Source of the DNA: Denitrovibrio acetiphilus DSM 12809
GTDB taxonomy: Bacteria > Chrysiogenota > Deferribacteres > Deferribacterales > Geovibrionaceae
Reading direction: 5' to 3'
DNA length: 64,000 nt
NCBI RefSeq assembly: GCF_000025725.1
Contig: NC_013943.1
Coordinates: forward strand, 1,736,001 to 1,800,000
In this document: piece by piece, positions 1 to 64,000 of the stretch
Position numbering within the stretch: position 1 is the first letter of the stretch
Layout of the letters: each line of letters begins with the position of its first letter
The notes under the pieces: generated by a model
Told to the model about the DNA's origin: nothing
Databases searched by the model: none
The model's input: the letters and a program-made list of their open reading frames with translations, nothing else
Position numbers and translations under genes: made by a program

Positions 1-2330
1 GCAAAGTTCGTTTCATCCACTAGTGTCTCCACCGGATTAATAGTCAGGTGAGTTAGTGTCTGATAATGCCCGTCGCTGAAAAACTCAGGAGTCCACCCCT
101 GCGGTATGGCAACAACATTCGGCATAATACCTTCTGTAACAAAAGCTTTTACGACACAGTGACCACGGTCGTTATAGATTTTTACATTGTCACCATGCTT
201 AATATTACGTTTGGCTGCATCTACCGGATTTATCTCCAGCATTGGTTCTTTGAAGATACCGTTAATGGCAGGTATTCCTATATGCTGGGTATGCACATTT
301 GTCCTGTCGTGATACTGAATGAACATCAGAGGGTATTTCTTACCCAGTGGTCCTTTCGGGTCTTCGAGCATAGGTGTGTAAACAGGCAGTTCGTGCCCGA
401 CAGGTTTCAGACGTTCTGAATAGAACTCAAACCTGCCTGTCTGGGTTTTATATTTCTGATCCATGAAAGCATTGACGATATCAAACCGTCCGTCTTTCCT
501 GACAAACATTCCTTCTTCAACAAACTTTTTCCAGTTGAACCCTGCCATAGCCGGGTGTTTAGACCCTTCCAGATAGACACGGATCCAATCTTCATCTGTT
601 CTGTTCCAGTATTTACCTTTTCCAAGTCTTTCAGCCACAGCGGAAAATATTTGTATATCAGATTTGCTCTCTCCATAAGGTTTAAGCATAGGCTGCTGAA
701 GCATGATCCACGGTGTTTTATCAAATATGTCCCAGTTTTCGAACATATTTGTTGTAGGCAGCACAAGGTCAGCATATTTAGCTGTGTATGTCCAGTAAGG
801 GTCGGAATGAACAATAAAAGATAACTTAGGAAGAACTTCATTAATAACACGGTTGGTGTCGGGACTTTGATTAAGAAAATTACTGGAAGCTATCCACAGA
901 AAATCAATCTGATAAGGATCTGCCTTTGATATCATGTCGTAAATCTGGATGCCGTGCATTTTGCTTGCATCCGTACCGCCTGTATCTGCCCATGGGGAAC
1001 TGTTGAAAACAGGAACGTTGATACCGGGGATAGGGTTAACACCGGAAGTACCGCCGGCATGGGACGCTCCGCCACCGTTGACTCCTATGTAACCACATAC
1101 AGCCGCAAGTGTCGCCACTGTACGGAAAGGAGAATGTGAGTTATAAACTCTCTGCATCCCCTGCCCCATACGGATAGCGGAAGGGCTTTGCAGATAATCG
1201 CTGATAAGCTCTTTGATAACATCTTCACTGATGTTAGTTGCCTCAGCTGTCCACTTCAGCGTGTATTGTTTCAGACTATCCTGAAACAGCGCAAAAGAGG
1301 TTGAACACTTTTCACCCTGATAGCTTACAGAGCTGCTGAGCTGTGCTTTAACCCCTGGAGTGTCAGAAGCTACGACCTTACCCTTCTCATCAACAACGCA
1401 GAACTTATCGCCCATTTTCAGATATTGCCCGTCACTTTTCTTAACAAGCAAAGGACCGCAGCTGTTCTGAGTCAGCCACTCTTTATCATGAAGATCTTTG
1501 CTGATGATATAGCTCATCATCCCAAGAGCAAGAGCCGTGTCTCCACCGGGTTTTATCGGAATCCATTGATCGGCGATAGCAGCAGTGGAGCTGAATCTCG
1601 GGTCGATAACGATAACTTTTGTTCCATTCTGTTTTGCGTTAAGATAAAAACGGGCTTCACTGGTGTGAGTGTCTACTAAGTTACGCCCCCACACAATGAG
1701 TGTTTTAGAGTTCATATAGTCTCTGGAGTCGTGCGAACCGCGTTTCTGACCATAAACAAGATCCATCCCCATACTTGCGCCGTGGTCACTCATGATGCCT
1801 TCAGGTGTGAACGAAGTCCCTTCTATCGTTCTGGCGAAACGAAATGGTGAATCCCATGCAAATTTAGCAAGGTTCCCTGTCATTACGAAAAGACCTACGG
1901 ACTGTTTTCCGTATCTCTCCTGACTCTCTTTGATCTTTTCTGTGATCAGATCAAAAGCTTCATCCCATGAAATACGCTTAAACTTCCCCTCGCCTCTCTC
2001 TCCGACACGAAGCATAGGATATTTCACCCTCTCCTCTGAGACTGTTCTCAGTGGGAGCGCCATCCCTCTCAGGCAGGCATTGGAATAGTCCGGTCTACCC
2101 GGCAGAACTGAAGGAGTTACACTTTGGATACTTCCATCCTGAACATGACAATTCAGGTTGCAGCGTGATGTGCAGTTAACAGTACAAACTGTGCGGAATG
2201 TTTTACCAAGCCTGTCGGCTTCCGGCGATGATGCGGAATACATCTGCGCCATAACATTCTCGGACAGCATACCGTAAGTTGCAACTGCCATACTGCCTTT
2301 GATAAACGTACGCCTTGTCAATTTACTCAT
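1..2330 (-). CDS. Tat-exported molybdopterin oxidoreductase (3' end outside window)
   Basis: Catalytic subunit of a DMSO-reductase-family Mo-bis-MGD enzyme, probably periplasmic. The start at 2330 has an AGGAGG-type ribosome site 8-9 nt upstream. Residues 6-12 (RRTFIKG) followed by a hydrophobic stretch form a twin-arginine signal. Cys49, Cys53, Cys57 and Cys86 form an N-terminal [4Fe-4S] motif with C-x3-C-x3-C spacing, as in DmsA-like and type II enzymes and unlike the C-x2-C of Psr/Nap. An SDHG segment (181-184) lies where type II enzymes carry the Mo-ligating Asp; this ligand call is tentative. About 776 codons are visible without a stop, and the reading frame leaves the window at base 1. 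The substrate cannot be told. Any FeS or membrane partner would lie outside the window. The MocR-like gene sits 110 nt upstream on the same strand and may control it. Confidence 0.9.
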   Translation of the reverse strand, partial: MSKLTRRTFIKGSMAVATYGMLSENVMAQMYSASSPEADRLGKTFRTVCTVNCTSRCNLNCHVQDGSIQSVTPSVLPGRPDYSNACLRGMALPLRTVSEERVKYPMLRVGERGEGKFKRISWDEAFDLITEKIKESQERYGKQSVGLFVMTGNLAKFAWDSPFRFARTIEGTSFTPEGIMSDHGASMGMDLVYGQKRGSHDSRDYMNSKTLIVWGRNLVDTHTSEARFYLNAKQNGTKVIVIDPRFSSTAAIADQWIPIKPGGDTALALGMMSYIISKDLHDKEWLTQNSCGPLLVKKSDGQYLKMGDKFCVVDEKGKVVASDTPGVKAQLSSSVSYQGEKCSTSFALFQDSLKQYTLKWTAEATNISEDVIKELISDYLQSPSAIRMGQGMQRVYNSHSPFRTVATLAAVCGYIGVNGGGASHAGGTSGVNPIPGINVPVFNSSPWADTGGTDASKMHGIQIYDMISKADPYQIDFLWIASSNFLNQSPDTNRVINEVLPKLSFIVHSDPYWTYTAKYADLVLPTTNMFENWDIFDKTPWIMLQQPMLKPYGESKSDIQIFSAVAERLGKGKYWNRTDEDWIRVYLEGSKHPAMAGFNWKKFVEEGMFVRKDGRFDIVNAFMDQKYKTQTGRFEFYSERLKPVGHELPVYTPMLEDPKGPLGKKYPLMFIQYHDRTNVHTQHIGIPAINGIFKEPMLEINPVDAAKRNIKHGDNVKIYNDRGHCVVKAFVTEGIMPNVVAIPQGWTPEFFSDGHYQTLTHLTINPVETLVDETNF

Positions 2331-2440
2331 ACTTTCTATCCTCCTATAAGATAAGCATAAGCAAAACATAGGCTTTCATTACGATGTTTTAAAGACCAGT
2401 TGGAATGAAAAAAAAGAGTCAGTTTAGAAAGAATAAAGTG

Positions 2441-3868
2441 TCAGACAATTGTTTTAAGCTGCTTTCTTGCCTCACGGGCAATAATCCTGACCGCCTCTTC
2501 GAAGTTTTCTATTGAATCGGCAAATGGGGCAAGGTGTAAGCTGTGTGAGTCTGTATTGTCAAAGAAATAACCGGGGAGGAACATTATCTCTTTGCAGTCG
2601 TCATATATTTTGACTACATCAATCTGTTCGCTGAATACAACCCAGATGTAATAGCCATAAACCTTATTCAGAGGCTTTATAAGGTCTTTCAGATATCTCT
2701 CTATAATCTCATAAGCACTTTCTAATATTTTCAAAAACAGTGGACGGGACTCTTCTATAAACTCGTCATAGTGCCCGCTTTTAAAAAGTTCGTCAGCTGT
2801 TATCTGAAGAAGCGTGTTGGTGTTAATATCATATTGAGTTTTAACATCACTCAGTCTGGAGATGATATTGCCCGGAGCGACAATCCACGAAAGCTTAAAA
2901 CCTATGTTTACGCCTATAGTACATCCGATATAAATAACAAGCCCGCCTTTATCAAAGGCTTTCATCGGCAGCGGATTAGGTTTGTCCAGCCAGAATTCAC
3001 GCAGCATATCGTTTTCAAGCACAGGAACTCTTGAATAAGTACACATTGACAATATCTTATCCCGTCTGGTTTTAGACAATGAGACGCCGCTTGGGTATTG
3101 GTTTGTGGGATTAATATATAATATACAGCGTGAAGTGTTCTTAAAGACCTTGCTGAGCGGCTCAGTCTTCATACCGTAGTTGTCCAGCGGAATACGTACA
3201 ATATTAGCCCCGGACGACCGGATAAGCTGCATTGAATTAAGCACGGATGGAGTATCATGGATAAAAGTCATACTGGAGCACAAAAAAGACCATGATATTA
3301 TCGCTAAAGATTCTGCAACACCAGTTGTTATCATAACCTCATCAGGAGTCGCTTCTATGCCGTATTTTTTCAAACGTTCACAAAGAGTTACTCTTAAAGA
3401 ATAAATACCTTTTATATTAATCTCATTAAGGTCATTTGTTGTTTCCAGTCTCTTCATCACACGGGGCATAACTTTACTTAGTGTTAAAGCGTAACCCAGA
3501 TCCTGACCAATCCTCGGTCCCGAAACATGAATTTTCCGGCCGCTCGAAAGGTCGTTGATCATATGAAAAATCCGCTCTTTACTGGGGATCTGTCTCCCCC
3601 TCTCAATATAATTTTTCCAGTCGGGAGAACACCCCGCAGCAAGAAGAAGCCATGCGTTATTAGAAACCACAGTCCCTGAACGTGGCTTGGAACTCACAAG
3701 CCCCTCTGCCTCTAAGAGCATTAAAGCGTCATATGCTGTCTTCTTGCTGACATCAAACTGCTTTGCAATGATGCGCTGAGAGAGCTTTGTGCATGGTTTA
3801 AGTTCGCCGCTTACTATTGACCTGCGTAAACAATCTGCGATTTGTATATATAGTGATTTCCCGCTCAT
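2441..3868 (-). CDS. MocR/GntR-type regulator with degenerate aminotransferase domain
   Basis: Cytoplasmic transcription regulator of about 475 aa. The N-terminal 75 residues are a GntR winged helix (LSQRIIAKQFDVSKKTAYDA, then LVSSKPRSGTVV). The remainder has the fold-type-I aminotransferase layout of MocR proteins (NPTNQYPSG segment, then ENDMLREF). The start at 3868 is chosen because GGGG lies 8 nt upstream; an in-frame ATG at 3874 and a longer frame to 3949 are less likely. In the segment that normally reads SxSK-x-x-x-PGxRxGY, the protein has GCTIGVNIGFKLSW, so the PLP-binding Lys is not at its usual place. The C-terminal Arg that binds substrate carboxylate (usually RLxFA) reads HLAPFA. 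The effector domain therefore probably does not use PLP in the standard way. The next gene downstream on the strand is the molybdoenzyme. Confidence 0.82.
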   Translation of the reverse strand: MSGKSLYIQIADCLRRSIVSGELKPCTKLSQRIIAKQFDVSKKTAYDALMLLEAEGLVSSKPRSGTVVSNNAWLLLAAGCSPDWKNYIERGRQIPSKERIFHMINDLSSGRKIHVSGPRIGQDLGYALTLSKVMPRVMKRLETTNDLNEINIKGIYSLRVTLCERLKKYGIEATPDEVMITTGVAESLAIISWSFLCSSMTFIHDTPSVLNSMQLIRSSGANIVRIPLDNYGMKTEPLSKVFKNTSRCILYINPTNQYPSGVSLSKTRRDKILSMCTYSRVPVLENDMLREFWLDKPNPLPMKAFDKGGLVIYIGCTIGVNIGFKLSWIVAPGNIISRLSDVKTQYDINTNTLLQITADELFKSGHYDEFIEESRPLFLKILESAYEIIERYLKDLIKPLNKVYGYYIWVVFSEQIDVVKIYDDCKEIMFLPGYFFDNTDSHSLHLAPFADSIENFEEAVRIIAREARKQLKTIV

Positions 3869-4410
3869 GTTCATTACCCCATTACGAGTTTTACAGTCAC
3901 ATCCAGATCGTTGATAACTACTTATGTATATTAAATTTTTTGACCACAATTAATTTTATGAGCTGAAGTGCCAGCAGGTAAACTCCATAATTTGTAAATA
4001 AGTGATGTAAATATTTGTTTATAATAAAATCCATGTCCATTATAATTGTTTCTGTAAATACTACAAGCAGAATCGCAGCTACAAGGCACACATATGCCAC
4101 AATTCAACTCATAATACACTTATAACACACAATTTATTAAACCAAAACCATATAGGCAAACACTATAATGTATTCAAACTAACCAACATATAATACGACA
4201 TTCCGAAAATCCAGTTAAATTAGTTTATTACTAAAAAGAGTGTACCACCAAGTATTATCTATGTATTTCAAGATTCGTGTCAGGGGACACATTTAATCTT
4301 ATTTTGATTTTTTTCTCTCTGAGTGGTATGTGAAAACAGTGAAACCTAGGACTGGTAAATGTTTGGGCGACATAGACAAGTTATGGACACGCTCATCTCA
4401 TTTTTGGGCA
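3869..4410. other. AT-rich intergenic region without a supported gene
   Basis: About 540 bases between the MocR-like gene and the tRNA terminator. Short hydrophobic frames around 3918-4119 have no ribosome site or family features. A small perfect hairpin, GTGTC-AGGG-GACAC, lies at 4277-4290. It resembles sequence often seen at edges of REP/IS200-type elements, but no transposase remains. Confidence 0.4.
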
Positions 4411-4439
4411 TAAAAAAAGCCTGGCTATTCACCAGGCTT
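4411..4439 (-). terminator. Terminator after tRNA-Val
   Basis: On the minus strand AAGCCTGG and CCAGGCTT form an 8-bp stem with a 7-nt loop, followed by a T run. It lies 33 nt past the tRNA 3' end. Confidence 0.8.
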
Positions 4440-4471
4440 CGATTTTGCCTGAATTATCGGGTGTTTGGTAA

Positions 4472-4543
4472 TAGGAACGGGCGGTTTCGAACCGCCGACC
4501 CTTGCCACGTCAAGGCAATGCTCTCCCACTGAGCTACGCTCCT
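4472..4543 (-). tRNA. tRNA-Val (anticodon GAC)
   Basis: A full cloverleaf of 72 nt can be folded. The acceptor is AGGAGCG with CGTTCCT (one G-U pair). The D stem is GCTC/GAGC, the anticodon stem TTGCC/GGCAA with loop TTGACGT, and the T arm GGCGG-TTCGAAA-CCGCC. Anticodon GAC reads valine codons GUC and GUU. The discriminator is A, and CCA is not encoded because the next bases are TTA. It is a single tRNA gene with its own promoter and terminator. Confidence 0.95.
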
Positions 4544-4556
4544 GCAAAGTAGAAAG

Positions 4557-4585
4557 ATAATACATATCTCACAGCTGTTTTTCAA
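4557..4585 (-). promoter_or_regulatory. Sigma-70-type promoter of tRNA-Val
   Basis: Minus-strand TTGAAA (4580-4585), a 17-nt spacer and TATTAT (4557-4562), ending 13 nt before the tRNA 5' end. Confidence 0.6.
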
Positions 4586-4631
4586 GATTTTTTTTACATA
4601 CGTTTTAAATAAAATATGATATTTTCTAATT

Positions 4632-5033
4632 ATGAGTGGATTTATATCGTTTAAAAAACTACCGCAAAAGGTTCTTATCGTTGAAGATGAAATAATTACA
4701 AGAACATCTCTGGTACAGATTCTTGACAGTTATTTTGCGACGATACACTGCGCTGACGACGGCGACACAGGTCTGGACATGTATTACCGCATTAAGCCTG
4801 ATATAATTTTCTCTGATATAGTCATGCCCTCGATGAATGGTATAGAGATGCTGCGTCATATAAAAGAATGTGAAGACAATACGCCTCTCATTATAATATT
4901 TTCGGCATTTGATACAACAATCAACGATAGAGACCTTGAAGAAATAGGCGTCTTTCGCAAAATGATAAAACCATTTAACATGAAAGCATTAGAAAATCTT
5001 ATTGAAGAGATAAAACAATACTTTATGCCTTGA
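4632..5033 (+). CDS. Stand-alone response regulator receiver domain (CheY-like)
   Basis: Cytoplasmic single-domain receiver of 133 aa with all phosphotransfer residues: acidic pair Glu18/Asp19, phospho-acceptor Asp62 in SDIVMP, Ser91 in FSAF, and Lys113 in KMIKPF. There is no output domain, so it probably acts by protein-protein contact or as a phosphate relay. No histidine kinase or che gene is adjacent. No Shine-Dalgarno is seen before the start, and the AT-rich upstream sequence (TATGAT 11 nt before ATG) leaves room for only a very short leader. Which kinase feeds it is unknown. Confidence 0.9.
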   Translation: MSGFISFKKLPQKVLIVEDEIITRTSLVQILDSYFATIHCADDGDTGLDMYYRIKPDIIFSDIVMPSMNGIEMLRHIKECEDNTPLIIIFSAFDTTINDRDLEEIGVFRKMIKPFNMKALENLIEEIKQYFMP

Positions 5034-5069
5034 TCCCTGATAACTCTATACTTTTATAGCATCGCCCGA

Positions 5070-5768
5070 TTACCCCCAGCTAAGTTTCCCCCCATGAAAC
5101 CCAACAACAGCCAGCACAGGAATGTTTGCAAATATCATAAAATTAAAAAGTATTCCACCCCACCCCGCAACAGAAGAAATGTCTGGCAGGAAAAAACGAA
5201 CGGATATTTCTATGATACCCATCACCAAAAGGATAAAAGAAAAACTTATTTTATAGATAAAGATTTTATTGACTGCCAGTTCATAGTTTACCCACCAGCT
5301 CACCATACCGGAGAAAATAGTGGGAAATGTAAAAACGACAGCAGTAACCAGAGAGTAAAATGCAGAAAGCTCAAAAGACGCTTTCCGTGTATAAAGAAAC
5401 AATGCCTGCATGATAACGGTAAAAACCAGCAGCCCCATGGGAAAATGGATCAGCATTGGGTGCGGATGAAAGATCCGGTAGAGCTTCTTAATTATCTCTT
5501 TCTTGCCCCGAACCTGGTCTTTCTGAACTCTGAACCCATCAAGAGCATCAATATTCTCGAACCTTTCCAGAACCTCGACACCATGAGGCGCAGATTCCAT
5601 TGCTTCGGTCAGATCCATTCCCGCCCCATGTTTATTTACATGTTTACCATTTTTCCAGAGACGGCTGTCAGTAACATCATAAACTCTCCCTTTATATGAA
5701 ACGTAAGCTTTTGCACCGTCTTTTCCGTTAAAATGCTCTAATTCATCCTTCTTCACATGGCTCTCCAT
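5070..5768 (-). CDS. Cytochrome b5-like heme domain fused to DUF2231-type membrane domain
   Basis: A 232-aa protein. Residues 1-75 resemble a cytochrome b5/steroid-binding domain (AYVSYKGRVYDVTDS, then a His-containing KHGAGMDL and APHG, the likely heme-ligand histidines). The rest has about four hydrophobic segments beginning HPHPMLIHFPMGLLVF, typical of the DUF2231 family. It is therefore probably an inner-membrane b-type heme protein of unknown redox partner. The ATG at 5768 is preferred to an upstream GTG (5798) because a promoter -10 at 5786-5791 would exclude the longer form. It is divergent from the SPOR-NlpC gene. Confidence 0.8.
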   Translation of the reverse strand: MESHVKKDELEHFNGKDGAKAYVSYKGRVYDVTDSRLWKNGKHVNKHGAGMDLTEAMESAPHGVEVLERFENIDALDGFRVQKDQVRGKKEIIKKLYRIFHPHPMLIHFPMGLLVFTVIMQALFLYTRKASFELSAFYSLVTAVVFTFPTIFSGMVSWWVNYELAVNKIFIYKISFSFILLVMGIIEISVRFFLPDISSVAGWGGILFNFMIFANIPVLAVVGFHGGKLSWG

Positions 5769-5785
5769 TGATATTATATAAATAC

Positions 5786-5814
5786 AGTATACAAGCACAG
5801 TTGTTCCAAAACAA
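5786..5814 (-). promoter_or_regulatory. Promoter with embedded TTGTATAC-like site
   Basis: Minus-strand TTGTTT (5809-5814), a 17-nt spacer and TATACT (5786-5791). The -10 lies inside TTGTATACTG (5785-5794), a one-sided match to the TTGTATACAA palindromes of the 24-34 kb cluster. Confidence 0.45.
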
Positions 5815-5861
5815 TTGAATATTATGTTTAATATTACCAGAAAATTGGCTATATTACACTT

Positions 5862-6638
5862 ATGAAGTATCTTAAAATAATATTATTGTGCCTGAGTCTG
5901 GTTTTTACTGTGTCCTGCGCATCCAGAACCTACGACACAAGCAGCTCGTACAAATATAGCGCAGCAAAGAAATATTCATCACCCCGCACCCTTTCATCTA
6001 TGCAGTACACCATACAGGTGGGGGCTTTCCGGATGTTGTCAAATGCCGTACGTCTTGAAGCAAAACTTGACCGGGACGGTCTTGAGTCATACTATTTTCT
6101 CGACACAGACGGTCTTTACAAAGTTCGCTTCGGCAATTTCTCGAGCAAAGCTGATGCTCAGAAAACTGCCAAAAGATTCAAAAACAGAGGCTACATAGAT
6201 GTCTATTATATAGTCTCGCCAGATCAATACATGGCTGCAAAGCCTGAGTACCGCAACAACGCAACCGGTCTTCGCGGACAGATAGTTAAAACAGCCAAAA
6301 GTTATATCGGAACTCCTTACCGCTGGGGCGGAACAACCACAAGCGGTTTCGACTGCAGCGGACTGACCATGGTAACATATAGGGTAAACGGACTAAATCT
6401 CCCCCGTGTCTCCCGTTCGCAATATCGTGCCGGCAAGTTCATCAGTAAAAAAAATCTCAAGCCCGGCGACCTTGTTTTTTTCGCGACAGGCACCCCTAAC
6501 AGAGTCTCCCACGTCGGCATATATATAGGCTCCGGCAAATTTATTCATGCACCGAGCAGAGGGAAAAAGGTACGCATAGAAAACTTAGAAAACCCTTTTT
6601 TCAGAAGAACATATATGGGCGGCAGAAGTTATATATGA
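5862..6638 (+). CDS. SPOR and NlpC/P60 lipoprotein (peptidoglycan endopeptidase)
   Basis: Predicted cell-envelope lipoprotein of 258 aa. It has an N-terminal signal with lipobox VSC (Cys19). A SPOR domain (about 49-122, starting [14 protein letters not shown]) would bind denuded glycan strands at division sites. A C-terminal NlpC/P60 cysteine peptidase (about 140-258) has the catalytic set Cys165 (DCSG), His217 (SHVGIY) and His229 (IHAPS). The architecture suggests cleavage of peptide stems in septal peptidoglycan. No Shine-Dalgarno is visible. TATATT (5850-5855) lies exactly 6 nt before the ATG, so the mRNA may be leaderless. It is divergent from the b5-like gene. Confidence 0.93.
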
Positions 6639-6683
6639 TTTATCTTAAGGTATGGAGAAACTGTACGATACTATTATGTAGTC

Positions 6684-7040
6684 ATGATAGATGCTATACT
6701 GACCGGAATGACCGGAAGAATAACAACTTTGAACAAGGTCGAACCTGTTCGTCCAGCCAAGCTGGAAACCGCACAGGAGAAGGCGCCCAAATCTGTTGAC
6801 AGTGTTAGTCTGTCCGCAGAAGCTGTTGAGCTCTATAACAGTGAGAATGTCAGTAAAATTACTGAATCAGAAAACTATACCGAAAATGAAACAAATCCTG
6901 CTGAACTCACAAAAAGAGAGCAGCAGGAGATCTCAGTCAGAAAACAAAAGGACACCGGAAATACTATCCAGTATGGCATTAAAACATATATGCAGTCCGC
7001 AGCACCCGCAATAGGTTCCGCTGTTAACTTCGTTTCCTAA
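6684..7040 (+). CDS. Conserved-looking small protein, function unknown
   Basis: A 118-aa, charged, signal-less protein. A VDSVSLSAEAVEL segment (about 38-50) resembles the DxVxLS motif common in FlgM and other flagellum-associated small proteins, which is weak evidence. It is convergent with a flagellin-like gene 25 nt away. TATTAT (6672-6677) ends 6 nt before the ATG and there is no ribosome site, so it is a leaderless candidate. The function is not recognised. Confidence 0.6.
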   Translation: MIDAILTGMTGRITTLNKVEPVRPAKLETAQEKAPKSVDSVSLSAEAVELYNSENVSKITESENYTENETNPAELTKREQQEISVRKQKDTGNTIQYGIKTYMQSAAPAIGSAVNFVS

Positions 7041-7065
7041 TCATTCTGCTTTTTTCAAAATGAAT

Positions 7066-7803
7066 TCAGTCTTTTGGCGAGTCTATAAGTTCTAAAAGCC
7101 CCATAACACTTTTTCTGTCAATTTCTAGAAATGTGCCCAAAGCTTTTACTGAAACCATCGCCTCAGTAACTGACTGATTCAACTCAACTATATCTTCAAC
7201 CAGTGAGCCAGTGTAGCTCTCTGACGCTTCTGCCAGATTGATATTTGTATTTGTCAGATTATCTATACGGGCGTTGAGAGTTGATATTGAGGCCCCTGTC
7301 TCTGCTCTTTTCCCTACTACAGAAGAGATAGCACTGTCTATCGCCGACAAAGTCCCATCTGAGCCGAAATCAAGTCCATCAAGCCCCAAAGACGACAAAC
7401 CGACATCACCTATTATCTGGTGAGAATTAAACTCAGACGACGAGGCAAAAGACTCTATCCCCTGCATGATGCTGTTTGCCTGACCAGCAATAAGCTCTTT
7501 ATCTGATTCATTAAGTATAGGATTCCCCATACTCACAGCAAGATCCCTTAAATCCTGTAACATCCCGTTAACAGAGCTCAGTGCTCCGTCTCTGGTCTGC
7601 ATATAACTTATCGAATCCTGTGCGTTTCTTGCCTGTTGGTAATTTTCATTATAAGCAGTGTTCAGCCTCACGAGCACAGCATTATCAACGGCATTGGATG
7701 TTGTCCCCGCTATTTTATCGGTGACTTTCTCCAGCGCATTTGCAGCTTTTTTCGTCGCTCTGTCCACACCAACAGACAGGGAGGTGTTTATTCTGTCTAT
7801 CAT
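7066..7803 (-). CDS. Flagellin-like protein (short, no variable domain)
   Basis: A 245-aa protein with the flagellin D0/D1 heptad pattern. The N-terminal half has SISYMQTRDGALSSV and FNSHQIIGDVG, like the LQxxDGAL and FNGxxLL segments of FliC. The C-terminal half has GASISTLNARIDNLTNTN, like the GAxxNRLxxxxxNL segment. It lacks the usual first residues of flagellin and has only a short hinge where D2/D3 would lie. It could be a minor filament, hook-junction or secreted flagellin-like protein. It begins 3 nt after the stop of the upstream pilin-like gene, so the two are probably co-transcribed. No export or filament genes are adjacent. Confidence 0.7.
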   Translation of the reverse strand: MIDRINTSLSVGVDRATKKAANALEKVTDKIAGTTSNAVDNAVLVRLNTAYNENYQQARNAQDSISYMQTRDGALSSVNGMLQDLRDLAVSMGNPILNESDKELIAGQANSIMQGIESFASSSEFNSHQIIGDVGLSSLGLDGLDFGSDGTLSAIDSAISSVVGKRAETGASISTLNARIDNLTNTNINLAEASESYTGSLVEDIVELNQSVTEAMVSVKALGTFLEIDRKSVMGLLELIDSPKD

Positions 7804-7806
7804 AAT

Positions 7807-8811
7807 TCAGTTCCGTTTTATTATATAAAGCGTTCTTGTGACCTCATTCTGACCACCAGAGGTACTGTCGTCGCTTATTACTATTTTAACACGATAAGAA
7901 TTTTTTGCCAGTGTTGAAGAGCTGTTATGAAACCAAAGATACTCCCCCCGCTCTTTATCCCCTTCTGCATCAAGACCGAGACCGCCCGGCTCAACAGTTA
8001 TTCTTATATCTGTATCCAGAAAGCCGTCAGCATCAGAAAGGAGCTTGAACTCATACTCAGGGACATCATCCGCCCCGAACTGCACAAAAGGCACTCCGCC
8101 TTTGCCGTAAATAGTATAATCGTATTCTTCGCCCTCTTCCACATCCGGCATATTCGTGTCGAGAAAATCAAGCTTTTCCGGTTCACAGCCGGCTTTTGTC
8201 CGAAGCTCAGGAAGTGTCATCCAGTCAACTATATCGTCATACTTCTCAACTCTGCTAAAATCTTCTGCGTAGTTGTCAACTTCGGCACCTTGCGGATAAA
8301 CCTTTACTTCACCGGTATCTTCGTCCAGTGCTGTCTGTATATTCTTATTCAGCGAACCGCTGATGATCACAAAGGCAATATCATTAACAACAGTTCCACC
8401 GGAAACGCAGTCATCATCATCACAGAGACGAAGCTTATATTCGGTTCCCTTTGTCCCGCACACAGGACTATAGTCATTTATAATCCCCTTCTTTGCTTCA
8501 GGAATCCCCAGAGACGGGGCAGTGAGAAGCAGAAACTTCTTACTGTAGGCATCATTCGGATATGTAAGCTTGTTCTTAAGCTTGCTGTCACTGTCTCTGT
8601 TCGAATCACTGAAATCAAGCAGATACCCGTCCGATGCTGCCACACTTACAAGAACATTTCTGTTGGCTTCAATCATCTTCCGGGTTCTTTCAGCCCCGCC
8701 CTTATTAACAAACAACGTCAATATAGAAGATGCCGAAGCCAGCACCAGACCAAATATAATCAGAACAATTGCCATTTCCACAAGGGAAAAACCTTTAACC
8801 CCTTTAAACAT
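7807..8811 (-). CDS. Large type IV pilin/pseudopilin-like protein A
   Basis: A 334-aa protein with a type III prepilin signal. The leader MFKGVKG is cut before FSLVEMAIVLIIF, with the conserved Glu5 and a hydrophobic helix. The body is far larger than a major pilin. It has two Cys-bearing regions and, from about residue 220, a segment (MPDVEEGEEYDYTIYGKGG) resembling He_PIG-type Ig repeats. It shares local similarity with the divergent pilin gene (YDDIVDWMTLPEL against YDDITGWLTLDSL). It is probably processed by a PilD peptidase (not in window) and incorporated as a minor pilin. No Shine-Dalgarno is seen. TATAGT lies 10 nt before the ATG. Confidence 0.85.
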   Translation of the reverse strand: MFKGVKGFSLVEMAIVLIIFGLVLASASSILTLFVNKGGAERTRKMIEANRNVLVSVAASDGYLLDFSDSNRDSDSKLKNKLTYPNDAYSKKFLLLTAPSLGIPEAKKGIINDYSPVCGTKGTEYKLRLCDDDDCVSGGTVVNDIAFVIISGSLNKNIQTALDEDTGEVKVYPQGAEVDNYAEDFSRVEKYDDIVDWMTLPELRTKAGCEPEKLDFLDTNMPDVEEGEEYDYTIYGKGGVPFVQFGADDVPEYEFKLLSDADGFLDTDIRITVEPGGLGLDAEGDKERGEYLWFHNSSSTLAKNSYRVKIVISDDSTSGGQNEVTRTLYIIKRN

Positions 8812-8932
8812 GCAAAAGCTTACTATATTTCACACTTATAAAAAAGCGGAAAACTCTGTATACTCTGGCAGTACTATAAATACTTTTAACCACCTTACTG
8901 CCTGGATTAAAATGACATATACGAGGATTAGA

Positions 8933-10927
8933 TTGAAGAGTGGATTCACAATCATCGAGCTGGCAATTGTCCTTCTTATCACAGGGGTACTGACTGCCGG
9001 CGGAATACGGATGATAAATGCAGGTCTTAACGTCAGCCGTTTCACTGCGACTAAAAATCAGGTCGAAGCTGTCATTAAAGAGATCAGCGAAAATGCCGCA
9101 ACAGCGCACAAAATTCCGGCAAACATCACCGAACTTTCTGAAATAGTCTCTCCGATAACAGACGACTTCGGAAACAGCCTAATTTACATAGCAGATGATA
9201 CATTATCATCAGACAGCATCTGCAATGCAGACAAAACTAATCTGCAAGTCAAAATATGCAGCGACCACCCATGCACATCATCCGAAATAATTGACAACGT
9301 GGCTTTCTTCGTAGCCAGTAACTCGCTAAACGGCTTAAAACAGATTGATGATTCAGCCAATATTATAAATTTATACAATGACTCCGTTACAGTAAACGGA
9401 AAAAGATATGACGACATTACAGGCTGGCTTACACTTGATTCTCTAAAAGGATTTGCAGCATGTGACAGCAGAAACTTAAGCATAATAGAAGACAAGCTTC
9501 CGCAGGTTCATACTATGTCAGATTATAATTACACCCTGCACCCAAAAGGTGGAAAGTCGCCGTATTTGTGGTGTGCCGAATCAACAGACGAAAGCATCCG
9601 TAAAAACTTTACCTTTGCAGGAGCAGACATCTATGATGCCGGAGAATGTGCCGGTAAACCCTACTCTGAAACCAGCATTCCGGAAATACGATCGTCCTAC
9701 AACACAGACGAATATAGCGAAAGTATCTTCCCTGCCGGAACGAAACTGCAAGTCTACCTGAAAGACAACAGCGGAACAAAAACGGATAAGCTTTATGTAC
9801 TCAGGATAGCAGAGGATTACCGTAAGCAGGAATATCTGCCCGGCGGTATGGAAGTTGTTCAGGGGGGAGAAATCAACGGGTTCGAAAGCTTTATGGATGA
9901 GCCGGACAAAAACGGAAACGGCAGCGATGACGATAAAACTGATTATTATATTGACCACGTTGAAAACGAGCTTAAACTTCTGCAAAACCACGACACAAAC
10001 GCAGTAACAGCCTTTTACGGGTGCGGTTCAGATGATCATCCTGCTGTTGCATGTCCGAAGTTCGGCAACAACGGTCTTCTCAGTACATATTTCACTGTGG
10101 AATACAGCAAAAAGACTAATTCATGGCGCATTCCTATGGGGTTCACATTCGCAGTTATCCGCAGCAGATACGAACGTGAAAACGGCACATCATTCACCAC
10201 CGAACGCGCAGCAGGGCAAACCCGAAGCGGACTGGGATACGGAGGAAGATGCCAAAGCTATGCAGACGGGATCCCTGGGGGAAACAGCTTTGCAGTGGAG
10301 TTTGACCTATATATGGACCGCTGTGAAAACGACATAAACAACAACCATATAGCCATAGACTCTTACGCTAAAATAAAAGACGACAACGGCAAATATTCCA
10401 GCTACGGAAATGTCGTTCATAAAACTTCTCACTCAGAAACACTGGACATATTTAATCAAGCATGTGTTAACTCAGGCTTAAGAGGTGCAGGGTGCTTTTA
10501 TGACAAAAGCAAAGATGCAATACCGAATAATTACGGCACTAATGACGCAAACCTCTTCGGTGTGCGCATTGAAGCTGTTTCAGGGTGTAATGAGGACGGA
10601 ACAGAGTGTAACCAAAAAACCGGTACAGAAAATCATATTTGTGTCTATATGTGGAAAGAGATGGTCGCCGATATGCGCCTTACCCCATCGCTGGAGGCAA
10701 GCATGACAGACGTAAGCAAATATTACGCCTATGATAAAGCAGTAAACGGTATTGAATACCCGATGGGAGAACCTGTCGTAATGGATTGTATAGAAGATGA
10801 TACAACCAGCAGAAACACTCTTGATTACATCAGGTTCGGCTTCACAACCGGAACACTGCAAAAAGGGAATAACGACTTCTTCTTTAAATTCTCCGACTTC
10901 AAGGCAGTAATCAGCGAATATAATTAA
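8933..10927 (+). CDS. Very large type IV pilin-like protein B (candidate tip adhesin)
   Basis: A 664-aa protein with leader MKSG cut before FTIIELAIVLLITGVL, a classic class III signal. The TTG at 8933 is chosen because GAGG lies 6 nt upstream and gives a normal short leader; an ATG at 8912 has no ribosome site. Domains: N-terminal pilin helix; a Cys-containing region shared with protein A (to about 215); a He_PIG-like segment (LPQVHTMSDYNYTLHPKGGK); then about 400 residues rich in Asn, Asp and Cys with no family I recognise. The size and C-terminal module suggest a minor pilin carrying an adhesive or ligand-binding domain, as in PilY- or PilD-dependent tip proteins. Its stop overlaps the convergent trmI stop by 4 nt. 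Confidence 0.82.
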   Translation: MKSGFTIIELAIVLLITGVLTAGGIRMINAGLNVSRFTATKNQVEAVIKEISENAATAHKIPANITELSEIVSPITDDFGNSLIYIADDTLSSDSICNADKTNLQVKICSDHPCTSSEIIDNVAFFVASNSLNGLKQIDDSANIINLYNDSVTVNGKRYDDITGWLTLDSLKGFAACDSRNLSIIEDKLPQVHTMSDYNYTLHPKGGKSPYLWCAESTDESIRKNFTFAGADIYDAGECAGKPYSETSIPEIRSSYNTDEYSESIFPAGTKLQVYLKDNSGTKTDKLYVLRIAEDYRKQEYLPGGMEVVQGGEINGFESFMDEPDKNGNGSDDDKTDYYIDHVENELKLLQNHDTNAVTAFYGCGSDDHPAVACPKFGNNGLLSTYFTVEYSKKTNSWRIPMGFTFAVIRSRYERENGTSFTTERAAGQTRSGLGYGGRCQSYADGIPGGNSFAVEFDLYMDRCENDINNNHIAIDSYAKIKDDNGKYSSYGNVVHKTSHSETLDIFNQACVNSGLRGAGCFYDKSKDAIPNNYGTNDANLFGVRIEAVSGCNEDGTECNQKTGTENHICVYMWKEMVADMRLTPSLEASMTDVSKYYAYDKAVNGIEYPMGEPVVMDCIEDDTTSRNTLDYIRFGFTTGTLQKGNNDFFFKFSDFKAVISEYN

Positions 10928-11772
10928 TCTTCAGCCGGCATTTCCTCTTCAGCAACATCATCAGCAGGCTCTTCAGGAGCTGCTTCTGCCACAGGTTTTC
11001 TTGTAACTTTACGGGCTTTGACTAAGAATGCGCTGTGGTTATATGTCCACATCTCCGGTCTGACAGAACGCCCGTCTATCTTCCATGGACGCTTGGTAAA
11101 CTCAAATGTCTCTATCTCTTCAAATATACCGGAAGATTTAAGGTTTTCAACAAAAGTAACAGCCTGAAGTATCGTCGGCAGATAGCCAACTATTATCCCG
11201 CCGTTGCGGAGACCGGTCTCGCAGTGTGTCACAACATGCCATGGCTCCGGCAGGTCGAGTATTATACGGTCAAACTCACCGTCTATACCTTCGTAGACAC
11301 TTCTGACCTCTATCTTATGGTTTTCAGCTTCTCCATAGAACTCCTGAATGAAGTCCGCAGCCTGTACCGCAAAGTCCTCTCTTATCTCATAGCTTATCAG
11401 CTCGCCTTTTCCGCCCATGGTGTTAAGTATCGCCATAGACATTGCACCCTGCCCCACACCGGACTCGAGCACACGCTGCCCTCCGCGGATATCACCCCAC
11501 ATAAGGATAGCGGCACTGTCTTTAGGATATATAATCTGTGCTTTGCGCTTGATGTTCATTACATAATCAGAATATGTTGGATAAAAAAACCTGTATCCAG
11601 GTCCTTTGGACGCATTAATGAAACATCCGTCCCCGCCCTCAACAATTGCACTGTGGTCAACATAACCGTACATGGCGGTAAACCTGCCCCCCTCTTTAAG
11701 CCTCAGAAGATGCCTCTTACCTTTCAATTCATCTACAGCAATACACAGCGAGCCGTATTCAAGTTTACTCAT
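10924..11772 (-). CDS. trmI: tRNA (adenine-58-N1)-methyltransferase TrmI
   Basis: Class I SAM methyltransferase of 282 aa that would make m1A58 in the tRNA T-loop. An N-terminal beta domain is followed by the SAM motif LESGVGQGA (102-110). The family signature DLPEPW is at 173-178, and a C-terminal KRPWKIDGRSVRPE segment follows. The last 25 residues form an acidic tail unlike the core. The ATG at 11772 overlaps the ttuA stop in ATGA, so translation is probably coupled. Last gene of ttuB-ttuA-trmI. Confidence 0.93.
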   Translation of the reverse strand: MSKLEYGSLCIAVDELKGKRHLLRLKEGGRFTAMYGYVDHSAIVEGGDGCFINASKGPGYRFFYPTYSDYVMNIKRKAQIIYPKDSAAILMWGDIRGGQRVLESGVGQGAMSMAILNTMGGKGELISYEIREDFAVQAADFIQEFYGEAENHKIEVRSVYEGIDGEFDRIILDLPEPWHVVTHCETGLRNGGIIVGYLPTILQAVTFVENLKSSGIFEEIETFEFTKRPWKIDGRSVRPEMWTYNHSAFLVKARKVTRKPVAEAAPEEPADDVAEEEMPAED

Positions 11773-12665
11773 TTCATTTTCTCCAGCATTTTGCAGAATG
11801 AACAGGTTTCGAGAAAACTCTCCATACCACAGACTGCGCAATTGTACATTTCTGTTTTTTCTTCACTGTCCGCACGGAACCTGTCGGCAACTGTGCGGAA
11901 AAACTCATTATAAAAATAATGTTTTGTCCCCGGCATATCTGATTCCAGACTGTTAAGGACACCTTTATAAAGCATAGATGTCGCACCCACACTTTTAGGG
12001 CACTCATCTGTTATATAGTCTATTCCGTTCATAAAGGCAAAGGCGCCTACTTCCAGCTCTGTGAGCCTTATCAGCGGTTTCACCTTCCTTTTGATATAGT
12101 CCCCTTCCTCCGGAAGATTAGGATCCATCTTGCTCAGGTATGCGGGGTCCCACTTAAGTACATTACCCAGAAGTCTGGCAGACTCATCGTCAAGGTTATG
12201 CCCTGTGGCAACAACATCAAAATTATTCTCGTATGCCACTTTATTGAAATAATACCGCTTTGCAATACCGCATATAGAACAGGCATGACGCTTTACACTT
12301 TTCTCAAGCAGCGGTATAGGGTGCCCCAGCTCTGTCAGGTTGACAATAACAGCTTTCAGCCCGAACTTCTCTGTAAATGCTTCAACTTTTCTAAGAGATT
12401 TCTCAGAATATTCGCCAATGCCGAGATTTATATACATTCCGGTTGTTTCATAGCCCATCTTGTGGAGCAGATACCAGAGGACGAGACTATCCTTACCGCC
12501 GGAGATACAGACCATTATTTTATCAGAGAAATCAAACATCTTATATTCTTTGATGCCTTTCTCTACCTGCTTTATAAAAAACTCGTTGAAATGTTCCTTA
12601 CAAAATGATGCATTATGTCTCCGGAGAGTAATCAGAGCCTTTTCACTGCATTTTCTGCACTTCAT
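11769..12665 (-). CDS. ttuA: tRNA-5-methyluridine-54 2-sulfurtransferase TtuA
   Basis: A 298-aa PP-loop ATPase that would replace the 2-oxygen of T54 in tRNA with sulfur. N-terminal zinc ligands are Cys3, Cys6, Cys22 and His25. The PP-loop SGGKDS is at 55-60. Cys129, Cys132 (CSIC) and Cys222 (DECPK) match the three cysteines that hold the [4Fe-4S] cluster of TtuA. A C-terminal zinc site has Cys276, Cys279, Cys288 and Cys291. TtcA lacks the two zinc ribbons, which favours TtuA. It overlaps its upstream neighbour (a ThiS-like carrier) and downstream neighbour (trmI) by 4 nt each. Confidence 0.92.
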   Translation of the reverse strand: MKCRKCSEKALITLRRHNASFCKEHFNEFFIKQVEKGIKEYKMFDFSDKIMVCISGGKDSLVLWYLLHKMGYETTGMYINLGIGEYSEKSLRKVEAFTEKFGLKAVIVNLTELGHPIPLLEKSVKRHACSICGIAKRYYFNKVAYENNFDVVATGHNLDDESARLLGNVLKWDPAYLSKMDPNLPEEGDYIKRKVKPLIRLTELEVGAFAFMNGIDYITDECPKSVGATSMLYKGVLNSLESDMPGTKHYFYNEFFRTVADRFRADSEEKTEMYNCAVCGMESFLETCSFCKMLEKMK

Positions 12666-12853
12666 CCGCCGCTCACCACTGAAATGATGCGGATTTCGTC
12701 ACCGTCATCTATTGTTATATCGGGAGTAAGGAGTTCATCCCCTTTCGCAACCAGAACCGCATTTTCGTTCAGTCCCAGTTCCTTAAGTATGTCTTTAACG
12801 CGTCTGCGCTTGCACTCTTTCACCTTTCCGTCAGGCATGTTGACAATAATCAT
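12662..12853 (-). CDS. ttuB: ThiS/MoaD-like sulfur carrier, probable TtuB
   Basis: A 63-aa beta-grasp protein ending in Gly-Gly (VVSGG), the tail that is adenylated and thiocarboxylated in sulfur carriers. Its position directly before ttuA, with an ATGA overlap, makes it the likely sulfur donor. The longer frame to 12925 is rejected because that stretch contains the promoter (TTGACA at its first codon). The activating E1-like enzyme (TtuC/MoeB type) is not in the window. Confidence 0.88.
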   Translation of the reverse strand: MIIVNMPDGKVKECKRRRVKDILKELGLNENAVLVAKGDELLTPDITIDDGDEIRIISVVSGG

Positions 12854-12895
12854 TTTTATATACGCTCTTTCCCCATGAACATTTGTTTCGTGATA

Positions 12896-12925
12896 ATTAC
12901 TAGATGAATAAGGTGAGTTTGTCAA
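12896..12925 (-). promoter_or_regulatory. Promoter of ttuB-ttuA-trmI
   Basis: Minus-strand TTGACA (12920-12925), then AGTAAT (12896-12901) after 18 nt. It lies about 43 nt before the ttuB start. Confidence 0.55.
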
Positions 12926-13251
12926 TTTATTTAGAAATATCAGATATTCTTATGAGTGCCATCAGAAAACTTATCAGCATAGTAAAACTATATCCTTCAC
13001 TATCAATCAAAATGAGTTAAACAGTTCATTCTTACCAGCAAATCGAAATCTAACCATTCGAAAGGTAAATACCTGATAAATTAATATAAAAAAACACTAA
13101 GATCCTTTCTTTATAGGGATATAAAATACCACATATTAACTTTATCCTTTATCAGCATTTTTCTCGCTTTTTTCTTCTTTTCTAATTTTTTACTTAACAA
13201 AAATCTTATAAAGTTATGCATCATGCCAGCATCAGCCTTATAAAACAACAA
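12926..13251. other. AT-rich intergenic region before the glutamate synthase promoter
   Basis: About 325 bases with no supported frame and no clear hairpin. It separates the divergent ttuB and glutamate synthase operons. Confidence 0.4.
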
Positions 13252-13280
13252 TTGACATTTATCACTTTATATCTTATAAG
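13252..13280 (+). promoter_or_regulatory. Promoter of the glutamate synthase operon
   Basis: TTGACA (13252-13257), exactly 17 nt, then TATAAG (13275-13280). This near-consensus sigma-70 promoter gives a leader of about 15 nt with GGAGGTGG before the ATG at 13301. Confidence 0.75.
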
Positions 13281-13300
13281 AAAAAAGTTGGAGGTGGATT

Positions 13301-14407
13301 ATGTGCCGAATAGGAGCTATCAAATCTAAAAATTACATTCACCCGTCCAAGGCCCTGACTCTCATGAGATCCATGCAGAAAGGACATGACAACTCCGGAT
13401 TTGCAATGGTGATGCAGGACCTTGGAGGAAGATTTGCGAACTACAAAGAGCTGCCGATACTTTCAATGGCATGCACTGACCAGGGGACAAAAATCGCAGA
13501 AGACATCCTGCACGATGCCGGTTTCTCCCGTATCATGCAATGGAACCCGGACATTAACCCAGAGGAAGACCTCGATATTGAGCCGATGCCTGTGTATATC
13601 TTTCAGGTTTTACATTACCCTAAAAGCTATAAATACGCGCCGGCTGAAGAGAAAGAAGAGCTCCTCGTTGAAACAAGACTGAAAATAAGAAAAGCTCTTG
13701 AAGAGACTGGTGACGGATATGTCTATTCTTTCTGGCCTGATGTGCTCACTCTGAAAGAGATAGGCGACCCCACAGATATCGGAACTTATTTCAACCTGTG
13801 GCAGGAAGATGAAGACTTCACAGCAAAAATCATCACCGCCCAGTGCCGTCAAAACACAAACTACGACATCGTACGCTACGCTGCTCACCCGTTCTTCCTT
13901 CAGGGGTATACCGCCCTCGCAAACGGAGAGAACACCTTCTATGAAAAGAATAAAAATATACAGAAAAGCCTCTACAGCGGGTATATAGGGTTCGAATCCG
14001 ACTCCCAGTGTTTTCTCTACACCCTGCACTATATCCACAAAAAGCTTAAATGGCCGCTCAGCTATTATAAGCACACCATAACCCCCCTGCCATTCGACGA
14101 AGCAGAGCAAAGGGAAGACAAAGAGATACTTAAAAGTATCCGTGCCGCTCTAGGCAACCTTGAGATCAACGGACCGAACACCATCATCGGTGTTCTCCCC
14201 GACGGAACACTTTTCAACACCTGCGACGCTAAGAAACTGCGTCCTGTTGTTATCGGGTGTACCGAAGACACTGCCGTTATTGCGTCAGAGGTAACAGGTC
14301 TGAACGAGATTCTGCCTGACAGAGACTGGTCAACAGACATATACACCAATGAACGTGAAACAGTAGTTATCACAAACGATCTGGAGGTGCAGAGATGGCA
14401 ACAATGA
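13301..14407 (+). CDS. Glutamate synthase glutaminase subunit (class II amidotransferase)
   Basis: A 368-aa N-terminal-nucleophile glutaminase corresponding to the first domain of GltB. The protein begins MCRIGAIKS, so Cys2 becomes the catalytic N-terminal nucleophile once Met is removed. Other class II features are GHDNSGFAM (about 29-37) and the FMN-domain-facing C-terminal beta segment IIGVLPDGT. Ammonia released from glutamine would pass to the next subunit. GGAGGTGG lies just before the ATG. It overlaps the next gene by 13 nt. First of three genes in a split, archaeal-type arrangement. Confidence 0.9.
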   Translation: MCRIGAIKSKNYIHPSKALTLMRSMQKGHDNSGFAMVMQDLGGRFANYKELPILSMACTDQGTKIAEDILHDAGFSRIMQWNPDINPEEDLDIEPMPVYIFQVLHYPKSYKYAPAEEKEELLVETRLKIRKALEETGDGYVYSFWPDVLTLKEIGDPTDIGTYFNLWQEDEDFTAKIITAQCRQNTNYDIVRYAAHPFFLQGYTALANGENTFYEKNKNIQKSLYSGYIGFESDSQCFLYTLHYIHKKLKWPLSYYKHTITPLPFDEAEQREDKEILKSIRAALGNLEINGPNTIIGVLPDGTLFNTCDAKKLRPVVIGCTEDTAVIASEVTGLNEILPDRDWSTDIYTNERETVVITNDLEVQRWQQ

Positions 14408-16035
14408 AGGTAAACAAAATCTCCAGAGATGATCTGGACTGGAAGATATCATACAGACCTGACAGGTGTACACTGTGCGGCAAATGCGTTGCTGCCTGCC
14501 CTTTCAAAGCTATCGAAGCGGGCGTTGAAAAACGTAGAAAGGTAGTTAGCGACCACCTAACACCTGAACCTAAAGTCGAGTTTAAGACTATCCCTGTCAT
14601 AAGACAGGTTGTTAACGAATATGAATTCTGCCGCGGATGCGGTATATGCGAAAGGGTCTGCCCGAATGAAGCGATAAACCCCGAGCGCAATCCTGACTCA
14701 CGTTTCGGCGCAAAATACCGTGCTACAGTAGCAGATCCATACAAAAGAGGCGGACGGGCAAACCTTGAAACAAGTGTTCGCACACTGGACAAGATCAGAG
14801 TTGGACGAATCTCTCAGATGACAGACCCGTCACTGGACGCACTGCGCCACACATTCGACATGCTTGCCCCCTTCGGACGTGTACTCCCCGCAGGGGAAAT
14901 GCCTTTCGAAATACAAAACGGCAAGCTCGTAATGAACGATGCCACACCAAAGGTAAACTGGATATACCCCATAGTCATAGGAGACATGTCGATAGGTGCT
15001 CTTTCATGGCGGATGTGGGAGGCTATGGCGATAGCTGTAGCGTATCTGAACGAAGAGTGCGGTATACCAATCCGCATGTGTTCAGGCGAAGGCGGTGTAC
15101 CTTCCCGACTGCTGAAATCAAAATACCTTAAATACACTATCCTTCAGGTGGCTTCCGGTCACTTCGGATGGAACCGTATCATAAACGCTATGCCCGAAAT
15201 GCAGGAACTTCCGGCCGGTGTACTCATAAAAATCGGTCAGGGTGCAAAACCGGGCGACGGCGGTCTTCTCCCTGCTAAAAAGGTTGCTCCGCACATTTCA
15301 GAAATCAGAGGCGTGCCGAAGGCTGACCTGCTTTCACCTCCTAACCATCAGGGGCTTTACTCCATCGAAGAAAGTGTTCAAAAGATGTTCCTCTCTTTCA
15401 ATGCAGCGTTTAAATTCGAGGTTCCCGTGTCTATCAAGGTAGCCGCAAGCTCAACCTCTGTATCAGTTTATAACAACCTGCTCCGTGACCCTTACAATAT
15501 CGTCGGCGGTTTCTTCCTTGACGGTATCAACGGCGGTACGGGCGCAGCAAATGAGATATCCCTCGACCACACAGGTCACCCTATCGTTTCCAAACTGCGT
15601 GACTGCTATAATGCGGCCGTTCATCAGGGGAAACAAGGTCAGATACCGCTTTGGGCGGCAGGTGGTCTTGGTCAGAACTGGAACCTCGCAGCGGACGCCT
15701 TTAAGATGATCGCACTCGGTGCGAACGGCGTCTTCACAGGTAAACTGATGCTTCAGCTTGCAGGCTGTGTAGGCAACGACCACGGGAAATGCAACGCATG
15801 CAACACCGGGCTCTGTCCTGTGGGCATATGCACACAAAACCCTTCTCTTGTTAAAAGGCTGGATATTGACAAAGTTGCTGAAGCGATAGTCAACTATTTC
15901 ATCGCCACTGACTACGAGCTTAAAAAGATGCTCGCTCCTATCGGCAACAGCTCACTACCTGTGGGGCGTTCAGACTGCCTCATAGCAGAAGACAAGGCAG
16001 TTGCAGACAGACTGAACATCCAGTACAGCTGTTAA
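14395..16035 (+). CDS. Glutamate synthase FMN/FeS synthase subunit
   Basis: A 546-aa central domain of glutamate synthase, which would aminate 2-oxoglutarate to glutamate. Two N-terminal ferredoxin motifs (CTLCGKCVAACP at about 22-33, and CRGCGICERVCP) are followed by the FMN barrel with IKIGQGAKPGDGG and the flavin/2-OG loop DGINGGTGAA. A Cys cluster near the C-terminus (CNACNTGLCPVGICTQ) matches the 3Fe-4S site of GltB. GGAGG lies 8 nt before the ATG, within the upstream gene. The added ferredoxin domain is typical of the split enzymes. Confidence 0.93.
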   Translation: MATMKVNKISRDDLDWKISYRPDRCTLCGKCVAACPFKAIEAGVEKRRKVVSDHLTPEPKVEFKTIPVIRQVVNEYEFCRGCGICERVCPNEAINPERNPDSRFGAKYRATVADPYKRGGRANLETSVRTLDKIRVGRISQMTDPSLDALRHTFDMLAPFGRVLPAGEMPFEIQNGKLVMNDATPKVNWIYPIVIGDMSIGALSWRMWEAMAIAVAYLNEECGIPIRMCSGEGGVPSRLLKSKYLKYTILQVASGHFGWNRIINAMPEMQELPAGVLIKIGQGAKPGDGGLLPAKKVAPHISEIRGVPKADLLSPPNHQGLYSIEESVQKMFLSFNAAFKFEVPVSIKVAASSTSVSVYNNLLRDPYNIVGGFFLDGINGGTGAANEISLDHTGHPIVSKLRDCYNAAVHQGKQGQIPLWAAGGLGQNWNLAADAFKMIALGANGVFTGKLMLQLAGCVGNDHGKCNACNTGLCPVGICTQNPSLVKRLDIDKVAEAIVNYFIATDYELKKMLAPIGNSSLPVGRSDCLIAEDKAVADRLNIQYSC

Positions 16036-16048
16036 GGAGGGGAAAGAT

Positions 16049-18385
16049 ATGGCTAATAAAACAGTAAAAATAGACGGTATTATAGACGGAAAAAGGATCT
16101 CCACTCAAAAGCTCCTTCATAACATATACGACAAGCTGGACGAAGGGGTTACAGAGTTTGATGTAATCGCATCTGGTCAGCACAATATCGGCGGCTCACT
16201 CTGGAACGCTGATGGAAAGACACTTAAATTTAAAGTGAAAAATCCTGGTCAGCGTGTGGGCTCTATGGGTATGCACGGCACAGAAATAGAGATCGAAGGC
16301 TCCGCCCCTGCGGATGTGGGCTGGCTTAACGCTGGTGCAAACATCGTGCTCAAAGGTGACGGCGGCGACACAACTGCACACTGCGCGGCAACAGGCAATA
16401 TTTATGTCGCAGGGCGCACGGGAACACGTTCCGGTGCGCTGATGAAAGACGATCCTAAATTCCCTGCCCCAGAGTTCTGGGTGCTGAAAAGTACAGGATC
16501 ATTCAGCTTTGAATTTATGGGCGGAGGCATAGGCATAATCTGCGGTCTCGGCTGCGAAGAGCTTGATTCTGTCATGGGAGACAGAAGCTGCGTCGGCATG
16601 GTGGGCGGTACAGTTTACTTCAGAGGTAAAGCAAAAGGGCTCTCAAAAGATGTATGGGTTATGGATCTTGACGCCAGTGATAAAGAATTTCTCACTCAGG
16701 GTCTGCCTGTATTCCTTGAAAAGATAGATAAGAAAGACGCTCTTAAAACACTCGCAGACATGAGCCAGTGGAAAAAAGTTGTCGCCAAGACATACGAAGA
16801 GCGCAAGATGAAGTCCCTGATGTCCATCAATGATTTCCGCATGGAAAGATGGGTCGAGGGGGGGATATTCGGTGACCTGATAGAGGAAGATTATTATGTT
16901 GCCGAATATGTCGAGACAGATAAACTCAGGCTGAAATACCCGGAATGGCAAAATGCACACTATTCTGCACCGTGTGAGTTCAACTGCCCTATATTTATCC
17001 CCACACAAAAACGTATCGCACTGCTTCGGCAGAACAAGTTGCAGGAAGCACTTGAGCTTGTTTTAGACTACAGCCCTTTCCCTGCTTCTGTCTGCGGTCA
17101 GGTCTGCCCTAATCTTTGTCAGGATATATGTTCACGTAAGCATATAGATATCCCTGTGAAGATAAAAGAACTTGGTCAGCTCTCCAAACAGGTTATAGCT
17201 AAAGGCTTTGATGTTAAACAGAAAAAAGAGAAAATAGCAATCATAGGTTCCGGCGGTGCAGGTCTTACTGCCGCATGGCATCTGCGTAAAATGGGTTATC
17301 AGGTGGAGGTATTCGAGCAGGACAGCGTCATAGGCGGCAAACTGAAACAGGTTATACCAACAGAGCGTCTTGCTGCTGATATACTCAAAACTGAGATAAA
17401 AAGGATACTGGACACTGGTGTTGAAGTGCATACAGAAACACTTGTCGACAAAAATAAATTTAAAGAGATAACTGCAAGCTTCGACGCTGTTGTTGTCGCT
17501 GTGGGTGCACACGTTCCGGTTGTAATTCCATTTGAAGGGCATGAAAAACTGGTCAAAGGACTCGACTTCCTCAAAGAAGTAAACAAGGGACTCAAACCAG
17601 AAGTCGGCGAAAAAGTTGTAGTTATAGGTGCGGGTAACGCCGCAATGGATGTTGTTATCGGTGCTTACGAAATGGGCGCCAAAGAAGTTACAGCTATAGA
17701 CATCCAGAAACCGGCAGCCTTTGAAAATGAAATAGAACACGCTAAAAAACTTGGCGCAAAAATACTCTGGCCACGCTATACGGAAAAAGTCACTGACGAA
17801 GGTGTTCTGCTTAAAGACGGCACAATGATCGAAGCTGATACTGTTATCATCTCTATCGGTGACAGACCTAACTTCGAGTTTCTCGACCGGAACTGGCTAA
17901 ACGAAAAGGGACTTGTGAAGATGAACGAGTATCTCCAGTGCGAAGGCGACGAAAAAGTTTTCATCACTGGCGACGCTATCAAGCAAGGACTTTTCACACA
18001 CGCTCTCGGTGACGGACGCAAAGCGGCTATCAACATAGACAGAATGATCTCAGGACGTAAACTAGACAACTTCGAGAAAGCTCCTGTCATCCCGCAGGAC
18101 AAAATAAAAGATGAATATTATCACCCCCTGAACGCCACCCGTGTGGCTGAGATGGAAGCAGGCGATGAGACCACACGCTGCATGAGCTGCGGTTTCTGCC
18201 GTGACTGTTCCTTCTGCCTGGAAGTCTGCCCGGAACAGGCAATCACCAGAACAGAAAATCCAGACGGTACTTTCGAATATCTGTCCAACCCGTCAAAATG
18301 TATCGGGTGCGGAATATGCGCCGGTGTCTGCCCTTGCGGAGTATGGACAATGCACGAAATGGTTGACAAGCTTATGGAGTCCTAA
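16049..18385 (+). CDS. Fusion of GltB GXGXG domain with GltD-like FAD/NAD(P)H and FeS domains
   Basis: A 778-aa protein. Residues 1-255 are the GXGXG beta-helix that closes the C-terminus of GltB (NVRG-type repeats such as GGGIGIICGLG). Residues about 300-390 hold the Cys-rich adaptor (CEFNCPIF, CGQVCPNLCQDIC). Residues about 390-700 carry the FAD motif GSGGAGLTAAWHL and the NAD(P) motif GAGNAAMDVVIG. The end has two ferredoxin motifs (CSFCLEVCP, CIGCGICAGVCP). It would take electrons from NAD(P)H and scaffold the synthase. AGGAGGGG precedes the ATG. Confidence 0.92.
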   Translation: MANKTVKIDGIIDGKRISTQKLLHNIYDKLDEGVTEFDVIASGQHNIGGSLWNADGKTLKFKVKNPGQRVGSMGMHGTEIEIEGSAPADVGWLNAGANIVLKGDGGDTTAHCAATGNIYVAGRTGTRSGALMKDDPKFPAPEFWVLKSTGSFSFEFMGGGIGIICGLGCEELDSVMGDRSCVGMVGGTVYFRGKAKGLSKDVWVMDLDASDKEFLTQGLPVFLEKIDKKDALKTLADMSQWKKVVAKTYEERKMKSLMSINDFRMERWVEGGIFGDLIEEDYYVAEYVETDKLRLKYPEWQNAHYSAPCEFNCPIFIPTQKRIALLRQNKLQEALELVLDYSPFPASVCGQVCPNLCQDICSRKHIDIPVKIKELGQLSKQVIAKGFDVKQKKEKIAIIGSGGAGLTAAWHLRKMGYQVEVFEQDSVIGGKLKQVIPTERLAADILKTEIKRILDTGVEVHTETLVDKNKFKEITASFDAVVVAVGAHVPVVIPFEGHEKLVKGLDFLKEVNKGLKPEVGEKVVVIGAGNAAMDVVIGAYEMGAKEVTAIDIQKPAAFENEIEHAKKLGAKILWPRYTEKVTDEGVLLKDGTMIEADTVIISIGDRPNFEFLDRNWLNEKGLVKMNEYLQCEGDEKVFITGDAIKQGLFTHALGDGRKAAINIDRMISGRKLDNFEKAPVIPQDKIKDEYYHPLNATRVAEMEAGDETTRCMSCGFCRDCSFCLEVCPEQAITRTENPDGTFEYLSNPSKCIGCGICAGVCPCGVWTMHEMVDKLMES

Positions 18386-18506
18386 CGGGACGGCAGCAAC
18401 ACAGTGAAAGTCGTTTGTTAATCTTTCTGGCTCCACAAACCGCTTTTCTCTTCATCACGGGAAGCGAAGTAGCCATGACTTTTTTACAAATCAATAGCTA
18501 GATAAT

Positions 18507-18535
18507 AAGCCCGCTCATCTGAGTGGGCTTTTGCT
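18507..18535 (+). terminator. Terminator after glutamate synthase operon
   Basis: AAGCCCGCTC and GAGTGGGCTT form a 10-bp stem with loop ATCT, then TTGCTTT. It lies about 120 nt after the last stop. The intervening 120 nt hold nothing I recognise. Confidence 0.75.
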
Positions 18536-18676
18536 TTAATGGTTCTGTCACTCAAAATCTGCTGTTTATTCCAGCAAAGCACCTATTAATCCACAATGAA
18601 AACACATTTAAAGTTTAATTTTAAAATCATCTGGTAGAATTAATATATAAACAATCATTGAAATGAGGTTACTATT

Positions 18677-20583
18677 ATGAGATCTTTAAGCCTAAAATTC
18701 AAAATCAGCTTCATTGCTGCTTTGGTTTTCGCATTCACTCTTATTGTTGTTATTTCATCAAGTTATTTTGGTTCTAAAAAAATCGTACAAAGGGGTGTTC
18801 AGAACCAATTTACAGCATATGCCGACGAAACAAGAAATTTCATCGACAGCTGGCTTGAAAGTAAAATACACGAAATGAACGTATCCGCTAATACAATTTT
18901 AGATAATATCTCTGATGAAGATAAGCTGATAAAACAGATGAAGCTAATCTCTGATGTCGGAAATTACGATTTGATATACCTTGGGATTGAAGCTGACGGG
19001 AAGTTTTTAGCAAGCACCCCTACCAGCCTGCCGGATAATTTTGACCCTAGAACCAGACCGTGGTATCAATCAGCAGTTGCTTCAGAAGATGTAATAATCA
19101 CAAAACCTTATATAAATGCAAGTGACGGGGCAATGGTGATATCCTTTGCCAAAGCTGTCAAACAAGATGGTAACGTACTTGGGGTTGTTGCATGCGATCT
19201 GAATATTGAAAATCTTCGTAAAAACATACTCAATAAAATATACGGTGAAACAGGGTATACATTTATCACCAACAAATCAGGGCTTATTATCATACACCCT
19301 GATGAACAATTTATCCTGAAAAAGAATAAAAGAATATAAATGAACTGAACAATAATAACGATAAAATAACATCTTCATGGGAAAGCAGCAACCATGGTTC
19401 TCTCGCCTTTGGAGATGGTCAGGTGATTTATTACAGCAAGCTAACGAATAATGACTGGGTAATTAATGTCGCTTTTAATAACAATGAAGTATTTAAAGAC
19501 ATCAATGCCCTCCTGTGGCAGATGACACTTATAGCTGCCATATTCCTTTCTGTTGGAGTGACAGTTCTTGTAATTGTAATCAGAACATCTCTTAGACCGC
19601 TTGATAAACTTCTGGTAAGACTCAACGAAATAGCCCATGGAGAGGGCGACCTCACAAAAGAACTTGAGATAAACAGGACTGATGAGCTGGGGCAAGTCGC
19701 AGAACTTTTCAACACTTTCATCAGAAGCATTAAAAATGTACTGATAGAAGTCAGCAACTCTGCCAACAGTGTTTGCAGTTCGAGTGAAAACCTTACAAAC
19801 AATGTGGATTCCATAGCAAGAGGTCTGGATGAACAGACTAATGAAACAGTCGATCTGGCATCGGCAGTGGAAGAAATGAATACAACAGTATCCCAGATCG
19901 CTCAGAACTCTGTAGAAACATCAACTCAGGCTAAAAACACAATGGTTAAGGCTAATGAAGGTTACAGCTCAGTTACCGAAACTATCAAAACTATGAACAG
20001 TATAGCCGATAGAGTCAAGCACTCCGCAAGCGTCATCGACAAGCTTGGAAAATCAACTGAAGATATAGGAGATATCATAAATGTTATCAATGACATAGCT
20101 GACCAAACAAACCTTCTTGCACTTAATGCTGCTATCGAAGCTGCAAGAGCCGGGGAAGCCGGAAGAGGATTCGCCGTCGTGGCAGATGAGGTTCGTAAAC
20201 TTGCAGAAAGAACGCAATCAGCAACCGGAGAGATCGCAGAAATGATTAAAAACCTTCAGCATGAATCCGTCGAAGCAACAAGACAGATCAGCGGGGGTGT
20301 CGAAGAAGTTGCCAAAGGCACTAAAGTCGGTGATCAGACAGGAGTTAGACTCAAAGAGATACTTGAGTTTAACAATTTAACAACAGATATGATAAATCAA
20401 ATTGCCACCGCCGCAGAGCAACAATCTATAGCGACTAATGAGATAAATAACAGTATCAACGAAATAACCAGCATAACTGAGTCCAATAACGACCAGCTTC
20501 AAGGTATTAACGAAGCTACTAAAGAGATGAACAAAGTTGCGGAAATTCTTAAAGAAAAAATAAGTCATTTCAAACTTCAGTAA
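18677..20583 (+). pseudogene. Methyl-accepting chemotaxis protein split by an 8-bp duplication
   Basis: Frame one (18677-19339) carries the first transmembrane helix and most of a dCache_1 ligand domain with RTRPWYQSA and PYINASDG, the pattern of amino-acid-type dCache sensors. The rest of dCache, the second helix, HAMP and the signalling hairpin ([21 protein letters not shown] at about 20095) are in another frame, visible from 19423. AAAAGAAT is present twice in direct tandem at 19320-19335. Removing one copy joins the frames as [12 protein letters not shown] and gives a normal receptor of about 630 aa. As written the first product lacks a signalling domain. It may be a true mutation, a reversible slippage site or an assembly error. 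GAGG precedes the ATG. Confidence 0.85.
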
Positions 20584-20592
20584 CATCAACAT

Positions 20593-20623
20593 AGGTGCTG
20601 GAATATCCTTTCAGCACCTTTTT
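20593..20623 (+). terminator. Terminator after the split chemoreceptor
   Basis: AGGTGCTG and CAGCACCT form a perfect 8-bp stem with an 11-nt loop, followed by TTTT. It also sits between convergent genes. Confidence 0.8.
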
Positions 20624-20664
20624 CAACCCTTTAGAATCTAACCACAAACATCTGCACCTCTTTG

Positions 20665-21594
20665 TCAGCCATCAGCATTAATAGAGATGATAAGTTCCTG
20701 CAAAACATCCTCAGCCCTGTCGTTAGGCAGCTGGCATGTCCCGGCATTCTTGTGACCGCCGCCGCCGTAGCGGAGCATCAGTTCACCGATATTAGTGTTA
20801 GAAGTTTTATTGAAGATTGATTTACCCGTAGCAAAAACAGTATTCTGCTTCTTCAGCCCCCACAGAACATGTATCGATATATTCTGCTCAGGGAAAAGTG
20901 CGTAAATCAAAAATCTGTTACCGGCATAAATAATCTCTTCTTCCCGCAGATCGAGCACAACAAGGTTTTTATGAATAACTGCGCATCTGTTAATTTGAGC
21001 AATACATTTCAGCTGCTGGTCATTATAAAGTTCCGTGCGTACTTTCACATCAGGGTCTTCCATGATTTTCTCAACAGGCTGATCTTTACAGAGATCAATA
21101 AGTTTCAACATAAGATCATAATTAGAAATACGGAAATCTTTGAACCTGCCAAGCCCTGTTCTGGCATCCATAAGGAAATTCATAAGGTTCCAGCCCGTGG
21201 GGTTAAGAACCTGATCCTGAGTAAAGTCAGCAGAATCTCCCCTGTCAACAGCTTGCATCATATCTTTGTTAATTGCGGAAAATCTTTTTTCCCCGCCGTA
21301 ATAATTATAGACTACTCTTGCAGCAGATGGAGCATCCGGATCTATTATATGGTTTTCACGCTCTTCAACCCGTAAAGTTTCGCTAACGTGGTGGTCGAAG
21401 GCAATATGGGCGCTTTCAACATACGGGAGATTGGTTGTTATATCATTGTCTGAAATCTCAATAAGCCCGTCCTGCATATCTTTCGGGTGTACAAATTTAA
21501 TCTCGTCAATAAGGTCAAGTTCTTTCAACAAAACTGCGCAGACAAGTCCGTCAAAATCGCTTCTGGTAACGAGCCTGAATTTGTTATCAGTCAT
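20665..21594 (-). CDS. DHH-family phosphoesterase
   Basis: A 309-aa DHH/DHHA1 protein. The metal site includes Asp13 and Asp15 (RSDFDG) and the name-giving DHH at 67-69. The C-terminal DHHA1 substrate motif is GGGGHKNAG (near 280). The family includes nano-RNases, pAp phosphatases and related exopolyphosphatase-like enzymes, and the exact substrate cannot be told. The start overlaps the 3' end of mobA by 8 nt, so it is probably translated from the mobA transcript. Confidence 0.87.
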   Translation of the reverse strand: MTDNKFRLVTRSDFDGLVCAVLLKELDLIDEIKFVHPKDMQDGLIEISDNDITTNLPYVESAHIAFDHHVSETLRVEERENHIIDPDAPSAARVVYNYYGGEKRFSAINKDMMQAVDRGDSADFTQDQVLNPTGWNLMNFLMDARTGLGRFKDFRISNYDLMLKLIDLCKDQPVEKIMEDPDVKVRTELYNDQQLKCIAQINRCAVIHKNLVVLDLREEEIIYAGNRFLIYALFPEQNISIHVLWGLKKQNTVFATGKSIFNKTSNTNIGELMLRYGGGGHKNAGTCQLPNDRAEDVLQELIISINADG

Positions 21595-22180
21595 CTGAAA
21601 CTCCTGTATATCTTTTTGCCAGCAAATAATCTTCTCTTGTATTAATATTTATAAACGATTTTTTCTCACTTTCCGAGCAGAAAAGATGTTCATTGTTTAA
21701 GTATACCACATCCAAATCCTTTAATGCTTTCATAAGGCTGTACTCTTCTGCTGCCAGAGCTTTTTCAAAAGCCGGTATAACGTCTGTGCTGTAGCATGAA
21801 TAAAGCGGGTGTACTTTACCTTCGATATCAGGGATAGCACAAAAATGCCCTTTAAGAGCCTTAAAAAGCTTTTTAACGTGCTCAGGGTTTGGAAAAGGCA
21901 CATCGGCAGCAACAGTAAAAACAGGCGCATTAAAGTGCTTTAGAGCTGTCAGAATACCAACCATAGGACACTGAACAAAGTAATCATCTTCCAGACATTT
22001 TACTTCGAGAAAAGAATACTTACGGCAATCTTTTGCAACAACAATAATTTTATCTGCAATTTCGGACAATCTGTCCACAGAATGCTGGATGAGAGGCTTT
22101 CCATCGAATAATTCCAAAGTTTTATCAGCTTTAAACCGACGGCTCTGACCGCCCGCCATAACTGCGATATTTATGTTCAT
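21587..22180 (-). CDS. mobA: Molybdenum cofactor guanylyltransferase MobA
   Basis: A 197-aa nucleotidyltransferase that would transfer GMP to Mo-molybdopterin. The N-terminal motif MAGGQSRRFKADK is the MobA form of the GTP-binding loop, and AADVPF gives the metal-binding Asp. The ATG at 22180 has AGGA upstream. The frame continues to 22333 but that part is not MobA-like. It is divergent from mobB, 82 nt apart. It would supply bis-MGD cofactor to the molybdoenzymes at 1-2.3 and 26.3-28.7 kb. Confidence 0.93.
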   Translation of the reverse strand: MNINIAVMAGGQSRRFKADKTLELFDGKPLIQHSVDRLSEIADKIIVVAKDCRKYSFLEVKCLEDDYFVQCPMVGILTALKHFNAPVFTVAADVPFPNPEHVKKLFKALKGHFCAIPDIEGKVHPLYSCYSTDVIPAFEKALAAEEYSLMKALKDLDVVYLNNEHLFCSESEKKSFININTREDYLLAKRYTGVSDD

Positions 22181-22262
22181 AATAAATTCCTGCTCAAGAC
22201 GAACTTGCTTTTTGTAGAGTTTACACATAAATTTGATTTTACACAAACAGTATGGAGCAGAT

Positions 22263-22763
22263 ATGAAACCACTTGTATCATTTGTCGGAACTTCCGGCTG
22301 TGGAAAAACCACTCTCATTGAAAAAGTTATCACCGAACTCGTAAACAGAGGCTATAAAGTTTCCACCGTAAAACATGATGCCCATGATTTCCAAATGGAT
22401 AAAGAAGGGAAAGATACATGGCGGCACAAAAATGCCGGAGCATCTGCAATTATCATTTCGAATAAAAACAAATTCGCTCTTATCAGTGATGTTGAAGAGG
22501 AAAAATCGATTTTTGAATTGGTAGCCATGCTTCCTGAAAACACAGATATCGTAGTTGCAGAGGGGTTTAAGCAGGAGCTCCAGCACAAAATTGAAGTGTA
22601 CAGAAACGGGTTCTCTACAAAGCTTCAATGCAGGGATGACAATAAACTGATGGCAATCGCAACTGACTGCCCGAATGATCCAGAAGTTCAGGGTTTCCAC
22701 CTGCTGGATCTCAACAATACCAATGAAATTGTTGATTTCATAATAAACAAACTAAATATATAA
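22263..22763 (+). CDS. mobB: Molybdopterin-guanine dinucleotide biosynthesis adaptor MobB
   Basis: A 166-aa P-loop GTPase with Walker A GTSGCGKTT (about 9-17) and the family segment KHDAHDFQMDKEGKDTWR, then AEGFK. It assists MobA in MGD formation. GGAG lies 7 nt before the ATG at 22263; the ORF extension to 22233 would overlap this site. It is divergent from mobA and followed directly by dispersed repeat copy A. Confidence 0.92.
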   Translation: MKPLVSFVGTSGCGKTTLIEKVITELVNRGYKVSTVKHDAHDFQMDKEGKDTWRHKNAGASAIIISNKNKFALISDVEEEKSIFELVAMLPENTDIVVAEGFKQELQHKIEVYRNGFSTKLQCRDDNKLMAIATDCPNDPEVQGFHLLDLNNTNEIVDFIINKLNI

Positions 22764-22764
22764 T

Positions 22765-22998
22765 TTATAGATCCCTACAGGTAAACCCGTGTTCCTATTG
22801 CTTCGCACATACTTAACACACGAAGTTATAACTTTGTTGTCACAGTTGGAGCATATGCAAAATACGTCGCTGCGAATCCCGCAGGGCTGTGACAGTCTCT
22901 GGACTCGTTAGTTAATCCTGAGATTGCTTCGTCATTACATTCCTCGCAATGACTTATAAGCTCGAAAGCTGTGATTAGCTCATTCATCCACGCATAAT
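22765..22998 (+). repeat. Dispersed intergenic repeat, copy A
   Basis: Longest copy. In order: ATAGATCCCTACAGG with a near-palindromic ACAGGTAAACCCGT; a CACGAAGTTATAAC module; a GCAGGGCTG...TTAGTTAATCC module; and the core ATTGCTTCGTCATTACATTCC with GCAATGACTTATAAGC. It starts 2 nt after the mobB stop and ends at the rhodanese-gene terminator. It lacks the final GTGGTGTTCTGTCTTCG module. Confidence 0.85.
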
Positions 22999-23024
22999 AA
23001 ACGGGGAACCAAAGTTCCCCGTTT
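22999..23024 (-). terminator. Hairpin terminator after the rhodanese gene
   Basis: AAACGGGGAAC and GTTCCCCGTTT form a perfect 11-bp stem with a 4-nt loop, 19 nt past the minus-strand stop. The symmetric stem could serve both strands. Confidence 0.8.
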
Positions 23025-23043
23025 ATTCATCTATATCAGTAGA

Positions 23044-24234
23044 TTACATGCCAATTTTACAAGGCTGTGTATCACAGTTTACACCTGCGTCGAGAAAGTA
23101 ATATCTATCGATATCAGCAGGTTGACAATCATCAGCAAGGAAGAAGTAAACTTCTCCGGCTCTGCCGCCTGATGCACAATGAAACACAACTCTGCCTTCC
23201 TGAGGCATTTTTGAAATGAAAGCGTCACAGCCTTCTGAAACTTCTTTTGAAGAAACCTGAATGCTTCCGGGGATTTTTCCCGCAGCGACTTCATTGTCGT
23301 TACGAACGTCCACGATAGTTACATCGGCAGGACGTGTGGCAGGATCAAGAAGCTTTTCTACGAAGAAAGAAGTAATGAGTATCCCAGGCTCTTCGACAGG
23401 GAAACCGCTTGCAGAATCAACAGCAACAGGCTTTTTAGCAACAGGAGCGTCACCGCCAGGAGCCATAGGCTGCCCCGCAGCTTTCCACTCAGGAGCCCCG
23501 CCAGCATATACAAGTATATTTGTGTATCCCATTTCAAGCATTTTTTCAGCTACGATATGAGATTTCTCACACTTGTATCCGCCACAGAAAGGAACTGACA
23601 AGGTATTTTTATCAGCAGGCAGATTGCCTTTAAATTCATCAAATTTTGTATCAGGAACAACAATAGAACCAGCTATTGTAGACTTCTTGAATTTTCTTTC
23701 AGGACGGGCATCTATGAATGTTGCACCTTTTGCGTGAAGCTTTTTAGCTCCTTCAAGTGAAACCTCATTGTATGTGCCGTTTTTGTCCCAGTCAGGCTGA
23801 CCGTCAAGATAAATCTTAACATTTGTATAGCCTTTTTCTTTAAGTTTTTCAGCAACGATAAGTGATTTTTCGCACTTTACACCGCCGCAAAAAGTCACAA
23901 CATAGTCTTCAGGACTGACTTCTTTAGCAAAAGCAGGAAAGAATTCATCGAACTTTGTGTCAGGGATAAGTTTTGAAGTCGGGATGTGGGCTCCGTCGTA
24001 CTTTCTTTCAGGACGGGCATCAACGAGTGTGCCTCTGGATTTGTCCCAAACACCGTTTCCGATTATCATTTTAATTTCATCAATTTTCACAAGCTCAAAG
24101 TCGGCAGCTTTAGCCTGATCAGCAACACTTGCTTTTGCCTCAGCAACAGGCTTTTTAGCAGCCTGTCCGCAACCAAGCACAATAAGTGCAACCAACAGTG
24201 CAATAACAGTAAGCATTCTGCTCATTAAACGCAT
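23044..24234 (-). CDS. Lipoprotein with three rhodanese domains
   Basis: A 396-aa predicted periplasmic lipoprotein (lipobox VLGC, Cys22). Three rhodanese domains each begin with a VDAR/VDVR-type strand and carry a candidate persulfide-forming Cys: Cys116 (FCGGVKCEKS), Cys217 (FCGGYKCEKS) and Cys353 (HCASGGRAGE). Domains 1 and 2 are close duplicates, each with a second Cys five residues on; domain 3 differs. A periplasmic sulfur-transfer role beside a Psr/Phs-like enzyme recalls the Sud polysulfide carrier of Wolinella, which is inference. The ATG at 24234 has GGAGG 6 nt upstream. Confidence 0.9.
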   Translation of the reverse strand: MRLMSRMLTVIALLVALIVLGCGQAAKKPVAEAKASVADQAKAADFELVKIDEIKMIIGNGVWDKSRGTLVDARPERKYDGAHIPTSKLIPDTKFDEFFPAFAKEVSPEDYVVTFCGGVKCEKSLIVAEKLKEKGYTNVKIYLDGQPDWDKNGTYNEVSLEGAKKLHAKGATFIDARPERKFKKSTIAGSIVVPDTKFDEFKGNLPADKNTLSVPFCGGYKCEKSHIVAEKMLEMGYTNILVYAGGAPEWKAAGQPMAPGGDAPVAKKPVAVDSASGFPVEEPGILITSFFVEKLLDPATRPADVTIVDVRNDNEVAAGKIPGSIQVSSKEVSEGCDAFISKMPQEGRVVFHCASGGRAGEVYFFLADDCQPADIDRYYFLDAGVNCDTQPCKIGM

Positions 24235-24455
24235 ATACAACCTCCAACGTTTTTAATGATTCGCTCTACTTTTACTCAAAACAATGTTTTAATTAGTTTA
24301 TATTAATATTAGAATAATAATATATTCAACTATTCATATCTTAATATAAACCTATATAATTGTTTACTTAACAGTTTCTTAGCTCATAGAACATAAGAAG
24401 TGTTATTTTCAACAACAGTTTGATTATACATTATATCTTAGGATTCGCAATGTTT

Positions 24456-24467
24456 ATTGTATACAAT
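24456..24467. promoter_or_regulatory. Palindromic operator-like site ATTGTATACAAT
   Basis: Perfect 12-bp palindrome upstream of the rhodanese lipoprotein. A possible -10 (TATAAT, minus strand, 24430-24435) would place the site over the -35 region. The same core occurs at 28724, 32190 and 34360. Confidence 0.6.
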
Positions 24468-24483
24468 TTATCAAATTTTCAAC

Positions 24484-24510
24484 AAAAAAAAGGCAGCCCG
24501 AAGACTGCCT
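24484..24510 (-). terminator. Terminator after the NrfD-like gene
   Basis: AGGCAG and CTGCCT stem with an 8-nt loop; on the minus strand a run of seven or more T follows. It separates the Psr-like operon from the rhodanese gene. Confidence 0.8.
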
Positions 24511-24534
24511 TATGCTATTGATATAATTAGTTAA

Positions 24535-25746
24535 TTAATCATGTTCAGGAGTTTTAAGATCCATAAACTTCTCAGCTGCGAAATAGAGCACTAATGCGGT
24601 GCCTATCCCGAGAAGAAATATGCCCCACTCAGCGGCTGACGGTGAATATACAGCAAGCCCGCTTGCATCAGCGTGAACTCTCGCTCCAGGGTTTGCAGCT
24701 CTCATAACAGGAAGCTGTCCCGCAACTATAAAGTTTACTCTGGTAAAGAACAGACCGACCATAAAAACAAGTCCGGCAAGCCCGTACACTTTTGTGTTCC
24801 CTTTCGCTAAGAGAAGCAATGCAAGAGGAACTATTATGGCAAGTCCGATCTCGCCAATCCAGAAATGTGGAGCAAGTGGACCGCTTATCAAAGCCATAAC
24901 AGACTGGTATGCTCCGTCAGGTGAGTTGAAGAGAGATGTAAGTATCTTCCAGAGATACAGAAAAATCATCATCCCTATTCCTCCGCTCATAAGCTTCGAG
25001 AGTGATTTCATTGCACCATTAAGCTCAGAAGGGATATTAAACTTATAGACAATATTGTGTACAAGCATAAGAAGTCCCGCACCTGCAGTAATACCTGATA
25101 TCACAAGGAAAGTGGAGAAGTATATACCGTGAAACCAAGGTCTTGCGTTAAGCGAACCAAATACAAATCCAAGGTTTGATGTTGCAAGTGTACCTACCAC
25201 AAGAGCGAGGAACCCGAGGATGCCTGCCATTTTGTGATCCTTTGCAGTCGGGTGAGCCTTAAAAACAATAACCAGCTCAAGAGCAAGGATAACAAGCTCG
25301 ATAGAGTAGAAAACACCCATCCAGAGAATCGGAGCTGCGAGGTTAGGAGAAAGCATCATATAAATGATCATTCTGATCGGATGCCCTATCTCCATAAGGA
25401 TCTGAGTGAAACCGGCAAGGAGTACAAATGTCGCAAGGACAACTATTCTTCTGCTGATTTTGTTAAATGACTCAAATCCGAAAGCGTGCCCCAGACCGCC
25501 GATGAAGGCGAGACCTGTGGATGTGATAACAAAATATGCATATGTACCGATAAGGAGTCCCCAAGGAACCTCTCTGTTAACGGCATACATTTCTTCGTGA
25601 CCGTTGATGAAAACTATCAGAGCAGTCACAGCGCCTATTCCGGCAAGTACCAGACCGAGAAGTATCAGCGGCATTACGGGAATATCTTTATTATAAGTGA
25701 TCAGCCCAGCAAGTGGACTTTTCTTTGCTTCTGCGTGTGATGACAT
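24535..25746 (-). CDS. NrfD/PsrC-family membrane quinone-interacting subunit
   Basis: A 403-aa polytopic inner-membrane protein with about ten hydrophobic helices and no heme-ligand pattern, as in NrfD/PsrC proteins that exchange electrons and protons with the quinone pool. It would anchor the FeS and Mo subunits encoded just upstream. It is 14 nt past the FeS gene stop, in the order catalytic, FeS, membrane, with a terminator after it. The length is close to long PsrC-type members (about 400 aa). Confidence 0.92.
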   Translation of the reverse strand: MSSHAEAKKSPLAGLITYNKDIPVMPLILLGLVLAGIGAVTALIVFINGHEEMYAVNREVPWGLLIGTYAYFVITSTGLAFIGGLGHAFGFESFNKISRRIVVLATFVLLAGFTQILMEIGHPIRMIIYMMLSPNLAAPILWMGVFYSIELVILALELVIVFKAHPTAKDHKMAGILGFLALVVGTLATSNLGFVFGSLNARPWFHGIYFSTFLVISGITAGAGLLMLVHNIVYKFNIPSELNGAMKSLSKLMSGGIGMMIFLYLWKILTSLFNSPDGAYQSVMALISGPLAPHFWIGEIGLAIIVPLALLLLAKGNTKVYGLAGLVFMVGLFFTRVNFIVAGQLPVMRAANPGARVHADASGLAVYSPSAAEWGIFLLGIGTALVLYFAAEKFMDLKTPEHD

Positions 25747-25760
25747 TATTAATCCTCCGC

Positions 25761-26315
25761 CTACTTTATGTAAAAGAGTCTTGGCTTTGTATTTCTGTCT
25801 GCCTTAAGCTGGTAAGTAGCATTTTTGCCTTTCAGCTTAGCTGCTTCTGACTCAGGATCATTCAGGTCGCCGAAAACACGTACCTTTGTAGGACATGTTT
25901 CAACACAAGCCGGTTCTCTGCCTTCTGCCAGCCTGTGGTAGCAGAAAGTACATTTTTCTATTGCGTGGTGTTTCTCAGACACAAATCTTGCATCATACGG
26001 GCAAGCTGTCATACATGCTTTGCAGATGATACATCTTTTATAGTCGATGAGTACAACACCCTCATCTGTTCTGTATGTCGCAGATGTAGGACATACTGTG
26101 GCACATGGTGTGTTTTCGCAGTGCTGACACTGTGAAGGTTCAAACTCCATGCTGAGGTTAGGATATGTCCCCTGAACAGGCAGTTCAGCAACCCATATTC
26201 TATAAAGCTCATCACCAACTTCAACGCCGTTTTCGAACTTACAGGCAACAGTGCATGCCTTACAGTTCAGGCATTTTTTAGCATCTAATACAATTCCGAG
26301 TTTCTTTTCGCTCAT
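25761..26315 (-). CDS. Four-cluster ferredoxin-type electron transfer subunit (PsrB/DmsB-like)
   Basis: A 184-aa protein with four cysteine groups binding up to four [4Fe-4S] clusters: CLNCKACTVAC, CQHCENTPCATVCP, CIICKACMTACP and CTFCYHRLAEG with CVETCP. There is no own signal peptide, so it is expected to be exported with the Tat-bearing catalytic subunit. It lies 11 nt after the catalytic gene and transfers electrons between the NrfD-like subunit and the Mo site. Confidence 0.95.
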   Translation of the reverse strand: MSEKKLGIVLDAKKCLNCKACTVACKFENGVEVGDELYRIWVAELPVQGTYPNLSMEFEPSQCQHCENTPCATVCPTSATYRTDEGVVLIDYKRCIICKACMTACPYDARFVSEKHHAIEKCTFCYHRLAEGREPACVETCPTKVRVFGDLNDPESEAAKLKGKNATYQLKADRNTKPRLFYIK

Positions 26316-26326
26316 TGTTGCCTCCG

Positions 26327-28660
26327 TTACGCCTTAGTAATTGTTACAAATGTTTCGTGCAGCGCAGCATTACCAGAGATAGGTTCGATATAATCTTCGA
26401 GAATCTCTGCCTGTGAGGCACCTTTATTGTAAACGTGGCTAAGCTGCGGTGAGAGACGACCGAAACCGTGAGCATAAAATACGCAGTCAGGGCGAATCTT
26501 CTCTGTTACGTATGCCGCAAGCTCCTGCTCTCCAACACTGCTTGTCACCTTCACCCTGTCGCCGTCAACAATGTTAAGCTTTTTCGCCTCAGCACTGTTT
26601 AACCACAAAGTGTTCTCTTTCTGAATCTCCCAGAGGAAGCCGTTGTTCTGAGTTCCTGTATGGGTGTTCCACGCGTGACGTCCGAGGATGAAACGATATT
26701 TACCCGGCTCAGGCTGGCGGGGTGCTCTATATGTAGGGAGCCCGTCAAGACCTTCCGCAACATATTTAACGTTAAGCAGCTCAATTTTACCTGTTCTGGT
26801 TTTGAACCTGTACCCCGGTTTCCTTGTATTTCCGTATGTTGGTTTATCGGAAAGATAGAAAACGCCCTCTTTAAGCATCTGCTCATATGCCCCCGGATGT
26901 CCGGAGAGCTGGTATTTAATATAGTCCTGAATAGGTTTATTAAGAATGCCGTCAACAATTTCATCTTTGAAATCATCTACTTCAAATTCGTCAGCATCAT
27001 CCCAGAGTTCAGGAATTTTAACCATTTCATTAACCACACCCTGAGCTATGTCGAACATTGATTTTGTTTTGAAAACAGGTTCAACAACAGCCTGACGGAA
27101 TGTTGCAATAGGCCAGATACCGGAAAGTGAGTGAACCACATCCCAGCGTTCAAGGTATGTTGACTCAGGGATAACAAGGTCAGCATAATAGGCAGCTTCT
27201 GTCATCTGAATGTCTATAGCACAGATGAATTCCATCTTGTCTATCATCTGCATTGTTTTCTTTCTGTTAGGTACAGCTTCTATAAAGTTTTGCTTATAGA
27301 TAACCATGGCATCGACCTTATAAGGATCTTCCCTGAGAACTGCATCTCTGAGACGAGTCCATGAACCGTCTTTTTCAGAAAGGTAAGTACATGAATCTTT
27401 CGGAAGACCGGAGCTGGATCTTTCATCATCGGGAAGATTATTTGCAAAAGCCCCGTATGAAGCAACATCTATCCTGCTTTCTGCCTGCTCGTAATAAGGG
27501 AAAAGTACATCATACTTTTTTATAGGAACAGGAGACTTAGGACATATACCGCCCTCAGTGTCCCAACATCCGCATATGGCTGAAAGTATTGCGCAGGCAC
27601 GGCGGAAGTAAACATCGTTCACATACCAGCTTGTTCTGCGTCCGGGATATGCTATAGAGCGAGGTGCATATTTGGCAAACTCTCTGGCTGTCCAGTAGAT
27701 TTCACTCGCAGGGATTTCACATTCATTTTCAGCCCACTCAGGAGTGTATTGTTTAACATGAGCTTTAAGCTCTTCAAAACCATGAGTGTATTCGTTAACA
27801 AAAGCTTCATCGTGAAGATTTTCGCTTATGATAACATTAATCAGGGCAAGAACAAAAGCGAGGTCTGTCCCCGGCTTTACAGGATACCACTTATCAGCTT
27901 TCGCTGCGGTAGCTGTGTATCTCGGGTCAAGATAAACTATCTGCTGCCCTTTCGGTCTGTTTTTCTGAATATCTATTGAATCAGGTGTGACTATAGCCTC
28001 TGCCCTGTTTGAACCAAACATGATAGCAAACATAGCATTGTGCATATCTGCATCAGGGAAAACCCCGAAAACAGAAGACCACCCCTGAATAACAGAAGAA
28101 AGGCAAAGGGTTGGGTGCCTTACGGTGTTGAGTGAACCGTATGACTGTACAAGATAATGGAACATGTGCTCCTGAAAGCCCTCAGAAGATGCAAACAGGA
28201 CAGAAGATCTGTTCTGATTTTTCACTTTATGCTCAGCAAGTTTTTCTGCAAGCATTTTGAAAGCTTCTTCATAGGATATCTTCTTCCACTTCCCCTCACC
28301 CCTTTCACCGACTCTGACAAGAGGAGTTGTAAGTCTTTCATGATTGTACGGCTCTTCAGCGCCAGCGTTACCACGAGCACAAAGCATTGCACGGCTTTTG
28401 AAAAACTTTGGGTTTGGATTGAGTTTCTTTATTTTCCCGTCTACAACGTGAGCAAAGAAACCACATTTGTTAACACACATCTCACAGCTAGATGCGATGT
28501 GTTTTTCGCCTTTTTCACCAGTAGGTGCTGGTGCATCATGACCACTGCTGGCCACTGCTTTAAAGGTAGTTAGGTTAGCAGCAAATACCCCAGCAGCTAC
28601 TGCACCACCTGATGCCGCAAGAAAACGCCTACGGCTCAGACTCATACCGGAAAGCTTCAT
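26327..28660 (-). CDS. Psr/Phs/Arr-type molybdopterin oxidoreductase catalytic subunit
   Basis: A 777-aa catalytic subunit. Tat signal SRRRFLAAS (9-17). The [4Fe-4S] site is Cys59, Cys62, Cys66 and Cys94 (C-x2-C-x3-C spacing). Cys186 in RHPTLCLSS sits where polysulfide, thiosulfate and arsenate reductases have the Mo-ligating Cys. With the FeS and NrfD genes this makes a periplasmic respiratory complex. The neighbouring rhodanese, FccAB and lack of ars genes favour a sulfur substrate (polysulfide, thiosulfate or tetrathionate), but the sequence alone does not decide. AGGAGG precedes the ATG. An inverted repeat overlaps its -10. Confidence 0.92.
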   Translation of the reverse strand: MKLSGMSLSRRRFLAASGGAVAAGVFAANLTTFKAVASSGHDAPAPTGEKGEKHIASSCEMCVNKCGFFAHVVDGKIKKLNPNPKFFKSRAMLCARGNAGAEEPYNHERLTTPLVRVGERGEGKWKKISYEEAFKMLAEKLAEHKVKNQNRSSVLFASSEGFQEHMFHYLVQSYGSLNTVRHPTLCLSSVIQGWSSVFGVFPDADMHNAMFAIMFGSNRAEAIVTPDSIDIQKNRPKGQQIVYLDPRYTATAAKADKWYPVKPGTDLAFVLALINVIISENLHDEAFVNEYTHGFEELKAHVKQYTPEWAENECEIPASEIYWTAREFAKYAPRSIAYPGRRTSWYVNDVYFRRACAILSAICGCWDTEGGICPKSPVPIKKYDVLFPYYEQAESRIDVASYGAFANNLPDDERSSSGLPKDSCTYLSEKDGSWTRLRDAVLREDPYKVDAMVIYKQNFIEAVPNRKKTMQMIDKMEFICAIDIQMTEAAYYADLVIPESTYLERWDVVHSLSGIWPIATFRQAVVEPVFKTKSMFDIAQGVVNEMVKIPELWDDADEFEVDDFKDEIVDGILNKPIQDYIKYQLSGHPGAYEQMLKEGVFYLSDKPTYGNTRKPGYRFKTRTGKIELLNVKYVAEGLDGLPTYRAPRQPEPGKYRFILGRHAWNTHTGTQNNGFLWEIQKENTLWLNSAEAKKLNIVDGDRVKVTSSVGEQELAAYVTEKIRPDCVFYAHGFGRLSPQLSHVYNKGASQAEILEDYIEPISGNAALHETFVTITKA

Positions 28661-28723
28661 ATAGGGACCTCCTAGTATTTCAATAACTATCAGTTATTTA
28701 TAAACTTCACGCCAGTTCATGTT

Positions 28724-28744
28724 TTGTATACGGTATACAATATA
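28724..28744 (-). promoter_or_regulatory. Operator overlapping the -10 of the Psr-like operon
   Basis: TTGTATAC-G-GTATACAA (28724-28740) is a perfect 8-1-8 inverted repeat. A minus-strand promoter TTGCAA (28762-28767), 17 nt, TATATT (28739-28744) runs into it, so a bound protein would block the start site. This layout suggests repression. Confidence 0.6.
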
Positions 28745-28767
28745 CATAGCATAAGATCGTATTGCAA

Positions 28768-29234
28768 GTGCTTTCTGTACAGTTTTATCAAATTTTATAA
28801 CCGTGTTTCCTGAACTAAACGAAACGCATAAAGCACTATTACATTTAACAAAAATACATGGTTTATAACTGAATTATATTACTATTAATTCAGTAGGAAT
28901 ACCCATGAGCGAAACGAGTTTGATTTATTAAATAATCAACTCTAACATTACTTTACAAAAACACCTCTTATGTATAAAAATAAGAATGAAAAAATATAAA
29001 AATATACAGAAATTACGATTTAACTGTATGCAAACAATCTTATCAGCAACAATTGCGATATATAGTACAGTAAACGACTATAATTAGATTTTATATATAT
29101 TCATAAAAATTTTGACTAAATATGACAACAGAGCACAAAAAACACATGCTGAACATTTAAACTTTTCAGTGTTATCATATCTATCTTGCTTATATAGATA
29201 AGGTCGAGATCATGCAAAGCTCTTAAAAAAACGT
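28768..29234. other. AT-rich intergenic region, nothing recognised
   Basis: About 470 bases between the Psr-like promoter and the porin terminator. All frames are short; no RNA gene or repeat copy is seen. Confidence 0.4.
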
Positions 29235-29270
29235 AAAAAGGCAGCCCGCACACGCCTTCAGCGGGCTGCC
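29235..29270 (-). terminator. Terminator after the porin gene
   Basis: GGCAGCCCGC and GCGGGCTGCC form a perfect 10-bp stem with an 11-nt loop, followed by TTTTT on the minus strand. Confidence 0.85.
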
Positions 29271-29296
29271 CTATATTTCAGCTTATCACGCAGATA

Positions 29297-31234
29297 TTAG
29301 TATCTGTATGTGAAAGAAGCGTAAACTTTATCAACTTTATCTGTAACAGCCATCATAGTATCAAAGGCTGTCGCATCTTCGATCTTTTTAGGAGCGCCAA
29401 GGTAAGAACCTGAGCCTGTGTATTCGTAATCAAAGTGCTGGTATCCGATAGTAGCAAAAAGTCTGTCGCCAACGATCGGCTGATGATAGTAGACATCGTA
29501 AACCTTACCGCGAACAGCAAGTTTAGACCCTACAAGGTCGTCCTCAGCAGCAGTCATAGATACCCAATATTTACTACCCTGATTGTATTCAAAGCCGAAT
29601 TTACCACCTGTGAGAGGTATCTCAGGAGTAGCAACACCAACCCAAACACTTGTACCGGTTTTACTATCTTTAGAACCAAGCATCCTGTCCATATCCATAA
29701 ACTGATACATAGCAGACCTTGATCTGCCGTCAGGATGAGATTTGGACATAGCAAAAGAAGTAAACCATGAAAATCCGAATGTTTCACCCTGAGCAAGAAG
29801 TGAGTGCCATTCCATGTCACCAACTTCTGCGGTGGCTTCAAGCCTAGAAGAAGAGCCAGAATAGTTAGGAGTTATCTGGTATTCATCATATGAACCATCC
29901 GCACTGAGATCAGTATTCTGACCAACTACGGTAAACGGCATTACTGCTGCACCTGTGAAACCATCTGTCACACCAAAACCTCTTGCAAAGTTGTACCACA
30001 GCTTATACTGGTCATCATCGTAAAACTTAACAATAACACCAAGAAACTCAACGTCATCTACTTCAGGTGAAGCGATCAGCCCGTTATTAGCCGCCATAGC
30101 ATTGCTTGAACCCCAGCCTGACTCAAAGCCTTTACCGTAACAAATCTTAATGAATGATCCTGGCAGAAATTCTAAAAGGTTTTCAAAATCGAACTGAAGT
30201 GAAGCACCGTCAAACTGCCACTGAATTATGTGAGAGAGAGGTGAACCGCCGAGAGTTGCGTATTCTGAATTTTCTTTACCGGGACCGAAAGTTGAAGGCC
30301 TTCTACCAAATGAGAAGTGCCAGCCAAGATCACCGATTTCATTTTTATAAACAAAATAAGCTCTCTCAACATGCAGTTTGTCATCAGTAGGAACAGAACC
30401 TGCATTACCGTCAAGGTACATAGACTTATATGATCCGTCCATCCACTGAACGTCACTTGCGTCAGACCATACTTTGTTCATAACAAGACGACCAGCAAAG
30501 GATAGCTTGTCATTGACACGGCTGTTAAGTCTGATTCTGAGCCTGTTAGTAAAAAGTGAACTGTTGTTATGGTCATATTTGCGCGGCTTCATATTAGAAA
30601 AAAGAGTTTTCATCATCTGAAGCTGAGTTGCTGAAAGAGTGGTAGATGAGAGCATATCCTGCATATATACCATCATTGCAGCTTCCATCTGAGATGCGCC
30701 ATAATTGGTCATCATGTTACCAATAGCTGTCTGAACCTCTGCTGTTCCCATCCATGAAGTTATTTCAGGATTAGTCATCATAGCACCTGTCACATCAGGA
30801 TTAGCAGCTAAATCTGTTATAAACTGATAAAGCTCCTGACCATAGACAGAGTTTGCAGCAAACGGGTCAAATGCGTCATTAAAACCATTATTGTTTGTAT
30901 CCCATGACTCTGTAGCGTTTGCAGGATTACCATCAGCATCAGTGTTGATCATGTAACCTCTGAGCCACAGCCCCATCATGTCGTTACCCATCGCAGGAAG
31001 AGCCCTGACGTCTTTGTAGCTTATGCTGTCAACTCTCGTACGGAGCTCAACACCAATGTCTACTTTGTCTTTAATACGGTGTACTTCGTTTTTGTCCACA
31101 CGCCTGGACATTTTAAGTACTTCATCCTGAAGCTCTGTAATCTGGGATTTCAGCTCTTCAAGAGTGACATCCGCTGCAAATGCAAAAGATGCAGGGACAA
31201 GGACCAGAAGAATCAAAGATATAATTTTCTTCAT
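29297..31234 (-). CDS. Outer-membrane beta-barrel protein (DUF3373-like porin)
   Basis: A 645-aa exported protein. Signal peptide of about 20 residues ending AFA, then a coiled-coil-like stretch (TLEELKSQITELQDEVLKM) and LRTRVDSISYKD. The body has alternating hydrophobic strands, and the last residues are SFTYRY, a C-terminal aromatic typical of BAM-assembled barrels. The pattern recalls DUF3373 proteins of anaerobic respirers. A role in passing sulfur compounds across the outer membrane is only inferred from its neighbours. It has its own terminator. Confidence 0.8.
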   Translation of the reverse strand: MKKIISLILLVLVPASFAFAADVTLEELKSQITELQDEVLKMSRRVDKNEVHRIKDKVDIGVELRTRVDSISYKDVRALPAMGNDMMGLWLRGYMINTDADGNPANATESWDTNNNGFNDAFDPFAANSVYGQELYQFITDLAANPDVTGAMMTNPEITSWMGTAEVQTAIGNMMTNYGASQMEAAMMVYMQDMLSSTTLSATQLQMMKTLFSNMKPRKYDHNNSSLFTNRLRIRLNSRVNDKLSFAGRLVMNKVWSDASDVQWMDGSYKSMYLDGNAGSVPTDDKLHVERAYFVYKNEIGDLGWHFSFGRRPSTFGPGKENSEYATLGGSPLSHIIQWQFDGASLQFDFENLLEFLPGSFIKICYGKGFESGWGSSNAMAANNGLIASPEVDDVEFLGVIVKFYDDDQYKLWYNFARGFGVTDGFTGAAVMPFTVVGQNTDLSADGSYDEYQITPNYSGSSSRLEATAEVGDMEWHSLLAQGETFGFSWFTSFAMSKSHPDGRSRSAMYQFMDMDRMLGSKDSKTGTSVWVGVATPEIPLTGGKFGFEYNQGSKYWVSMTAAEDDLVGSKLAVRGKVYDVYYHQPIVGDRLFATIGYQHFDYEYTGSGSYLGAPKKIEDATAFDTMMAVTDKVDKVYASFTYRY

Positions 31235-31405
31235 ACAATACTCCCTAGTATTTATATGTGTCAGTCACCGCCTGTATGAACGGCAAGAGACAATAGAGGA
31301 CCGTTGGGATTTGTCCTCTTCAATCCTTATTAACCATGCAAAAAATCCCCCGCAGAACTTTCAGCAAGGAGTGTCGCAGCAAGCCACTAAACTCTTTATT
31401 AAGAA

Positions 31406-32098
31406 TCACTTACTTTCTGTAAAAACATCCTCCATAATCGGGTCAATATCATTTAAAAAGCCCGAAAGTATTACTGAAAAATCACGATAGAACGGCATGT
31501 CATCCCTCTTTGCCACCGCCGCGGCAAAGTGATCTGCGAGTACCGGTCCGTAATTCTCTAACACATTGTATAAATTATGCAGAGAACCATACCAGCTTTC
31601 CAGATTTTCCGGTTCTGACAGTTTTTTGAACAGCATAGAGATAAACTCGAGAACAATATAAACATGATCCTCAAGCTCGGTCACGTCTTCGCCTAAGACA
31701 AAACCTGCCCGTGCCATCCATTCCCGTATTTTAAATGTGCTTTCGCCATAAAGCATCTTATTATCTTCGGTATAAAAAGAGATATAAGGGACTATTTTAT
31801 TACCGTCCATATCCTGCTCGAACAGTTTGATATAATCGCTCTCCATCTCTGTGTGATCATAAAGTGTTATTTTTGAATCTGAATAGTCTGAAATGAAATC
31901 TGCAAACGCTTCCCAGTTATCGTTAAGTGTGTCATAAACATCTTCTTCCGGATACCTGAAAACAAGAGAAAGAAACATAGAAACATTTGAAACAGCCCCA
32001 AATGTTTCGGCGTCCAGCTCAGCATCAGAAAGCATAGATTTAGCTTTCTCATAATTGCCTGCTAATACGTACATTTTAAAATCATTATATATAAACAT
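31406..32098 (-). CDS. TorD/DmsD-family chaperone for molybdoenzyme maturation
   Basis: A 230-aa, all-helical cytoplasmic protein with the TorD-family pattern: an N-terminal SMFLSLVFRYP segment, a central YIKLFEQDMDGN...VPYISFY block (the Y/E-x-x-LF and P-Y-x-S-x-Y signature), and ESTFKIREWMARAG. Such chaperones hold the Tat signal of a Mo enzyme until cofactor is inserted. The likely client is the Psr-like catalytic subunit, since both genes carry the same operator-like site. It is a monocistron facing the porin. Confidence 0.85.
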   Translation of the reverse strand: MFIYNDFKMYVLAGNYEKAKSMLSDAELDAETFGAVSNVSMFLSLVFRYPEEDVYDTLNDNWEAFADFISDYSDSKITLYDHTEMESDYIKLFEQDMDGNKIVPYISFYTEDNKMLYGESTFKIREWMARAGFVLGEDVTELEDHVYIVLEFISMLFKKLSEPENLESWYGSLHNLYNVLENYGPVLADHFAAAVAKRDDMPFYRDFSVILSGFLNDIDPIMEDVFTESK

Positions 32099-32136
32099 TA
32101 CAATAAACCTTTCCGCACTAATCTCTTATTTATTAG

Positions 32137-32199
32137 ACTATATTTTTTTTTTAAAGATTTGTAAAGGGATTTTACAAAAGAAATGTATATTGTATACAC
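32137..32199 (-). promoter_or_regulatory. Promoter and TTGTATACAC site of the TorD-like gene
   Basis: Minus-strand TTTACA, 17 nt, TATAGT (32137-32142). A near-palindrome ATTGTATACACT lies at 32189-32200, about 64 bp upstream of the expected start, a position that would suit an activator. Confidence 0.5.
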
Positions 32200-32252
32200 T
32201 TTAAAAATATGGGGAGACAGCGCATCCCCCCATTTACTCTTATATATAAGCA

Positions 32253-33554
32253 TTATAAAAGCATGTCACTCCAAATGCTTGTGGCCCAGTCCCGAGCATG
32301 TTTCCCGAAAAGAGCATTTCTTGTGGGGGAAACACCGCCGGAAACAGACATAATTCTGTCAATCTTTTCATCATACCTATACACTGCCGACACAAAAATC
32401 CCTTCAGTCTCATTTATCAGTGAATAGCATGTATTAACGTATGTCGGCTCAACAGGATCAAGCCCTTTCAGCTTACGAACCATCTGAACCGCGGCAACTT
32501 TAGCCATTGAGTTTGCAACATATCCCGATTTCGGCACGCCGCCAACAGCACCGTTATGGGTTGCATCACCTATAACATGTACACTGTCATATTTATATGA
32601 CTCAAATGTCTTAGGGTACGCCCTAACCCAGTCATCGCCCTCATTGCTCATAAGCCCAAGATTAAAAGCAGTCTGATTTGCTTTCATTGCAGGTATGATA
32701 TTCGCAACCTCAGGAACAATATCCCCCTGCTCTGAAACAACTCTACCAGTGGACGCATCAACGGACTTAATGAAATTGTCAGGCACATACTCTATAATGC
32801 CCTGATAGTAATCTTCCCATGCCGCCTTGAACAAAGGTCCTTTTGATACAATACCATCGTTGGAATCGAAAACAATGATCTTTGACCCCGGCTTATATTT
32901 CTTTATAAAATTTGCAATGAGCGAAATTCTTTCGTAAGGTCCGGGCGGACACCTGTATGGAGTGGGAGGTACGGACAAAAGAACAACTCCGCCAGGCTCC
33001 ATAGCTTTCAGTCTTTCGGCGAGAAGAACAGTTTCATGCCCTGCCTTCATAGCAGCAGGAAACATCTCAATGGCAGCAGGATTGTTCAATCCTTCAATTG
33101 TTTCATATTTATATGATATCCCCGGAGAAACAAGAAGCAGGTCGTACTCAAGGACACCCTTAGTAGTCATAAGCTTTTTATTTACTGCATCCAGATCTTT
33201 AGCCTCAGCATGGACAACTTTTACACCATAATTCTTAACAAGCCCGTCATAGCTCTTAGTAATATCCTTCATTGTGCGGAAACCGCCGATAACCCAGTTA
33301 CTGACCGGACAGGATATAAACTTTTCCTGACGCTCAACCATAACAACCTCGACAGAAGGATCCTCCAGCTTAATGTACTTTGCTGCTGTTGCTCCACCCC
33401 AGCCGCCTCCAAGTATAACTATTCTTTTACCTGACTTCGGCATAATAACACCGGAACCTTTGCTTACGCTGTCATTGTGGGAGCATCCGAAAATAGCCGT
33501 GCCTGCCGCTGCGGCTGTAGTGTATTTTACAAAATTACGTCGTGATATACTCAT
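32253..33554 (-). CDS. fccB: Flavocytochrome c sulfide dehydrogenase flavoprotein subunit
   Basis: A 433-aa FAD protein exported by Tat (SRRNFVKYT at about 4-12). The FAD motif GGGWGGATAAKYI follows at about 49. The two cysteines that form the redox disulfide are present in EKFISCPVSNWVIGG and TPYRCPPGPYERI, and the C-terminal FAD/cap signature VHVIGDATH is conserved. It would oxidise sulfide (or reduce polysulfide) in the periplasm and pass electrons to the cytochrome encoded 3 nt upstream. Confidence 0.93.
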   Translation of the reverse strand: MSISRRNFVKYTTAAAAGTAIFGCSHNDSVSKGSGVIMPKSGKRIVILGGGWGGATAAKYIKLEDPSVEVVMVERQEKFISCPVSNWVIGGFRTMKDITKSYDGLVKNYGVKVVHAEAKDLDAVNKKLMTTKGVLEYDLLLVSPGISYKYETIEGLNNPAAIEMFPAAMKAGHETVLLAERLKAMEPGGVVLLSVPPTPYRCPPGPYERISLIANFIKKYKPGSKIIVFDSNDGIVSKGPLFKAAWEDYYQGIIEYVPDNFIKSVDASTGRVVSEQGDIVPEVANIIPAMKANQTAFNLGLMSNEGDDWVRAYPKTFESYKYDSVHVIGDATHNGAVGGVPKSGYVANSMAKVAAVQMVRKLKGLDPVEPTYVNTCYSLINETEGIFVSAVYRYDEKIDRIMSVSGGVSPTRNALFGKHARDWATSIWSDMLL

Positions 33555-33557
33555 AAT

Positions 33558-34154
33558 CTACTCCCCCTGTCTTAAGCCTGACAGATAATTTGCCAGAGCA
33601 TTTATCTGCTCATCATCAAGGTCTGCAACCATGCCCATCTCTTCCGACTTAATAGCCCCTGAACGGTAGCGCTTAAGAACTTCTTTAAGATAACCGAGGT
33701 TTTGTCCGCCAATATGCGGATATTCGTCCAACCCCTCCCCTCTTGCTCCATGGCAGTCCATACAGCCGTTTTCTGCCGCAACCTGCCTGCCCATTTTACT
33801 TTTTGCAGAGTCAGTATTATTAGTAGAGTTAACCCACCCCTGAGAGGAATAATACAGAGCTATAGACTCAAGCTGTTCATCCGAATAACCTTTTGCAATA
33901 ATCGACATCTCAACACTCCCCTCACGCTCCCCTCCAGAGAACTCTTTCAACACTTTTGCCATATAGTCCGGATTTTGCCCGCCTATGGTTGCAATATATT
34001 TTCCCGGTGTATTGCCTGATGTTCCATGACAACCCGCGCAGGTTTTACCAAGCCGGGCTCCTTCTGAAACATTTGCTTCTGAAAATCCGGCAACTGGAAG
34101 GATCAGAACCATAGCTGTAATTACAAAATTGAAAAGCCATTTTGATTTTTTCAT
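33558..34154 (-). CDS. fccA: Diheme cytochrome c subunit of sulfide dehydrogenase
   Basis: A 198-aa c-type cytochrome with a signal peptide (ending near PVAGFSEA) and two c4-like domains, each with a heme motif: CAGCH (about 40) and CMDCH (about 131). Each is followed by a Met-containing stretch (KVLKEF, then MSIIAKG; and EEMGMV) able to give the distal ligand. The ATG at 34154 follows GGAGG at good spacing, preferred to the overlapping GTG at 34160. First gene of fccA-fccB. Confidence 0.9.
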   Translation of the reverse strand: MKKSKWLFNFVITAMVLILPVAGFSEANVSEGARLGKTCAGCHGTSGNTPGKYIATIGGQNPDYMAKVLKEFSGGEREGSVEMSIIAKGYSDEQLESIALYYSSQGWVNSTNNTDSAKSKMGRQVAAENGCMDCHGARGEGLDEYPHIGGQNLGYLKEVLKRYRSGAIKSEEMGMVADLDDEQINALANYLSGLRQGE

Positions 34155-34461
34155 ACGCACCTCCGTACTAGTTATTTACAAAAAAAATGCTGTGAACAAT
34201 TCTACCATATTAAAGAATTATTTCTTATAATACTTTTTTAATCTTATTTTACATCATTGTCAATACGGGCACAATATGAACTGAATATACCTAATAATCA
34301 AACATTACTATATGTGAACTATATCACTTTATTCAGCATATTATCAATATAAGCAGAAAATTGTATACAATGTACAAAAACCCCTTGAAATAATATTTCC
34401 CCAGTGTTATCTTACGAACAAACAAACACCAATTTATTTGGTTTTAGTAAGGAGAATTCAT
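34155..34461. promoter_or_regulatory. Divergent control region with ATTGTATACAAT operator
   Basis: About 300 bases between fccA and a small exported protein. The perfect palindrome ATTGTATACAAT lies at 34360-34371. A plus-strand promoter TTGAAA (34385-34390), 17 nt, TATCTT (34408-34413) follows, putting the operator centre near -55. No clear fccA promoter stands out. Confidence 0.55.
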
Positions 34462-34791
34462 ATGTTCAGAAAAGCTATGCTTGTTGTTCTTGCTGTTGTT
34501 TTCATGGCTACTAACGTTTTCGCTATGGATTTCAACGCTGGTGACGGTAGAAAAGGTAAAAGACTTTGGAAAAGATATCACACAAAATGCGCTGACGGTA
34601 CAAAACTCAGTGCTAAAGCCGGTGCTGCTACACGCACACAGGCTCAGTGGAAAGACGCTTTCCAGAACCCTGCAAAACTTCCTTGCGGCGGTCAGTGGGA
34701 AGGAATCAAAACTACTGAAGATATGCAGGACGCTTTCAGATATCTCTACGATCACGCAGCTGACTCTGACCAGCCAGAAACTTGTGGCTAA
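34462..34791 (+). CDS. Small exported cytochrome-c-like protein without heme motif
   Basis: A 109-aa protein with a signal peptide cut near FAMDF and a mature part of about 85 residues. The pattern (GRKGKRLWKRYHTKCADG, then TRTQAQWKDAF and a helical DAFRYLYDHAADSDQPE) resembles small monoheme cytochromes c, but there is no CxxCH; Cys remain only as KCADG, PCGG and TCG. It may be a heme-less relative with a metal or thiol role. AAGGAG precedes the ATG at 34462. Codon use is strongly biased and a strong promoter and terminator flank it, which suggests high expression. Confidence 0.72.
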   Translation: MFRKAMLVVLAVVFMATNVFAMDFNAGDGRKGKRLWKRYHTKCADGTKLSAKAGAATRTQAQWKDAFQNPAKLPCGGQWEGIKTTEDMQDAFRYLYDHAADSDQPETCG

Positions 34792-34817
34792 GATCCGGCT
34801 TCTACAGTTATAATAAT

Positions 34818-34855
34818 AAAGGCGTATATTACCTATGAGATATACGCCTTTTTTT
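34818..34855 (+). terminator. Terminator after the small exported protein gene
   Basis: AAAGGCGTATAT and ATATACGCCTTT form a perfect 12-bp stem with a 10-nt loop, then a T run. Confidence 0.9.
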
Positions 34856-34880
34856 ATGCTTCAAGTTAAAACTATTAAGA

Positions 34881-35225
34881 TCATTTAGGCTCTGTACTCT
34901 CACCTTTGTCATCTTCAACAGCACCAAAGATTGCATTCATTCTCGCCAATATGGTCATAGTAAGCTGTCTGTGCTCTTTAAAAAGCTCCACAAGCCCATC
35001 ATAACTATCTGCAAGCTGTCTGTTCTGTATACGCAGAGATTCGATCTTGTCTTTAGCAGAGTCAAGCTCTGTCTCCAGCTTTAGTATCCTGTCGGAATTA
35101 CTCTTTGATGTGACCTCCACAGCCTTATAGGAAGCAATGTCCGGCGCCTGAACATTCTGAGCGGAACCCGACGCACAGGAGATCAAAAAAAGAGGCATGG
35201 CAATTAAAATCAAAGGTCTTTTCAT
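34881..35225 (-). CDS. Small coiled-coil lipoprotein, function unknown
   Basis: A 114-aa predicted lipoprotein: lipobox ISC (Cys17), a linker, then a heptad-rich coiled coil (ILKLETELDSAKDKIESLRI) and an acidic tail. The start at 35225 is preferred (AGGATGG 5 nt upstream) over ATG 35234, which has no room for a ribosome site. The product resembles Lpp-like or YbgF-like coiled-coil envelope proteins only in general form. It is convergent with the small exported protein. Confidence 0.72.
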   Translation of the reverse strand: MKRPLILIAMPLFLISCASGSAQNVQAPDIASYKAVEVTSKSNSDRILKLETELDSAKDKIESLRIQNRQLADSYDGLVELFKEHRQLTMTILARMNAIFGAVEDDKGESTEPK

Positions 35226-35317
35226 TTCGTCCATCCTAGTATATAATTTTCTGAATGTAACACTACAGAGCAGGCATAGCAAGGATATATTAAGTCTATT
35301 TATTTGGATTTACACTA

Positions 35318-35346
35318 TTGACATGAATATGTCTTTCTGGTAGTCT
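35318..35346 (+). promoter_or_regulatory. Probable promoter of rpsT
   Basis: TTGACA (35318-35323), 17 nt, TAGTCT (35341-35346); the -10 is weak. Confidence 0.4.
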
Positions 35347-35378
35347 CTACTGCTCATAAAAATAAACGAGGTGAAGAA

Positions 35379-35648
35379 GTGGCTCATACTCTTTCAGCAA
35401 ATAAGAGAATACGTCAAAGCGAAAAGAAAAAACTCAGGAATAAGGCATACAAGTCTAAAATGAGAACAGTTGTTAAAAAATTCTATACTGCAGCAGACAC
35501 AAACGATGTTGAAACTGCAGAAAAAGCCTACATGGAAGCTGTAAAAATAGTTTCCAAAGTAGGTCAAAAAGGTGTAATACACGAGTCTCAGGCTTCAAGA
35601 AGAGTCTCCAGACTTACACTTAAACTTAACGCTGTAAAATCTGCCTAA
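35379..35648 (+). CDS. rpsT: 30S ribosomal protein S20
   Basis: An 89-aa basic, helical protein that binds 16S rRNA early in 30S assembly. MAHTLSANKRIRQSEKKK and the C-terminal KGVIHESQASRRVSRLT are typical of S20. It starts with GTG at 35379, preceded by GAGGTGAAG. Near-standard length. Monocistronic with its own terminator. Confidence 0.96.
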   Translation: MAHTLSANKRIRQSEKKKLRNKAYKSKMRTVVKKFYTAADTNDVETAEKAYMEAVKIVSKVGQKGVIHESQASRRVSRLTLKLNAVKSA

Positions 35649-35673
35649 TAATCCCTGATTAAATATAATAAAT

Positions 35674-35704
35674 AACCGGAGCCTCTTGTGGGTTCCGGTT
35701 TTAT
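35674..35704 (+). terminator. Terminator after rpsT
   Basis: AACCGGAGCC and GGTTCCGGTT form a 10-bp stem with one non-Watson-Crick pair and a 7-nt loop, followed by TTTT. Confidence 0.75.
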
Positions 35705-35834
35705 TAATTTTATACCAGACAATATTGTTTTGTCTAATTTTACCAAACAATACTTAACTTACTAATACTTTGGACAATATATCTTTGTTCAGATTTTACT
35801 TGTCTTGTAACGTAATACTTCCGTATACTCTTCC

Positions 35835-36782
35835 ATGCAAAAAAACACAGCAATTATAAGATGTGGCGCCATAGGAGATCTTATCTCCATCTCCTCAGCT
35901 GTAAGGAGCTACAAAGAGAATCATCCCGATGAGCACATCACACTCCTTTGCGGAGAGAGCTGCGCAGATGCTCTGCGACGTGCCCCCTATATCGACAACC
36001 TGATCACTCTTAACGACACGCACCTATACGAAGGCAACATATTCCAAAAATTCATAACTGCTGTTAAAGCTGCGATGAGCATAAGAAACTGCACGAAGTG
36101 CTTTATACTTCATAGTGACTTTCGATGGGAGCTTATAGCAGACCTAGCAGGCATACCGAATAAATATTCACTGCATAATAATGATATAAAAAAAAGCAGA
36201 TATAAAATATACATGGAAGCCTTAAACGGCTCTGAACGTAATGATAGCAAACCTGTATTCCATTCTGAAAGCTTAACTCTGCCTCTTTATAAAGCTCCAT
36301 ATATATGCATCGCACCCGGCGGTGCAAGAAATGTTAAAAGTGACACCCCGTGCCGCAAATGGAGAGGATTTCAGACACTCATAGAGCTGATAAACATCAA
36401 TATAAACATACATATTGTTTTACTGGGCAGTGCAGATGACTCAACAGGTATCAATAATGAGAAAATTATTGATATGTGCGGCATGACGTCTCTTTCCGAT
36501 GCATATCATCTCATAAATGCCTCCGCACTATTCATAGGAAACGACTCAGGACTGCTCCACCTTGCAGCGTGCACCGACACGCCAGCCCTAGGCGTATTCA
36601 CCGCAACATCCCCGGAAGTCGTTTTGCCTGCCGCAAGCAATGTGACCAGCTTACAATCACCCCTGAGATGTTCACCATGCGAACGTCAGGGTAGCTACAA
36701 ACTTAACTGCGGGCAAGAGTGTACAGGTTCAATACCCCCTGAGGACGTTTTTAAGAAAGTGCTGAAAATACTAGATATGTAA
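35835..36782 (+). CDS. Glycosyltransferase family 9 (heptosyltransferase-like)
   Basis: A 315-aa GT-B enzyme of the ADP-heptose:LPS heptosyltransferase family. It has the N-terminal GAIGDLISISSAVRSYKE, the sugar-nucleotide segment IAPGGARNVKSD, and the C-terminal IGNDSGLLHLAACTDTPALGVF with the ND-SG-x-x-H motif. It probably adds a sugar in lipopolysaccharide core synthesis. No other envelope-glycan gene is adjacent. There is no ribosome site; TATACT (35824-35829) ends 5 nt before ATG, so it is a leaderless candidate. Repeat copy B begins 1 nt after its stop. Confidence 0.9.
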   Translation: MQKNTAIIRCGAIGDLISISSAVRSYKENHPDEHITLLCGESCADALRRAPYIDNLITLNDTHLYEGNIFQKFITAVKAAMSIRNCTKCFILHSDFRWELIADLAGIPNKYSLHNNDIKKSRYKIYMEALNGSERNDSKPVFHSESLTLPLYKAPYICIAPGGARNVKSDTPCRKWRGFQTLIELINININIHIVLLGSADDSTGINNEKIIDMCGMTSLSDAYHLINASALFIGNDSGLLHLAACTDTPALGVFTATSPEVVLPAASNVTSLQSPLRCSPCERQGSYKLNCGQECTGSIPPEDVFKKVLKILDM

Positions 36783-36783
36783 C

Positions 36784-36930
36784 GCAGGGCTGTGGCAGTC
36801 TCTGAGCTCGTTAGTTAATCCTGAGATTGCTTCGTCATTACATTCCCAGCAATGACTTATAAGCTCTAAAGCTGTAATTCGCTCATTCATCCACGTATAA
36901 ATGTGTGGTGTTCTGTCTTCGACCGCATAA
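36784..36930 (+). repeat. Dispersed intergenic repeat, copy B
   Basis: Begins GCAGGGCTGTGGCAGTCTC, continues through TTAGTTAATCCTGAGATTGC and the GTCATTACATTCC core, and ends in the GTGGTGTTCTGTCTTCG module with GACCGCATAA. It abuts the glycosyltransferase stop codon and lacks the first two modules of copy A. Confidence 0.85.
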
Positions 36931-36949
36931 TCAACAGTTTTTATCTACA

Positions 36950-36974
36950 AAAAAAGGGGAGCCTAAGCCCCCCT
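36950..36974 (-). terminator. Terminator after glnA
   Basis: GGGG with CCCC plus an inner GC pair around loop CTAA, and a T run of six on the minus strand, 21 nt past the stop. Confidence 0.6.
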
Positions 36975-36996
36975 CATAAATATATGAAAATATATT

Positions 36997-38403
36997 TTAA
37001 TTATCGTAGTACATGAAAAATTCGTATGGGTGAGGTCTGGAGTTAAGACCGGAAATCTCATCCCTTTTCCACTCAACCCAGCTTGCGATAACATCTTCAG
37101 TGAAAACGTCCCCTTTAAGAAGGAAATCGTGATCTTTCTCAAGAGCATTGATAGCCTGCTCAAGAGAAGACGGCATCTGCGGGATAGATGAAAGTTCAAT
37201 AGGATCAAGATCATAAAGGTTTTTATCCATAGGCTCGCCCGGATCAATTTTGTTTTGTATCCCGTCAAGACCAGCCATCATCATAACAGTAAAAGCTAAG
37301 TATGGGTTAGCCATGGGATCCGGAAACCTTACTTCAACACGCTTAGCCTTTGGTGAAGGACTGTACATAGGGATTCTGAGTGAAGCTGATCTGTTTCTTG
37401 AAGAGTAAGCAAGAGAAACAGGAGCCTCAAACCCAGGAACAAGTCTTTTATAAGAGTTTGTTGTTGGGTTTGTGAAAGCGGCAATAGTATGTGCATGCTT
37501 AATGATACCACCGATGTAGTATAAAGCCATTTCGCTCATACCTGCATATTCTTCACCAGCAAAGAGAGGCTGACCGTCTTTCCAGAGTGACTGGTGCACG
37601 TGCATACCGGAACCGTTGTCCTCGAAAAGCGGCTTAGGCATAAAAGTAGCTGATTTGCCATATTTACAGGCTGTATTTTTAACGATGTATTTAAATGTCT
37701 GGAGATCATCAGCCATGCTGATCATATCGTTAAATCTCATATCAATCTCACACTGACCGCCGGAAGCAACTTCATGGTGAGAGTTTTCGATATAAAGCCC
37801 CTGCTCTTCCATTGTCATAACCATTTCGTTACGAAGGTTAAAAAGGGAATCAAGCGGTGGAACCGGAAAGTATCCTTCTTTAGGTCTGATCTTATAACCG
37901 AGGTTATGTCCCTCAGCACCGGTGTTCCAGTTGCCTTCTTCTGTATCGACTACATAGTATGAAGAGTTTTTTGTAGTATCATACTGAATGTTATCAAATA
38001 TGAAAAATTCAGCTTCAGGACCAAAAAAAGCAGTATCTGCAATACCTGTTGACTGAAGATATTTGATAGCTTTTGCAGCTATATTTCTAGGATCTTTTGT
38101 GTAACGCTCTTTGCTGATAGGGTCAAAGATATTACAGATCATATATGCAGTAGGAATCTCAGTATATGGATCCATTTTTATTGTAGCAGGATCAGGGAGC
38201 ATGATCATGTCAGAGTTATTAATAGCCTGCCATCCTCTGATGGAAGAACCGTCGAAACCAAGACCATCTTCAAATATGTCTTCTGTTATTTCGTGAGCAG
38301 GAACTGTTGTGTGCTGCCACTGTCCGAGAAAGTCTGAAAATCTGAAGTCAACGAGCTTTGCGCCCTTTTCTTCGATAAATTTGATTGCTTCTTTAGCTGT
38401 CAT
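36997..38403 (-). CDS. glnA: Glutamine synthetase type I
   Basis: A 468-aa GSI that forms glutamine from glutamate, ammonia and ATP as a dodecamer. Motifs: [12 protein letters not shown] near 48-59, the [10 protein letters not shown] metal site, [12 protein letters not shown]-like [14 protein letters not shown], and the ATP site [26 protein letters not shown] near 395 contains the Tyr that GlnE adenylylates in GSI-beta enzymes. GGAGG lies 4 nt before the ATG. It lies 40 nt after glnB and is probably co-transcribed from the sigma-54-type promoter. It pairs with the glutamate synthase genes at 13-18 kb for ammonium assimilation. Confidence 0.97.
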
Positions 38404-38443
38404 GTCGCCTCCTAAAAAATAACATTTTTTTTATCGTAAACTT

Positions 38444-38848
<405 letters not shown>

Positions 38849-38906
38849 TTAAGACATTACAGTAAACCCTACGGTCTAAACTGATTACTTTTTAAACAAT
38901 ACGCGC

Positions 38907-39581
38907 TTATTTTTTAGGCAAAACTATTTTAACGAGCTCAATTCTCTTTTTTATATCTTCTGTATTTTGTCCCATTTTTTCTTTGGCAAGCTTAATAATG
39001 ATGAGATCTCTCAGTATATTAAGACTCCAACCGTTAAATCTGTCTATCACAATTGCAGCCTCTGAGAGTTTTTCAGACTTTGCTGGGTCGGTCACAATAT
39101 AATCAATAGCGGCTCTTCTCATAAGCCTTGTTCTTGTATAATCCGGAAAGTCACTGTCACCGGAAAGACTAACTATCTTTTCTGTATCTGCTTCTGCGGT
39201 ATAGTAATAAGGCTCCGGCAAAAGACTTTTCTCATAACTTTTACCCAGCAAGAATTTTATTGTTTCCCCTTCCGCAGTGCATGCTCCAAGTGATGCAAAC
39301 TCTGAAGCTTTCTCAAGGGCAGCAAGATCTTCTCCCGCTTCGTCAAGAACATACCGTCCTATGTATATCCGTGAAAGGTTGCACATAGCATCCATCCTGA
39401 GAAACTGCTCTTCAGCATCATGAAACGCTCTTTCGGCTAGCCTCGCCTTACCCGACAGGTAATAATTTACAAAATTATTATATAATTTGTTTCCATATAT
39501 GAAGTCCGGAGACTGAGCCGGTTTACTCGCACAAGCCCCCAGCAAAACTGCAAATAAAATCATCACCGTTATTTTTTTCAT
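38907..39581 (-). CDS. Lipoprotein of the mla-like operon, function unknown
   Basis: A 224-aa predicted lipoprotein (lipobox GAC, Cys17). The body is helical with alternating Leu/Ala/Glu that looks TPR-like (RLAERAFHDAEEQFLRMDAM). In other Mla systems a lipoprotein or MlaC-type protein ends the operon; this protein is not MlaC by any motif I see. Its ATG overlaps the stop of the MlaD-like gene in ATGA. It may join the lipid transport complex from the outer-membrane side. Confidence 0.7.
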   Translation of the reverse strand: MKKITVMILFAVLLGACASKPAQSPDFIYGNKLYNNFVNYYLSGKARLAERAFHDAEEQFLRMDAMCNLSRIYIGRYVLDEAGEDLAALEKASEFASLGACTAEGETIKFLLGKSYEKSLLPEPYYYTAEADTEKIVSLSGDSDFPDYTRTRLMRRAAIDYIVTDPAKSEKLSEAAIVIDRFNGWSLNILRDLIIIKLAKEKMGQNTEDIKKRIELVKIVLPKK

Positions 39582-40585
39582 GGCAGTTTCACCTTCTCTC
39601 CTGTCTTCTCGCCTGTTCCATCATTAAACGGCCACTTCTCTTCAAGGTTAAGCAATATCCTGTTTGTAGTATTTAGTATTTCATCTGTCTGTTCACGAAG
39701 ATCAATCAGGTTGGTTGTGGTCTCCGCAACATCAGCGGTAATTTTATTTGTATTATCAAGTGTAGGCTGAATCTTAGTGACAGATTCATCAATATTTTTC
39801 GCAAGATCACCAATTTTCTCTGCCCCCTCTTTGACTGCAATCAACCCTTTATCAAAATTCTGAAGCACGGGCTGGCTTTCATCCACACGATCATTCACAG
39901 CGATTGTAATCTTCTCAACATTGTTTTCTATAATCTTAATTTTATCAATAATCTGTTGTATCTCATTTTTCAGGTAATCGGTTCGAGCAAGATATCCCAG
40001 AGACCCCTGCTTGTTATTAATGTCTGCCCCCAGAGCTCCCACACCGTCAAGCAGTTCTTCGATTTTAGGTCGTTTTTCAGATATGCTGGTGGTGACACCA
40101 GATATATTAGAAAGGATACTGCGTATGTCGTCAATCATAGGTTCGACTTTTACAAGAATGTCTGTAATAGCCTTCTCTCGAGTGAGCTGATAGGTATGCC
40201 CATCGTCAATATCAGGATCAGAATATGTACCGCCGGAAAGAACGAGCGCATTAGCCCCTATGACTCCCTGAGCCTGTATCTTTGCTTCTGAGTCAGCCTT
40301 TATCCATTTCGTATATTTTTCAGGAATATTAGCCCTCAACTCCACCATACCGTCGTCGCGCAGCTCTATTTTATGAACCTTTGCAAGCTGAAATCCTGAA
40401 TACATAACAGGCATGCTTTTAGACAGCCCTTCACCTGATGCCGCAATAAACACCACATGCACTTTCCTTGTAAAAACATCCTGAGTTACAAGGAAGCCGA
40501 CAATCATTACAGCTATCATTATGATAGTCAGAAAGATGAAAAAACCAACTTTTATCTCTAGATTCCTAAATCTTGGGTCACCCAT
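39578..40585 (-). CDS. mlaD: MlaD-like MCE-domain lipid transport protein
   Basis: A 335-aa inner-membrane protein: one N-terminal transmembrane helix (about 14-35), an MCE domain (about 40-120; VVFIAASGEGLSKSMPVMYSG and ANALVLSGG), then a long helical region (150-320) with coiled-coil spacing. MCE proteins form hexameric rings that pass phospholipids between membranes. The C-terminal extension is longer than in E. coli MlaD (about 183 aa) and could form a needle as in PqiB/YebT types. It overlaps the upstream gene by 28 nt. Confidence 0.88.
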   Translation of the reverse strand: MGDPRFRNLEIKVGFFIFLTIIMIAVMIVGFLVTQDVFTRKVHVVFIAASGEGLSKSMPVMYSGFQLAKVHKIELRDDGMVELRANIPEKYTKWIKADSEAKIQAQGVIGANALVLSGGTYSDPDIDDGHTYQLTREKAITDILVKVEPMIDDIRSILSNISGVTTSISEKRPKIEELLDGVGALGADINNKQGSLGYLARTDYLKNEIQQIIDKIKIIENNVEKITIAVNDRVDESQPVLQNFDKGLIAVKEGAEKIGDLAKNIDESVTKIQPTLDNTNKITADVAETTTNLIDLREQTDEILNTTNRILLNLEEKWPFNDGTGEKTGEKVKLP

Positions 40586-41076
40586 TTATTAAAATCCTTC
40601 TCTATATAGTCAGTAGAGTTACTAAAAAGCTGTCTGTTAGACTCGTGCTCGATAATAACCGATTTTTCCAGTTCTTCACAGCGTAAAAATTCATGGAACT
40701 GCTCTTCGTACTCTGCAACATACATTCTTCTGGGGCTGAGAAACACGATCCATTCCGGGCAAAGGTAGCGAACCTGAAGGTATTTGACAATTAGTTTTTC
40801 AAAATCATCCAGCTGGTTGCTTCTGGAATCAGCATGATGCTCAAGGTGAAAACGCTTCAGATCAGACATAACCAGCTTCATCCCCTCTTTATAAGACATA
40901 TTATGGTGATAATATGCTGCTATCAGTATATTTTCTGCAACTGAAAGATTCCCTATAATGGGGACCAGATTTGAAACAATTCCTATTTTTGTTTTATCGG
41001 CATAATTAAGTAAGATATGAAACCACTCATTTTTTCTTACCGTATTGGGGTAGTATATAAGATAATTATAACTCAT
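40558..41076 (-). CDS. Degenerate ABC ATPase-like protein in MlaF position
   Basis: A 172-aa cytoplasmic protein between mlaE and mlaD, where the ATPase MlaF is normally encoded. Residues 31-52 (IGIVSNLVPIIGNLSVAENI) resemble the Q-loop region of ABC ATPases. Residues 88-115 (NQLDDFEKLIVKYLQVRY, CPEWIVFLSP) align with the LSGGQ, ARAL and Walker B stretch, and VIIEHES (140-146) with the H-loop. Yet there is no Walker A, no LSGGQ, and the Walker B DE is replaced by SP. It is about 80 aa shorter than MlaF, missing its N-terminal third. Probably it cannot hydrolyse ATP. The overlaps with both neighbours (4 and 28 nt) argue for an intact, translated gene. Confidence 0.65.
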   Translation of the reverse strand: MSYNYLIYYPNTVRKNEWFHILLNYADKTKIGIVSNLVPIIGNLSVAENILIAAYYHHNMSYKEGMKLVMSDLKRFHLEHHADSRSNQLDDFEKLIVKYLQVRYLCPEWIVFLSPRRMYVAEYEEQFHEFLRCEELEKSVIIEHESNRQLFSNSTDYIEKDFNKWVTQDLGI

Positions 41077-41849
41077 ATTAATGCCCCTAATACTTCCACA
41101 AAGATTAAGGCATAAAAGACCCTAAGCATACCTTTAAGAAGTGCAATAGGTATTTCCGTTACAGAATTATGTACTTGCAGAGCGCTAAAGATGGGAAGTG
41201 ACATTAAAAAATAACCAAGCAGAACGATCTTCATTAGAAAAACCAATACTATTTTAAAATTAAATGCGTCAAAAATAGTCTGCATTAGAAAACCAAATGA
41301 TATGTTCAAATTAAAGCTAAGGATCATGTAGCCGCCAAGTAAGGAAATGTAAACAAAAATAGTAGCAAGAGCCCCTGTACATACGATACCAGAGGCTATT
41401 CGGGGAATATAAAGGTAAATGAAAGGATTGATCGACAAGGAACGGAGAGTGTCTATCTCATTGTTCATCTTCATCAGGGCAATTTCGGCAGTTACCGCAG
41501 TAGAAGACCGAAGCACAAGCAGGATCGCTGCGACCATTGGAGCAAGATGCTTTATTGTCACAAGCACGAGCACATCCCCCACTCTATCCTGCGCTCCGAA
41601 CTGCACCATAAATTTCGTCAAACCACCAACCAAAGCTAGTCCTATCACAATTGACACCACAGAGAACATAGGTAGTATCTGCACCCCTGTGAAGTATATC
41701 TGTCTGAAAAAAACAAGCTTCACGGAGGGGTTCAGAAGATGACGATTAAAACACCCTTTTATAAATTTTCTGGTGAATCCGAGATACCCGTAATAAAATA
41801 CGGAATTATCTATTGCCCACCTGCCTAGTCTGTGTATTATTTGCTTCAT
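41073..41849 (-). CDS. mlaE: MlaE-like permease
   Basis: A 258-aa inner-membrane protein of the MlaE/YrbE family with an amphipathic N-terminal helix and five or six hydrophobic segments. The family signature is present as LRSSTAVTAEIALMKMNNEIDTL (first part LRSSTAVTAEIA), which contacts the ATPase and forms the lipid path. First gene of the operon, divergent from nifJ. Its stop overlaps the next ATG. A functional MlaF is not encoded in this operon. Confidence 0.9.
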   Translation of the reverse strand: MKQIIHRLGRWAIDNSVFYYGYLGFTRKFIKGCFNRHLLNPSVKLVFFRQIYFTGVQILPMFSVVSIVIGLALVGGLTKFMVQFGAQDRVGDVLVLVTIKHLAPMVAAILLVLRSSTAVTAEIALMKMNNEIDTLRSLSINPFIYLYIPRIASGIVCTGALATIFVYISLLGGYMILSFNLNISFGFLMQTIFDAFNFKIVLVFLMKIVLLGYFLMSLPIFSALQVHNSVTEIPIALLKGMLRVFYALIFVEVLGALI

Positions 41850-41897
41850 AGCAAAGAGTATATCCTATTTCAATGGCAATTGAAACAAGAAATCATG

Positions 41898-41926
41898 TTG
41901 ACTCACTTATTGAAAATATGTATAGT
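41898..41926 (+). promoter_or_regulatory. Promoter of nifJ
   Basis: TTGACT (41898-41903), 17 nt, TATAGT (41921-41926), about 70 nt before the AAAGGAG ribosome site. Confidence 0.6.
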
Positions 41927-42002
41927 GACAACACGATCAATCAAAAATTAATATACACTAGGTTTAAAACATATTTCTAATCATCAAAAAAGGAGTGATG
42001 GT

Positions 42003-45000
42003 ATGTCTCAAAAGAAAAAAGTAATCATTGACGGTAACACCGCCGCCGCACATGTTGCTCACGCGACAAACGAGGTTATAGCAATTTACCCTATTACACC
42101 TTCGTCTGTCATGGGTGAAATTTCAGATGAAAAATCTGCCATGGGCGAAAAGAACATATGGGGCTCCGTACCAAAGGTAGTTGAGCTTCAGTCTGAAGGC
42201 GGCGCATCCGGTGCTGTCCACGGTGCTCTCTCCGCGGGTGCACTCACGACAACATTTACAGCATCTCAGGGTCTACTTCTTATGATACCCAACATGTACA
42301 AGATCGCTGGCGAACTCACACCTACTGTGTTTCACGTCAGTGCACGTGCGGTTGCTACACATGCCCTTTCCATTTTCGGTGATCACTCCGACGTAATGGC
42401 ATGCCGACAGACAGGCTGGGCTATGCTCGCTTCAAACAATCCTCAGGAGTCAATGGACTTCGCACTTGTATCTCAGGCTGCGTCTCTTGAGGGCAGAATT
42501 CCTGTCCTTCACTATTTCGACGGTTTCAGAACTTCTCACGAGCTCCGCTCCACCGTTGCTCTGACTCACGAAGAGATGGCACACATGATAGACGACGACC
42601 TTGTCAGAAAACACAGGGCAAGAGCTCTTAACCCTGACTGCCCGACCATCAAAGGCACATCACAAAATCCTGATGTATTTTTTCAGGCAAAAGAAACTGT
42701 TAATAAATATTATCAGAACTTCTCTGATATAATGCAGAAACAGATGGATAAGTTCGCAGAACTGACCGGACGCTCTTACAAGCTTGTTGACTATGTCGGT
42801 GCTCCTGATGCTGAAAAAGTTATTATAATAATGGGTTCCGGTGCAGATGTTGCAGAGGAAGCCATAAACTATATGAACTCCTGCGGCGAAAAAGTCGGAC
42901 TGATTAAAATCAGACTTTACAGACCGTTCCCTTTACAGGCATTTATCGATGCTCTGCCTAAAACTGTTAAAAAAATGGCAGTTATGGACAGAACAAAAGA
43001 ACCCGGCTCACTTGGCGAACCTATGTACCTTGATGTACGTACAGCCATCGGAGAAGCTATGCAGATGAAGATGTTTGACTTCAAAGGATATCCCCTCATC
43101 ATCGGCGGACGCTACGGGCTTGGTTCCAAAGAGTTTACACCTGCACATGTTAAAGCGGTTTTCGACAATCTTGACGCCGAAAAACCTATATTCGGCTTCA
43201 CAGTAGGTATCGAAGACGATGTAACTAATCTCAGCCTTAAATACGACCCGAACTGGCTCACTCCGCAGGACGGCGTATATAACGCTATGTTCTTCGGACT
43301 CGGCTCAGACGGAACTGTCGGGGCGAATAAAAACTCCGCTAAAATCATAGGCGACCTTACTGATAACACTGTTCAGGCATACTTTGTTTACGACTCCAAG
43401 AAAGCCGGTTCCATGACAACATCTCACCTTCGTTTCGGGAAGAAAGACATCAAGTCTTCCTACCTTGTTCAGAAGGCTGACTTCGTGGCATGTCACAACT
43501 TCTCTTTCCTCGAAAAATATGACATGCTCAAATATCTCAACCCTGGCGGTACTTTCCTTGTAAACAGCCAGTACACAGCAGAAGAAATCTGGAAACATAT
43601 ACCGGAAGTGGTTCAGAAACAGATCGTTGCAAAACAGGCGAAACTCTACACTATAAACGCTGTAGATATAGCTGAAAAGCTCGGACTGGGACAGAGATAT
43701 AATGTTGTTCTCCAGACAGCGTTCTTCAAAATCTCTGAGATTATCCCTTTTGATGATGCACTTAAATCTATCAAAGATGCGATAGTCAAATCATACGGCA
43801 GATACGGAGAAAAAGTAGTAAAAATGAACTCCGACGCTGCTGATGCCGGAGCAAAAGAACTGCACGAAGTTCACTACCCTGGCGAAGGCGGGAAACCAAG
43901 CGATAAAGAAGTTGATTTCCCTCTTGTGGGCAACTGTGTAACAGACCCAAGAGCCGACAGCTTCGTAAAAGAGACCACATCTATGCTTGTTGCCATGAGA
44001 GGCGACGAAGTAAAAGTATCTCAACTGCCTGACGATGGTACTTTCCCTCTCTCTACAGCGAAATTTGAAAAACGTAATATCGCAGTAACTATCCCTGAGT
44101 GGGAATCAGAACTTTGCATTCAGTGCGGAATATGTTCATTTGTATGTCCTCACGCAGCAATCAGAACTACAGTTTACGAACCCTCATGCCTTGAAAATGC
44201 CCCATCAACATTCAAATCTATGGATGCCAAAGGGAAAGATTTCGCTGGTATGAAATTCACTGTTCAGGTTGCGCCTGAAGACTGTACCGGATGCGGGGCA
44301 TGTGTTTTCAACTGTCCGGCTAAAAGCAAAACAGACCCGACACATAAAGCTATCAATATGAAGCCTCAGGTTGAACGCAGAGACGAGGAAGTTGTAAACT
44401 TTGACTTCTTCATTTCACTGCCGGAACTTGATCAGCAAAAATATAATAAAGCTACCCTTAAAGGGTCACAGCTTTCACCACACATGTTTGAGTTCTCAGG
44501 AGCTTGTGCAGGCTGCGGTGAAACACCATACGTAAAACTTCTCTCACAACTGTTCGGCGACAGAGCGCTTATCTCTAACGCAACAGGTTGTTCATCAATT
44601 TACGGCGGTAACCTGCCAACAACACCTTACTGCACAAGAGCAGACGGGCGTGGTCCGGCATGGAGTAACTCGCTTTTTGAAGACAACGCAGAGTTCGGCT
44701 TCGGTTTCAGGCTGACTGTTGATCAGTTCAAAGTTCAGGCTTTCGAACTTCTCGAAAAACTTTCAGGCTCACTTGACGCTAAACTTGTAGATGCCATCAA
44801 AACAGCCGAGCAGAAAGACCAGCTTCAGATTGAAAGCCAGCGCGAAAGAGTTGCAGAGCTCAAAGCCGCACTGGAAAAGATAGGCTCCGAAGATGCCAAA
44901 AACCTTATATCACTTGCTGACTATCTCGTAGAGAAATCAGTATGGATACTCGGCGGTGACGGATGGGCATACGACATAGGCTACGGCGGTCTCGACCATG

Positions 45001-45590
45001 TACTCGCTTCAAATGAGAACATTAATGTTCTTGTTCTGGACACAGAGGTTTATTCCAATACAGGCGGTCAGGCATCTAAATCCACACCTATCGGTGCTCA
45101 GGCTAAATTTGCCACATCCGGTAAAGCATCAGAAAAGAAAGACCTCGGTATGATAGCAATGACTTACGGACACATATATGTTGCAAAAGTCTCCCTTGCT
45201 AACCCTGCACAAGTGATTAAAGCTTTTGTTGAAGCTGAAGCTTATGACGGTCCTTCACTTATAATTGCTTATTCACACTGTATCGCTCATGGTATTAACA
45301 TGACTCAGGGTGTTGAGGCTCAGAAGAAGGCTGTTTCTTCAGGCTACTGGCCTCTGTACAGATTCAACCCTGCCCTTGGCAACGAAGGTAAAAATCCACT
45401 CAGCATAGACAGCAAGACACCTACAATGTCTATCAAGGACTTTATGGCTACAGAAAACAGATTCCGTGTTGTAACCAAAATGTTTCCTGAAAAAGCTGAA
45501 GAGCTCGCAAACTTTGCACAGAAGAAAGCGAAACAGCGTGTCAAACTTTATAGTGAGCTTGCAAAAGTTGATTGCAGCATAGAAGAATAA
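42003..45590 (+). CDS. nifJ: Pyruvate:ferredoxin (flavodoxin) oxidoreductase
   Basis: A 1195-aa homodimeric PFOR converting pyruvate and CoA to acetyl-CoA and CO2 with ferredoxin reduction, or the reverse. Domain order: I (IDGNTAAAHVAHATNEV with YPITPSSVMGE), II, III, V with two ferredoxin motifs (CIQCGICSFVCP and CTGCGACVFNCP), then the TPP domain with CAGCGETPY, GGDGWAYDIGYGGLDHV and DTEVYSNTGGQ. Length is normal for the fused type. AAGGAG precedes the ATG. Monocistronic with its own terminator. Confidence 0.97.
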   Translation: MSQKKKVIIDGNTAAAHVAHATNEVIAIYPITPSSVMGEISDEKSAMGEKNIWGSVPKVVELQSEGGASGAVHGALSAGALTTTFTASQGLLLMIPNMYKIAGELTPTVFHVSARAVATHALSIFGDHSDVMACRQTGWAMLASNNPQESMDFALVSQAASLEGRIPVLHYFDGFRTSHELRSTVALTHEEMAHMIDDDLVRKHRARALNPDCPTIKGTSQNPDVFFQAKETVNKYYQNFSDIMQKQMDKFAELTGRSYKLVDYVGAPDAEKVIIIMGSGADVAEEAINYMNSCGEKVGLIKIRLYRPFPLQAFIDALPKTVKKMAVMDRTKEPGSLGEPMYLDVRTAIGEAMQMKMFDFKGYPLIIGGRYGLGSKEFTPAHVKAVFDNLDAEKPIFGFTVGIEDDVTNLSLKYDPNWLTPQDGVYNAMFFGLGSDGTVGANKNSAKIIGDLTDNTVQAYFVYDSKKAGSMTTSHLRFGKKDIKSSYLVQKADFVACHNFSFLEKYDMLKYLNPGGTFLVNSQYTAEEIWKHIPEVVQKQIVAKQAKLYTINAVDIAEKLGLGQRYNVVLQTAFFKISEIIPFDDALKSIKDAIVKSYGRYGEKVVKMNSDAADAGAKELHEVHYPGEGGKPSDKEVDFPLVGNCVTDPRADSFVKETTSMLVAMRGDEVKVSQLPDDGTFPLSTAKFEKRNIAVTIPEWESELCIQCGICSFVCPHAAIRTTVYEPSCLENAPSTFKSMDAKGKDFAGMKFTVQVAPEDCTGCGACVFNCPAKSKTDPTHKAINMKPQVERRDEEVVNFDFFISLPELDQQKYNKATLKGSQLSPHMFEFSGACAGCGETPYVKLLSQLFGDRALISNATGCSSIYGGNLPTTPYCTRADGRGPAWSNSLFEDNAEFGFGFRLTVDQFKVQAFELLEKLSGSLDAKLVDAIKTAEQKDQLQIESQRERVAELKAALEKIGSEDAKNLISLADYLVEKSVWILGGDGWAYDIGYGGLDHVLASNENINVLVLDTEVYSNTGGQASKSTPIGAQAKFATSGKASEKKDLGMIAMTYGHIYVAKVSLANPAQVIKAFVEAEAYDGPSLIIAYSHCIAHGINMTQGVEAQKKAVSSGYWPLYRFNPALGNEGKNPLSIDSKTPTMSIKDFMATENRFRVVTKMFPEKAEELANFAQKKAKQRVKLYSELAKVDCSIEE

Positions 45591-45617
45591 GAATTAAAGC
45601 TCTTAATTAATTATCCT

Positions 45618-45647
45618 AAAGGGTGTCCACATGGGCACCCTTTTTTT
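45618..45647 (+). terminator. Terminator after nifJ
   Basis: AAAGGGTG and CACCCTTT form a perfect 8-bp stem with a 10-nt loop, followed by seven T. Confidence 0.9.
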
Positions 45648-45654
45648 ATGATGT

Positions 45655-45783
45655 CAAAGATAGAACACCACGCATTTATGCGTAGATAAATGAGCTAATC
45701 ACAGCTTTAGAGCTTATAAGTCATTGCAAGAAATGTAATGACGAAGCAATAGAACAACAGGTTTACCCGTGGGAATCTATAAG
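45655..45783 (-). repeat. Dispersed intergenic repeat, copy C (inverted)
   Basis: Read on the minus strand it goes ATAGATTCCCACGGGTAAACC, ATTGCTTCGTCATTACATTTC, GCAATGACTTATAAGCTC, GCTGTGATTAGCTCATTTATC and ends GCATAAATGCGTGGTGTTCT. It has the first, core and last modules but lacks the two middle modules of copy A. It begins 7 nt past the nifJ terminator. Confidence 0.85.
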
Positions 45784-45903
45784 CTACAAACAGTTACAAT
45801 CTCTTCAAAATAAATTATCTTATTTTTTAAAAAAACTGATTATTTAATTAAAAAAAAATTATTTATTGATTATAATTAAATAATACATACAAAGGAGTCG
45901 GTT

Positions 45904-47925
45904 ATGAAAGTTTCATTTAAAATGAAATTAATGGTTCCAGTGATTTTAGCAGTTTTCGTTGCTTTCGTTGTTTCAAGTTCTCTTGTAACTGCTGTAACAA
46001 AGAAAGAAGCAATAAATATAGCTAAAGAAACAGCGCTATATAAGCTGCAGGAGACATCAAACAGCCTTAAAGGTACTCTTGAGTCATATTTTAGTATTGC
46101 ATCAACTCTTGCAAACACTGCAACAATACTCTCTTCCTCCGGCGGGACAATGCCCAGAGAAGAGGTAATGAATATACTCATAGAAACTATGAAAACCACA
46201 CCTGGGTTATATGACGCCTGGATAGTATGGGAGCCAGGCATGTATAATGAAAATGATTTCAAGCTTGGCACTGAGCAATATGTCTTTGAAAATTATTTTG
46301 CTCCAATGGCATACAGAGACAAAGGAGAGATAGTCAGATATTATGCCGCTGACGTAAACAAGACTGATGAGGTAAGTTATTGGTACAATAAACCTTTGAA
46401 ATCAGGTAAAAAATATGTATCAAACCCTGTCGAATTCGACATAAACGGAAATATCATAACTCTTGTGACATTATCAGTGCCCTTCTTCAAAGATGGTAAA
46501 ACTATAGGTGTTGCCGGAGTGGATGTAACTGTCGATTTCATGAAAGAGATGATTAATAACATAAAATTTTATGAATCAGGTTACGCTTATCTTTACAGAG
46601 ATGACTTTCTTGTCTTCACCCATCCAGACTCATCAATTATAGGAAAGGACGCAAAAGAAGATCAGATGGACATTTACAAGACAACACGCAACCTTGAAGA
46701 TGTGATTGAAATCAAAAAATCTACAGCTAATAATGAAAATTCTATTTTTGCATACCACCCGTTTAAAATGGAGGGTACTGACTATATTTTTACTTTGTGC
46801 CTAAGCGTTCCAACCAAAGAGATTCTATCTTTTATGGATAAGATCAGCTATATAACAATGACAGGCGTAATAGTTTCTATCTTCCTCGTCTCTCTCATAA
46901 TCTTTCTGGTGGTCTCTAATCTGGTAAAAAAACTTGGCGGAGAACCTGAAAATGTCATTTCTATAATGAAAGTCATATCCAAGGGGGACTTCTCGCAGGA
47001 TCTTGCTTTAGCAAAGAATGATAACTTCTCTCTGGTATATTCTGTGAACATGATGCTTAACAGTCTCAACCAAATGCTGGGGCATGTTATAAAAAATGCT
47101 GACGAACTGAAAACCACAAGCTCCGACCTAAGCGCATCTGCAAATGAGCTGTCTGCCGGAACTATTTCTCAGTCAGAAAATGCAGGAATGATCGTAACTG
47201 CAACATCAGAGATGGCAGAAACCACACAGGGAATTGCACAAAATCTTTCAGATATTAGTGTCTACTCAACAGAAACATCATCCAAAGCACACGAGAGTAA
47301 GACAGCTGTTCAAAATTCAACCAAAGGAGTTTTAAGAATAAAAGAAACCGTTGACCAATCCCTTCAGCTCGTTACAGAACTTGGTCTCAGCTCTGACCAA
47401 ATAATTGAAATCGTCAGCGTAATAAATGATATAGCCGACCAGACAAATCTACTTGCCCTTAATGCGGCAATAGAAGCAGCGAGAGCAGGTGAACATGGAC
47501 GCGGATTCGCAGTGGTTGCAGACGAGGTGAGAAAGCTTGCGGAAAGAACTCAGTCCGCCACAACAGAAATAAGCGACCTTGTCAATACCACCAGAAACGG
47601 CATAAAGAGCGTGATAAAATCGATGGACGAAGTTAAAGTTAATGTGGACAATGGTGTAGAGCTATCGGAACAAGTTGCATCTTCTCTGGACATAATTGTT
47701 GAAGGGGTGCAAAAGCTTGAGGAAATGGTCAGCAACATCTCATCATCTACTTCTGAGATGGCATCAACAAGCTCTCAGATACAGAGAGACATCGATTCTG
47801 TGGCTATCGTTGCAGATGAAATCACTTCAACATCTAACCACATCGCCAGCAACTCCTCAACACTTGAGGTTATGAGCGATCAGATGAACGAACTTGTATC
47901 AAAATTCAAAATTAAAGAACTTTAA
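45904..47925 (+). CDS. Methyl-accepting chemotaxis protein with dCache sensor
   Basis: A 673-aa chemoreceptor. Transmembrane helices lie near 9-31 and 312-337. The periplasmic part has dCache features ([37 protein letters not shown]). HAMP follows (about 340-390). The signalling hairpin [17 protein letters not shown] sits near 517, flanked by methylation helices. The ligand is not predictable. AAAGGAG precedes the ATG and a terminator follows, so it is a single-gene unit. Confidence 0.95.
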
Positions 47926-47936
47926 CAGCCGATATG

Positions 47937-47969
47937 AGGGGTGTCTATCCGGGCACCCCTATTTTATTT
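47937..47969 (+). terminator. Terminator after chemoreceptor gene
   Basis: AGGGGTG and CACCCCT form a perfect 7-bp stem with a 10-nt loop; tail ATTTTATTT. Confidence 0.75.
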
Positions 47970-47997
47970 CAACATCTATCTTCACTTCTGCAAAAAT

Positions 47998-48048
47998 ATG
48001 AACTAAAGTTCATTTTTCATCTTGACTAAACATGAACTATAGTTCATG
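47998..48048 (+). promoter_or_regulatory. Twin palindromic operators before methyltransferase-tetR
   Basis: ATGAACTAAAGTTCAT (47998-48013, 7 of 8 arm positions) and CATGAACTATAGTTCATG (48031-48048, perfect). The centres are 34 bp apart, about three helical turns. TATAGT inside the second site could be the -10. Probably the binding sites of the TetR-family protein encoded by the second gene. Confidence 0.75.
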
Positions 48049-48072
48049 TTATTAAAAAACAGCGAGGCTATT

Positions 48073-48669
48073 ATGAATAAATCTAAAACGAAAATACTTA
48101 AGCAGCAAAAAGTCTTTCCATGGTGGCTTGGTTACTTATTAGACAATCCGCTGAGGAGACTTTTACATCCTGCTGAAAAACTGCTCGCTCCGTATGTTAA
48201 GAACGGCATGACAACTCTTGACTATGGATGCGGCTTTGGGCACTACTCTATAGGCATGGCAAAACTGACAGGCAGAAATGGAAAAGTAATCGCAGTAGAT
48301 ATACAAAAAAAGATGCTGAGCCGGATGATGACACGTGCAGGCAAAGCAGGAGTAGACAAAATAATAAAAGCCCATCTTTGTGATGGTAAATCTATCGGCA
48401 TCAGTGACAGATTAGATTTTGCAGTAATAAGCAACTCACTGCACGAAACACCAAACCCATCAGACATCCTTAGAGAAATCTTTACATTGCTGAAACCGGA
48501 CGGTATTCTATTATTACTGGAACCTAAGGCAGTTAAAAAATATTTTAACTCAGAAGTAGAAACAGCAAAAAACATCGGGTACATACAGATGAAGGAACCA
48601 GTAATTTTCAAACAACTTACAGCCATCTTCCGGAAAAAGGGGGTAGACGGAACAAGTGACATGGATTAA
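48073..48669 (+). CDS. Class I SAM-dependent methyltransferase
   Basis: A 198-aa UbiE-like methyltransferase fold: motif I LDYGCGFGHYSIGMA (about 50-64), acidic loop VIAVDIQ, motif II FAVISNSLHE, and motif III LLKPDGILLLLEP. The substrate is unknown. GAGG lies before the ATG at 48073; the frame from 48046 would begin inside the second operator. It overlaps the tetR-like gene by 14 nt, so its expression is probably repressed by that protein. Confidence 0.85.
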   Translation: MNKSKTKILKQQKVFPWWLGYLLDNPLRRLLHPAEKLLAPYVKNGMTTLDYGCGFGHYSIGMAKLTGRNGKVIAVDIQKKMLSRMMTRAGKAGVDKIIKAHLCDGKSIGISDRLDFAVISNSLHETPNPSDILREIFTLLKPDGILLLLEPKAVKKYFNSEVETAKNIGYIQMKEPVIFKQLTAIFRKKGVDGTSDMD

Positions 48670-49285
48670 CGGCGAATTCGAAGCAAAGCAGCAGAGAGCA
48701 GATGAGAAAAAAAAGAAGATACTCGACGCTGCACTCGAAATGTTTGGTAATGAAGGTTATTACAAAACCACAGCAAAGGAAATAGCTTCCAGAGCAGGTG
48801 TTGCAACAGGTACATTTTACCGCTACTTCAAAGATAAGAAGGCCGTTCTGATGGCTGTGTGCCACAGAACAGACGATGAAATAAGCAGAGAGATATTCCA
48901 AACCGCAGCCGAACTGCGCAAAGCGGGTGTCTCCGAAAGGAAAATACTTGATAATATACTGGAATCGGCCGTAAAAGCTCATCATATGCAAAAAGGCTTT
49001 CACCTTGAGATATTATCTCTTCAGATGAGAGATAAAGACATTATGAGCTGGGTCGACGACAGAGAGCGAAAAGTATTTCAGTCTATCACTGACTTTCTGC
49101 GGTCAAGCCATGAGCCTTTGAAAATCACTGACCTCAAGGCTGCTGCTGAAATTATAAGCTACACCATTGAAACTATTGCACACAGAGCAGTCCTTATGAC
49201 ACCATACACGGACGAAAAAAGGCTCATAGGTGAGCTTCAGGAAATGATGGCAAGATATATATACGGAGACAGGTTCGCTGACTAA
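48656..49285 (+). CDS. TetR-family transcriptional regulator
   Basis: A 209-aa repressor. The N-terminal HTH is LDAALEMFGNEGYYKTTAKE with IASRAGVATGTFYRYFKDKK (about 26-66), the classic TetR pattern; the helical C-terminal domain binds an unknown ligand. The GTG at 48656 lies within the end of the methyltransferase gene. The paired palindromes upstream of the methyltransferase fit auto-repression. Confidence 0.92.
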   Translation: MTWINGEFEAKQQRADEKKKKILDAALEMFGNEGYYKTTAKEIASRAGVATGTFYRYFKDKKAVLMAVCHRTDDEISREIFQTAAELRKAGVSERKILDNILESAVKAHHMQKGFHLEILSLQMRDKDIMSWVDDRERKVFQSITDFLRSSHEPLKITDLKAAAEIISYTIETIAHRAVLMTPYTDEKRLIGELQEMMARYIYGDRFAD

Positions 49286-49312
49286 AAAAAGGGCAGATGT
49301 GAATACCTGCCC
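49284..49312 (-). terminator. Terminator of the solute-binding protein gene
   Basis: GGGCAG and CTGCCC stem with a 10-nt loop and a seven-T run on the minus strand; it touches the tetR stop codon, so it may serve both convergent units. Confidence 0.8.
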
Positions 49313-49334
49313 CATTTATTAATACTATATAAGC

Positions 49335-50144
49335 TTACTGAACCTTTTCAACCCAGTCAGCACTTTCAAACCATTTGTTATAAATAACCTGATACTTCCC
49401 ATCACCTTTTATCTGTTGCAGGTAATTATTGATCCAGTTAACGAAATCATAATCCCCTCTTCTAACTGCGAATGCAAGGGGTTCAAATGTAAAAGGCTCT
49501 TCCAGATGGACGACCCTCTCTTTATGTTTTGATGCGAAAATGGCATTAGGAGGCAGGTCATAAACAAATGCATCCACTCTGCCGTTAACAACTTCCATCA
49601 TCCCCTCGGCTTCTGTCTCATACTGGCGATGCTTAGCATTAGGCATATATTTGCTTATAGCGATATCGCCTGTTGTCCCGAGTTTAGCGCATACGGTATA
49701 TTTTGGATCGTTAAGATCTTTATAAGATTTAACTTTATCAGCTACTTTTTTATTGATTATTATTGTCTGTCCGACAACAATATATGGGTCTGCAAAATTA
49801 ACTCTGAGATTTCTGAGCTGTGTAACAGTCATCCCACCCATAATAAGGTCGAATTTTCCTGTCAGAAGCGCAGGTATAATACCGTCCCAGGCTGTTGTTA
49901 CAATTTCAAGCTTAACACCCATGCTTTTTGCCATATCTTTTGCAAGGTCTATGTCAAAGCCGATGAGTTCGCCTTTTTTATCTCTCATTTCAAAAGGCAT
50001 ATAGCCCGGATCAAGTCCAACTTTAAACACACCGCTTTTGACTATTGAGTCTAATGCAGACACCGGCTGGTCGTCATTATCCTTTGCTACAGCGCTCACA
50101 GCCATTGTTAACATTAGACACAAGACCAATAACACTCGCTTCAT
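49335..50144 (-). CDS. Periplasmic amino-acid-type solute-binding protein
   Basis: A 269-aa SBP_bac_3 family protein. Signal peptide of about 20 residues (ending VSAVAKD). Family motifs are KVGLDPGYMPFEM, GFDIDLAKDMAKSMGV, WDGIIPALLTGKFDLIMGGM and GTTGDIAISKYMP. Such proteins feed polar amino-acid ABC transporters or serve as chemoreceptor ligands. No permease or ATPase gene is adjacent, so its partner is unknown. GGAGGAAC precedes the ATG at 50144; the longer frame is not needed. Confidence 0.92.
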   Translation of the reverse strand: MKRVLLVLCLMLTMAVSAVAKDNDDQPVSALDSIVKSGVFKVGLDPGYMPFEMRDKKGELIGFDIDLAKDMAKSMGVKLEIVTTAWDGIIPALLTGKFDLIMGGMTVTQLRNLRVNFADPYIVVGQTIIINKKVADKVKSYKDLNDPKYTVCAKLGTTGDIAISKYMPNAKHRQYETEAEGMMEVVNGRVDAFVYDLPPNAIFASKHKERVVHLEEPFTFEPLAFAVRRGDYDFVNWINNYLQQIKGDGKYQVIYNKWFESADWVEKVQ

Positions 50145-50241
50145 ACTTGTTCCTCCGTATAGATTAATCTCAGTAATATAACCTACTGAGAAAGTACGCA
50201 CTAGTAATATTTTAAAAAGATACAACAGTTAATTATTATTT

Positions 50242-51801
50242 CTATAAAGTAAATATTATACGCAAAACACCAAGGCAATACAACACTATAGAAATTACAC
50301 GGTCATAAGGCAGACCGGAACGCTGTACGAAAAAAGCTGTAACGATAAGTATTACACCTGCCATAAATGGGCGTATATGTTTAAAGAGCGACAGTTTCAG
50401 ACGTTCGATATCATCCGGTGAAAGCTTGACCTCCAGGCTGAAATCTGCCATTTCGTCTATGATCTTTTTAACTTTCTTAAACGTAAGAGGCAGTTCAATA
50501 AATTCATGCTTTGCAGTCTCTAAAAAACCAACATCAAATCCCAGTGCCTCCGGAAGTTTGTCTTTGAGGATAGGTAAGATGTCCTTTATGCCGTTAAAGT
50601 TAGCAACGTAATTAGTGCCAAGCCCTTCGATAATTGAACTAACCCGCATAATATAAATGGCTTCCTGAGGAAGCTTATAAGGGATGGACTTCATAGAATC
50701 CAGCAGCTCAAAAGCGAGGGTCTGCATACTTTTTGCATCAAGCTGATCGTTGTCAAGTATATCGAAAATGCGCTCTGCCAGATCCTGCAGATCAAAATCA
50801 GGCGCGTCCTGCGAAATAATGCCGAGCCTCTTGGCATAACGTATATACATTTCGAAGTTACGTTCGTGAGCTGCTTTTACAAGCTGTATAATCGCCTGTC
50901 TGGTTTTGGAAGGGATCTTTTGCACCATACCAAAATCAAGCAGGATAAGTTCGCCTTTTTCTGTAACCATGAGGTTACCCGGGTGTGGGTCAGCGTGAAA
51001 ATACCCTTTGATAAACATCTGATCCACATAAAAATAAACCAGTTTTTTCATGATATCTTCGAAATTAATATTCAGCTTTTTAAGATTCTCTTTATCGTCA
51101 AAGCGGTAACCATCCACAAAAGACATAACGAGAGCATCCGCACACGAACACTCGCTGTAGCCATCCGGAAAACTCACACCGGCATACTTATATGTTTCTG
51201 CAAATTTTTTAAGGTTTGAAAGCTCCACAGACAGATCAACTTCTTTTTTTATCATTTTGGTAAATTCGGCAATAACAGCATCAAGTGAGTTCTTGGTATT
51301 CTCAGAGAAAAGAGGTCGGAATAAACTGTTGAAATAATTAAGTATTCTTATGTCTGCACGAATCACATTCTGAATGTCGAACCTGCGCAGCTTAACGGCA
51401 ACCTCACGCCCGTCAACGAGAACAGCTCTATGCACCCGCCCTATTGACGCACTGGCTATGGGTTCTTTGTCGAATTCTTTGAAACAGACCTTATCAGCAA
51501 AAGCTTTTTCAAAAACACGGGTAAAGTCTTTTTCTGACATTGGAGGTATTTCGTCATGAAGCTGCCTCAGATAAACAAGATATTCATCTGTAAAGAAATC
51601 TGCACGGGTGGCAAGTACCTGCGCCAGCTTAATAAAACTCGCACCAAGATTGTTAATTTTCCTGATCAGTTTCTCAGGGGGCAAGGGCTTAACAAAAAGG
51701 AAGCTTCTGCGCCCTTTTATAATAAGAAACACCGTCAGGATTACACGAAAAACTGTGTATATCCTGAAAGGGTTATAATATTTTCTTAAACTTTTAAGCA
51801 C
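50242..51801 (-). CDS. ABC1/UbiB-family atypical kinase
   Basis: A 519-aa membrane-associated protein-kinase-like ATPase. The usual KxGQ motif reads FIKLAQVLATR (Ala for Gly). The ASIGRVHRA loop, HADPHPGNLM catalytic loop and LLDFGMV metal site follow. The C-terminus has two hydrophobic helices (AGVILIVTAFFVQ and a final one). In bacteria the family is linked to ubiquinone or other isoprenoid lipid metabolism. The GTG start shares one base with the stop of the preceding gene (TAGTG), so translation is coupled. Confidence 0.9.
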   Translation of the reverse strand: MLKSLRKYYNPFRIYTVFRVILTVFLIIKGRRSFLFVKPLPPEKLIRKINNLGASFIKLAQVLATRADFFTDEYLVYLRQLHDEIPPMSEKDFTRVFEKAFADKVCFKEFDKEPIASASIGRVHRAVLVDGREVAVKLRRFDIQNVIRADIRILNYFNSLFRPLFSENTKNSLDAVIAEFTKMIKKEVDLSVELSNLKKFAETYKYAGVSFPDGYSECSCADALVMSFVDGYRFDDKENLKKLNINFEDIMKKLVYFYVDQMFIKGYFHADPHPGNLMVTEKGELILLDFGMVQKIPSKTRQAIIQLVKAAHERNFEMYIRYAKRLGIISQDAPDFDLQDLAERIFDILDNDQLDAKSMQTLAFELLDSMKSIPYKLPQEAIYIMRVSSIIEGLGTNYVANFNGIKDILPILKDKLPEALGFDVGFLETAKHEFIELPLTFKKVKKIIDEMADFSLEVKLSPDDIERLKLSLFKHIRPFMAGVILIVTAFFVQRSGLPYDRVISIVLYCLGVLRIIFTL

Positions 51802-52076
51802 TATTTATTTTTAAGCAGTTCTTTCAGTTCGGCAATGTCATCTTTGGTTGCAAGCCCCATGTCCGACATAACTTCTTTTACGATATTTTTAAGCTTATCC
51901 TGAAATTCTTTCTCTTCTTCTTTCGCTTTGGATTTAGCTTTTTCTATGAACTCGTCCCTTTCGGCTTTGGACATTTTACCTTTCTCCATAAGCTCTTTAG
52001 CTTCTTCTTCTATCTTCTCTTTCGCAAGCATTGCAGTGCCTATGCCGAGATAAAACAGTTCTTTGATTTCAGACAT
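51801..52076 (-). CDS. Phasin-like coiled-coil protein
   Basis: A 91-aa, highly charged helical protein. A short hydrophobic start (LGIGTAMLAKEKIEEEA) is followed by Lys/Glu-rich heptads to the end, like the PhaF/PhaI or YqfT-type proteins often found beside UbiB. GGAGG precedes the ATG. It is coupled to the UbiB-like gene by TAGTG, which suggests a joint role at the membrane. No PHA genes are visible. Confidence 0.78.
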   Translation of the reverse strand: MSEIKELFYLGIGTAMLAKEKIEEEAKELMEKGKMSKAERDEFIEKAKSKAKEEEKEFQDKLKNIVKEVMSDMGLATKDDIAELKELLKNK

Positions 52077-52105
52077 TTGATCCTCCGCTTATTTGATAAT
52101 TAATA

Positions 52106-53938
52106 TTACCCCAGATCATTAAGCTTGGCTTCATAGAATTCAGATTTTGTGCTTAGCTCATCTGTCAGCTCAAGGAGCCTCTCCAGACCAGTTTCAGCAA
52201 AAATCTTCGCATCATCAAGTTCTTTTGAGAATTTTGCTATCATATCAGAATCCCCTTCGCCTGAGGCACTGATAAGTTGAGTATTGAGGGTATCAATTTT
52301 AATCTCGTTCGCCTCAAGCTCCTTTTCGAGTTTTTTTACTTCGTCCTCAATGGGCTTAAGCGCTTTATTTTTCTCTGATATAACCTCTGCACGCAGTTTT
52401 CTAAGTTCCTTTTTGTTCATAGAACTGGTTGGGGCAGAATTTTCAGAAGAGTCATCATCGTCCCAGCCGACTTTTTTAAGAAATTCGGTATACCCGCCTT
52501 CAAAAACTTCTATACAGTTATTTTTAAAGACTATGAGCCTTTCAGCAAATGCCTTCAGAAACATTTCGTTGTGGGTTACCATAACGACAGACCCCTTAAA
52601 CTCATCTATCGCAGCTAGAAGCGAATCGCAGGACTGCATATCAAGGTGGTTTGTCGGCTCATCCAGAAAAAGGATATTCGATGGCTTCAGAATTGTTTTA
52701 GCCAGCATAACACGACTCTTCTCCCCACCGGAAAGCACTGATATCTTTTTAAGAGCTTCATCACCGGAAAACATCATCGTACCGGCAACGTCTCTGGCTC
52801 TCTGCTTATCAACAACAGTATCAGTATTTATAAGCTCCTGCTCTATGGTTGCATTCATGTCCAAACGCAATACGTTAGTCTGTTCGTAAATACCAGCACG
52901 AAGGTTTGAGTGGGTGGAAACCTCTCCACTATCAGGTTTAATTATCCCGCATAAAAGTTTCAGGAGTGTTGTCTTTCCCCGTCCGTTCTTACCTATGATG
53001 CATATTTTCTCATCAGAACCTATCGTTATGTTAAAGTTTTTAATAAGCTGCCTGTTTTTGTCATAACCAAAAGATATATTTTTTGCAGTCAGCAGTTCTT
53101 TTGCTCTTATAGGCGTATGATTAAATTTAAATTCCAGATCTTCAATATCATCAAGTTTTTCCAGCTCCCCCATTCGCTCAAGAGCTTTAACACGCGACTG
53201 AGCACGGCTTGCGAGGGATGCTTTCGACTTAAAGCGTGTGATAAACTGCTCCATATCTTTTCTTTTCTGCTCTTCGTTCTGCCTTGTCTTTTCGTAGATC
53301 TCCTCTTCAGTAGCAACCTGCTCATAGAATTTATCAGTATTGCCGGGGATCTTCTTAACTTTCTGCCTGTGAATGCCTAAAATATGTGTAACGACCTTGT
53401 CCATAAAAGACCTGTCGTGAGTGATAAGTATAAGCTCACCGCTCCACTTAAGGAGAAAATCCTCCAGCCAACGTATAGAGGTAATGTCAAGGTAGTTGGT
53501 CGGCTCATCCAGCATAAGCAGGTCAGGCTCGGAAAGCAGCAGCTTCACAAGGTTCAGACGTACCTGATACCCGCCGGAGAATTCTGAAGGGTGTTTTTTA
53601 AAGTCAGCCTCCGAGAACCCTAGTCCTGATAATATTTTTTCAGCACGCCATGTCTGATCCCGCTCATCTTCGGGGAGCCCTAAAGCTGCCTCGTCCAGAG
53701 CGTTATCCATCCTGAAATCAAGCTGTTGTTTAAGATACCCTATCTGGTAATTTTTCGGAACATTCATAAGTCCTTCGTCCTGTTCCTCTTCTCCGGTCAG
53801 AATGCGCATCAGGGTAGTTTTGCCATGACCATTGCGCCCAACCAATCCTACTTTTTCGCCTTTATTAATGCGGAAGCTTATATTTTTTAAAAGCTCTCTG
53901 GCGCCATACGCCTTTGACATATTTTCAATACTTATCAT
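52106..53938 (-). CDS. ABC-F family ATPase (Uup/EttA-like)
   Basis: A 610-aa soluble twin-NBD protein without membrane segments, acting on ribosomes. NBD1: Walker A GRNGHGKTT (about 35-43), signature SGGYQVR, Walker B LLMLDEPTNYLD. NBD2: GKNGRGKTT, LSGGEKSRV, ILFLDEPTNHLD. The inter-domain P-site tRNA interaction linker lies about 235-290, and a C-terminal coiled coil (about 545-610) is Uup-like. It could resolve ribosome stalls or polyproline motifs. Single gene. Confidence 0.93.
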   Translation of the reverse strand: MISIENMSKAYGARELLKNISFRINKGEKVGLVGRNGHGKTTLMRILTGEEEQDEGLMNVPKNYQIGYLKQQLDFRMDNALDEAALGLPEDERDQTWRAEKILSGLGFSEADFKKHPSEFSGGYQVRLNLVKLLLSEPDLLMLDEPTNYLDITSIRWLEDFLLKWSGELILITHDRSFMDKVVTHILGIHRQKVKKIPGNTDKFYEQVATEEEIYEKTRQNEEQKRKDMEQFITRFKSKASLASRAQSRVKALERMGELEKLDDIEDLEFKFNHTPIRAKELLTAKNISFGYDKNRQLIKNFNITIGSDEKICIIGKNGRGKTTLLKLLCGIIKPDSGEVSTHSNLRAGIYEQTNVLRLDMNATIEQELINTDTVVDKQRARDVAGTMMFSGDEALKKISVLSGGEKSRVMLAKTILKPSNILFLDEPTNHLDMQSCDSLLAAIDEFKGSVVMVTHNEMFLKAFAERLIVFKNNCIEVFEGGYTEFLKKVGWDDDDSSENSAPTSSMNKKELRKLRAEVISEKNKALKPIEDEVKKLEKELEANEIKIDTLNTQLISASGEGDSDMIAKFSKELDDAKIFAETGLERLLELTDELSTKSEFYEAKLNDLG

Positions 53939-54004
53939 CTTTTACCTGTTGATTATTTTGTGATTTACTGACAGTTATACTCTAAATAGATCGAAAATCA
54001 AAAG

Positions 54005-54025
54005 AAAAAGGGAGCGGACGCTCCC
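54005..54025 (-). terminator. Terminator after STAS-like gene
   Basis: GGGAGC and GCTCCC stem with loop of four, then TTTTT on the minus strand. Confidence 0.75.
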
Positions 54026-54037
54026 ATTATGAATTGC

Positions 54038-54331
54038 TTATTTTCTATGTACGTTAAAAAGTTCTATAAGATTAAGCTGGTCAAGAAGGTTATAAAGCCT
54101 GTCGTCCCACACATTCACCTGAATTGTGATATTGTCGACATTAATAAGTTTGATCAGATAACCTATAACTGAGGACACCATTGAAAGGGAATCAAGAACA
54201 TTAAAAGTGATATGATCTGCTCCCTTCGCAACAAGTGACTGGGAAACGTTTTTAATTTCGTCATAATCATCAAGAGATTTGATATTACCTGTGATCTCTA
54301 TTGTACGCCCGTCGACAGCCCTGATATCCAT
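54038..54331 (-). CDS. STAS-like small protein
   Basis: A 97-aa protein with alternating strands and helices that fits the STAS fold of anti-sigma-factor antagonists (DGRTIEITGNIKSLDDYDEI, then ITFNVLDSLSMVSSVIGYLI; the Ser-rich turn lies where the phospho-Ser usually is). The assignment is from pattern only. GGGGGG precedes the ATG. It lies 11 nt after a chemoreceptor gene and is probably co-transcribed, so it may take part in that receptor's output. Confidence 0.65.
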   Translation of the reverse strand: MDIRAVDGRTIEITGNIKSLDDYDEIKNVSQSLVAKGADHITFNVLDSLSMVSSVIGYLIKLINVDNITIQVNVWDDRLYNLLDQLNLIELFNVHRK

Positions 54332-54342
54332 ATCGCCCCCCT

Positions 54343-56295
54343 TTAGACTTTAAATTTCTTAAGTTCATACGACACTGTACCGGACTTTTCAGCAAGCGTC
54401 CCCGCAACCTGCTCAACACTTGCTCCCGCCTGAGTATTTTCCAGAGAAATATTAGTAATATCTTCCATAGCGTCTATCATACCTTTAGTTTTTGTAGCTA
54501 TAAATGTACTCATTTTAACCATTTCTGAAGATACAGCCACAGTTTCATCAAGCTTTCTGCTCGTATCATCTGCCAGAGCCACAAGCTCCTGCGAGCGCCC
54601 TGATGCCTCCCGCATACTTTCTGAAACTTCTGTAATTGCTTTCGAAGAGCTGCCTATACTGCCGACTATCTGGTTTGTTATGTGGCTGATATCAGCAAGA
54701 GAGGTCTGTGTTCTCTCCGCAAGTTTCCTGACCTCGTCTGCAACCACAGCAAACCCGCGCCCATGTTCTCCGGCTCTTGCAGCCTCAATGGATGCGTTCA
54801 GAGCCAATAGATTTGTCTGATCTGCAATTTCAGAGATGATGCCCAGAACATTCTGTATCTCTTTTGCCTGCATGTTCAGTTCCTGCATATTTGCAGCAAG
54901 GTCAAGCTGAGAGTCGCTGTCGGAAGCTATCCTGTCCACAACACTATTCATAGATGTCACAAGCTCCAGCAGACTGTCACGTCCCTTCTCCAGAACTTCT
55001 GTAGTGGTAACTGCAAGCTCTTCTGTTTTATCCAGATTCGACGCCACTTCGTTCACAAGGACACTGCTCTCCTCAACTTTCGACGTCTGGACAGAGATAT
55101 TCTGAGCCAGAGTTGCGGCAGTTGAAGAAAGTTCTTCACTTGCGCTGACATTTTCAAGCACACTGTCCAGAGAAGTCTGAACTGTATGCTGAACTTTTGA
55201 TATAAATCTGTTAGTATTATCAGCGGCAGTTTCAAACTCATCTGCCGTTTTGATGTTTATCCTCTTTGTAAGGTCGCCGTCCCCCTCTGCCAGCTCATGA
55301 GTTGCGTCTGTCAGAGCCTTAAGCTTTGACGTAACTATCACCCGCAAAAGGAAGACCATAACAATAATTATCACCACGAAGCCGGAAAGCGAAATAATTA
55401 TCTGAACAACAGCCACCTTCTCTGCCGCTGCTATCTCATTATTTACAATATTATAATCCTTCCCTACAAAAAAAGCTCCGGCAGTATCACTGTTGAAACC
55501 TTTTACAGGGTATTTCACAATGAAATAATTATCAGTTACGAAATATCCACTCTCCTTTTCAATATCTCCAGCAGCTGCCTGTTTCAGCTCATCAAGAAAA
55601 TTGCTACTAACAGAGTCACTTACAAGCAGATCGTACTCACCAACATTTACAACATCAGAAGCTTCTATAGCCCCCTTCTGCACAGCAGTTAAAACATGTG
55701 CCCTGAGGTCTTCTGATGCAGCTTCAGCAATGACACTGCCCGGCAGTATGACCTCGAGTGAGCCAACATACCAGTCCATCTGAAACATCGGAGCGACACC
55801 ACGGACTGTAATACCTGTTCTGCTAAGTTCCACGGCATCTACGATCCCCTTAGTCTCCCGAACCTGCATAACAGATTTGCGCTCTGTGCTCAGGTCTTCC
55901 CCGTAATTATCGAAGTCCCACGAACGGAGAAAGCTTTTTGCGTCTGCATCATGCATATGTATTTTAAAATTCGAGCTGAACACCTTAGAAAGTGAGTTTG
56001 AAACCTTTTTGAGTATTTCGAATGCTGCATTTCTGTCCTGCAAAACAAGTGCATCAACAAGAGCTGTATTTTGCGAAAGAGAAACGGCATTAGTCAGACA
56101 CACACTGAGATTTGAAGATATTGATTCGTCAATATAGCTTGTGATTGCAGATGCTTCCTGCTGGTAAACACCTCTCCTGATAGACTTCATCACATTCACA
56201 GAATAAAGGGCAAAAATCAGCACAGTAAGCGCTGTCACCCCAACCATAGGAACCAGAAACTTAAAAGCAATGGTTCTTTTTTTCCCTGAAAGCAT
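54343..56295 (-). CDS. Methyl-accepting chemotaxis protein
   Basis: A 650-aa chemoreceptor. Transmembrane helices lie near 12-32 and 300-325. The periplasmic sensor (about 35-295) has a Cache-like pattern ([20 protein letters not shown]). HAMP follows ([12 protein letters not shown]). The cytoplasmic hairpin is [20 protein letters not shown]. The ATG at 56295 is chosen since GGGGG lies 5-6 nt upstream; a GTG two codons earlier overlaps it. Followed by the STAS-like gene. Confidence 0.94.
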
Positions 56296-56407
56296 CGGCA
56301 CCCCCAGTATGAGTGTAGAATATTATTCTATAATATCTGCTTTTCATTACGTTTAAAACAGACACACGAATCATACCAAAGAGAATATATTTCTTTCAAC
56401 ATTTTAT

Positions 56408-57811
56408 TTAAAGGATATCAGCAGCCATGGATGCCAGCCTGCTCCTTTCACCTTTATCGAGATAAATCGTAGAGGCGTGTTTGAATTTGGCATAAGTGAA
56501 CTTCTCTGAAGCATTCACAAGACCGTTATCCCTTTCGTTGAGATAAGGGTTATCTATCTGCTTCAGATCGCCGGTAAATACCATTTTGGAATTGACTCCG
56601 GCTCTGGTTATTATCGTTTTTATCTCGTGGGGGCTTAGGTTCTGGGCTTCATCCACCACAAGATAGGTATCCATAAGAGTGCGCCCGCGGATATAAGTCA
56701 GCGCTTCGATCTCAAGCATTTTCGATGCTTTCAGATAATCTATAGTCGCATCATGCATCTGAGATTTTGACAGATACTCATCTTTGGTGTCCAGCTTCCC
56801 TTTATCCATCATATGCACGATAAATTCCATATTGTCATATATAGGCTTAAGCCACGGGTCGAGCTTTTCAGATATCCCGCCGGGGAGATACCCTATATCA
56901 CGCCCCATAGGTATCGGCGACCTGGTAACAATAAGCTTTTTAAACCTTTCATTAAGGACAGAATGAAGACCTGCGCACAGAGCGAGTAGAGTTTTACCTG
57001 TACCTGCAATGCCTATAGCAAAAACCACATCAATTGAGGGATCGAGCAGCGAGTCCATCAGATAAATCTGTTTTCTGTTTGCCGGAGTAATGCCGAGAAT
57101 AGGTTCATTCTGATGGAGCAGCCTGAAAATACCTGATTCATCAGCACCATTGACGACATATCTTGCAAGTGCGCTCTTCTGGTTATTAATCTGCCCCTTT
57201 AGAATAAAATATTCGTTCACACGGGGGGAGAACTCTGTCTCATCCTGCCTGTAGACACCGCTAGGGCAAGGAAGCTCCTTCTCCTGATAAAGCGTATCAA
57301 TATACTCATCCGGAACATAAAGAGTATCATCGTGCTGTTCAATGAAGGATGTACTTTTTTCGTGGTAATAGTCCTCAGCGTCAAGCCCCATGGCATTAGC
57401 TTTAATCCGGAGGTTAACGTCTTTTGAAACAATTATAGTCTCTCGTTTAGATTCTTTCTTAACCTGCATTGCAATGGCAAGTATAATATTGTCATTCTTA
57501 CCTATTTCAAATCCTGAGGGGATCATGGCTTTGGTGCTTTCATCCTGAAAGCGTATGCTGAACTTGCCGCCAGACTCCAGCGGAACTCCTTTGAGAAGGT
57601 CACCCTTCTCTTCTCTGTAATGCTCTACAACCCTGATAAATGATCTGGCATTGTAGCCGTTAAGGTCAACATTTTTTTTGAAAGAATCAACTTCTTCCAG
57701 CACCACAGCGGGAAGGATGATGTTGTTGTTCTCAAATGTTTCTATGCAGTTAGGAGAATACAGGATTACGTTGGTATCGATTATGAAATTTTTGACTTTG
57801 CGAGGTGTCAT
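56408..57811 (-). CDS. PIN-PhoH ATPase (PhoH2-like)
   Basis: A 467-aa fusion of an N-terminal PIN ribonuclease domain (residues 1-135: FIIDTNVILY, VVLEEVDSF, SKDVNLRIKA carrying the acidic metal ligands) and a C-terminal PhoH ATPase (about 230-467: Walker A GIAGTGKT, Walker B VVDEAQN, FTGDLKQID). PhoH2 proteins are reported to unwind and cleave RNA. GGAG precedes the ATG. Single gene. Confidence 0.93.
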   Translation of the reverse strand: MTPRKVKNFIIDTNVILYSPNCIETFENNNIILPAVVLEEVDSFKKNVDLNGYNARSFIRVVEHYREEKGDLLKGVPLESGGKFSIRFQDESTKAMIPSGFEIGKNDNIILAIAMQVKKESKRETIIVSKDVNLRIKANAMGLDAEDYYHEKSTSFIEQHDDTLYVPDEYIDTLYQEKELPCPSGVYRQDETEFSPRVNEYFILKGQINNQKSALARYVVNGADESGIFRLLHQNEPILGITPANRKQIYLMDSLLDPSIDVVFAIGIAGTGKTLLALCAGLHSVLNERFKKLIVTRSPIPMGRDIGYLPGGISEKLDPWLKPIYDNMEFIVHMMDKGKLDTKDEYLSKSQMHDATIDYLKASKMLEIEALTYIRGRTLMDTYLVVDEAQNLSPHEIKTIITRAGVNSKMVFTGDLKQIDNPYLNERDNGLVNASEKFTYAKFKHASTIYLDKGERSRLASMAADIL

Positions 57812-57934
57812 AGCAACTCCGGTGTTAAGATGTGATATAATATGTTAGTCTTCACTATAACTGATTGTCAAGCAAGAGTTCACATGGCAGCACCCTTTGA
57901 CAAATAGTTTATATGCATCATCACGGAGCTTTAT

Positions 57935-59053
57935 TTGGCAAACATGGAAAAGCACTACGGAAACGTAAAACCGGTCAGCTTCAAATCCATATACGAAAAA
58001 CAGTTGTACAATATTCTGAGTGACCTCAGACTACCTCTTATGACTGTCATCTTTTTCACTACTGTATATGTTCTGCTAATGATGATTCTGAACGGAAAAA
58101 CAGACGGCGAAAGTGTCGCAAATTACTTCTTTCACACGATTATAACATTCACGACCATCGGATACACAGAAGGCTACACAGACAGCATCACAGCCAACAG
58201 GCTTGTCACCTCTGTTTTCCTGATGGTTGCCTTCCCGCTGGTTTATTTCTATGGTCTTGCCGCCACAGTGCAGGTTATCCTGCAAGGGGAAATTAAACAT
58301 AAATTCAGACACTGGAGGATGTACAGCAAAATGGAACACGTCAAAAACCACTACATAATATGCGGTTTCAACGAAACCTCCAAAGAGATCATGCGAAGCT
58401 TTGTAAAGCGCAAAATCCCTTTCATACTCATAGACCCCAACGAATCGAAACGTCAGGAGATAATCGAATTCGGAACAACATTTTACGTCATCGCTCAGCC
58501 ACAAAGGCGGGATTCTCTTCTGGGGCTTTTTATTGAGGATTCTAAAGGCTTAATCACAACATTTGACGATGACACCCTTGACATCGCCATCATAGTCACT
58601 GCAAGGCTCATCATGCCGGACAAGGAGAACTACTTCATATTCTCCACCAGCACATCTGAAATGGATTCTGAAAAGATGAAGCTTCTGGGAGCCAACGAAG
58701 TTATCGTACCCGCAGTCACAACCGGCAGACGGATAACGTCATATGTCCTACACCCCCCGTCACCGGCAATGAGTGGCTTTCTCGACCTTGTGGCATACGG
58801 AGAGAAGAGCAATGTGGATATCGTAGAGATAAGGATAAGCGAGGAGTCAGAGTTTGCAGGAAAATCTATTGCAGATTCGCTCTTCAAAGATAAAACAGGC
58901 ACTAACATTATCGCAACAGTTGACAGTAAAGGCGACATAAACACCATACCTGACAGAAACACTATATTGGCTACAGGTACTTCTATCATTGTACTTGGGA
59001 CACCAAAACAGCTGGAGAAAGTCGCTGCATATTCCAAAGGGGGGACAAAATGA
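57935..59053 (+). CDS. MthK-like K+ channel with RCK domain and unusual filter
   Basis: A 372-aa inner-membrane channel: helix one (about 35-53), pore loop, helix two (about 88-110), then an RCK N domain (YIICGFNETSKEIMRSF, similar to MthK ICGWSEST) and an RCK C domain (about 285-370). The selectivity filter reads TTIGYTEG instead of TxGYGD/E, so the last glycine is Thr. TTG at 57935 is chosen because GGAG lies 6 nt upstream; the ATG at 57944 is too far. It overlaps the next gene in ATGA. Confidence 0.87.
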   Translation: MANMEKHYGNVKPVSFKSIYEKQLYNILSDLRLPLMTVIFFTTVYVLLMMILNGKTDGESVANYFFHTIITFTTIGYTEGYTDSITANRLVTSVFLMVAFPLVYFYGLAATVQVILQGEIKHKFRHWRMYSKMEHVKNHYIICGFNETSKEIMRSFVKRKIPFILIDPNESKRQEIIEFGTTFYVIAQPQRRDSLLGLFIEDSKGLITTFDDDTLDIAIIVTARLIMPDKENYFIFSTSTSEMDSEKMKLLGANEVIVPAVTTGRRITSYVLHPPSPAMSGFLDLVAYGEKSNVDIVEIRISEESEFAGKSIADSLFKDKTGTNIIATVDSKGDINTIPDRNTILATGTSIIVLGTPKQLEKVAAYSKGGTK

Positions 59054-59400
59054 TACAGTGGAGCAAGGTCTGGTCTGACCTTTTTATAATTCTGGCACTG
59101 ACAAGTAATATCGGATTTTTAGTGAGCAAAGACCCCTATCAGCTTGTGATAGCAATTGGCGTCAACCTCATAGCGACTGTACTGAAATTTAATATAAAGA
59201 AATTTCTTGCGGCAGAGCTTCTGGCAACCGCATTCATATCTGACCTTCACCTGATCCCCGCAGCGATACTCTACTTCTCCGGTTCGACATCATCGCTTGT
59301 TACCGGACTGGCTGTGGGCGCTGCTGTTGCAAATATGCTAAGCGTTATACTGATAATAATAGATATAATAATGTCATATGGTCAGCAGGAAGATATTTAA
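59050..59400 (+). CDS. Small membrane protein paired with the K+ channel (DUF6394-like)
   Basis: A 116-aa protein with four hydrophobic helices (LFIILALTSNIGFLV, LVIAIGVNLIATVL, LIPAAILYFSG, LTGLAVGAAVANMLSVILII) and short loops. I recall similar proteins annotated DUF6394 beside K+ channels, but the match is from memory. Translation is coupled to the channel gene through ATGA, which suggests a channel accessory subunit. Its end overlaps the convergent tonB-like gene by 4 nt. Confidence 0.72.
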   Translation: MIQWSKVWSDLFIILALTSNIGFLVSKDPYQLVIAIGVNLIATVLKFNIKKFLAAELLATAFISDLHLIPAAILYFSGSTSSLVTGLAVGAAVANMLSVILIIIDIIMSYGQQEDI

Positions 59401-60245
59401 TAAACAATGTATCCGCCGCCGAGTATATATTGGAAGTAGGCGTCAACTTTCAGAAAATTCAGCTCATAGGATTCAGGTAACGGAACTCCGGCTGTCTTTT
59501 TCAGCGCACTTACCGCTTCACGGTCAAGGTCAGGATACCCGCTTGACTGAAGGACTTTTATACTGGAGATCATTCCATCTTTGCTAATAACAAATGATAT
59601 CCGCACTGTCCCCTGCTCACCGCGCATTGCTGCCGACCTGGGATATGCCCAGACCTGATAAAGCCTGCGGGCGAATTTATAGAAATAAGACTGGTATTTA
59701 AGCTTAACATACTGCATAGAGACAGAATCTTCCCCTTCGGGCATCCCGCCCCCTTTAGCGTATTTATCAATAATATCCTCAGGGTTGAGTATATCGTCTA
59801 TCTGCCCCTGCGAGAGTTCGTCTTTAGGCGTAACACTAGGGAGCTGAACAGGAGCATTATCGTCGATGATCTCCTGTTTGGAAGATTCCTTCTGTTTACG
59901 CTGCTGGGTTTCCTCAGGCTTCTCCGGAGGTTCATCCCCCTGTCTTTCAGACTTCTGCTTCATCTGTTTCTGCTCTTCACCCATGTCCGGCACAGGTGCC
60001 ATCTGGTCAAGGTCTGTCTTCAGGTCTTCATCAAGGGGAACATCATCAATAGTCTTTTTAGGAGTTTTAGCTTCAGGTGCAGGCTCTTCCTTTGGGGCAG
60101 GCTTCGGCTTTTCTTTCGGAATAACAGACACGGATATAGGGCGTTCTTTCTCCTTCTCCGGCGTGCTAAGATCCAGCAGTGAAAGAACTATCAGGTGAAT
60201 TATAATTGATATAACTATAAAAATGAGAAGCTTATTATTGCGCAT
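59397..60245 (-). CDS. TonB-family energy transducer
   Basis: A 282-aa protein with an N-terminal transmembrane helix (LLIFIVISIIIHLIVLSLL), a long Pro/Lys/Glu-rich periplasm-spanning region (about 30-150) and a C-terminal TonB domain (about 190-282: WAYPRSAAMRGEQGTVRISF, GYPDLDREAVSALK). It would couple proton-motive force to outer-membrane receptors or to other energised envelope machines (TolA-like use is possible). No exbB, exbD or receptor gene is adjacent. The ATG at 60245 is favoured over TTG 60266, but neither has a clear ribosome site. Confidence 0.87.
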   Translation of the reverse strand: MRNNKLLIFIVISIIIHLIVLSLLDLSTPEKEKERPISVSVIPKEKPKPAPKEEPAPEAKTPKKTIDDVPLDEDLKTDLDQMAPVPDMGEEQKQMKQKSERQGDEPPEKPEETQQRKQKESSKQEIIDDNAPVQLPSVTPKDELSQGQIDDILNPEDIIDKYAKGGGMPEGEDSVSMQYVKLKYQSYFYKFARRLYQVWAYPRSAAMRGEQGTVRISFVISKDGMISSIKVLQSSGYPDLDREAVSALKKTAGVPLPESYELNFLKVDAYFQYILGGGYIVY

Positions 60246-60322
60246 GAAGAAAAAATACTCTCTCAATGGTTTATAATCAAGACAGAATGTGTTGGGTTTT
60301 AGTTCTGATATTTAAAATATAG

Positions 60323-60536
60323 TGCGAAGCACACGAAGTTACAGCTTCGTTGTCACAGCGAGAGCATATGCAGGATACGTCACTGCGAAGCAGGGCTGCG
60401 GCAGTCTCTGGACTCGTTAGTTAATCCTGAGATTGCTTCGTCATTACATTCCCCGCAATGGCTTATAAGCTCTTAAGCTGTGATCAGCTCATTCATCAGC
60501 GCATAAATGCGTGGTGTTCTGTCTTCGACCGCATAA
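60323..60536 (+). repeat. Dispersed intergenic repeat, copy D
   Basis: Has the CACACGAAGTTACAGCTTCG module, the GCAGGGCTGCGGCAGTCTC module, the ATTGCTTCGTCATTACATTCC core and the final GCGTGGTGTTCTGTCTTCG module; only the ATAGATyCC start is missing. Its last base is 6 nt before the HspR-type operator. Confidence 0.85.
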
Positions 60537-60541
60537 AATGA

Positions 60542-60571
60542 CTTGACATGACTACACTCAAGTCTTATGTT
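60542..60571 (+). promoter_or_regulatory. Heat-shock promoter with HAIR-like HspR operator
   Basis: TTGACA (60543-60548), 17 nt, TATGTT (60566-60571). CTTGACA-N7-ACTCAAG (60542-60562) matches the HspR inverted repeat CTTGAGT-N7-ACTCAAG at 12 of 14 positions and covers the -35 and spacer. The hspR gene is third in this operon. Confidence 0.75.
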
Positions 60572-60606
60572 ACGAATTAGATCAAGCAATATATAAGGAG
60601 GACACT

Positions 60607-61044
60607 ATGGCTATTGTAAGATGGGATCCATTAAAGGATCTTATGACTATGCACGACAGGATGAACAAAATCTTTGACGAGACCCTCAGCAAAAGCACAC
60701 AGGGGAACTATGGCGACTGGCTTCCTCCAGTAGATATTTTTGAAACAGAGGAAGAGATCGTCATCATGTCAGAACTCCCGGGCATGAAAGAAGAGGATAT
60801 CGACATTCAGGTATCCGATGGAGTTCTCAGCCTTAAAGGTGAAAAGAAATACCCTATTGAAGGGGAAAGAGATAACTTCTACCGCCTTGAACGTTCATAC
60901 GGAAAATTCAACAGATCATTTGCGATACCAAATACTGTTGACATAGGCAGCGTAAAAGCTAATCTGAGAGACGGTCTTCTGAAGGTAACTCTAAAAAAGA
61001 AAGCTGAAGTACAGCCAAGAGTTATCAAAGTTGAAACTGACTAA
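60607..61044 (+). CDS. Small heat shock protein Hsp20
   Basis: A 145-aa alpha-crystallin-domain chaperone that holds unfolding proteins in the cytoplasm. The N-terminus is MAIVRWDPLKDLMTMHDRMN; the crystallin domain (about 40-135) includes SELPGMKEEDIDIQV and the signature ANLRDGLLKVTLKK. GGAGG precedes the ATG. First gene of hsp20-dnaJ-hspR-clpB. Confidence 0.95.
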   Translation: MAIVRWDPLKDLMTMHDRMNKIFDETLSKSTQGNYGDWLPPVDIFETEEEIVIMSELPGMKEEDIDIQVSDGVLSLKGEKKYPIEGERDNFYRLERSYGKFNRSFAIPNTVDIGSVKANLRDGLLKVTLKKKAEVQPRVIKVETD

Positions 61045-61070
61045 ATAAAACAATAAAGGAAAATTAATTA

Positions 61071-62165
61071 ATGGCTAGAGACTACTACGAAGTGCTTGGA
61101 GTCCAGAAAGGAGCTTCAGCCGAAGAAATCAAAAAAGCATACAGAAAACTCGCAAGAAAATACCACCCCGATGTCAACCCTGGGGATTCAACAGCGGAAG
61201 ATAAATTTAAAGAGATATCCGAAGCTTACGGTGTTTTAAGTGATACAGAGAAAAAGAAGCAGTATGACAGTCTCGGTCACGATACATTTAAAAACGGTGG
61301 TCACGGTTATGACTTTTCCGGTGCAAACTACGAAGACATTAAGAACCACTTCGGAGGTTTCGACTTTGGCGATATATTCGGCGGAGCAGGAGGCTCCAGA
61401 AGCAGGCGCTCCCGTGCACCGAGAAAGGGCGAGGATATCCACTACACAATCCAGATCCCGTTTAAAGATGCAATTTTCGGCAACGAATACGAAATAGCTG
61501 TTAACCACACAGTGAGCTGTAAATCCTGTGGAGGCAAAGGCGGTGACAAATCCACATGCCCGGCTTGCGGCGGTTCAGGACAAGCCATGTCCCAGCAGCG
61601 CGGAATGTTCGGGGTAGCACCATGTACCACATGCAAAGGTACAGGTGAGATAACCCAGAATGTATGCGCTGTATGCCGAGGCTCAGGCTACAGCAACAAA
61701 CAGGAAAAGATTAAGATAAAAATACCGAAAGGCGTGGACAAAAACTCAAAAATACGTGTAGCCGGCAAAGGGAACGCAGGACCCAACGGCGGACCGCAGG
61801 GCGACCTTTACATCATAACAAATGTTAAAAGTCATGAAGTTTTTGAGCGTCAGGGAAATAATCTCTATGTTGAAGTGGATGTGGACATGTTTGAAGCCGC
61901 ACTCGGTGAAAAAATAAAAGTCCCCACTCCTTATGGTGCTGTAACGATGAATATTCCGGCAGGAACTCAGCCGGGGCAGAAATTCCGCATAAAAAACAAA
62001 GGTGTTCCTGCTCTTGGCAAAAGTGTTATAGGCGACCTTTATGTTGTTATCAAAATAACTATACCACAGGTTGCACAAGAAGCAGACCGTACAGCCCTGA
62101 AAGAGATGCAGAAGAAATACATGACCGGACAGCGTGACAAACTGGTAGAAAAAGCGAGGCTTTAA
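61071..62165 (+). CDS. dnaJ: Chaperone DnaJ (type I Hsp40)
   Basis: A 364-aa co-chaperone. J domain 1-70 with HPD (KYHPDVNPG, about 31-39), Gly/Phe-rich linker (about 75-110), zinc domain with four CxxCxGxG-type repeats ([32 protein letters not shown]), and a C-terminal substrate domain. It would stimulate a DnaK encoded elsewhere. AAGGA precedes the ATG, 26 nt after hsp20. Confidence 0.95.
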
Positions 62166-62168
62166 AAA

Positions 62169-62543
62169 ATGAAAAATACGCCGCTGTACATTATCAGCAT
62201 AGTTTCTGAAATGCTGGATCTGCACCCGCAGACACTCAGACAGTATGAGAGACTTGGGCTTGTACACCCTCAGCGGACGCAGGGAAATACCAGGCTCTAC
62301 TCAGAAGATGACCTACAAACACTGAAGTTTATACTCACCCTTACGAAAGACATGGGCGTAAACCTTGCAGGTGTCGAGGTTATAATGAACATGCGGGAAC
62401 AGATGGCTGAACTACAGGAGCAGAACAATCAGCTTAAAGAATTTATTAAGCAAAATGCTCAGCACCTGCAAAAAGCTAAAGAAGGGCTTGTCCCCTCCAG
62501 CCACACAGGAATTATAAAAGTAAAAATAAACGAAGAAGATTAG
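62169..62543 (+). CDS. hspR: MerR-family heat shock repressor HspR
   Basis: A 124-aa regulator with a MerR HTH (ISIVSEMLDLHPQTLRQYER, then LGLVHPQRTQGNTRLYSEDD, the HspR form) and a coiled coil (about 75-110). HspR proteins bind HAIR elements, often with DnaK as co-repressor. A HAIR-like site precedes hsp20, so this operon is probably auto-repressed. It lies 3 nt after dnaJ. Confidence 0.93.
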   Translation: MKNTPLYIISIVSEMLDLHPQTLRQYERLGLVHPQRTQGNTRLYSEDDLQTLKFILTLTKDMGVNLAGVEVIMNMREQMAELQEQNNQLKEFIKQNAQHLQKAKEGLVPSSHTGIIKVKINEED

Positions 62544-62582
62544 AAAAACTTTGAAAAACGAGAATACAAAAAGAGGAAAATA

Positions 62583-64000
62583 ATGTTCAACTTTAACAAA
62601 ATGACCATTAAAGCACAGGAAGCTGTGCAGTCTGCATTGGAGCTTGCAGAACAGCATAGCCACCAGCAGCTTATGCCTGAACATCTCCTCCTCGCTCTGA
62701 TGACTCAGGAGGAAGGGATGGTCACCCCTCTGCTCCAGAAAGCAGGGGTGAACACTAACCAGCTTATAACCGATACTGAAAAACTGCTGGGGAAATACCC
62801 TAAAGTTGAAGGAAATGTTCAGTTATATATCGGACAGGAAGCAAAAAAGGCTCTGGACTACGCCTTTGAAATGATAAAAAAGTTCGGGGACGAATATGTC
62901 TCAACTGAACACATACTTCTGGGTGTAGGAGAAAATGCAGACTCAAATCTCCGGTCGGCACTCTCTGCGAACGGGTACAGTCTGAATACTCTGCTTAAAG
63001 CATACGAGTCAGTAAAAGGCTCAACACGTGTTACAGATCAGAATCCGGAAGATAAGATGAACGCACTGGATAAATACACCATAGACCTTACCGAGTCAGC
63101 ACGTGCAGGAAAACTTGACCCAGTGATAGGACGTGACGAAGAGATAAGGCGTGTCATACACGTTCTCTCAAGACGCACCAAGAACAATCCTGTGCTCATA
63201 GGTGAACCCGGTGTGGGTAAAACTGCCATAGCCGAGGGACTTGCCCAGAGGATTGTGAACGGTGACGTACCGGAAACCCTTAAAGGGCGCACAGTAGCCG
63301 CTCTTGACATGGGTTTACTCATTGCAGGAACAAAATTCCGCGGAGAGTTCGAAGACAGACTGAAAGCTCTTTTGAACACTATAAAAGAACGCCACGGTGA
63401 AATAGTGCTCTTCATAGATGAAATGCACACCCTTGTCGGAGCAGGAAAAACTGACGGAGCAATGGACGCTGCAAACCTTCTGAAGCCCGCACTTGCAAGG
63501 GGAGAGCTCCACTGCATTGGAGCTACAACCCTCGACGAATATAAGAAATATGTCGAAAAAGACACAGCCCTCGAAAGAAGATTCCAGCCTGTAATGGTTA
63601 AGGAGCCTTCTGTAGAGGACACAGTATCAATTCTGCGTGGGCTGAAAGAACGCTACGAAGTTCACCACGGAGTGAGGATTACTGACAATGCTATTGTTGC
63701 AGCAGCGCACATGGCAAACAAATACATCAGCGACAGGTTTATGCCTGACAAAGCTATCGACCTTATTGATGAAGCAACAGCCAAAATCCGTATGGAGATA
63801 GACAGCCTGCCCACAGAGCTGGACGAGCTTGAACGTCGTATCACTCACCTTGAAATAGACAAACAGGCGCTTAAAAAAGAGAAAGACAACGCCAGCAAAC
63901 AGCGTCTTGAAAAACTTGAAAATGAACTCGCCAATCTTAAAGAGCAGGCACAGAGTATGCGTGCTGCATGGCAAAACGAAAAAGACGTGATACAGAATGT
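62583..64000 (+). CDS. clpB: ATP-dependent disaggregase ClpB (3' end outside window)
   Basis: The first 472 codons of ClpB. N domain with two Clp_N repeats ([20 protein letters not shown] to about 145), then NBD1 with Walker [10 protein letters not shown] (about 206), Walker [15 protein letters not shown] and TTLDEYKKY. The coiled-coil middle domain begins near the end of the window ([13 protein letters not shown]). It would resolve aggregates with DnaK/DnaJ. GAGG precedes the ATG, 39 nt after hspR. Confidence 0.96.

Follow-up and report, generated by a model that had tools for sequence, protein, structure and literature searches.

Several described systems resemble the locus reported here, each in part. 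The polysulfide reductase of Thermus thermophilus (2vpw) has the same ABC architecture, with a cysteine aligned at the Mo site. The Psr operon of Desulfurivibrio dismutans AMeS2, which is strongly up-regulated in sulfur disproportionation, shares with our locus a TorD-like gene, PsrABC and a triple-rhodanese lipoprotein (PMC12142623, in part). However, that locus (L148) gave no FccAB or DUF3373 porin match, and D. dismutans also has Dsr/Apr (PMC12142623, in part), unlike the genome studied here according to a DsrA/AprA search. Closer by taxonomy, in the same phylum, a porin and a rhodanese have been proposed to serve polysulfide uptake in Deferrivibrio metallireducens and Deferribacter (PMC11896075, PMC6896113); no FccAB is described with these psr, porin and rhodanese genes, and the rhodanese of D. 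autotrophicus is not close to psr (PMC6896113), unlike ours. The Srr operon of Bacillus selenitireducens, compared by description only from a secondary source (PMC12481199, in part), includes A, B and C subunits, a chaperone and rhodanese proteins, as here, with no FccAB or porin mentioned in that part. Finally, the flavocytochrome c sulfide dehydrogenases of 1fcd, 3vrd and 5n1t have the same two subunits and cysteine motifs as the FccAB described below, which differs in being encoded beside psr under the same operator.

The window analysed is a 64-kb stretch of DNA from Denitrovibrio acetiphilus N2460T. All eight genes named in the original prediction were recovered with Pfam support on the minus strand, between 23044 and 34160 (Table 1), and related genomes keep the same gene order. 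Terminator-like hairpins delimit four units, fccAB, torD-porin, psrABC and the rhodanese gene, each having one copy of an operator-like palindrome. A single operon for the whole cluster was ruled out by these hairpins and by the separate palindrome of each unit.

Table 1. Features of the psr-fcc cluster with predicted functions, in positions of the 64-kb window.
Feature	Position	Strand	Support
Operator palindrome before fccA	34356..34375		3 mismatches to GTATATTGTATACAATATAC, exact core TTGTATACAA
fccA, diheme cytochrome c subunit of sulfide dehydrogenase	33558..34160	-	Cytochrom_C
fccB, Tat-exported FAD subunit, flavocytochrome c sulfide dehydrogenase	32253..33554	-	FCSD_central, FCSD-flav_bind
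Terminator-like hairpin 3' of fccB	32209..32233	-	11 pairs, T tail
Operator palindrome before torD	32185..32204		3 mismatches, core 1 mismatch
torD, TorD/DmsD-like maturation chaperone for Mo subunit	31406..32098	-	Nitrate_red_del 4.9e-19
Outer-membrane porin-like barrel	29297..31234	-	DUF3373, PF11853 6.6e-152
Terminator-like hairpin 3' of porin gene	29240..29270	-	10-bp perfect inverted repeat, T run
Operator palindrome before psrA	28726..28745		2 mismatches
psrA, Tat-exported Mo-bisPGD catalytic subunit, PsrA/PhsA/SrrA lineage	26327..28660	-	Profiles, PDB match, tree
psrB, four-[4Fe-4S] electron-transfer subunit	25761..26315	-	Fer4_11
psrC, NrfD-family membrane quinol/quinone subunit, long form	24535..25746	-	NrfD 1.5e-25
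Terminator-like hairpin 3' of psrC	24490..24511	-	9 pairs, T tail
Operator palindrome before rhodanese gene	24452..24471		3 mismatches, exact core
Triple-rhodanese periplasmic lipoprotein	23044..24240	-	Rhodanese x3, 1.2e-37

By its sequence, the Mo subunit is a member of the PsrA/PhsA/SrrA lineage and not an ArrA or TtrA. Its best profile lay within this lineage, apart from ArrA, TtrA and NapA, with 507.5 bits for PhsA (cut-off 694) against 204.7 for ArrA (cut-off 1600) and 83 for TtrA; arsenate and tetrathionate reductase identities were rejected on the last two scores. Being below the PhsA equivalog cut-off, the protein was not filed as PhsA proper, and a canonical PhsA identity was rejected, a true PhsA (G008, 1037 bits) being placed elsewhere in the tree. 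This was a quick tree of 63 rows with long-branch warnings, which covered 31 of the 78 PsrA loci and left out SrrA, TtrA and Wolinella PsrA; in it, PsrA was separate from the genome's own ArrA-like protein (1164 bits, cut-off 1600) and its sister clade contained the D. dismutans Psr. The best PDB match was Thermus PsrA (2vpw), a cysteine of which aligned with Cys186, at a position which we take to be that of the Mo ligand, and the N-terminal [4Fe-4S] cysteines (Cys59, 62, 66 and 94) were invariant in 13 sequences. Profiles and tree thus bear out the Psr-like reductase of the original prediction and place the subunit outside the arsenate/selenate clade. Such an exclusion is no proof that sulfur is the substrate, since SrrA, which reduces selenite, falls in the same lineage (PMC7331816, PMC10100899, both in part). 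By activity, PsrABC would be a putative polysulfide reductase, in a species recorded as S0-negative (PMC6896113 Table 2).

PsrB contains 16 cysteines in four groups and reached 175.8 bits with the DsrO profile (cut-off 200). The AlphaFold2 model of PsrC (pLDDT 79) has 10 long helices by our own count, and its best fold match was ActC of alternative complex III (8k9e_C, TMq 0.78), followed by Thermus PsrC (2vpw_C); with 403 residues against 250 in the Thermus subunit, it represents a longer, ActC-like form. The chaperone matched the NCBIfam TorD profile at 8e-13, under its cut-off. For the barrel protein, which may act as a porin, DUF3373 was the sole family match and no porin family was matched; an ExtI-type porin was rejected, as ExtI belongs to a different family.

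The rhodanese carrier of the original prediction was recognised in a protein with three Rhodanese domains, a lipobox-like LIVLGC read by eye, and the motifs CGGVKC (118-123), CGGYKC (219-224) and CASGGR (355-360), the five cysteines of which are invariant across 19 homologues. The CxxGxR-type loop expected of an exported Sud/rhodanese carrier is found in domain 3, domains 1 and 2 having CGGxxC in its place. Its predicted model (pLDDT 89) best matched the general rhodanese type and nothing more specific, and the ExtH profile gave 21.6 bits on the locus (cut-off 200), which does not indicate an ExtH/ExtI selenite system. In 14 related loci an in-frame TGA, probably encoding selenocysteine, was found at the second motif cysteine. 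In the D. dismutans rhodanese gene (L148), the codon matching Cys123 of the window protein is an in-frame TGA, and the main text of the paper on its Psr operon makes no mention of selenocysteine (PMC12142623). The single TGA of the G005 rhodanese was read as a lesion because it replaces a conserved Trp, and selenocysteine was rejected for the window's own protein, whose gene contains no TGA. The probable selenocysteine in relatives suggests that, in this unusual rhodanese, the chemically active residue of the CGGxxC loops is their second cysteine.

Domains, cysteine motifs and a cytochrome partner gene identify FccAB, at the sequence level, as a flavocytochrome c sulfide dehydrogenase, in agreement with what had been predicted. 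FccB carries a Tat motif (SRRNFVK), matched FCSD_central (1e-36) and FCSD-flav_bind (6e-21), and retrieved 5n1t_A (E 1.9e-92) and 1fcd_A (4e-82) from the PDB. The cysteines of its SCPVSN, RCPPGPY and TCYSL motifs align with cysteines of 5n1t and are presumably the FAD-linking and redox cysteines. FccA contains two CxxCH motifs, at residues 41 and 133, and matched cytochrome c4 and FccA (3vrd_A/1fcd_C). In relatives, fccA adjoins FccB in 29 of 30 FccB loci, the remaining one lying on a 3.1-kb fragment. The separate quinone- and cytochrome-c-facing arms already proposed for this locus are likewise supported. Our literature search found no published report of sulfide oxidation by D. acetiphilus.

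Among 78 PsrA loci from named genomes, taken out of the best 80 of 560 matches, a porin stood beside PsrA in 38, a TorD-like protein in 38 and a rhodanese in 35, and these three recur next to PsrA in many phyla among the matches listed. FccAB, among the same matches, joins the psr neighbourhood only in the window's own family (8 of 12 genomes). Across 59 genomes, by our own count, 17 had PsrA and FccB, 7 PsrA only and 13 FccB only, the PsrA-only genomes including G013, G018, G020, G025 and G027. D. autotrophicus has been reported unable to oxidise sulfide (PMC6896113) and a 2026 paper reports that enzymes of sulfide/sulfur oxidation are lacking in the genus Deferribacter (PMC13186404); these published negatives agree with the PsrA-only genomes. 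The reversible sulfide/polysulfide cycle initially put forward is not borne out by these data: FccB and PsrA are distributed independently, and D. acetiphilus is on record as S0-reduction negative (PMC6896113 Table 2).

The shared operator-like sites of the original prediction were traced to a 20-bp palindrome, GTATATTGTATACAATATAC, with the 10-bp core TTGTATACAA, found before fccA, torD, psrA and the rhodanese gene. At up to 3 mismatches, 7 sites were present in the 3.22-Mb genome, 4 of them within the psr-fcc cluster, versus 0 for the reversed control. The exact core alone showed no genome-wide enrichment (8 sites versus 11 in the control); six of its sites lie outside the cluster and three of these were discounted, L217 and L221 being intragenic and L224 preceding a gene without Pfam match. 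In the family, the psrA palindrome is located 70-77 bp upstream in 10 of 12 genomes and 20 bp upstream in an 11th. Family-wide, 29 of 71 sites are no more than 350 bp upstream of one of four genes, psrA, fccA, torD and the rhodanese gene, in a scripted gene assignment where the fccA starts of G010 and G011 are approximate and torD and porin of G010 are left out. In four genomes of the family fccAB lies away from the psr cluster, and in all four fccA still has the exact core upstream. No good site was found upstream of fccA in G003, G004 and G006 (2-4 core mismatches), and none upstream of the type-b psrA of G001 and G002. FNR-like operators were absent from the six intergenic stretches of the cluster, and CRP-type operators were rejected as shared control, the two CRP-like sites lying only before fccA.

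The remaining genomic palindromes, which the original prediction did not include, precede nuoA, sdhC and a tandem pair of GntR/FadR-type regulators with GntR and FCD domains, encoded at genome positions 1876694-1878027. The site upstream of the pair's own gene is kept in five families; footprints with 2-6 mismatches were present in 23/23 GntR upstream loci, and with at most 4 in 19/23, compared with 0.2% of shuffled 290-bp stretches. Two other sites, before a CorA gene (L267) and near a Na+/H+ antiporter gene (L277), fit no nameable pattern. The GntR/FCD pair most likely reads the palindrome. It appears reasonably probable that this pair, in at least five Deferribacterales families, reads GTATATTGTATACAATATAC and controls a global regulon of respiration that takes in complex I (nuoA), succinate dehydrogenase, PsrABC, the rhodanese, the porin/chaperone and FccAB, and probably also fumarase and a sodium:solute symporter. 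Since nuoA and sdhC share the palindrome with it, the sulfur module is probably set by the acetate/TCA respiration state. No described regulator of these genes in the phylum was found among open papers.

We favour, with some confidence, the reading that the four co-regulated units make up a sulfur module of the periplasm in which electrons take two arms, a sulfur-using branch of respiration rather than a disproportionation pathway. In the scheme that we infer for its substrates, direction, porin cargo, GntR-palindrome binding and sensed signal, polysulfide, the most likely sulfane sulfur substrate, would enter through the DUF3373 barrel and be handed as sulfane sulfur by the triple-rhodanese lipoprotein to PsrABC, a putative menaquinone-linked molybdoenzyme whose Mo cofactor the TorD-like chaperone would help load ahead of Tat export. 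FccAB would oxidise periplasmic sulfide to sulfane sulfur, its electrons passing through cytochrome c to nitrate/nitrite reduction or an oxidase. Both arms would share one sulfane-sulfur pool, the rhodanese may link them, and control would be exerted through the palindrome, most likely read by the tandem GntR/FCD regulators.

PsrABC might also run oxidatively, as a sulfide:menaquinone oxidoreductase, so that both arms oxidise sulfide during nitrate respiration, and its co-regulation with FccAB would fit this. The potential of menaquinone is about -70 mV. The polysulfide/sulfide couple, quoted at -260 mV (PMC10100899, in part), lies below it, which would make sulfide oxidation downhill, and reverse action has been suggested for some Epsilonproteobacteria (PMC6896113). 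Nitrate is the one acceptor found for D. acetiphilus (PMC3035293), which, like the S0-negative record (PMC6896113), fits this direction and makes a working sulfur reductase no more than a candidate in this organism. However, the Psr of the D. dismutans relative is the reductive branch of sulfur disproportionation and is up-regulated there (PMC12142623, in part), and D. autotrophicus has psr yet cannot oxidise sulfide (PMC6896113); we regard the oxidative direction as unlikely, though worth keeping in mind. Disproportionation itself, with Psr making sulfide and FccAB or another branch oxidising sulfur, had been part of the original prediction, and the D. dismutans precedent (PMC12142623, in part) and a YedE/rhodanese locus elsewhere in the D. 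acetiphilus genome point towards it. It is nonetheless highly improbable: the genome gave no DsrA match and at most 29 bits for AprA (cut-off 642), and FccAB stops at sulfane sulfur, leaving no visible oxidative branch to sulfate in a search that covered DsrA and AprA.

An SrrA-like reductase of selenium or arsenic oxyanions, in which the rhodanese and porin would deal with selenite/selenide, is rather improbable, given that FccAB stands under the same operator, that among relatives with expression tests the nearest is a sulfur enzyme, that the genome has a separate ArrA-like protein, and that the low ExtH score and the different porin family of ExtI separate this locus from the selenite-linked Geobacter cluster, where porin and rhodanese genes (ExtI/ExtH) also occur (PMC5877670). 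What argues for such a substrate is the shared lineage of SrrA (PMC7331816, PMC10100899, both in part), the chaperone and rhodanese genes of its operon (PMC12481199, in part) and the respiration of selenate and arsenate by Seleniivibrio, of the same family (cited in PMC11944866). A chance neighbourhood, FccAB being an independent sulfide-detoxification enzyme beside psr, would account for FccB without PsrA in 13/59 genomes and PsrA without FccB in 7/59; the linkage in 8/12 family genomes and the operator core kept in 4/4 genomes with FccAB elsewhere make it distinctly improbable.

If the sulfur module does belong to a respiration regulon of the GntR/FCD pair, sulfide oxidation and sulfur reduction would be switched by carbon/TCA state and not (only) by sulfur compounds, and the operator would offer a handle on respiratory control in the phylum of the Deferribacterales. 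Oil reservoirs are injected with nitrate to combat H2S, and D. acetiphilus was isolated from a model of this kind, a souring column that contained H2S and was treated with nitrate (PMC3035293). FccAB, tied to the regulon of a nitrate/acetate respirer, would give D. acetiphilus a direct route for sulfide removal.

The original prediction described a Psr-like reductase, a porin, a TorD-like chaperone, FccAB and a triple-rhodanese lipoprotein, and all eight genes were recovered as described by gene calling, Pfam/NCBIfam profiles and motif inspection. They are not one operon, because terminator-like hairpins and separate operator-like sites divide them into four units: fccAB, torD-porin, psrABC and the rhodanese gene. 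The genome of D. acetiphilus is a single contig of 3,222,077 bp, of which the window covers bases 1736001-1800000. According to its published description, strain N2460T was isolated from a laboratory model column of a souring oil reservoir under nitrate treatment, and nitrate was the sole acceptor found for it (PMC3035293). Its family is called Denitrovibrionaceae in GTDB and Geovibrionaceae in NCBI, as an excerpt of PMC13186404 has it. Within this family (f1), the order fccAB-torD-porin-psrABC-rhodanese is kept in genomes G000, G002, G003, G004, G006, G008 and G009, and also in G001, but there with psrABC of another form (type b, the window's PsrA being type a); fccAB lies away from the psr cluster in G005, G007, G010 and G011. 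Neighbouring genes were counted at 78 PsrA loci from named genomes other than the window's own, drawn from the 80 best of 560 matches; many of these loci end early at contig ends. A porin and a TorD-like gene were each present in 38, a rhodanese in 35, and FccB in three, all Deferribacterota. Hand counts from listings of 59 genomes (PsrA of types a/b at ≥45% identity, FccB at E <1e-80) gave 17 with both PsrA and FccB, 7 with PsrA only and 13 with FccB only. The reductase-porin-rhodanese set is therefore a widespread module, and FccAB a family-level addition.

FccB matched the FCSD-specific Pfam domains and the solved sulfide dehydrogenases 5n1t (E 1.9e-92) and 1fcd (4e-82), with three cysteine motifs present. 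FccA carries two heme motifs, and its matches include cytochrome c4 as well as FccA. It adjoins FccB in 29 of the 30 FccB loci found in relatives; the remaining locus sits on a short fragment. Against profile models, the catalytic subunit PsrA reached 507 bits for PhsA (cut-off 694), compared with 205 for ArrA and 83 for TtrA. A quick maximum-likelihood tree (63 rows) placed it among the phylum's type-a enzymes, with a sister clade formed by Desulfurivibrio sp. AMeS2, the same-phylum genomes G047 and G049, and Desulfuromonadales. True PhsA and the genome's second Psr-like enzyme fell outside, as did its ArrA-like protein, so that the tree sets PsrA apart from the latter. Types a and b are products of an old duplication; the two stand in tandem in G002, and G001 has type b alone. 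PsrC is of the NrfD family in its long form, and its model (pLDDT 79) matched ActC of alternative complex III first, Thermus PsrC being the top match outside that complex. The AMeS2 locus (L148) shares with the window a TorD-like gene, PsrABC and a triple rhodanese. From strain name and gene content, it should be operon RS06465-06490 of Desulfurivibrio dismutans, which, in the part of PMC12142623 covering it, includes a three-rhodanese protein, a predicted lipoprotein, and is strongly up-regulated during sulfur disproportionation.

Twenty-two 12-mers recurred in four or more of six intergenic stretches (0-2 did so in 20 shuffles) and merged into one palindrome, GTATATTGTATACAATATAC, which corresponds to the shared operator-like sites noticed originally. 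With up to three mismatches, the full 20-mer has 7 sites in the genome versus 0 for the control, four of them within the cluster. The 12 family genomes hold 71 sites versus 2 control sites, 29 of the 71 lying within 350 bp upstream of psrA (11), the rhodanese gene (7), fccA (6) or torD (5). Among 52 regions upstream of cluster genes, taken from the window and its relatives, the 10-bp core occurs exactly in 13 and with at most one mismatch in 21 (shuffles: 0.1% and 5%), counts that describe conservation, not probability, since relatives are not independent. fccA keeps the exact core in all four f1 genomes with fccAB elsewhere. Against the pattern, no good site was seen upstream of fccA in G003, G004 and G006, nor of type-b psrA in G001 and G002. 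The core was absent (at best 2-3 mismatches) from all 17 fccA upstream regions examined outside f1, and the exact core is not enriched genome-wide (8 sites versus 11 for the control).

One of the genome's seven sites lies about 56 bp upstream of a tandem GntR pair with FCD domains, outside the window. The palindrome precedes the first GntR gene in 23/23 loci from five families with 2-6 mismatches (at most four in 19); four or fewer were seen in 0.2% of shuffled 290-bp stretches. On this sequence evidence, the pair looks self-regulated through the palindrome and is likely to be the regulator reading it in the cluster. The remaining sites of the genome are upstream of nuoA (by Pfam) and sdhC; the nuoA 20-mer is identical to the letter in 12/12 family genomes, the adjoining gene being checked in G000 only. 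Core sites were also found upstream of a fumarase gene and about 500 bp upstream of a cytochrome oxidase gene, and a DUF4212/sodium:solute symporter pair is preceded by a perfect site in G001 and a two-mismatch site in G002.

Cysteines C118/C123, C219/C224 and C355 are common to all 19 aligned rhodanese homologues; the loop of domain 3 is the usual CxxGxR, and those of domains 1 and 2 are CGGxxC in most. Fourteen homologues contain in-frame TGA codons, 32 altogether, 11 of them in frame extensions beyond the window protein. Of the 21 that could be aligned to it, 20 fall at position 123 (13) or 224 (7), where the CGGxxC loops have their second cysteine, and probably encode selenocysteine. Hairpins could be folded 3' of many (17 TGAs from 6 loci, no control). 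A 2026 review lists, in the extract covering rhodanese selenoproteins, the motifs UxxS, UxxG, CxU and UxxxxU, CxxxxU not being among those given there (PMC13188914).

Coordinates of features in the window, its genome and related genomes (L-numbers are extracted loci)
Feature	Genome	Position	Observation
117-aa protein	window	34438-34791 (+)	divergent from fccA; exported-looking; faint cytochrome likeness without heme motif; no match in Pfam or NCBIfam
ArrA-like protein	D. acetiphilus	2246245-2248783 (L204)	1164 bits, cut-off 1600
Second psrABC	G005	L104:9751-13821	PsrA type-a (71%), PsrB (63%) and PsrC (41%) distant as in type b; mixed distances as if after recombination
Type-b psrA	G002	L100:8288-10690	interrupted by in-frame TAG
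Rhodanese gene	G005	L105:4929-6152	TGA at the position of a conserved Trp, interpreted as a lesion
Split YedE-type sulfur transporter pair	D. acetiphilus	L212:3822-5463	followed by small rhodanese
Tandem GntR/FCD pair	D. acetiphilus	1876694-1878027 (L226, L232)	
120-aa protein	D. acetiphilus	around 3168303 (L224:1110-1472)	exact core about 30 bp upstream; by eye, likeness to DsrE-type sulfur-relay proteins; no Pfam match
Triple rhodanese genes adjoining psrAB		L148, L152, L162, L166, L178, L179, L181, L182, L187, L189, L195, L197, L198, L200	in-frame TGA, probably selenocysteine, at the second Cys of the CGGxxC loop of domain 1, domain 2 or both

A disproportionation-like metabolism, offered in the original prediction besides a reversible cycle, fails the test, with no DsrA found and AprA far below its cut-off (29 of 642 bits). 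Two other explanations are live: PsrABC may run oxidatively, against its usual direction, which is reductive, or it may have a selenium role. D. acetiphilus is on record as not reducing S0, and the authors of that record were already doubtful that Psr enzymes in such species serve sulfur (PMC6896113); the Mo-enzyme lineage cannot separate polysulfide from selenite as substrate. Therefore, we hold the whole picture, with PsrABC as a polysulfide-type reductase, to be somewhat favoured and keep both rivals beside it. Taken together, the profiles, the gene order and the regulation speak for two sulfur-chemistry arms that share a single control.

Follow-up and report, generated by a model that had tools for sequence, protein, structure and literature searches.

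Comparable known regulators

FadR of Escherichia coli, which both represses and activates, combines, like other FadR-subfamily regulators, a GntR winged helix-turn-helix with a GT...AC palindrome, and both features recur in the system described here. Unlike FadR, the candidate regulator, GntR1, has an FCD domain instead of an acyl-CoA domain, and its proposed operators differ in having a GT-AC spacing of 2 nt, GTATAC cores every 7 bp and targets drawn mainly from the TCA cycle and complex I. The closest solved sequence to GntR1 is the GntR/FCD protein PmiR of Pseudomonas aeruginosa (7xp0/7xp1; E 6.7e-24). PmiR also shares its fold with a model of a Geobacter-type GntR1 orthologue (Z 23.0, rmsd 3.0, 199 aligned); the matches listed for that orthologue include FCD regulators, a likeness that speaks of fold only. 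PmiR is known for its link to 2-methylisocitrate and the methylcitrate cycle, unlike the TCA, complex I and ATP synthase targets proposed here, and no labelled motif target is a prp gene.

CitO of Enterococcus faecalis, like GntR1 an FCD-type GntR protein, binds upstream of the cit promoters together with citrate and induces them (PMC4746285); unlike the GntR1 candidate targets, its targets are citrate-utilisation genes only. HgtR of Geobacter sulfurreducens, which is hydrogen-induced, is a further system comparable with GntR1. SdhR, a GntR-family protein linked to sdh by name, is placed in the HutC subfamily and given a palindrome unlike ours, TCTTATGTCTTATATAAGACATAAGA, by the same article whose FadR-subfamily consensus (TKGT/ACMA, 2-nt GT-AC spacing) fits our motif (PMC4494728).

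Among the matches listed from the open-licence literature, no description of this regulon was found, and little was found on respiration control in Deferribacterota. The main texts of three Geobacter genome papers contain neither the string GTATAC nor a mention of GntR (PMC2700814, PMC2996986, PMC3543383), and the heptanucleotide repeats described in the first are other sequences. Acetate oxidisers of the Geobacter type are important in metal cycling and bioelectrochemistry, and a candidate regulator with a precise operator and ranked targets makes the matching of acetate oxidation to electron acceptors experimentally approachable.

Four candidate operators beside a polysulfide reductase-like cluster

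The window, a 64-kb (64,000-nucleotide) stretch of the Denitrovibrio acetiphilus genome, had been noted to carry four related palindromes, and all four lie at the positions given: 24456, 28724, 32189 and 34360. The 24-bp candidate operators and their neighbouring genes are as follows.

23044..24240, minus strand: three-domain rhodanese lipoprotein, predicted target (Pfam Rhodanese, 3 stretches)
24450..24473, no strand: GntR1-type candidate operator, psrC/rhodanese lipoprotein gap (held-out score 22.2)
24535..25746, minus strand: psrC, NrfD-type membrane subunit, predicted target operon (Pfam NrfD)
25761..26315, minus strand: psrB, 4Fe-4S subunit, predicted target operon (Pfam Fer4_11)
26327..28660, minus strand: psrA/phsA-like molybdopterin subunit, predicted target (Pfam Molybdopterin; best NCBIfam PhsA, below cut-off)
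28724..28747, no strand: GntR1-type candidate operator of psrABC (held-out score 27.9; GTATAC cores 7 bp apart)
29297..31234, minus strand: DUF3373 protein, porin-like, downstream of torD (Pfam DUF3373)
31406..32098, minus strand: TorD-like chaperone, predicted target (Pfam Nitrate_red_del; NCBIfam TorD below cut-off)
32183..32206, no strand: GntR1-type candidate operator of torD, then the DUF3373 porin-like gene (held-out score 22.0)
32253..33554, minus strand: fcsD, flavocytochrome c sulfide dehydrogenase flavoprotein (FCSD), not fumarate reductase (Pfam FCSD_central, FCSD-flav_bind)
33558..34160, minus strand: cytC, cytochrome c, predicted divergent target (Pfam Cytochrom_C)
34354..34377, no strand: GntR1-type candidate operator, divergent region cytC-fcsD/small exported protein (held-out score 26.8)
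34462..34791, plus strand: 109-aa exported protein, predicted target, kept beside the site in relatives; no match in Pfam/NCBIfam

The sites at 24456 and 34360 read ATTGTATACAAT and that at 32189 reads ATTGTATACACT. The psr site, TTGTATAC-G-GTATACAA, had been read as an 8-1-8 form of the palindrome; it does share the motif, which is merely shifted in register there, GTATACgGTATACaaTATAC, the cores being spaced 7 bp. A one-sided match at 5785 is present as described, at a background level (8.8 and 9.0 bits in two scorings) that does not make it a site.

The psr operator, centred 75 bp upstream of psrA, overlaps a putative -10 element (TTGCAA-N17-TATATT, minus strand), as had been proposed. A spacing of 55-64 bp between site and start was claimed for the torD and exported-protein operators; unless transcription starts were meant, this is too short, the start codons lying 96 bp (torD) and 97 bp (exported protein) from the site centres. 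Putative promoters are located downstream of both operators (TTTACA-N17-TATAGT for torD, TTGAAA-N17-TATCTT for the exported protein). The remaining operator contains an exact decamer (24457-24466), and its centre precedes the rhodanese start by 221 bp.

Counts of the decamer would suit one alternative, that these are chance palindromes in AT-rich spacers. Exact decamers number 8 in the D. acetiphilus genome versus 11 in reversed-letter controls, and 155 versus 252 with one mismatch; the decamer alone thus proves nothing, because its exact count is not enriched. Summed over the 11 other family genomes, exact decamers number 80 versus 52 in controls, and the window holds 6 one-mismatch copies versus 2.8 expected. 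Six of the eight exact copies are intergenic, in a genome reported to be 93.3% coding (PMC3035293). Counting intergenic copies by ORFs gives 39 of 80, a crude figure: spurious antisense ORFs mask genuine spacers (sdhC, fumC, rhodanese), twice-fetched loci were counted twice and five G007 places were left out.

A 24-bp model that takes in the flanks does set these sites apart. With a matrix built without any sequence from the genus, the four operators score 27.9, 26.8, 22.2 and 22.0, the next best score in the 64 kb is 11.5, and the maximum across 200 simulated 64-kb windows (first-order Markov) is 18.5, below all four. Once flanks are scored, the genome-wide scan yields a placement that is not random. 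The four window sites are real; the held-out model, the simulations and cross-genome conservation refute chance, whose probability we regard as negligible.

As anticipated, the sites are mostly kept upstream of orthologues in relatives, with exceptions at three loci. Ten of the 12 family genomes have a site upstream of psrA (the G005 row is a different enzyme, 41% identical); the G001 psrA (53% identical) has no upstream site. Sites precede torD in 7/12, with no strong site at torD in G005, G007 and G009. The psrC-rhodanese gap has a counterpart in G001, G002, G005 and G007, and the gaps compared in G003, G004 and G009 are without one. The cytC-fcsD/exported-protein region carries sites in seven of 12 genomes in one comparison, plus G002 in another.

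A FadR-subfamily candidate regulator

The original prediction held that a single FadR-type GntR regulator encoded outside the window acts on all of these sites. The best candidate is of that class and lies 77 kb beyond the window:

G000:C1:1877362-1878018: GntR1, FadR-subfamily GntR+FCD candidate regulator

GntR1 comprises an N-terminal GntR winged helix (PF00392, E 2.3e-19) and a C-terminal FCD domain (PF07729, E 2.1e-22). Directly downstream of gntR1 is the gene for a tandem paralogue, GntR2, and tandem paralogues occur in the order. No named NCBIfam equivalog scored above cut-off for either protein, and no PmiR model was among those listed. The operator, TTGT-AT-ACAA, has the TKGT/ACMA boxes and 2-3 nt GT-AC spacing of FadR-subfamily operators. 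A regulator gene with a site of its own had also been foreseen, and a GTATAC palindrome does precede gntR1, as it does 23 of 23 GntR1 genes (L136-L158) and the first 20 of 20 Geobacter/Desulfuromonas-type orthologues (31/80 loci examined). We infer that GntR1, GntR2 or both bind the palindromes; as candidate binders the two are indistinguishable, and the recognition helix, GISRTPIREALR, is identical in the aligned proteins.

The four sites constitute one motif, and its abundance follows GntR1, consistent with one shared regulator. All 29 GntR1-positive genomes contain 4-22 matches and the GntR1-negative genomes (17 scanned of 30) contain 0-3, counts that come from related genomes with palindromes counted on both strands. 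The weakest positives have 4 matches (G022, 64% complete; G047; G049) and the strongest negative, G023, has 3. The negative genomes all belong to families f4, f6 and f9, and therefore few independent losses lie behind the split.

A different candidate is an Rrf2-family protein (NsrR/RirA-like) encoded next to the cbb3 oxidase, which has an Rrf2 Pfam match and a C-X6-C-X5-C pattern and whose gene has an exact site 47 bp upstream that is kept in the genus. However, neither G003, with 13 exact sites, nor G015, with 14 model matches, encodes a close Rrf2 orthologue, and the half-site TTGTATAC occurs at none of the Rrf2 loci examined outside genera g1 and g4. We judge Rrf2 a very unlikely regulator, and rrf2 is better read as a target. 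Rrf2 was the earliest reading, dropped since the genome richest in exact sites, G003, is without a close orthologue.

Regulon content and a proposed mode of action

The cluster had been described as a sulfur-respiration regulon, which proves too narrow: sites at sdhC, nuoA, acnB, icd and gntR1 are found in 12/12 family genomes, and many of these also have sites before gltA, ATP-synthase and acetate-symporter genes. In D. acetiphilus, the places outside the training set with E<0.08 precede nuoA, acnB, icd, atpB (inside atpI), atpF and the gene of a NADPH/NuoF-like flavoprotein; one more is an orphan next to a transposase. A dedicated sulfur-respiration regulon with the remaining sites incidental would account for four sites within one 10-kb sulfur cluster and for their recurrence in relatives, but the sites with the widest conservation lie before TCA, complex I and gntR1 genes rather than sulfur genes, and we consider this reading most improbable. 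The earlier interpretation is supported in part, with the psr cluster read as one branch of a probable acetate-oxidation and energy regulon that centres on the TCA cycle and complex I together with ATP synthase and the uptake of acetate. The role of the psr cluster itself is putative, because nitrate is the sole electron acceptor known for respiration by D. acetiphilus, according to its genome report (PMC3035293).

Some sites are coding, in atpI and in a conserved rRNA-methylase codon run; several genomes keep TTGTATACAA within this rRNA-methylase-like gene. That a motif is conserved within a gene is therefore no evidence, and the atpI site is equally weak in this respect. The site at 662413 adjoins a transposase, without a clear target.

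Given the computed motif, its conservation, its co-occurrence with GntR1, the conserved auto-site and the target list, it is highly probable that the palindromes are operators through which FadR-subfamily GntR1 governs TCA/energy genes and terminal-reductase modules. GntR1 would govern the oxidative TCA cycle, complex I, ATP synthase and acetate uptake, along with selected terminal-reductase modules, including the polysulfide/thiosulfate-reductase-like cluster of the window. The ligand of its FCD domain may be a small carboxylate from acetate/TCA metabolism. Repression would be exerted from operators that lie over the -10 or the start (psrA, nuoA, acnB, icd, atpF, gntR1), and activation from those placed immediately upstream of a -35 that is conserved (sdhC, gltA, exported protein, torD); promoter geometry, itself conserved, suggests such dual action. 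One GntR-type regulator probably tunes acetate oxidation, respiration and ATP synthesis jointly in a group of anaerobic bacteria.

A bolder proposal, to which we give slightly less than an even chance, is that GntR1 and the GTATAC operator, with cores every 7 bp, together act as an ancient master switch for acetate oxidation in Deferribacterota and Geobacter/Desulfuromonas-type bacteria. The switch would read a TCA-cycle carboxylate, adjust complex I and ATP synthase along with TCA flux in a single step, and accommodate terminal reductases that differ between lineages (polysulfide reductase in this case), with operator position deciding between activation and repression.

A variant of our preferred explanation, compatible with it, divides the labour: GntR1 would prefer CTGTATACAG, over promoters, and GntR2 TTGTATACAA, upstream of the -35, or the reverse. 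The identity of the recognition helices speaks against this division, which we hold to be rather unlikely. Tandem paralogues are nonetheless present in the order, and exact TTGTATACAA occurs in 29/40 upstream-class versus 3/78 overlapping-class sites, with classes assigned by eye in genomes that are not independent.

The four palindromes and the extended motif

Sequence scans place palindromes at all four positions where the original prediction had reported them (24456, beside the rhodanese gene; 28724, psr; 32189, torD; 34360, exported protein/cytC), within G000:C1:1736001-1800000 of the 3,222,077-bp chromosome, and a model built from other genera (R2, below) recovers all four. The bare decamer, the exact palindrome of that prediction, is not enriched across the D. 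acetiphilus genome (8 copies vs 11 of a reversed control); six of the eight copies are intergenic:

Two in the window, in intergenic positions
Before an Rrf2 gene adjoining ccoN
Before sdhC
In the fumC-fumA gap
Ahead of a small DsrE-like gene, at a distance of 29 bp

When sites from the family are aligned, the motif lengthens to TGTATA-TTGTATACAA-T, with GTATAC-like cores spaced 7 bp apart; the psr site is this motif in another register. Many operators at loci L142-L149 and L345-L362 carry two to three consecutive GTATAC cores in 7-bp steps. TTGTATACAA also recurs within an rRNA-methylase-like coding sequence in many family genomes (L005, L029, L031, L033, L096, L099, L110), where it looks like a conserved site but is a coincidence of coding.

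Motif model R1 (35 sites) includes the sites of the window and its genus, which makes its scores for the window sites circular; for model R2, only sites from other genera (28) were used. R2 affords whole-genome E-values, rough by the search tool's own warning, of 0.0026 (psr), 0.0032 (34360), 0.034 (torD) and 0.14 (rhodanese). Within the window alone, a matrix derived from these 28 sites scores the four sites at 22.0-27.9 bits and the next best at 11.5; none of 200 simulated windows contained even one site scoring as high as the fourth-ranked. Elsewhere in the genome, R2 also ranks sites at sdhC, fum, nuoA, acnB, an NADPH/NuoF-like flavoprotein, atpF and atpI, with further places at icd, gntR1, rrf2, gltA and an acetate-symporter-type gene. 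Some R2 places are not promoters: 2002920 and 994478 are coding. A good operator-like place lacking a clear target (G000:C1:662413-662432; L181, L433) lies beside an IS256-type transposase and is perhaps an interrupted promoter.

Candidate regulon members and promoter geometry

The predicted scope, sulfur respiration, proved too small, as sites also precede sdhC, nuoA, acnB, gntR1 and icd in 12/12 family genomes (for icd, one from separate locus inspection). Sites precede the flavoprotein gene in 11 of the 12, true psrA orthologues in 10, atpI-atpB in 9, atpF and gltA in 8 each, exported protein/cytC in 7 (G002 additional), torD in 7, and fumC/fumA and rhodanese in 3 each (the latter plus G002 and G007); the lower counts are lower bounds, drawn from matches under the E cut-off, nearly all of which were fetched. 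Lineage-specific targets, some named by eye, comprise mdh, Mnh-type antiporter, cydA, NiFe hydrogenase, pyruvate-carboxylase-like and feoA genes. Other families have sites before gltA, sdhC, torD, icd, acnB and atpF, and in G018 a site lies 47 bp before a psrA orthologue (66% identity).

Upstream sequences were aligned on the operator and promoter hexamers read by eye. In one class the operator sits just upstream of the -35 (sdhC 12/12, gltA 8/8, exported protein 7/7, torD); in the other it covers the -10 or the start (nuoA 12/12, acnB 12/12, icd, atpF, flavoprotein, gntR1 and most psrA). The exact decamer occurs in 29/40 sites of the first class vs 3/78 of the second; the contrast draws on non-independent genomes, and collection began with the exact sites. 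Two conserved geometries would be the expected trace of a dual regulator, as a statement about geometry and not activity.

A candidate FadR-type regulator

The class of regulator, a FadR-type GntR protein, had been guessed correctly; the candidate suggested by sequence is GntR1, encoded 77 kb beyond the window. GntR1 is present in 12/12 family genomes and matched at E <= 1e-12 in 29/59 genomes, own included.

R1 matches per genome, both strands
D. acetiphilus (E up to 0.15): 22
G001-G005: 21, 20, 20, 18, 16
G006-G011 (E up to 0.1): 13, 14, 13, 13, 16, 14
G012, G013, G015, G017, G018: 16, 19, 14, 18, 15
G019, G020, G022, G024-G027, G030, G031: 18, 19, 4, 18, 16, 15, 10, 18, 15
G047-G049: 4, 9, 4
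GntR1-negative G014, G016, G021, G029, G033-G035, G039-G041, G045: 0
GntR1-negative G028, G036, G037, G038, G046: 1 each
GntR1-negative G023: 3
(The GntR1-negative scan covers 17 of 30 genomes; the other thirteen are G032, G042-G044, G050-G058.)

A GTATAC palindrome, often CTGTATACAG, lies <=195 bp upstream of 23/23 GntR1 genes (L136-L158); genus g3 has the exact site before its orthologue, and single-copy homologues in families f10 and f5 (L159-L162) have the palindrome too, L160 and L161 in one-mismatch forms. A tandem paralogue, GntR2, directly follows GntR1 in f1, f2, f3, f7 and f8, with an identical recognition helix in the aligned proteins. N137, H141, H185 and H207, the FCD metal-type positions, are invariant in 16/16 aligned proteins. 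PmiR is the first match in a PDB sequence search, and the predicted fold of a Geobacter-type orthologue (pLDDT 89.3) matches FCD regulators.

The best relatives in the named genome collection (42-49% identity) are mostly of Geobacter, Geomonas and Desulfuromonas type. Among the first 31 of their 80 loci (L345-L375), a model-like site lies upstream of the gene in the first 20/20 (L345-L364); of the next 11, L368 has a site and L367 a weak one, and a near-gene site is absent at the cut-off used in 9/11 of L365-L375 (among these nine, L365 has no upstream DNA and L370 is a Desulfuromonadales record). The regulator-operator pair appears to reach into two phyla, in Geobacter-type bacteria as the auto-site only. 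A FadR-type regulon is a known kind of system; the target set and two-phylum reach of this pair were not found in the literature searched.

The Rrf2 protein was rejected as a candidate, as its distribution does not track the sites: these occur in G003 and G015, which have no close Rrf2 orthologue. The rrf2-ccoN promoter (G000:C1:1599679-1600170; L002, L046; L053) carries an exact site and a 9-5-9 palindrome, TTGTATACC-N5-GGTATACAA, also found in G009 and by half in other genomes of genera g1 and g4.

The sulfur cluster

The cluster runs exported protein, site, cytC-fcsD, site, torD-DUF3373, site, psrABC, site, rhodanese; this order is wholly or partly kept in L305-L311, L313 and L314, with some site losses. 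Its genes include:

34462-34791, 109-aa exported protein; the relatives examined carry a homologue in their sulfur cluster
32253-33554, flavocytochrome c sulfide dehydrogenase flavoprotein, labelled fccA in the original prediction

The former has no Pfam or NCBIfam match and belongs to no known family. Given the identity of the latter, a sulfide-oxidising-type enzyme stands beside a reductase in this cluster. D. acetiphilus grows on acetate or pyruvate via the citric acid cycle, with nitrate the only known acceptor (PMC3035293); in Deferrivibrio metallireducens, nitrate supply represses NrfD/polysulfide-reductase genes (PMC11896075). Since respiration is described as nitrate-only in the one and such genes as nitrate-repressed in the other, the sulfur cluster may be read as an alternative-acceptor module wired into an acetate-oxidation regulon. 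In the same-genus genome G001, psrA (L305:11456-13774) shares 53% identity with window psrA, has no operator and is possibly a replaced gene.

Follow-up and report, generated by a model that had tools for sequence, protein, structure and literature searches.

An mla-type operon of Denitrovibrio acetiphilus DSM 12809 carries, in the slot of the ATPase gene mlaF, a short gene, psF (pseudo-MlaF), whose product is probably a pseudo-nucleotide-binding domain (pseudo-NBD) derived from MlaF that now acts as a structural subunit of an MCE transporter without power from an ATPase of its own. ATP-driven NBD dimers are the defining feature of ABC transporters, in which degenerate sites are known, usually in one of the pair; here, the operon's NBD is dead, all of its motifs being lost, yet it is under selection across phyla, and intermediate stages are extant. 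No report of a Walker-A-less MlaF or of a pseudo-NBD MCE system was found in the literature searched, which largely excludes subscription journals and preprints; a conserved pseudo-NBD in an MCE system of the Mla type is apparently unreported. The window analysed is a stretch of 64,000 nucleotides (G000:C1:1736001-1800000) of a genome that consists of a single contig of 3,222,077 bases, and coordinates below are those of the window unless a contig is named.

The psF gene and the loss of its nucleotide motifs

The psF gene (40558..41076, minus strand) is an open reading frame with an ATG start that encodes a 172-aa ABC-domain core without nucleotide motifs, with overlaps of 4 nt (mlaE') and 28 nt (mlaD'). 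An earlier note on this DNA had described an open frame of this length with these overlaps, lacking Walker A and LSGGQ and having SP for DE at Walker B; its coordinates and overlaps were reproduced, and the losses are evident in an alignment with the canonical MlaF of the same genome, which served as the reference for the motif comparison. At Walker A, GPSGTGKS of MlaF corresponds to YPNTV preceded by three gap positions, and alignment with canonical MlaFs places the site of the lost loop at psF residues 9-15 (YPNTVRK; 41032..41052, minus strand). At the Q-loop, ILFQN has become IVSNL with loss of the Gln, and the ABC signature LSGGM is replaced by LDDFE (residues 89-96, LDDFEKLI; 40789..40812, minus strand), a position that reads L-x-x-F/Y-E/Q in most family members. 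Walker B and the D-loop, ILYDEPTTGLD in MlaF, align with IVFLSPRRMYV, in which residues 110-116 (IVFLSPR; 40729..40749, minus strand) stand in place of Walker B without its D and E, and the D-loop is gone. H144 of psF lies near the H-loop position of the switch His, which is N, Y or another residue in most relatives.

The Walker A pattern GxxGxGK(S/T) is missing from all 36 aligned members of the family, P39, N49 and Y56 are invariant across the same 36 sequences, lengths stay within 162-178 aa across the phylum, and, with few exceptions, the start codon lies at the end of mlaE'. Pairwise dN/dS is 0.035-0.20 for the psF family and 0.03-0.11 for mlaE', ratios which are approximate because dS approaches or exceeds 1 for several pairs, all of the ratios being far below 1. 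A frameshift or deletion artefact was ruled out, given the equal length and slot in 36 sequences from different genomes. In a Denitrovibrio MAG (G018; L005 = L100, G018:C12:137380-137889), psF has a stop codon after residue 142 beyond which the homology runs on, compatible with both a sequencing error and a recent truncation.

Predicted fold of psF

Searched as a single sequence, psF gave no Pfam match at E<=10, its matches being to NCBIfam ABC models (E 0.05-0.1) and to LptB in the PDB (E 0.36). A profile built from its relatives and widened in two rounds finds the MlaF of the genome at E 7.8e-23. Since that profile had been widened, one made from the curated psF family (alignment A1; 36 members, no MlaF included) was also tried alone, and it reaches solved ABC ATPases, the best being MacB at E 3.2e-10. 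Aligning the psF family with 21 canonical MlaFs in hhalign gave a match (95.8%, E 7.5e-9) that extends from just before the Q-loop to past Walker B.

An AlphaFold2 model of psF computed with A1 has a pLDDT of 91.4 and a pTM of 0.88, and its top Foldseek matches are ABC NBDs. A VIA comparison superimposes residues 1-164 of the model on residues 32-223 of the E. coli MlaF chain of 6xbd (Z 14.9, rmsd 2.8 over 161 residues), showing that the N-terminal beta-strands and the C-terminal tail of MlaF are missing. The P-loop is gone from psF, as is part of the beta-subdomain; the strand and helix that ordinarily lie on the two sides of this loop are predicted to be made by the first ~25 residues. No STAS fold was seen among the Pfam matches, though psF as a single sequence matched nothing at E<=10, and the matches of the structural model are ABC domains. 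As modelled, psF is thus an ABC nucleotide-binding-domain fold from which all ATP-handling motifs have been lost, and a structure unlike an ABC domain, the outcome that would have counted against the earlier note, was not obtained. However, other ABC domains match the model equally well or slightly better than MlaF does, so that the fold indicates an ABC domain, while the assignment to MlaF comes from gene position and the tree.

A conserved segment expected to face the permease

Mean column conservation in the short pseudo-MlaF is lower than in canonical MlaF at each site involved in handling ATP: 0.29 versus 0.75 for Walker A with its helix, 0.48 versus 0.69 for the Q-loop, 0.52 versus 0.82 for the signature, 0.41 versus 0.74 for Walker B and the D-loop, and 0.36 versus 0.55 for the H-loop. 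The segment after the Q-loop (NLSVxENIxLPxxYH), by comparison, scores 0.63 in the short form and 0.62 in the canonical one. In psF, it corresponds to residues 39-57 (PIIGNLSVAENILIAAYYH; 40906..40962, minus strand), picked out by column conservation as the expected receiver of the MlaE coupling helix. In ABC transporters, the groove that receives the coupling helix is formed in part by this segment. In MlaFEDB of E. coli, the contact between MlaE and MlaF is mediated by the MlaE coupling helix between TM2 and TM3 (PMC7790496). This pattern of conservation speaks for psF as a docking subunit, which may sit on the cytoplasmic face of MlaE', in a transporter that would not be driven by its own ATPase.

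The operon and the other MCE systems of the genome

The gene order is mlaE'-psF-mlaD'-lipoprotein gene, and the operon is an Mla-type MCE system, with both an MlaE-family permease and an MCE-domain protein present. The divergent MlaE permease gene mlaE' (41073..41849, minus strand) matches PF02405 at E 3.5e-44; the AlphaFold2 model of its product (pLDDT 78) matches MlaE of 6xbd at Z 27 and Mce1 YrbE of 8fed at Z 28. The coupling-helix region is kept, its motif being TEQxDAL in canonical MlaE and nxEIxxL in MlaE'; GGAEGVG, the cytoplasmic loop between TM4 and TM5 of canonical MlaE, is replaced. In the conservation of MlaE', no new conserved acidic residue stands out as a candidate for proton coupling. 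The mlaD' gene (39578..40585, minus strand) encodes a single MCE domain (residues 41-117; PF02470, E 6.4e-9) followed by a predicted helical or coiled-coil tail, for which there are weak matches of the coiled-coil type. It is overlapped by 4 nt by the fourth gene (38907..39581, minus strand), which encodes a predicted lipoprotein that is possibly TPR/BamD-like (weak BamD match); homologues lie downstream of mlaD' in Deferribacterota, Thiobacillus, Sulfuriferula and some Desulfobacterota. Further downstream, glnB and glnA follow the lipoprotein gene in several Deferribacterota genera (window 36997-38794; L102, L107, L108, L109). Among the ORFs of the psF operon, aligned for motifs, no active MlaF-type ATPase is encoded, and no mlaB was seen in either mla operon of the genome.

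The second of these is a canonical mlaE-mlaF-mlaD operon located separately at 1454-1457 kb, which holds the only canonical MlaF of the genome (G000:C1:1455674-1456429). The canonical MlaD is 545 aa long (L099 2023..3660, G000:C1:1454022-1455659), and its C-terminal region resembles an outer-membrane beta-barrel by eye; a long MlaD of similar description is known from Veillonella (PMC10665443). A third MCE system is represented by a LetB/YebT-like frame of 1007 aa in which the MCE domain is matched seven times (G000:C1:219941-222619).

Distribution and decay series

Among 51 Deferribacterota genomes searched, psF adjoins mlaE' in all 38 that bear MlaE', always in the slot between mlaE' and mlaD', whereas the 13 without MlaE' have no psF and gave generic ABC matches only. 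A wider survey, with the MlaE' permease as scan query and a search of 297 Desulfobacterota-type genomes, found related loci in Desulfobacterota, Nitrospirota, Thiobacillus, Sulfuriferula, Sideroxydans and Zetaproteobacteria, with slot proteins lacking the motifs in Desulfobacterota, Nitrospirota, Thiobacillus/Sulfuriferula and Zetaproteobacteria.

The slot proteins form a series. In one group (L169, L175, L217, L219, L222, L228, L232), Walker A is present, the signature is altered and the switch His is gone; members of a second (e.g., L137, L155, L226, L236 and Zetaproteobacteria) have the full length but no proper P-loop; a third, the short form like psF of the window, is found in Deferribacterota, in L209-L216 (Desulfobacterota) and in Thiobacillus and its relatives. 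A tree of 121 permeases groups the canonical MlaEs in a single clade (100/100), and none of the 91 slot proteins outside that clade has an intact motif set, although sampling followed similarity to MlaE', so that an intact member may exist elsewhere. The slot proteins of L168 and L172 were assigned by hand before the tree was made, and the exact tree positions of the long branches (L153, L137, L208, Zetaproteobacteria and G004/G005) are unsure. The series suggests that the signature and H-loop would have been altered first, the P-loop lost next and the N-terminal subdomain last, a direction that follows from placing the root by taking the canonical side as the functional state. Each of ten outgroup genomes tested has one to three further MlaEs, and in nine of them, an intact-motif MlaF lies beside one of these (canonical) MlaEs.

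Two small genomes of the same class (L031 in G005, L065 in G004) have an extremely divergent MlaE' (branch length 6.2) together with a pseudo-MlaF. Three Pseudomonadota homologues of MlaE' (L118, L119, L164) have no recognisable pseudo-MlaF downstream and are nested among Thiobacillus-type rows having one, and three MlaE'-like permeases (L220, L225, L234) have neither an adjoining NBD-like gene nor mlaD and are flanked by a metallo-beta-lactamase-fold gene and a fructose-bisphosphatase gene. Because these six lack a psF neighbour, the subunit is not always kept.

According to the earlier note, the MlaF slot holds a pseudo-ABC ATPase whose gene has not decayed, and both views are supported by the ABC fold, conservation across the phylum and purifying selection. 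It had proposed looking for the same short protein in relatives, where it recurs in every MlaE'-bearing Deferribacterota genome; a full-length MlaF there would have pointed to a local deletion in the window, and no sampled relative with a permease of the MlaE' kind has a fully intact MlaF in the slot.

Proposed mechanism and alternatives

We propose that psF descends from MlaF, that it would have lost both ATP binding and hydrolysis, and that it is retained because docking on its own permease, MlaE', would persist. The operon products may form a second MCE-type lipid conduit of the cell, in which MlaE' would be the inner-membrane gate, the MlaD' ring and its helical tail would span the periplasm, and the lipoprotein would be the outer-membrane partner of MlaD'. 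As a structural stand-in for MlaF, psF would cap and stabilise the MlaE' dimer via the coupling helix, and lipid movement could be passive, gradient-driven or driven from elsewhere, with no ATPase belonging to the system itself. Physical docking on MlaE', the conduit architecture, the independence from ATP and lipid as the substrate are all parts that we infer. That an NBD can matter for assembly is seen in mycobacteria, where the Mce1 and Mce4 complexes are stabilised by the ATPase MceG; however, with Walker B mutants of MceG, this stabilisation also failed, and MceG thus offers no direct precedent for a dead NBD that stabilises a permease (PMC9947336).

The main rival to a docked psF is that the canonical MlaF also serves MlaE', so that transport would still run on ATP, with psF as an accessory that either displaces MlaF or regulates it. 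The single full MlaF, encoded with canonical MlaE and MlaD in a separate operon, could in principle act on MlaE', intact MlaFs likewise accompany canonical MlaEs in most of the outgroup genomes, and MceG sets a precedent as one ATPase common to several mycobacterial Mce systems (PMC9947336). We nevertheless regard such sharing as rather unlikely, as psF occupies the MlaF place with the permease-facing segment kept and would therefore compete with MlaF for the same site, while the altered coupling-helix motif and the loss of the GGAEGVG loop in MlaE' argue for a private partner. A composite ATP site is built from the P-loop of one subunit and the signature of the other, of which psF has neither, so that both sites of a mixed MlaF-psF dimer would be incomplete. 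On this anatomical ground, the asymmetric dimer with a true MlaF that the earlier note had considered is disfavoured, and a version of it with one working site was rejected.

An adaptor role, in which psF would be a free, MlaB-like regulator of MlaE' or of another transporter and not a docked NBD substitute, would suit a short soluble protein in an mla operon, the more so as neither mla operon has a visible mlaB, but we think it quite improbable: the predicted fold is that of an ABC domain, the conserved segment is the permease-facing one, and the decay series ties psF to full-length NBDs at the same gene position. That psF is a remnant gene nearing loss seems very improbable despite the stop codon in the G018 homologue and the MlaE' homologues without psF, in view of the narrow length range, the low dN/dS, the invariant residues and the orderly overlapping genes. 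Equally slight is the chance that psF binds another ligand (a nucleotide or metabolite) at a rebuilt site and so gates the permease; the alpha/beta core is kept, and some columns at the old signature position are conserved, such as L-N-x-F/Y-E, but the old site has no conserved charged cluster, and Walker A conservation is down to 0.29.

Returning to the docked, structural psF, dead-NBD relatives in at least four phyla, in which the docking surface is kept, suggest a family of ABC-style lipid transporters that run off no ATPase of their own. A whole MCE clade with ABC-type permeases in at least four phyla may even have abandoned ATP, the remains of the ATPase being kept only as a structural cap, a wider proposal that we advance tentatively and would stop short of calling probable. 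If true, a primary active ABC transporter would have turned, in nature, into a conduit without power from its own ATPase. The retention of a dead NBD makes two questions testable, namely, whether lipid can move along an MCE bridge when no ATP is hydrolysed and what a permease gains from an NBD besides ATP. Surveys that call MlaF by synteny or profile may miscount energised Mla systems; a published survey acknowledges uncertain MlaF annotations (PMC10665443).

Comparison with known systems

The psF system resembles MlaFEDB of E. coli in its slot beside mlaE and mlaD, the ABC-domain core, the conserved post-Q-loop segment and the MlaE-fold permease. However, psF lacks the Walker A, signature, Walker B D/E, D-loop and Q-loop Gln of E. 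coli MlaF, and its operon has a TPR-like lipoprotein gene and neither mlaB nor mlaC. The Brucella Mpc system (MpcE, MpcF, MpcD and MpcA; PMC12436622) is alike in having four genes for a permease, an NBD, a long MlaD and a lipoprotein, MpcD (331 aa) being close in length to MlaD' (335 aa). Three differences stand out: MpcF, a homologue of MlaF, is reported to be an ABC ATPase, whereas psF is a dead NBD; MpcE has a fused STAS domain, unlike the psF system; and MpcA is PqiC-like, whereas the lipoprotein of the psF operon has no such match.

PqiABC and LetAB share with the psF system the character of MCE systems without an ATPase (PMC12436622). The PqiA and LetA systems, however, have no ATPase at all, whereas the psF system combines a dead NBD with a permease that is MlaE-type, and not PqiA/LetA-type, by PF02405 and by its structure match. 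Finally, mycobacterial Mce1 and Mce4 (PMC9947336) are similar in that any active ATPase would be encoded elsewhere, and MlaE' matches YrbE at Z 28, whereas no NBD-like pseudo-subunit has been described in Mce operons, and MceG has full motifs.
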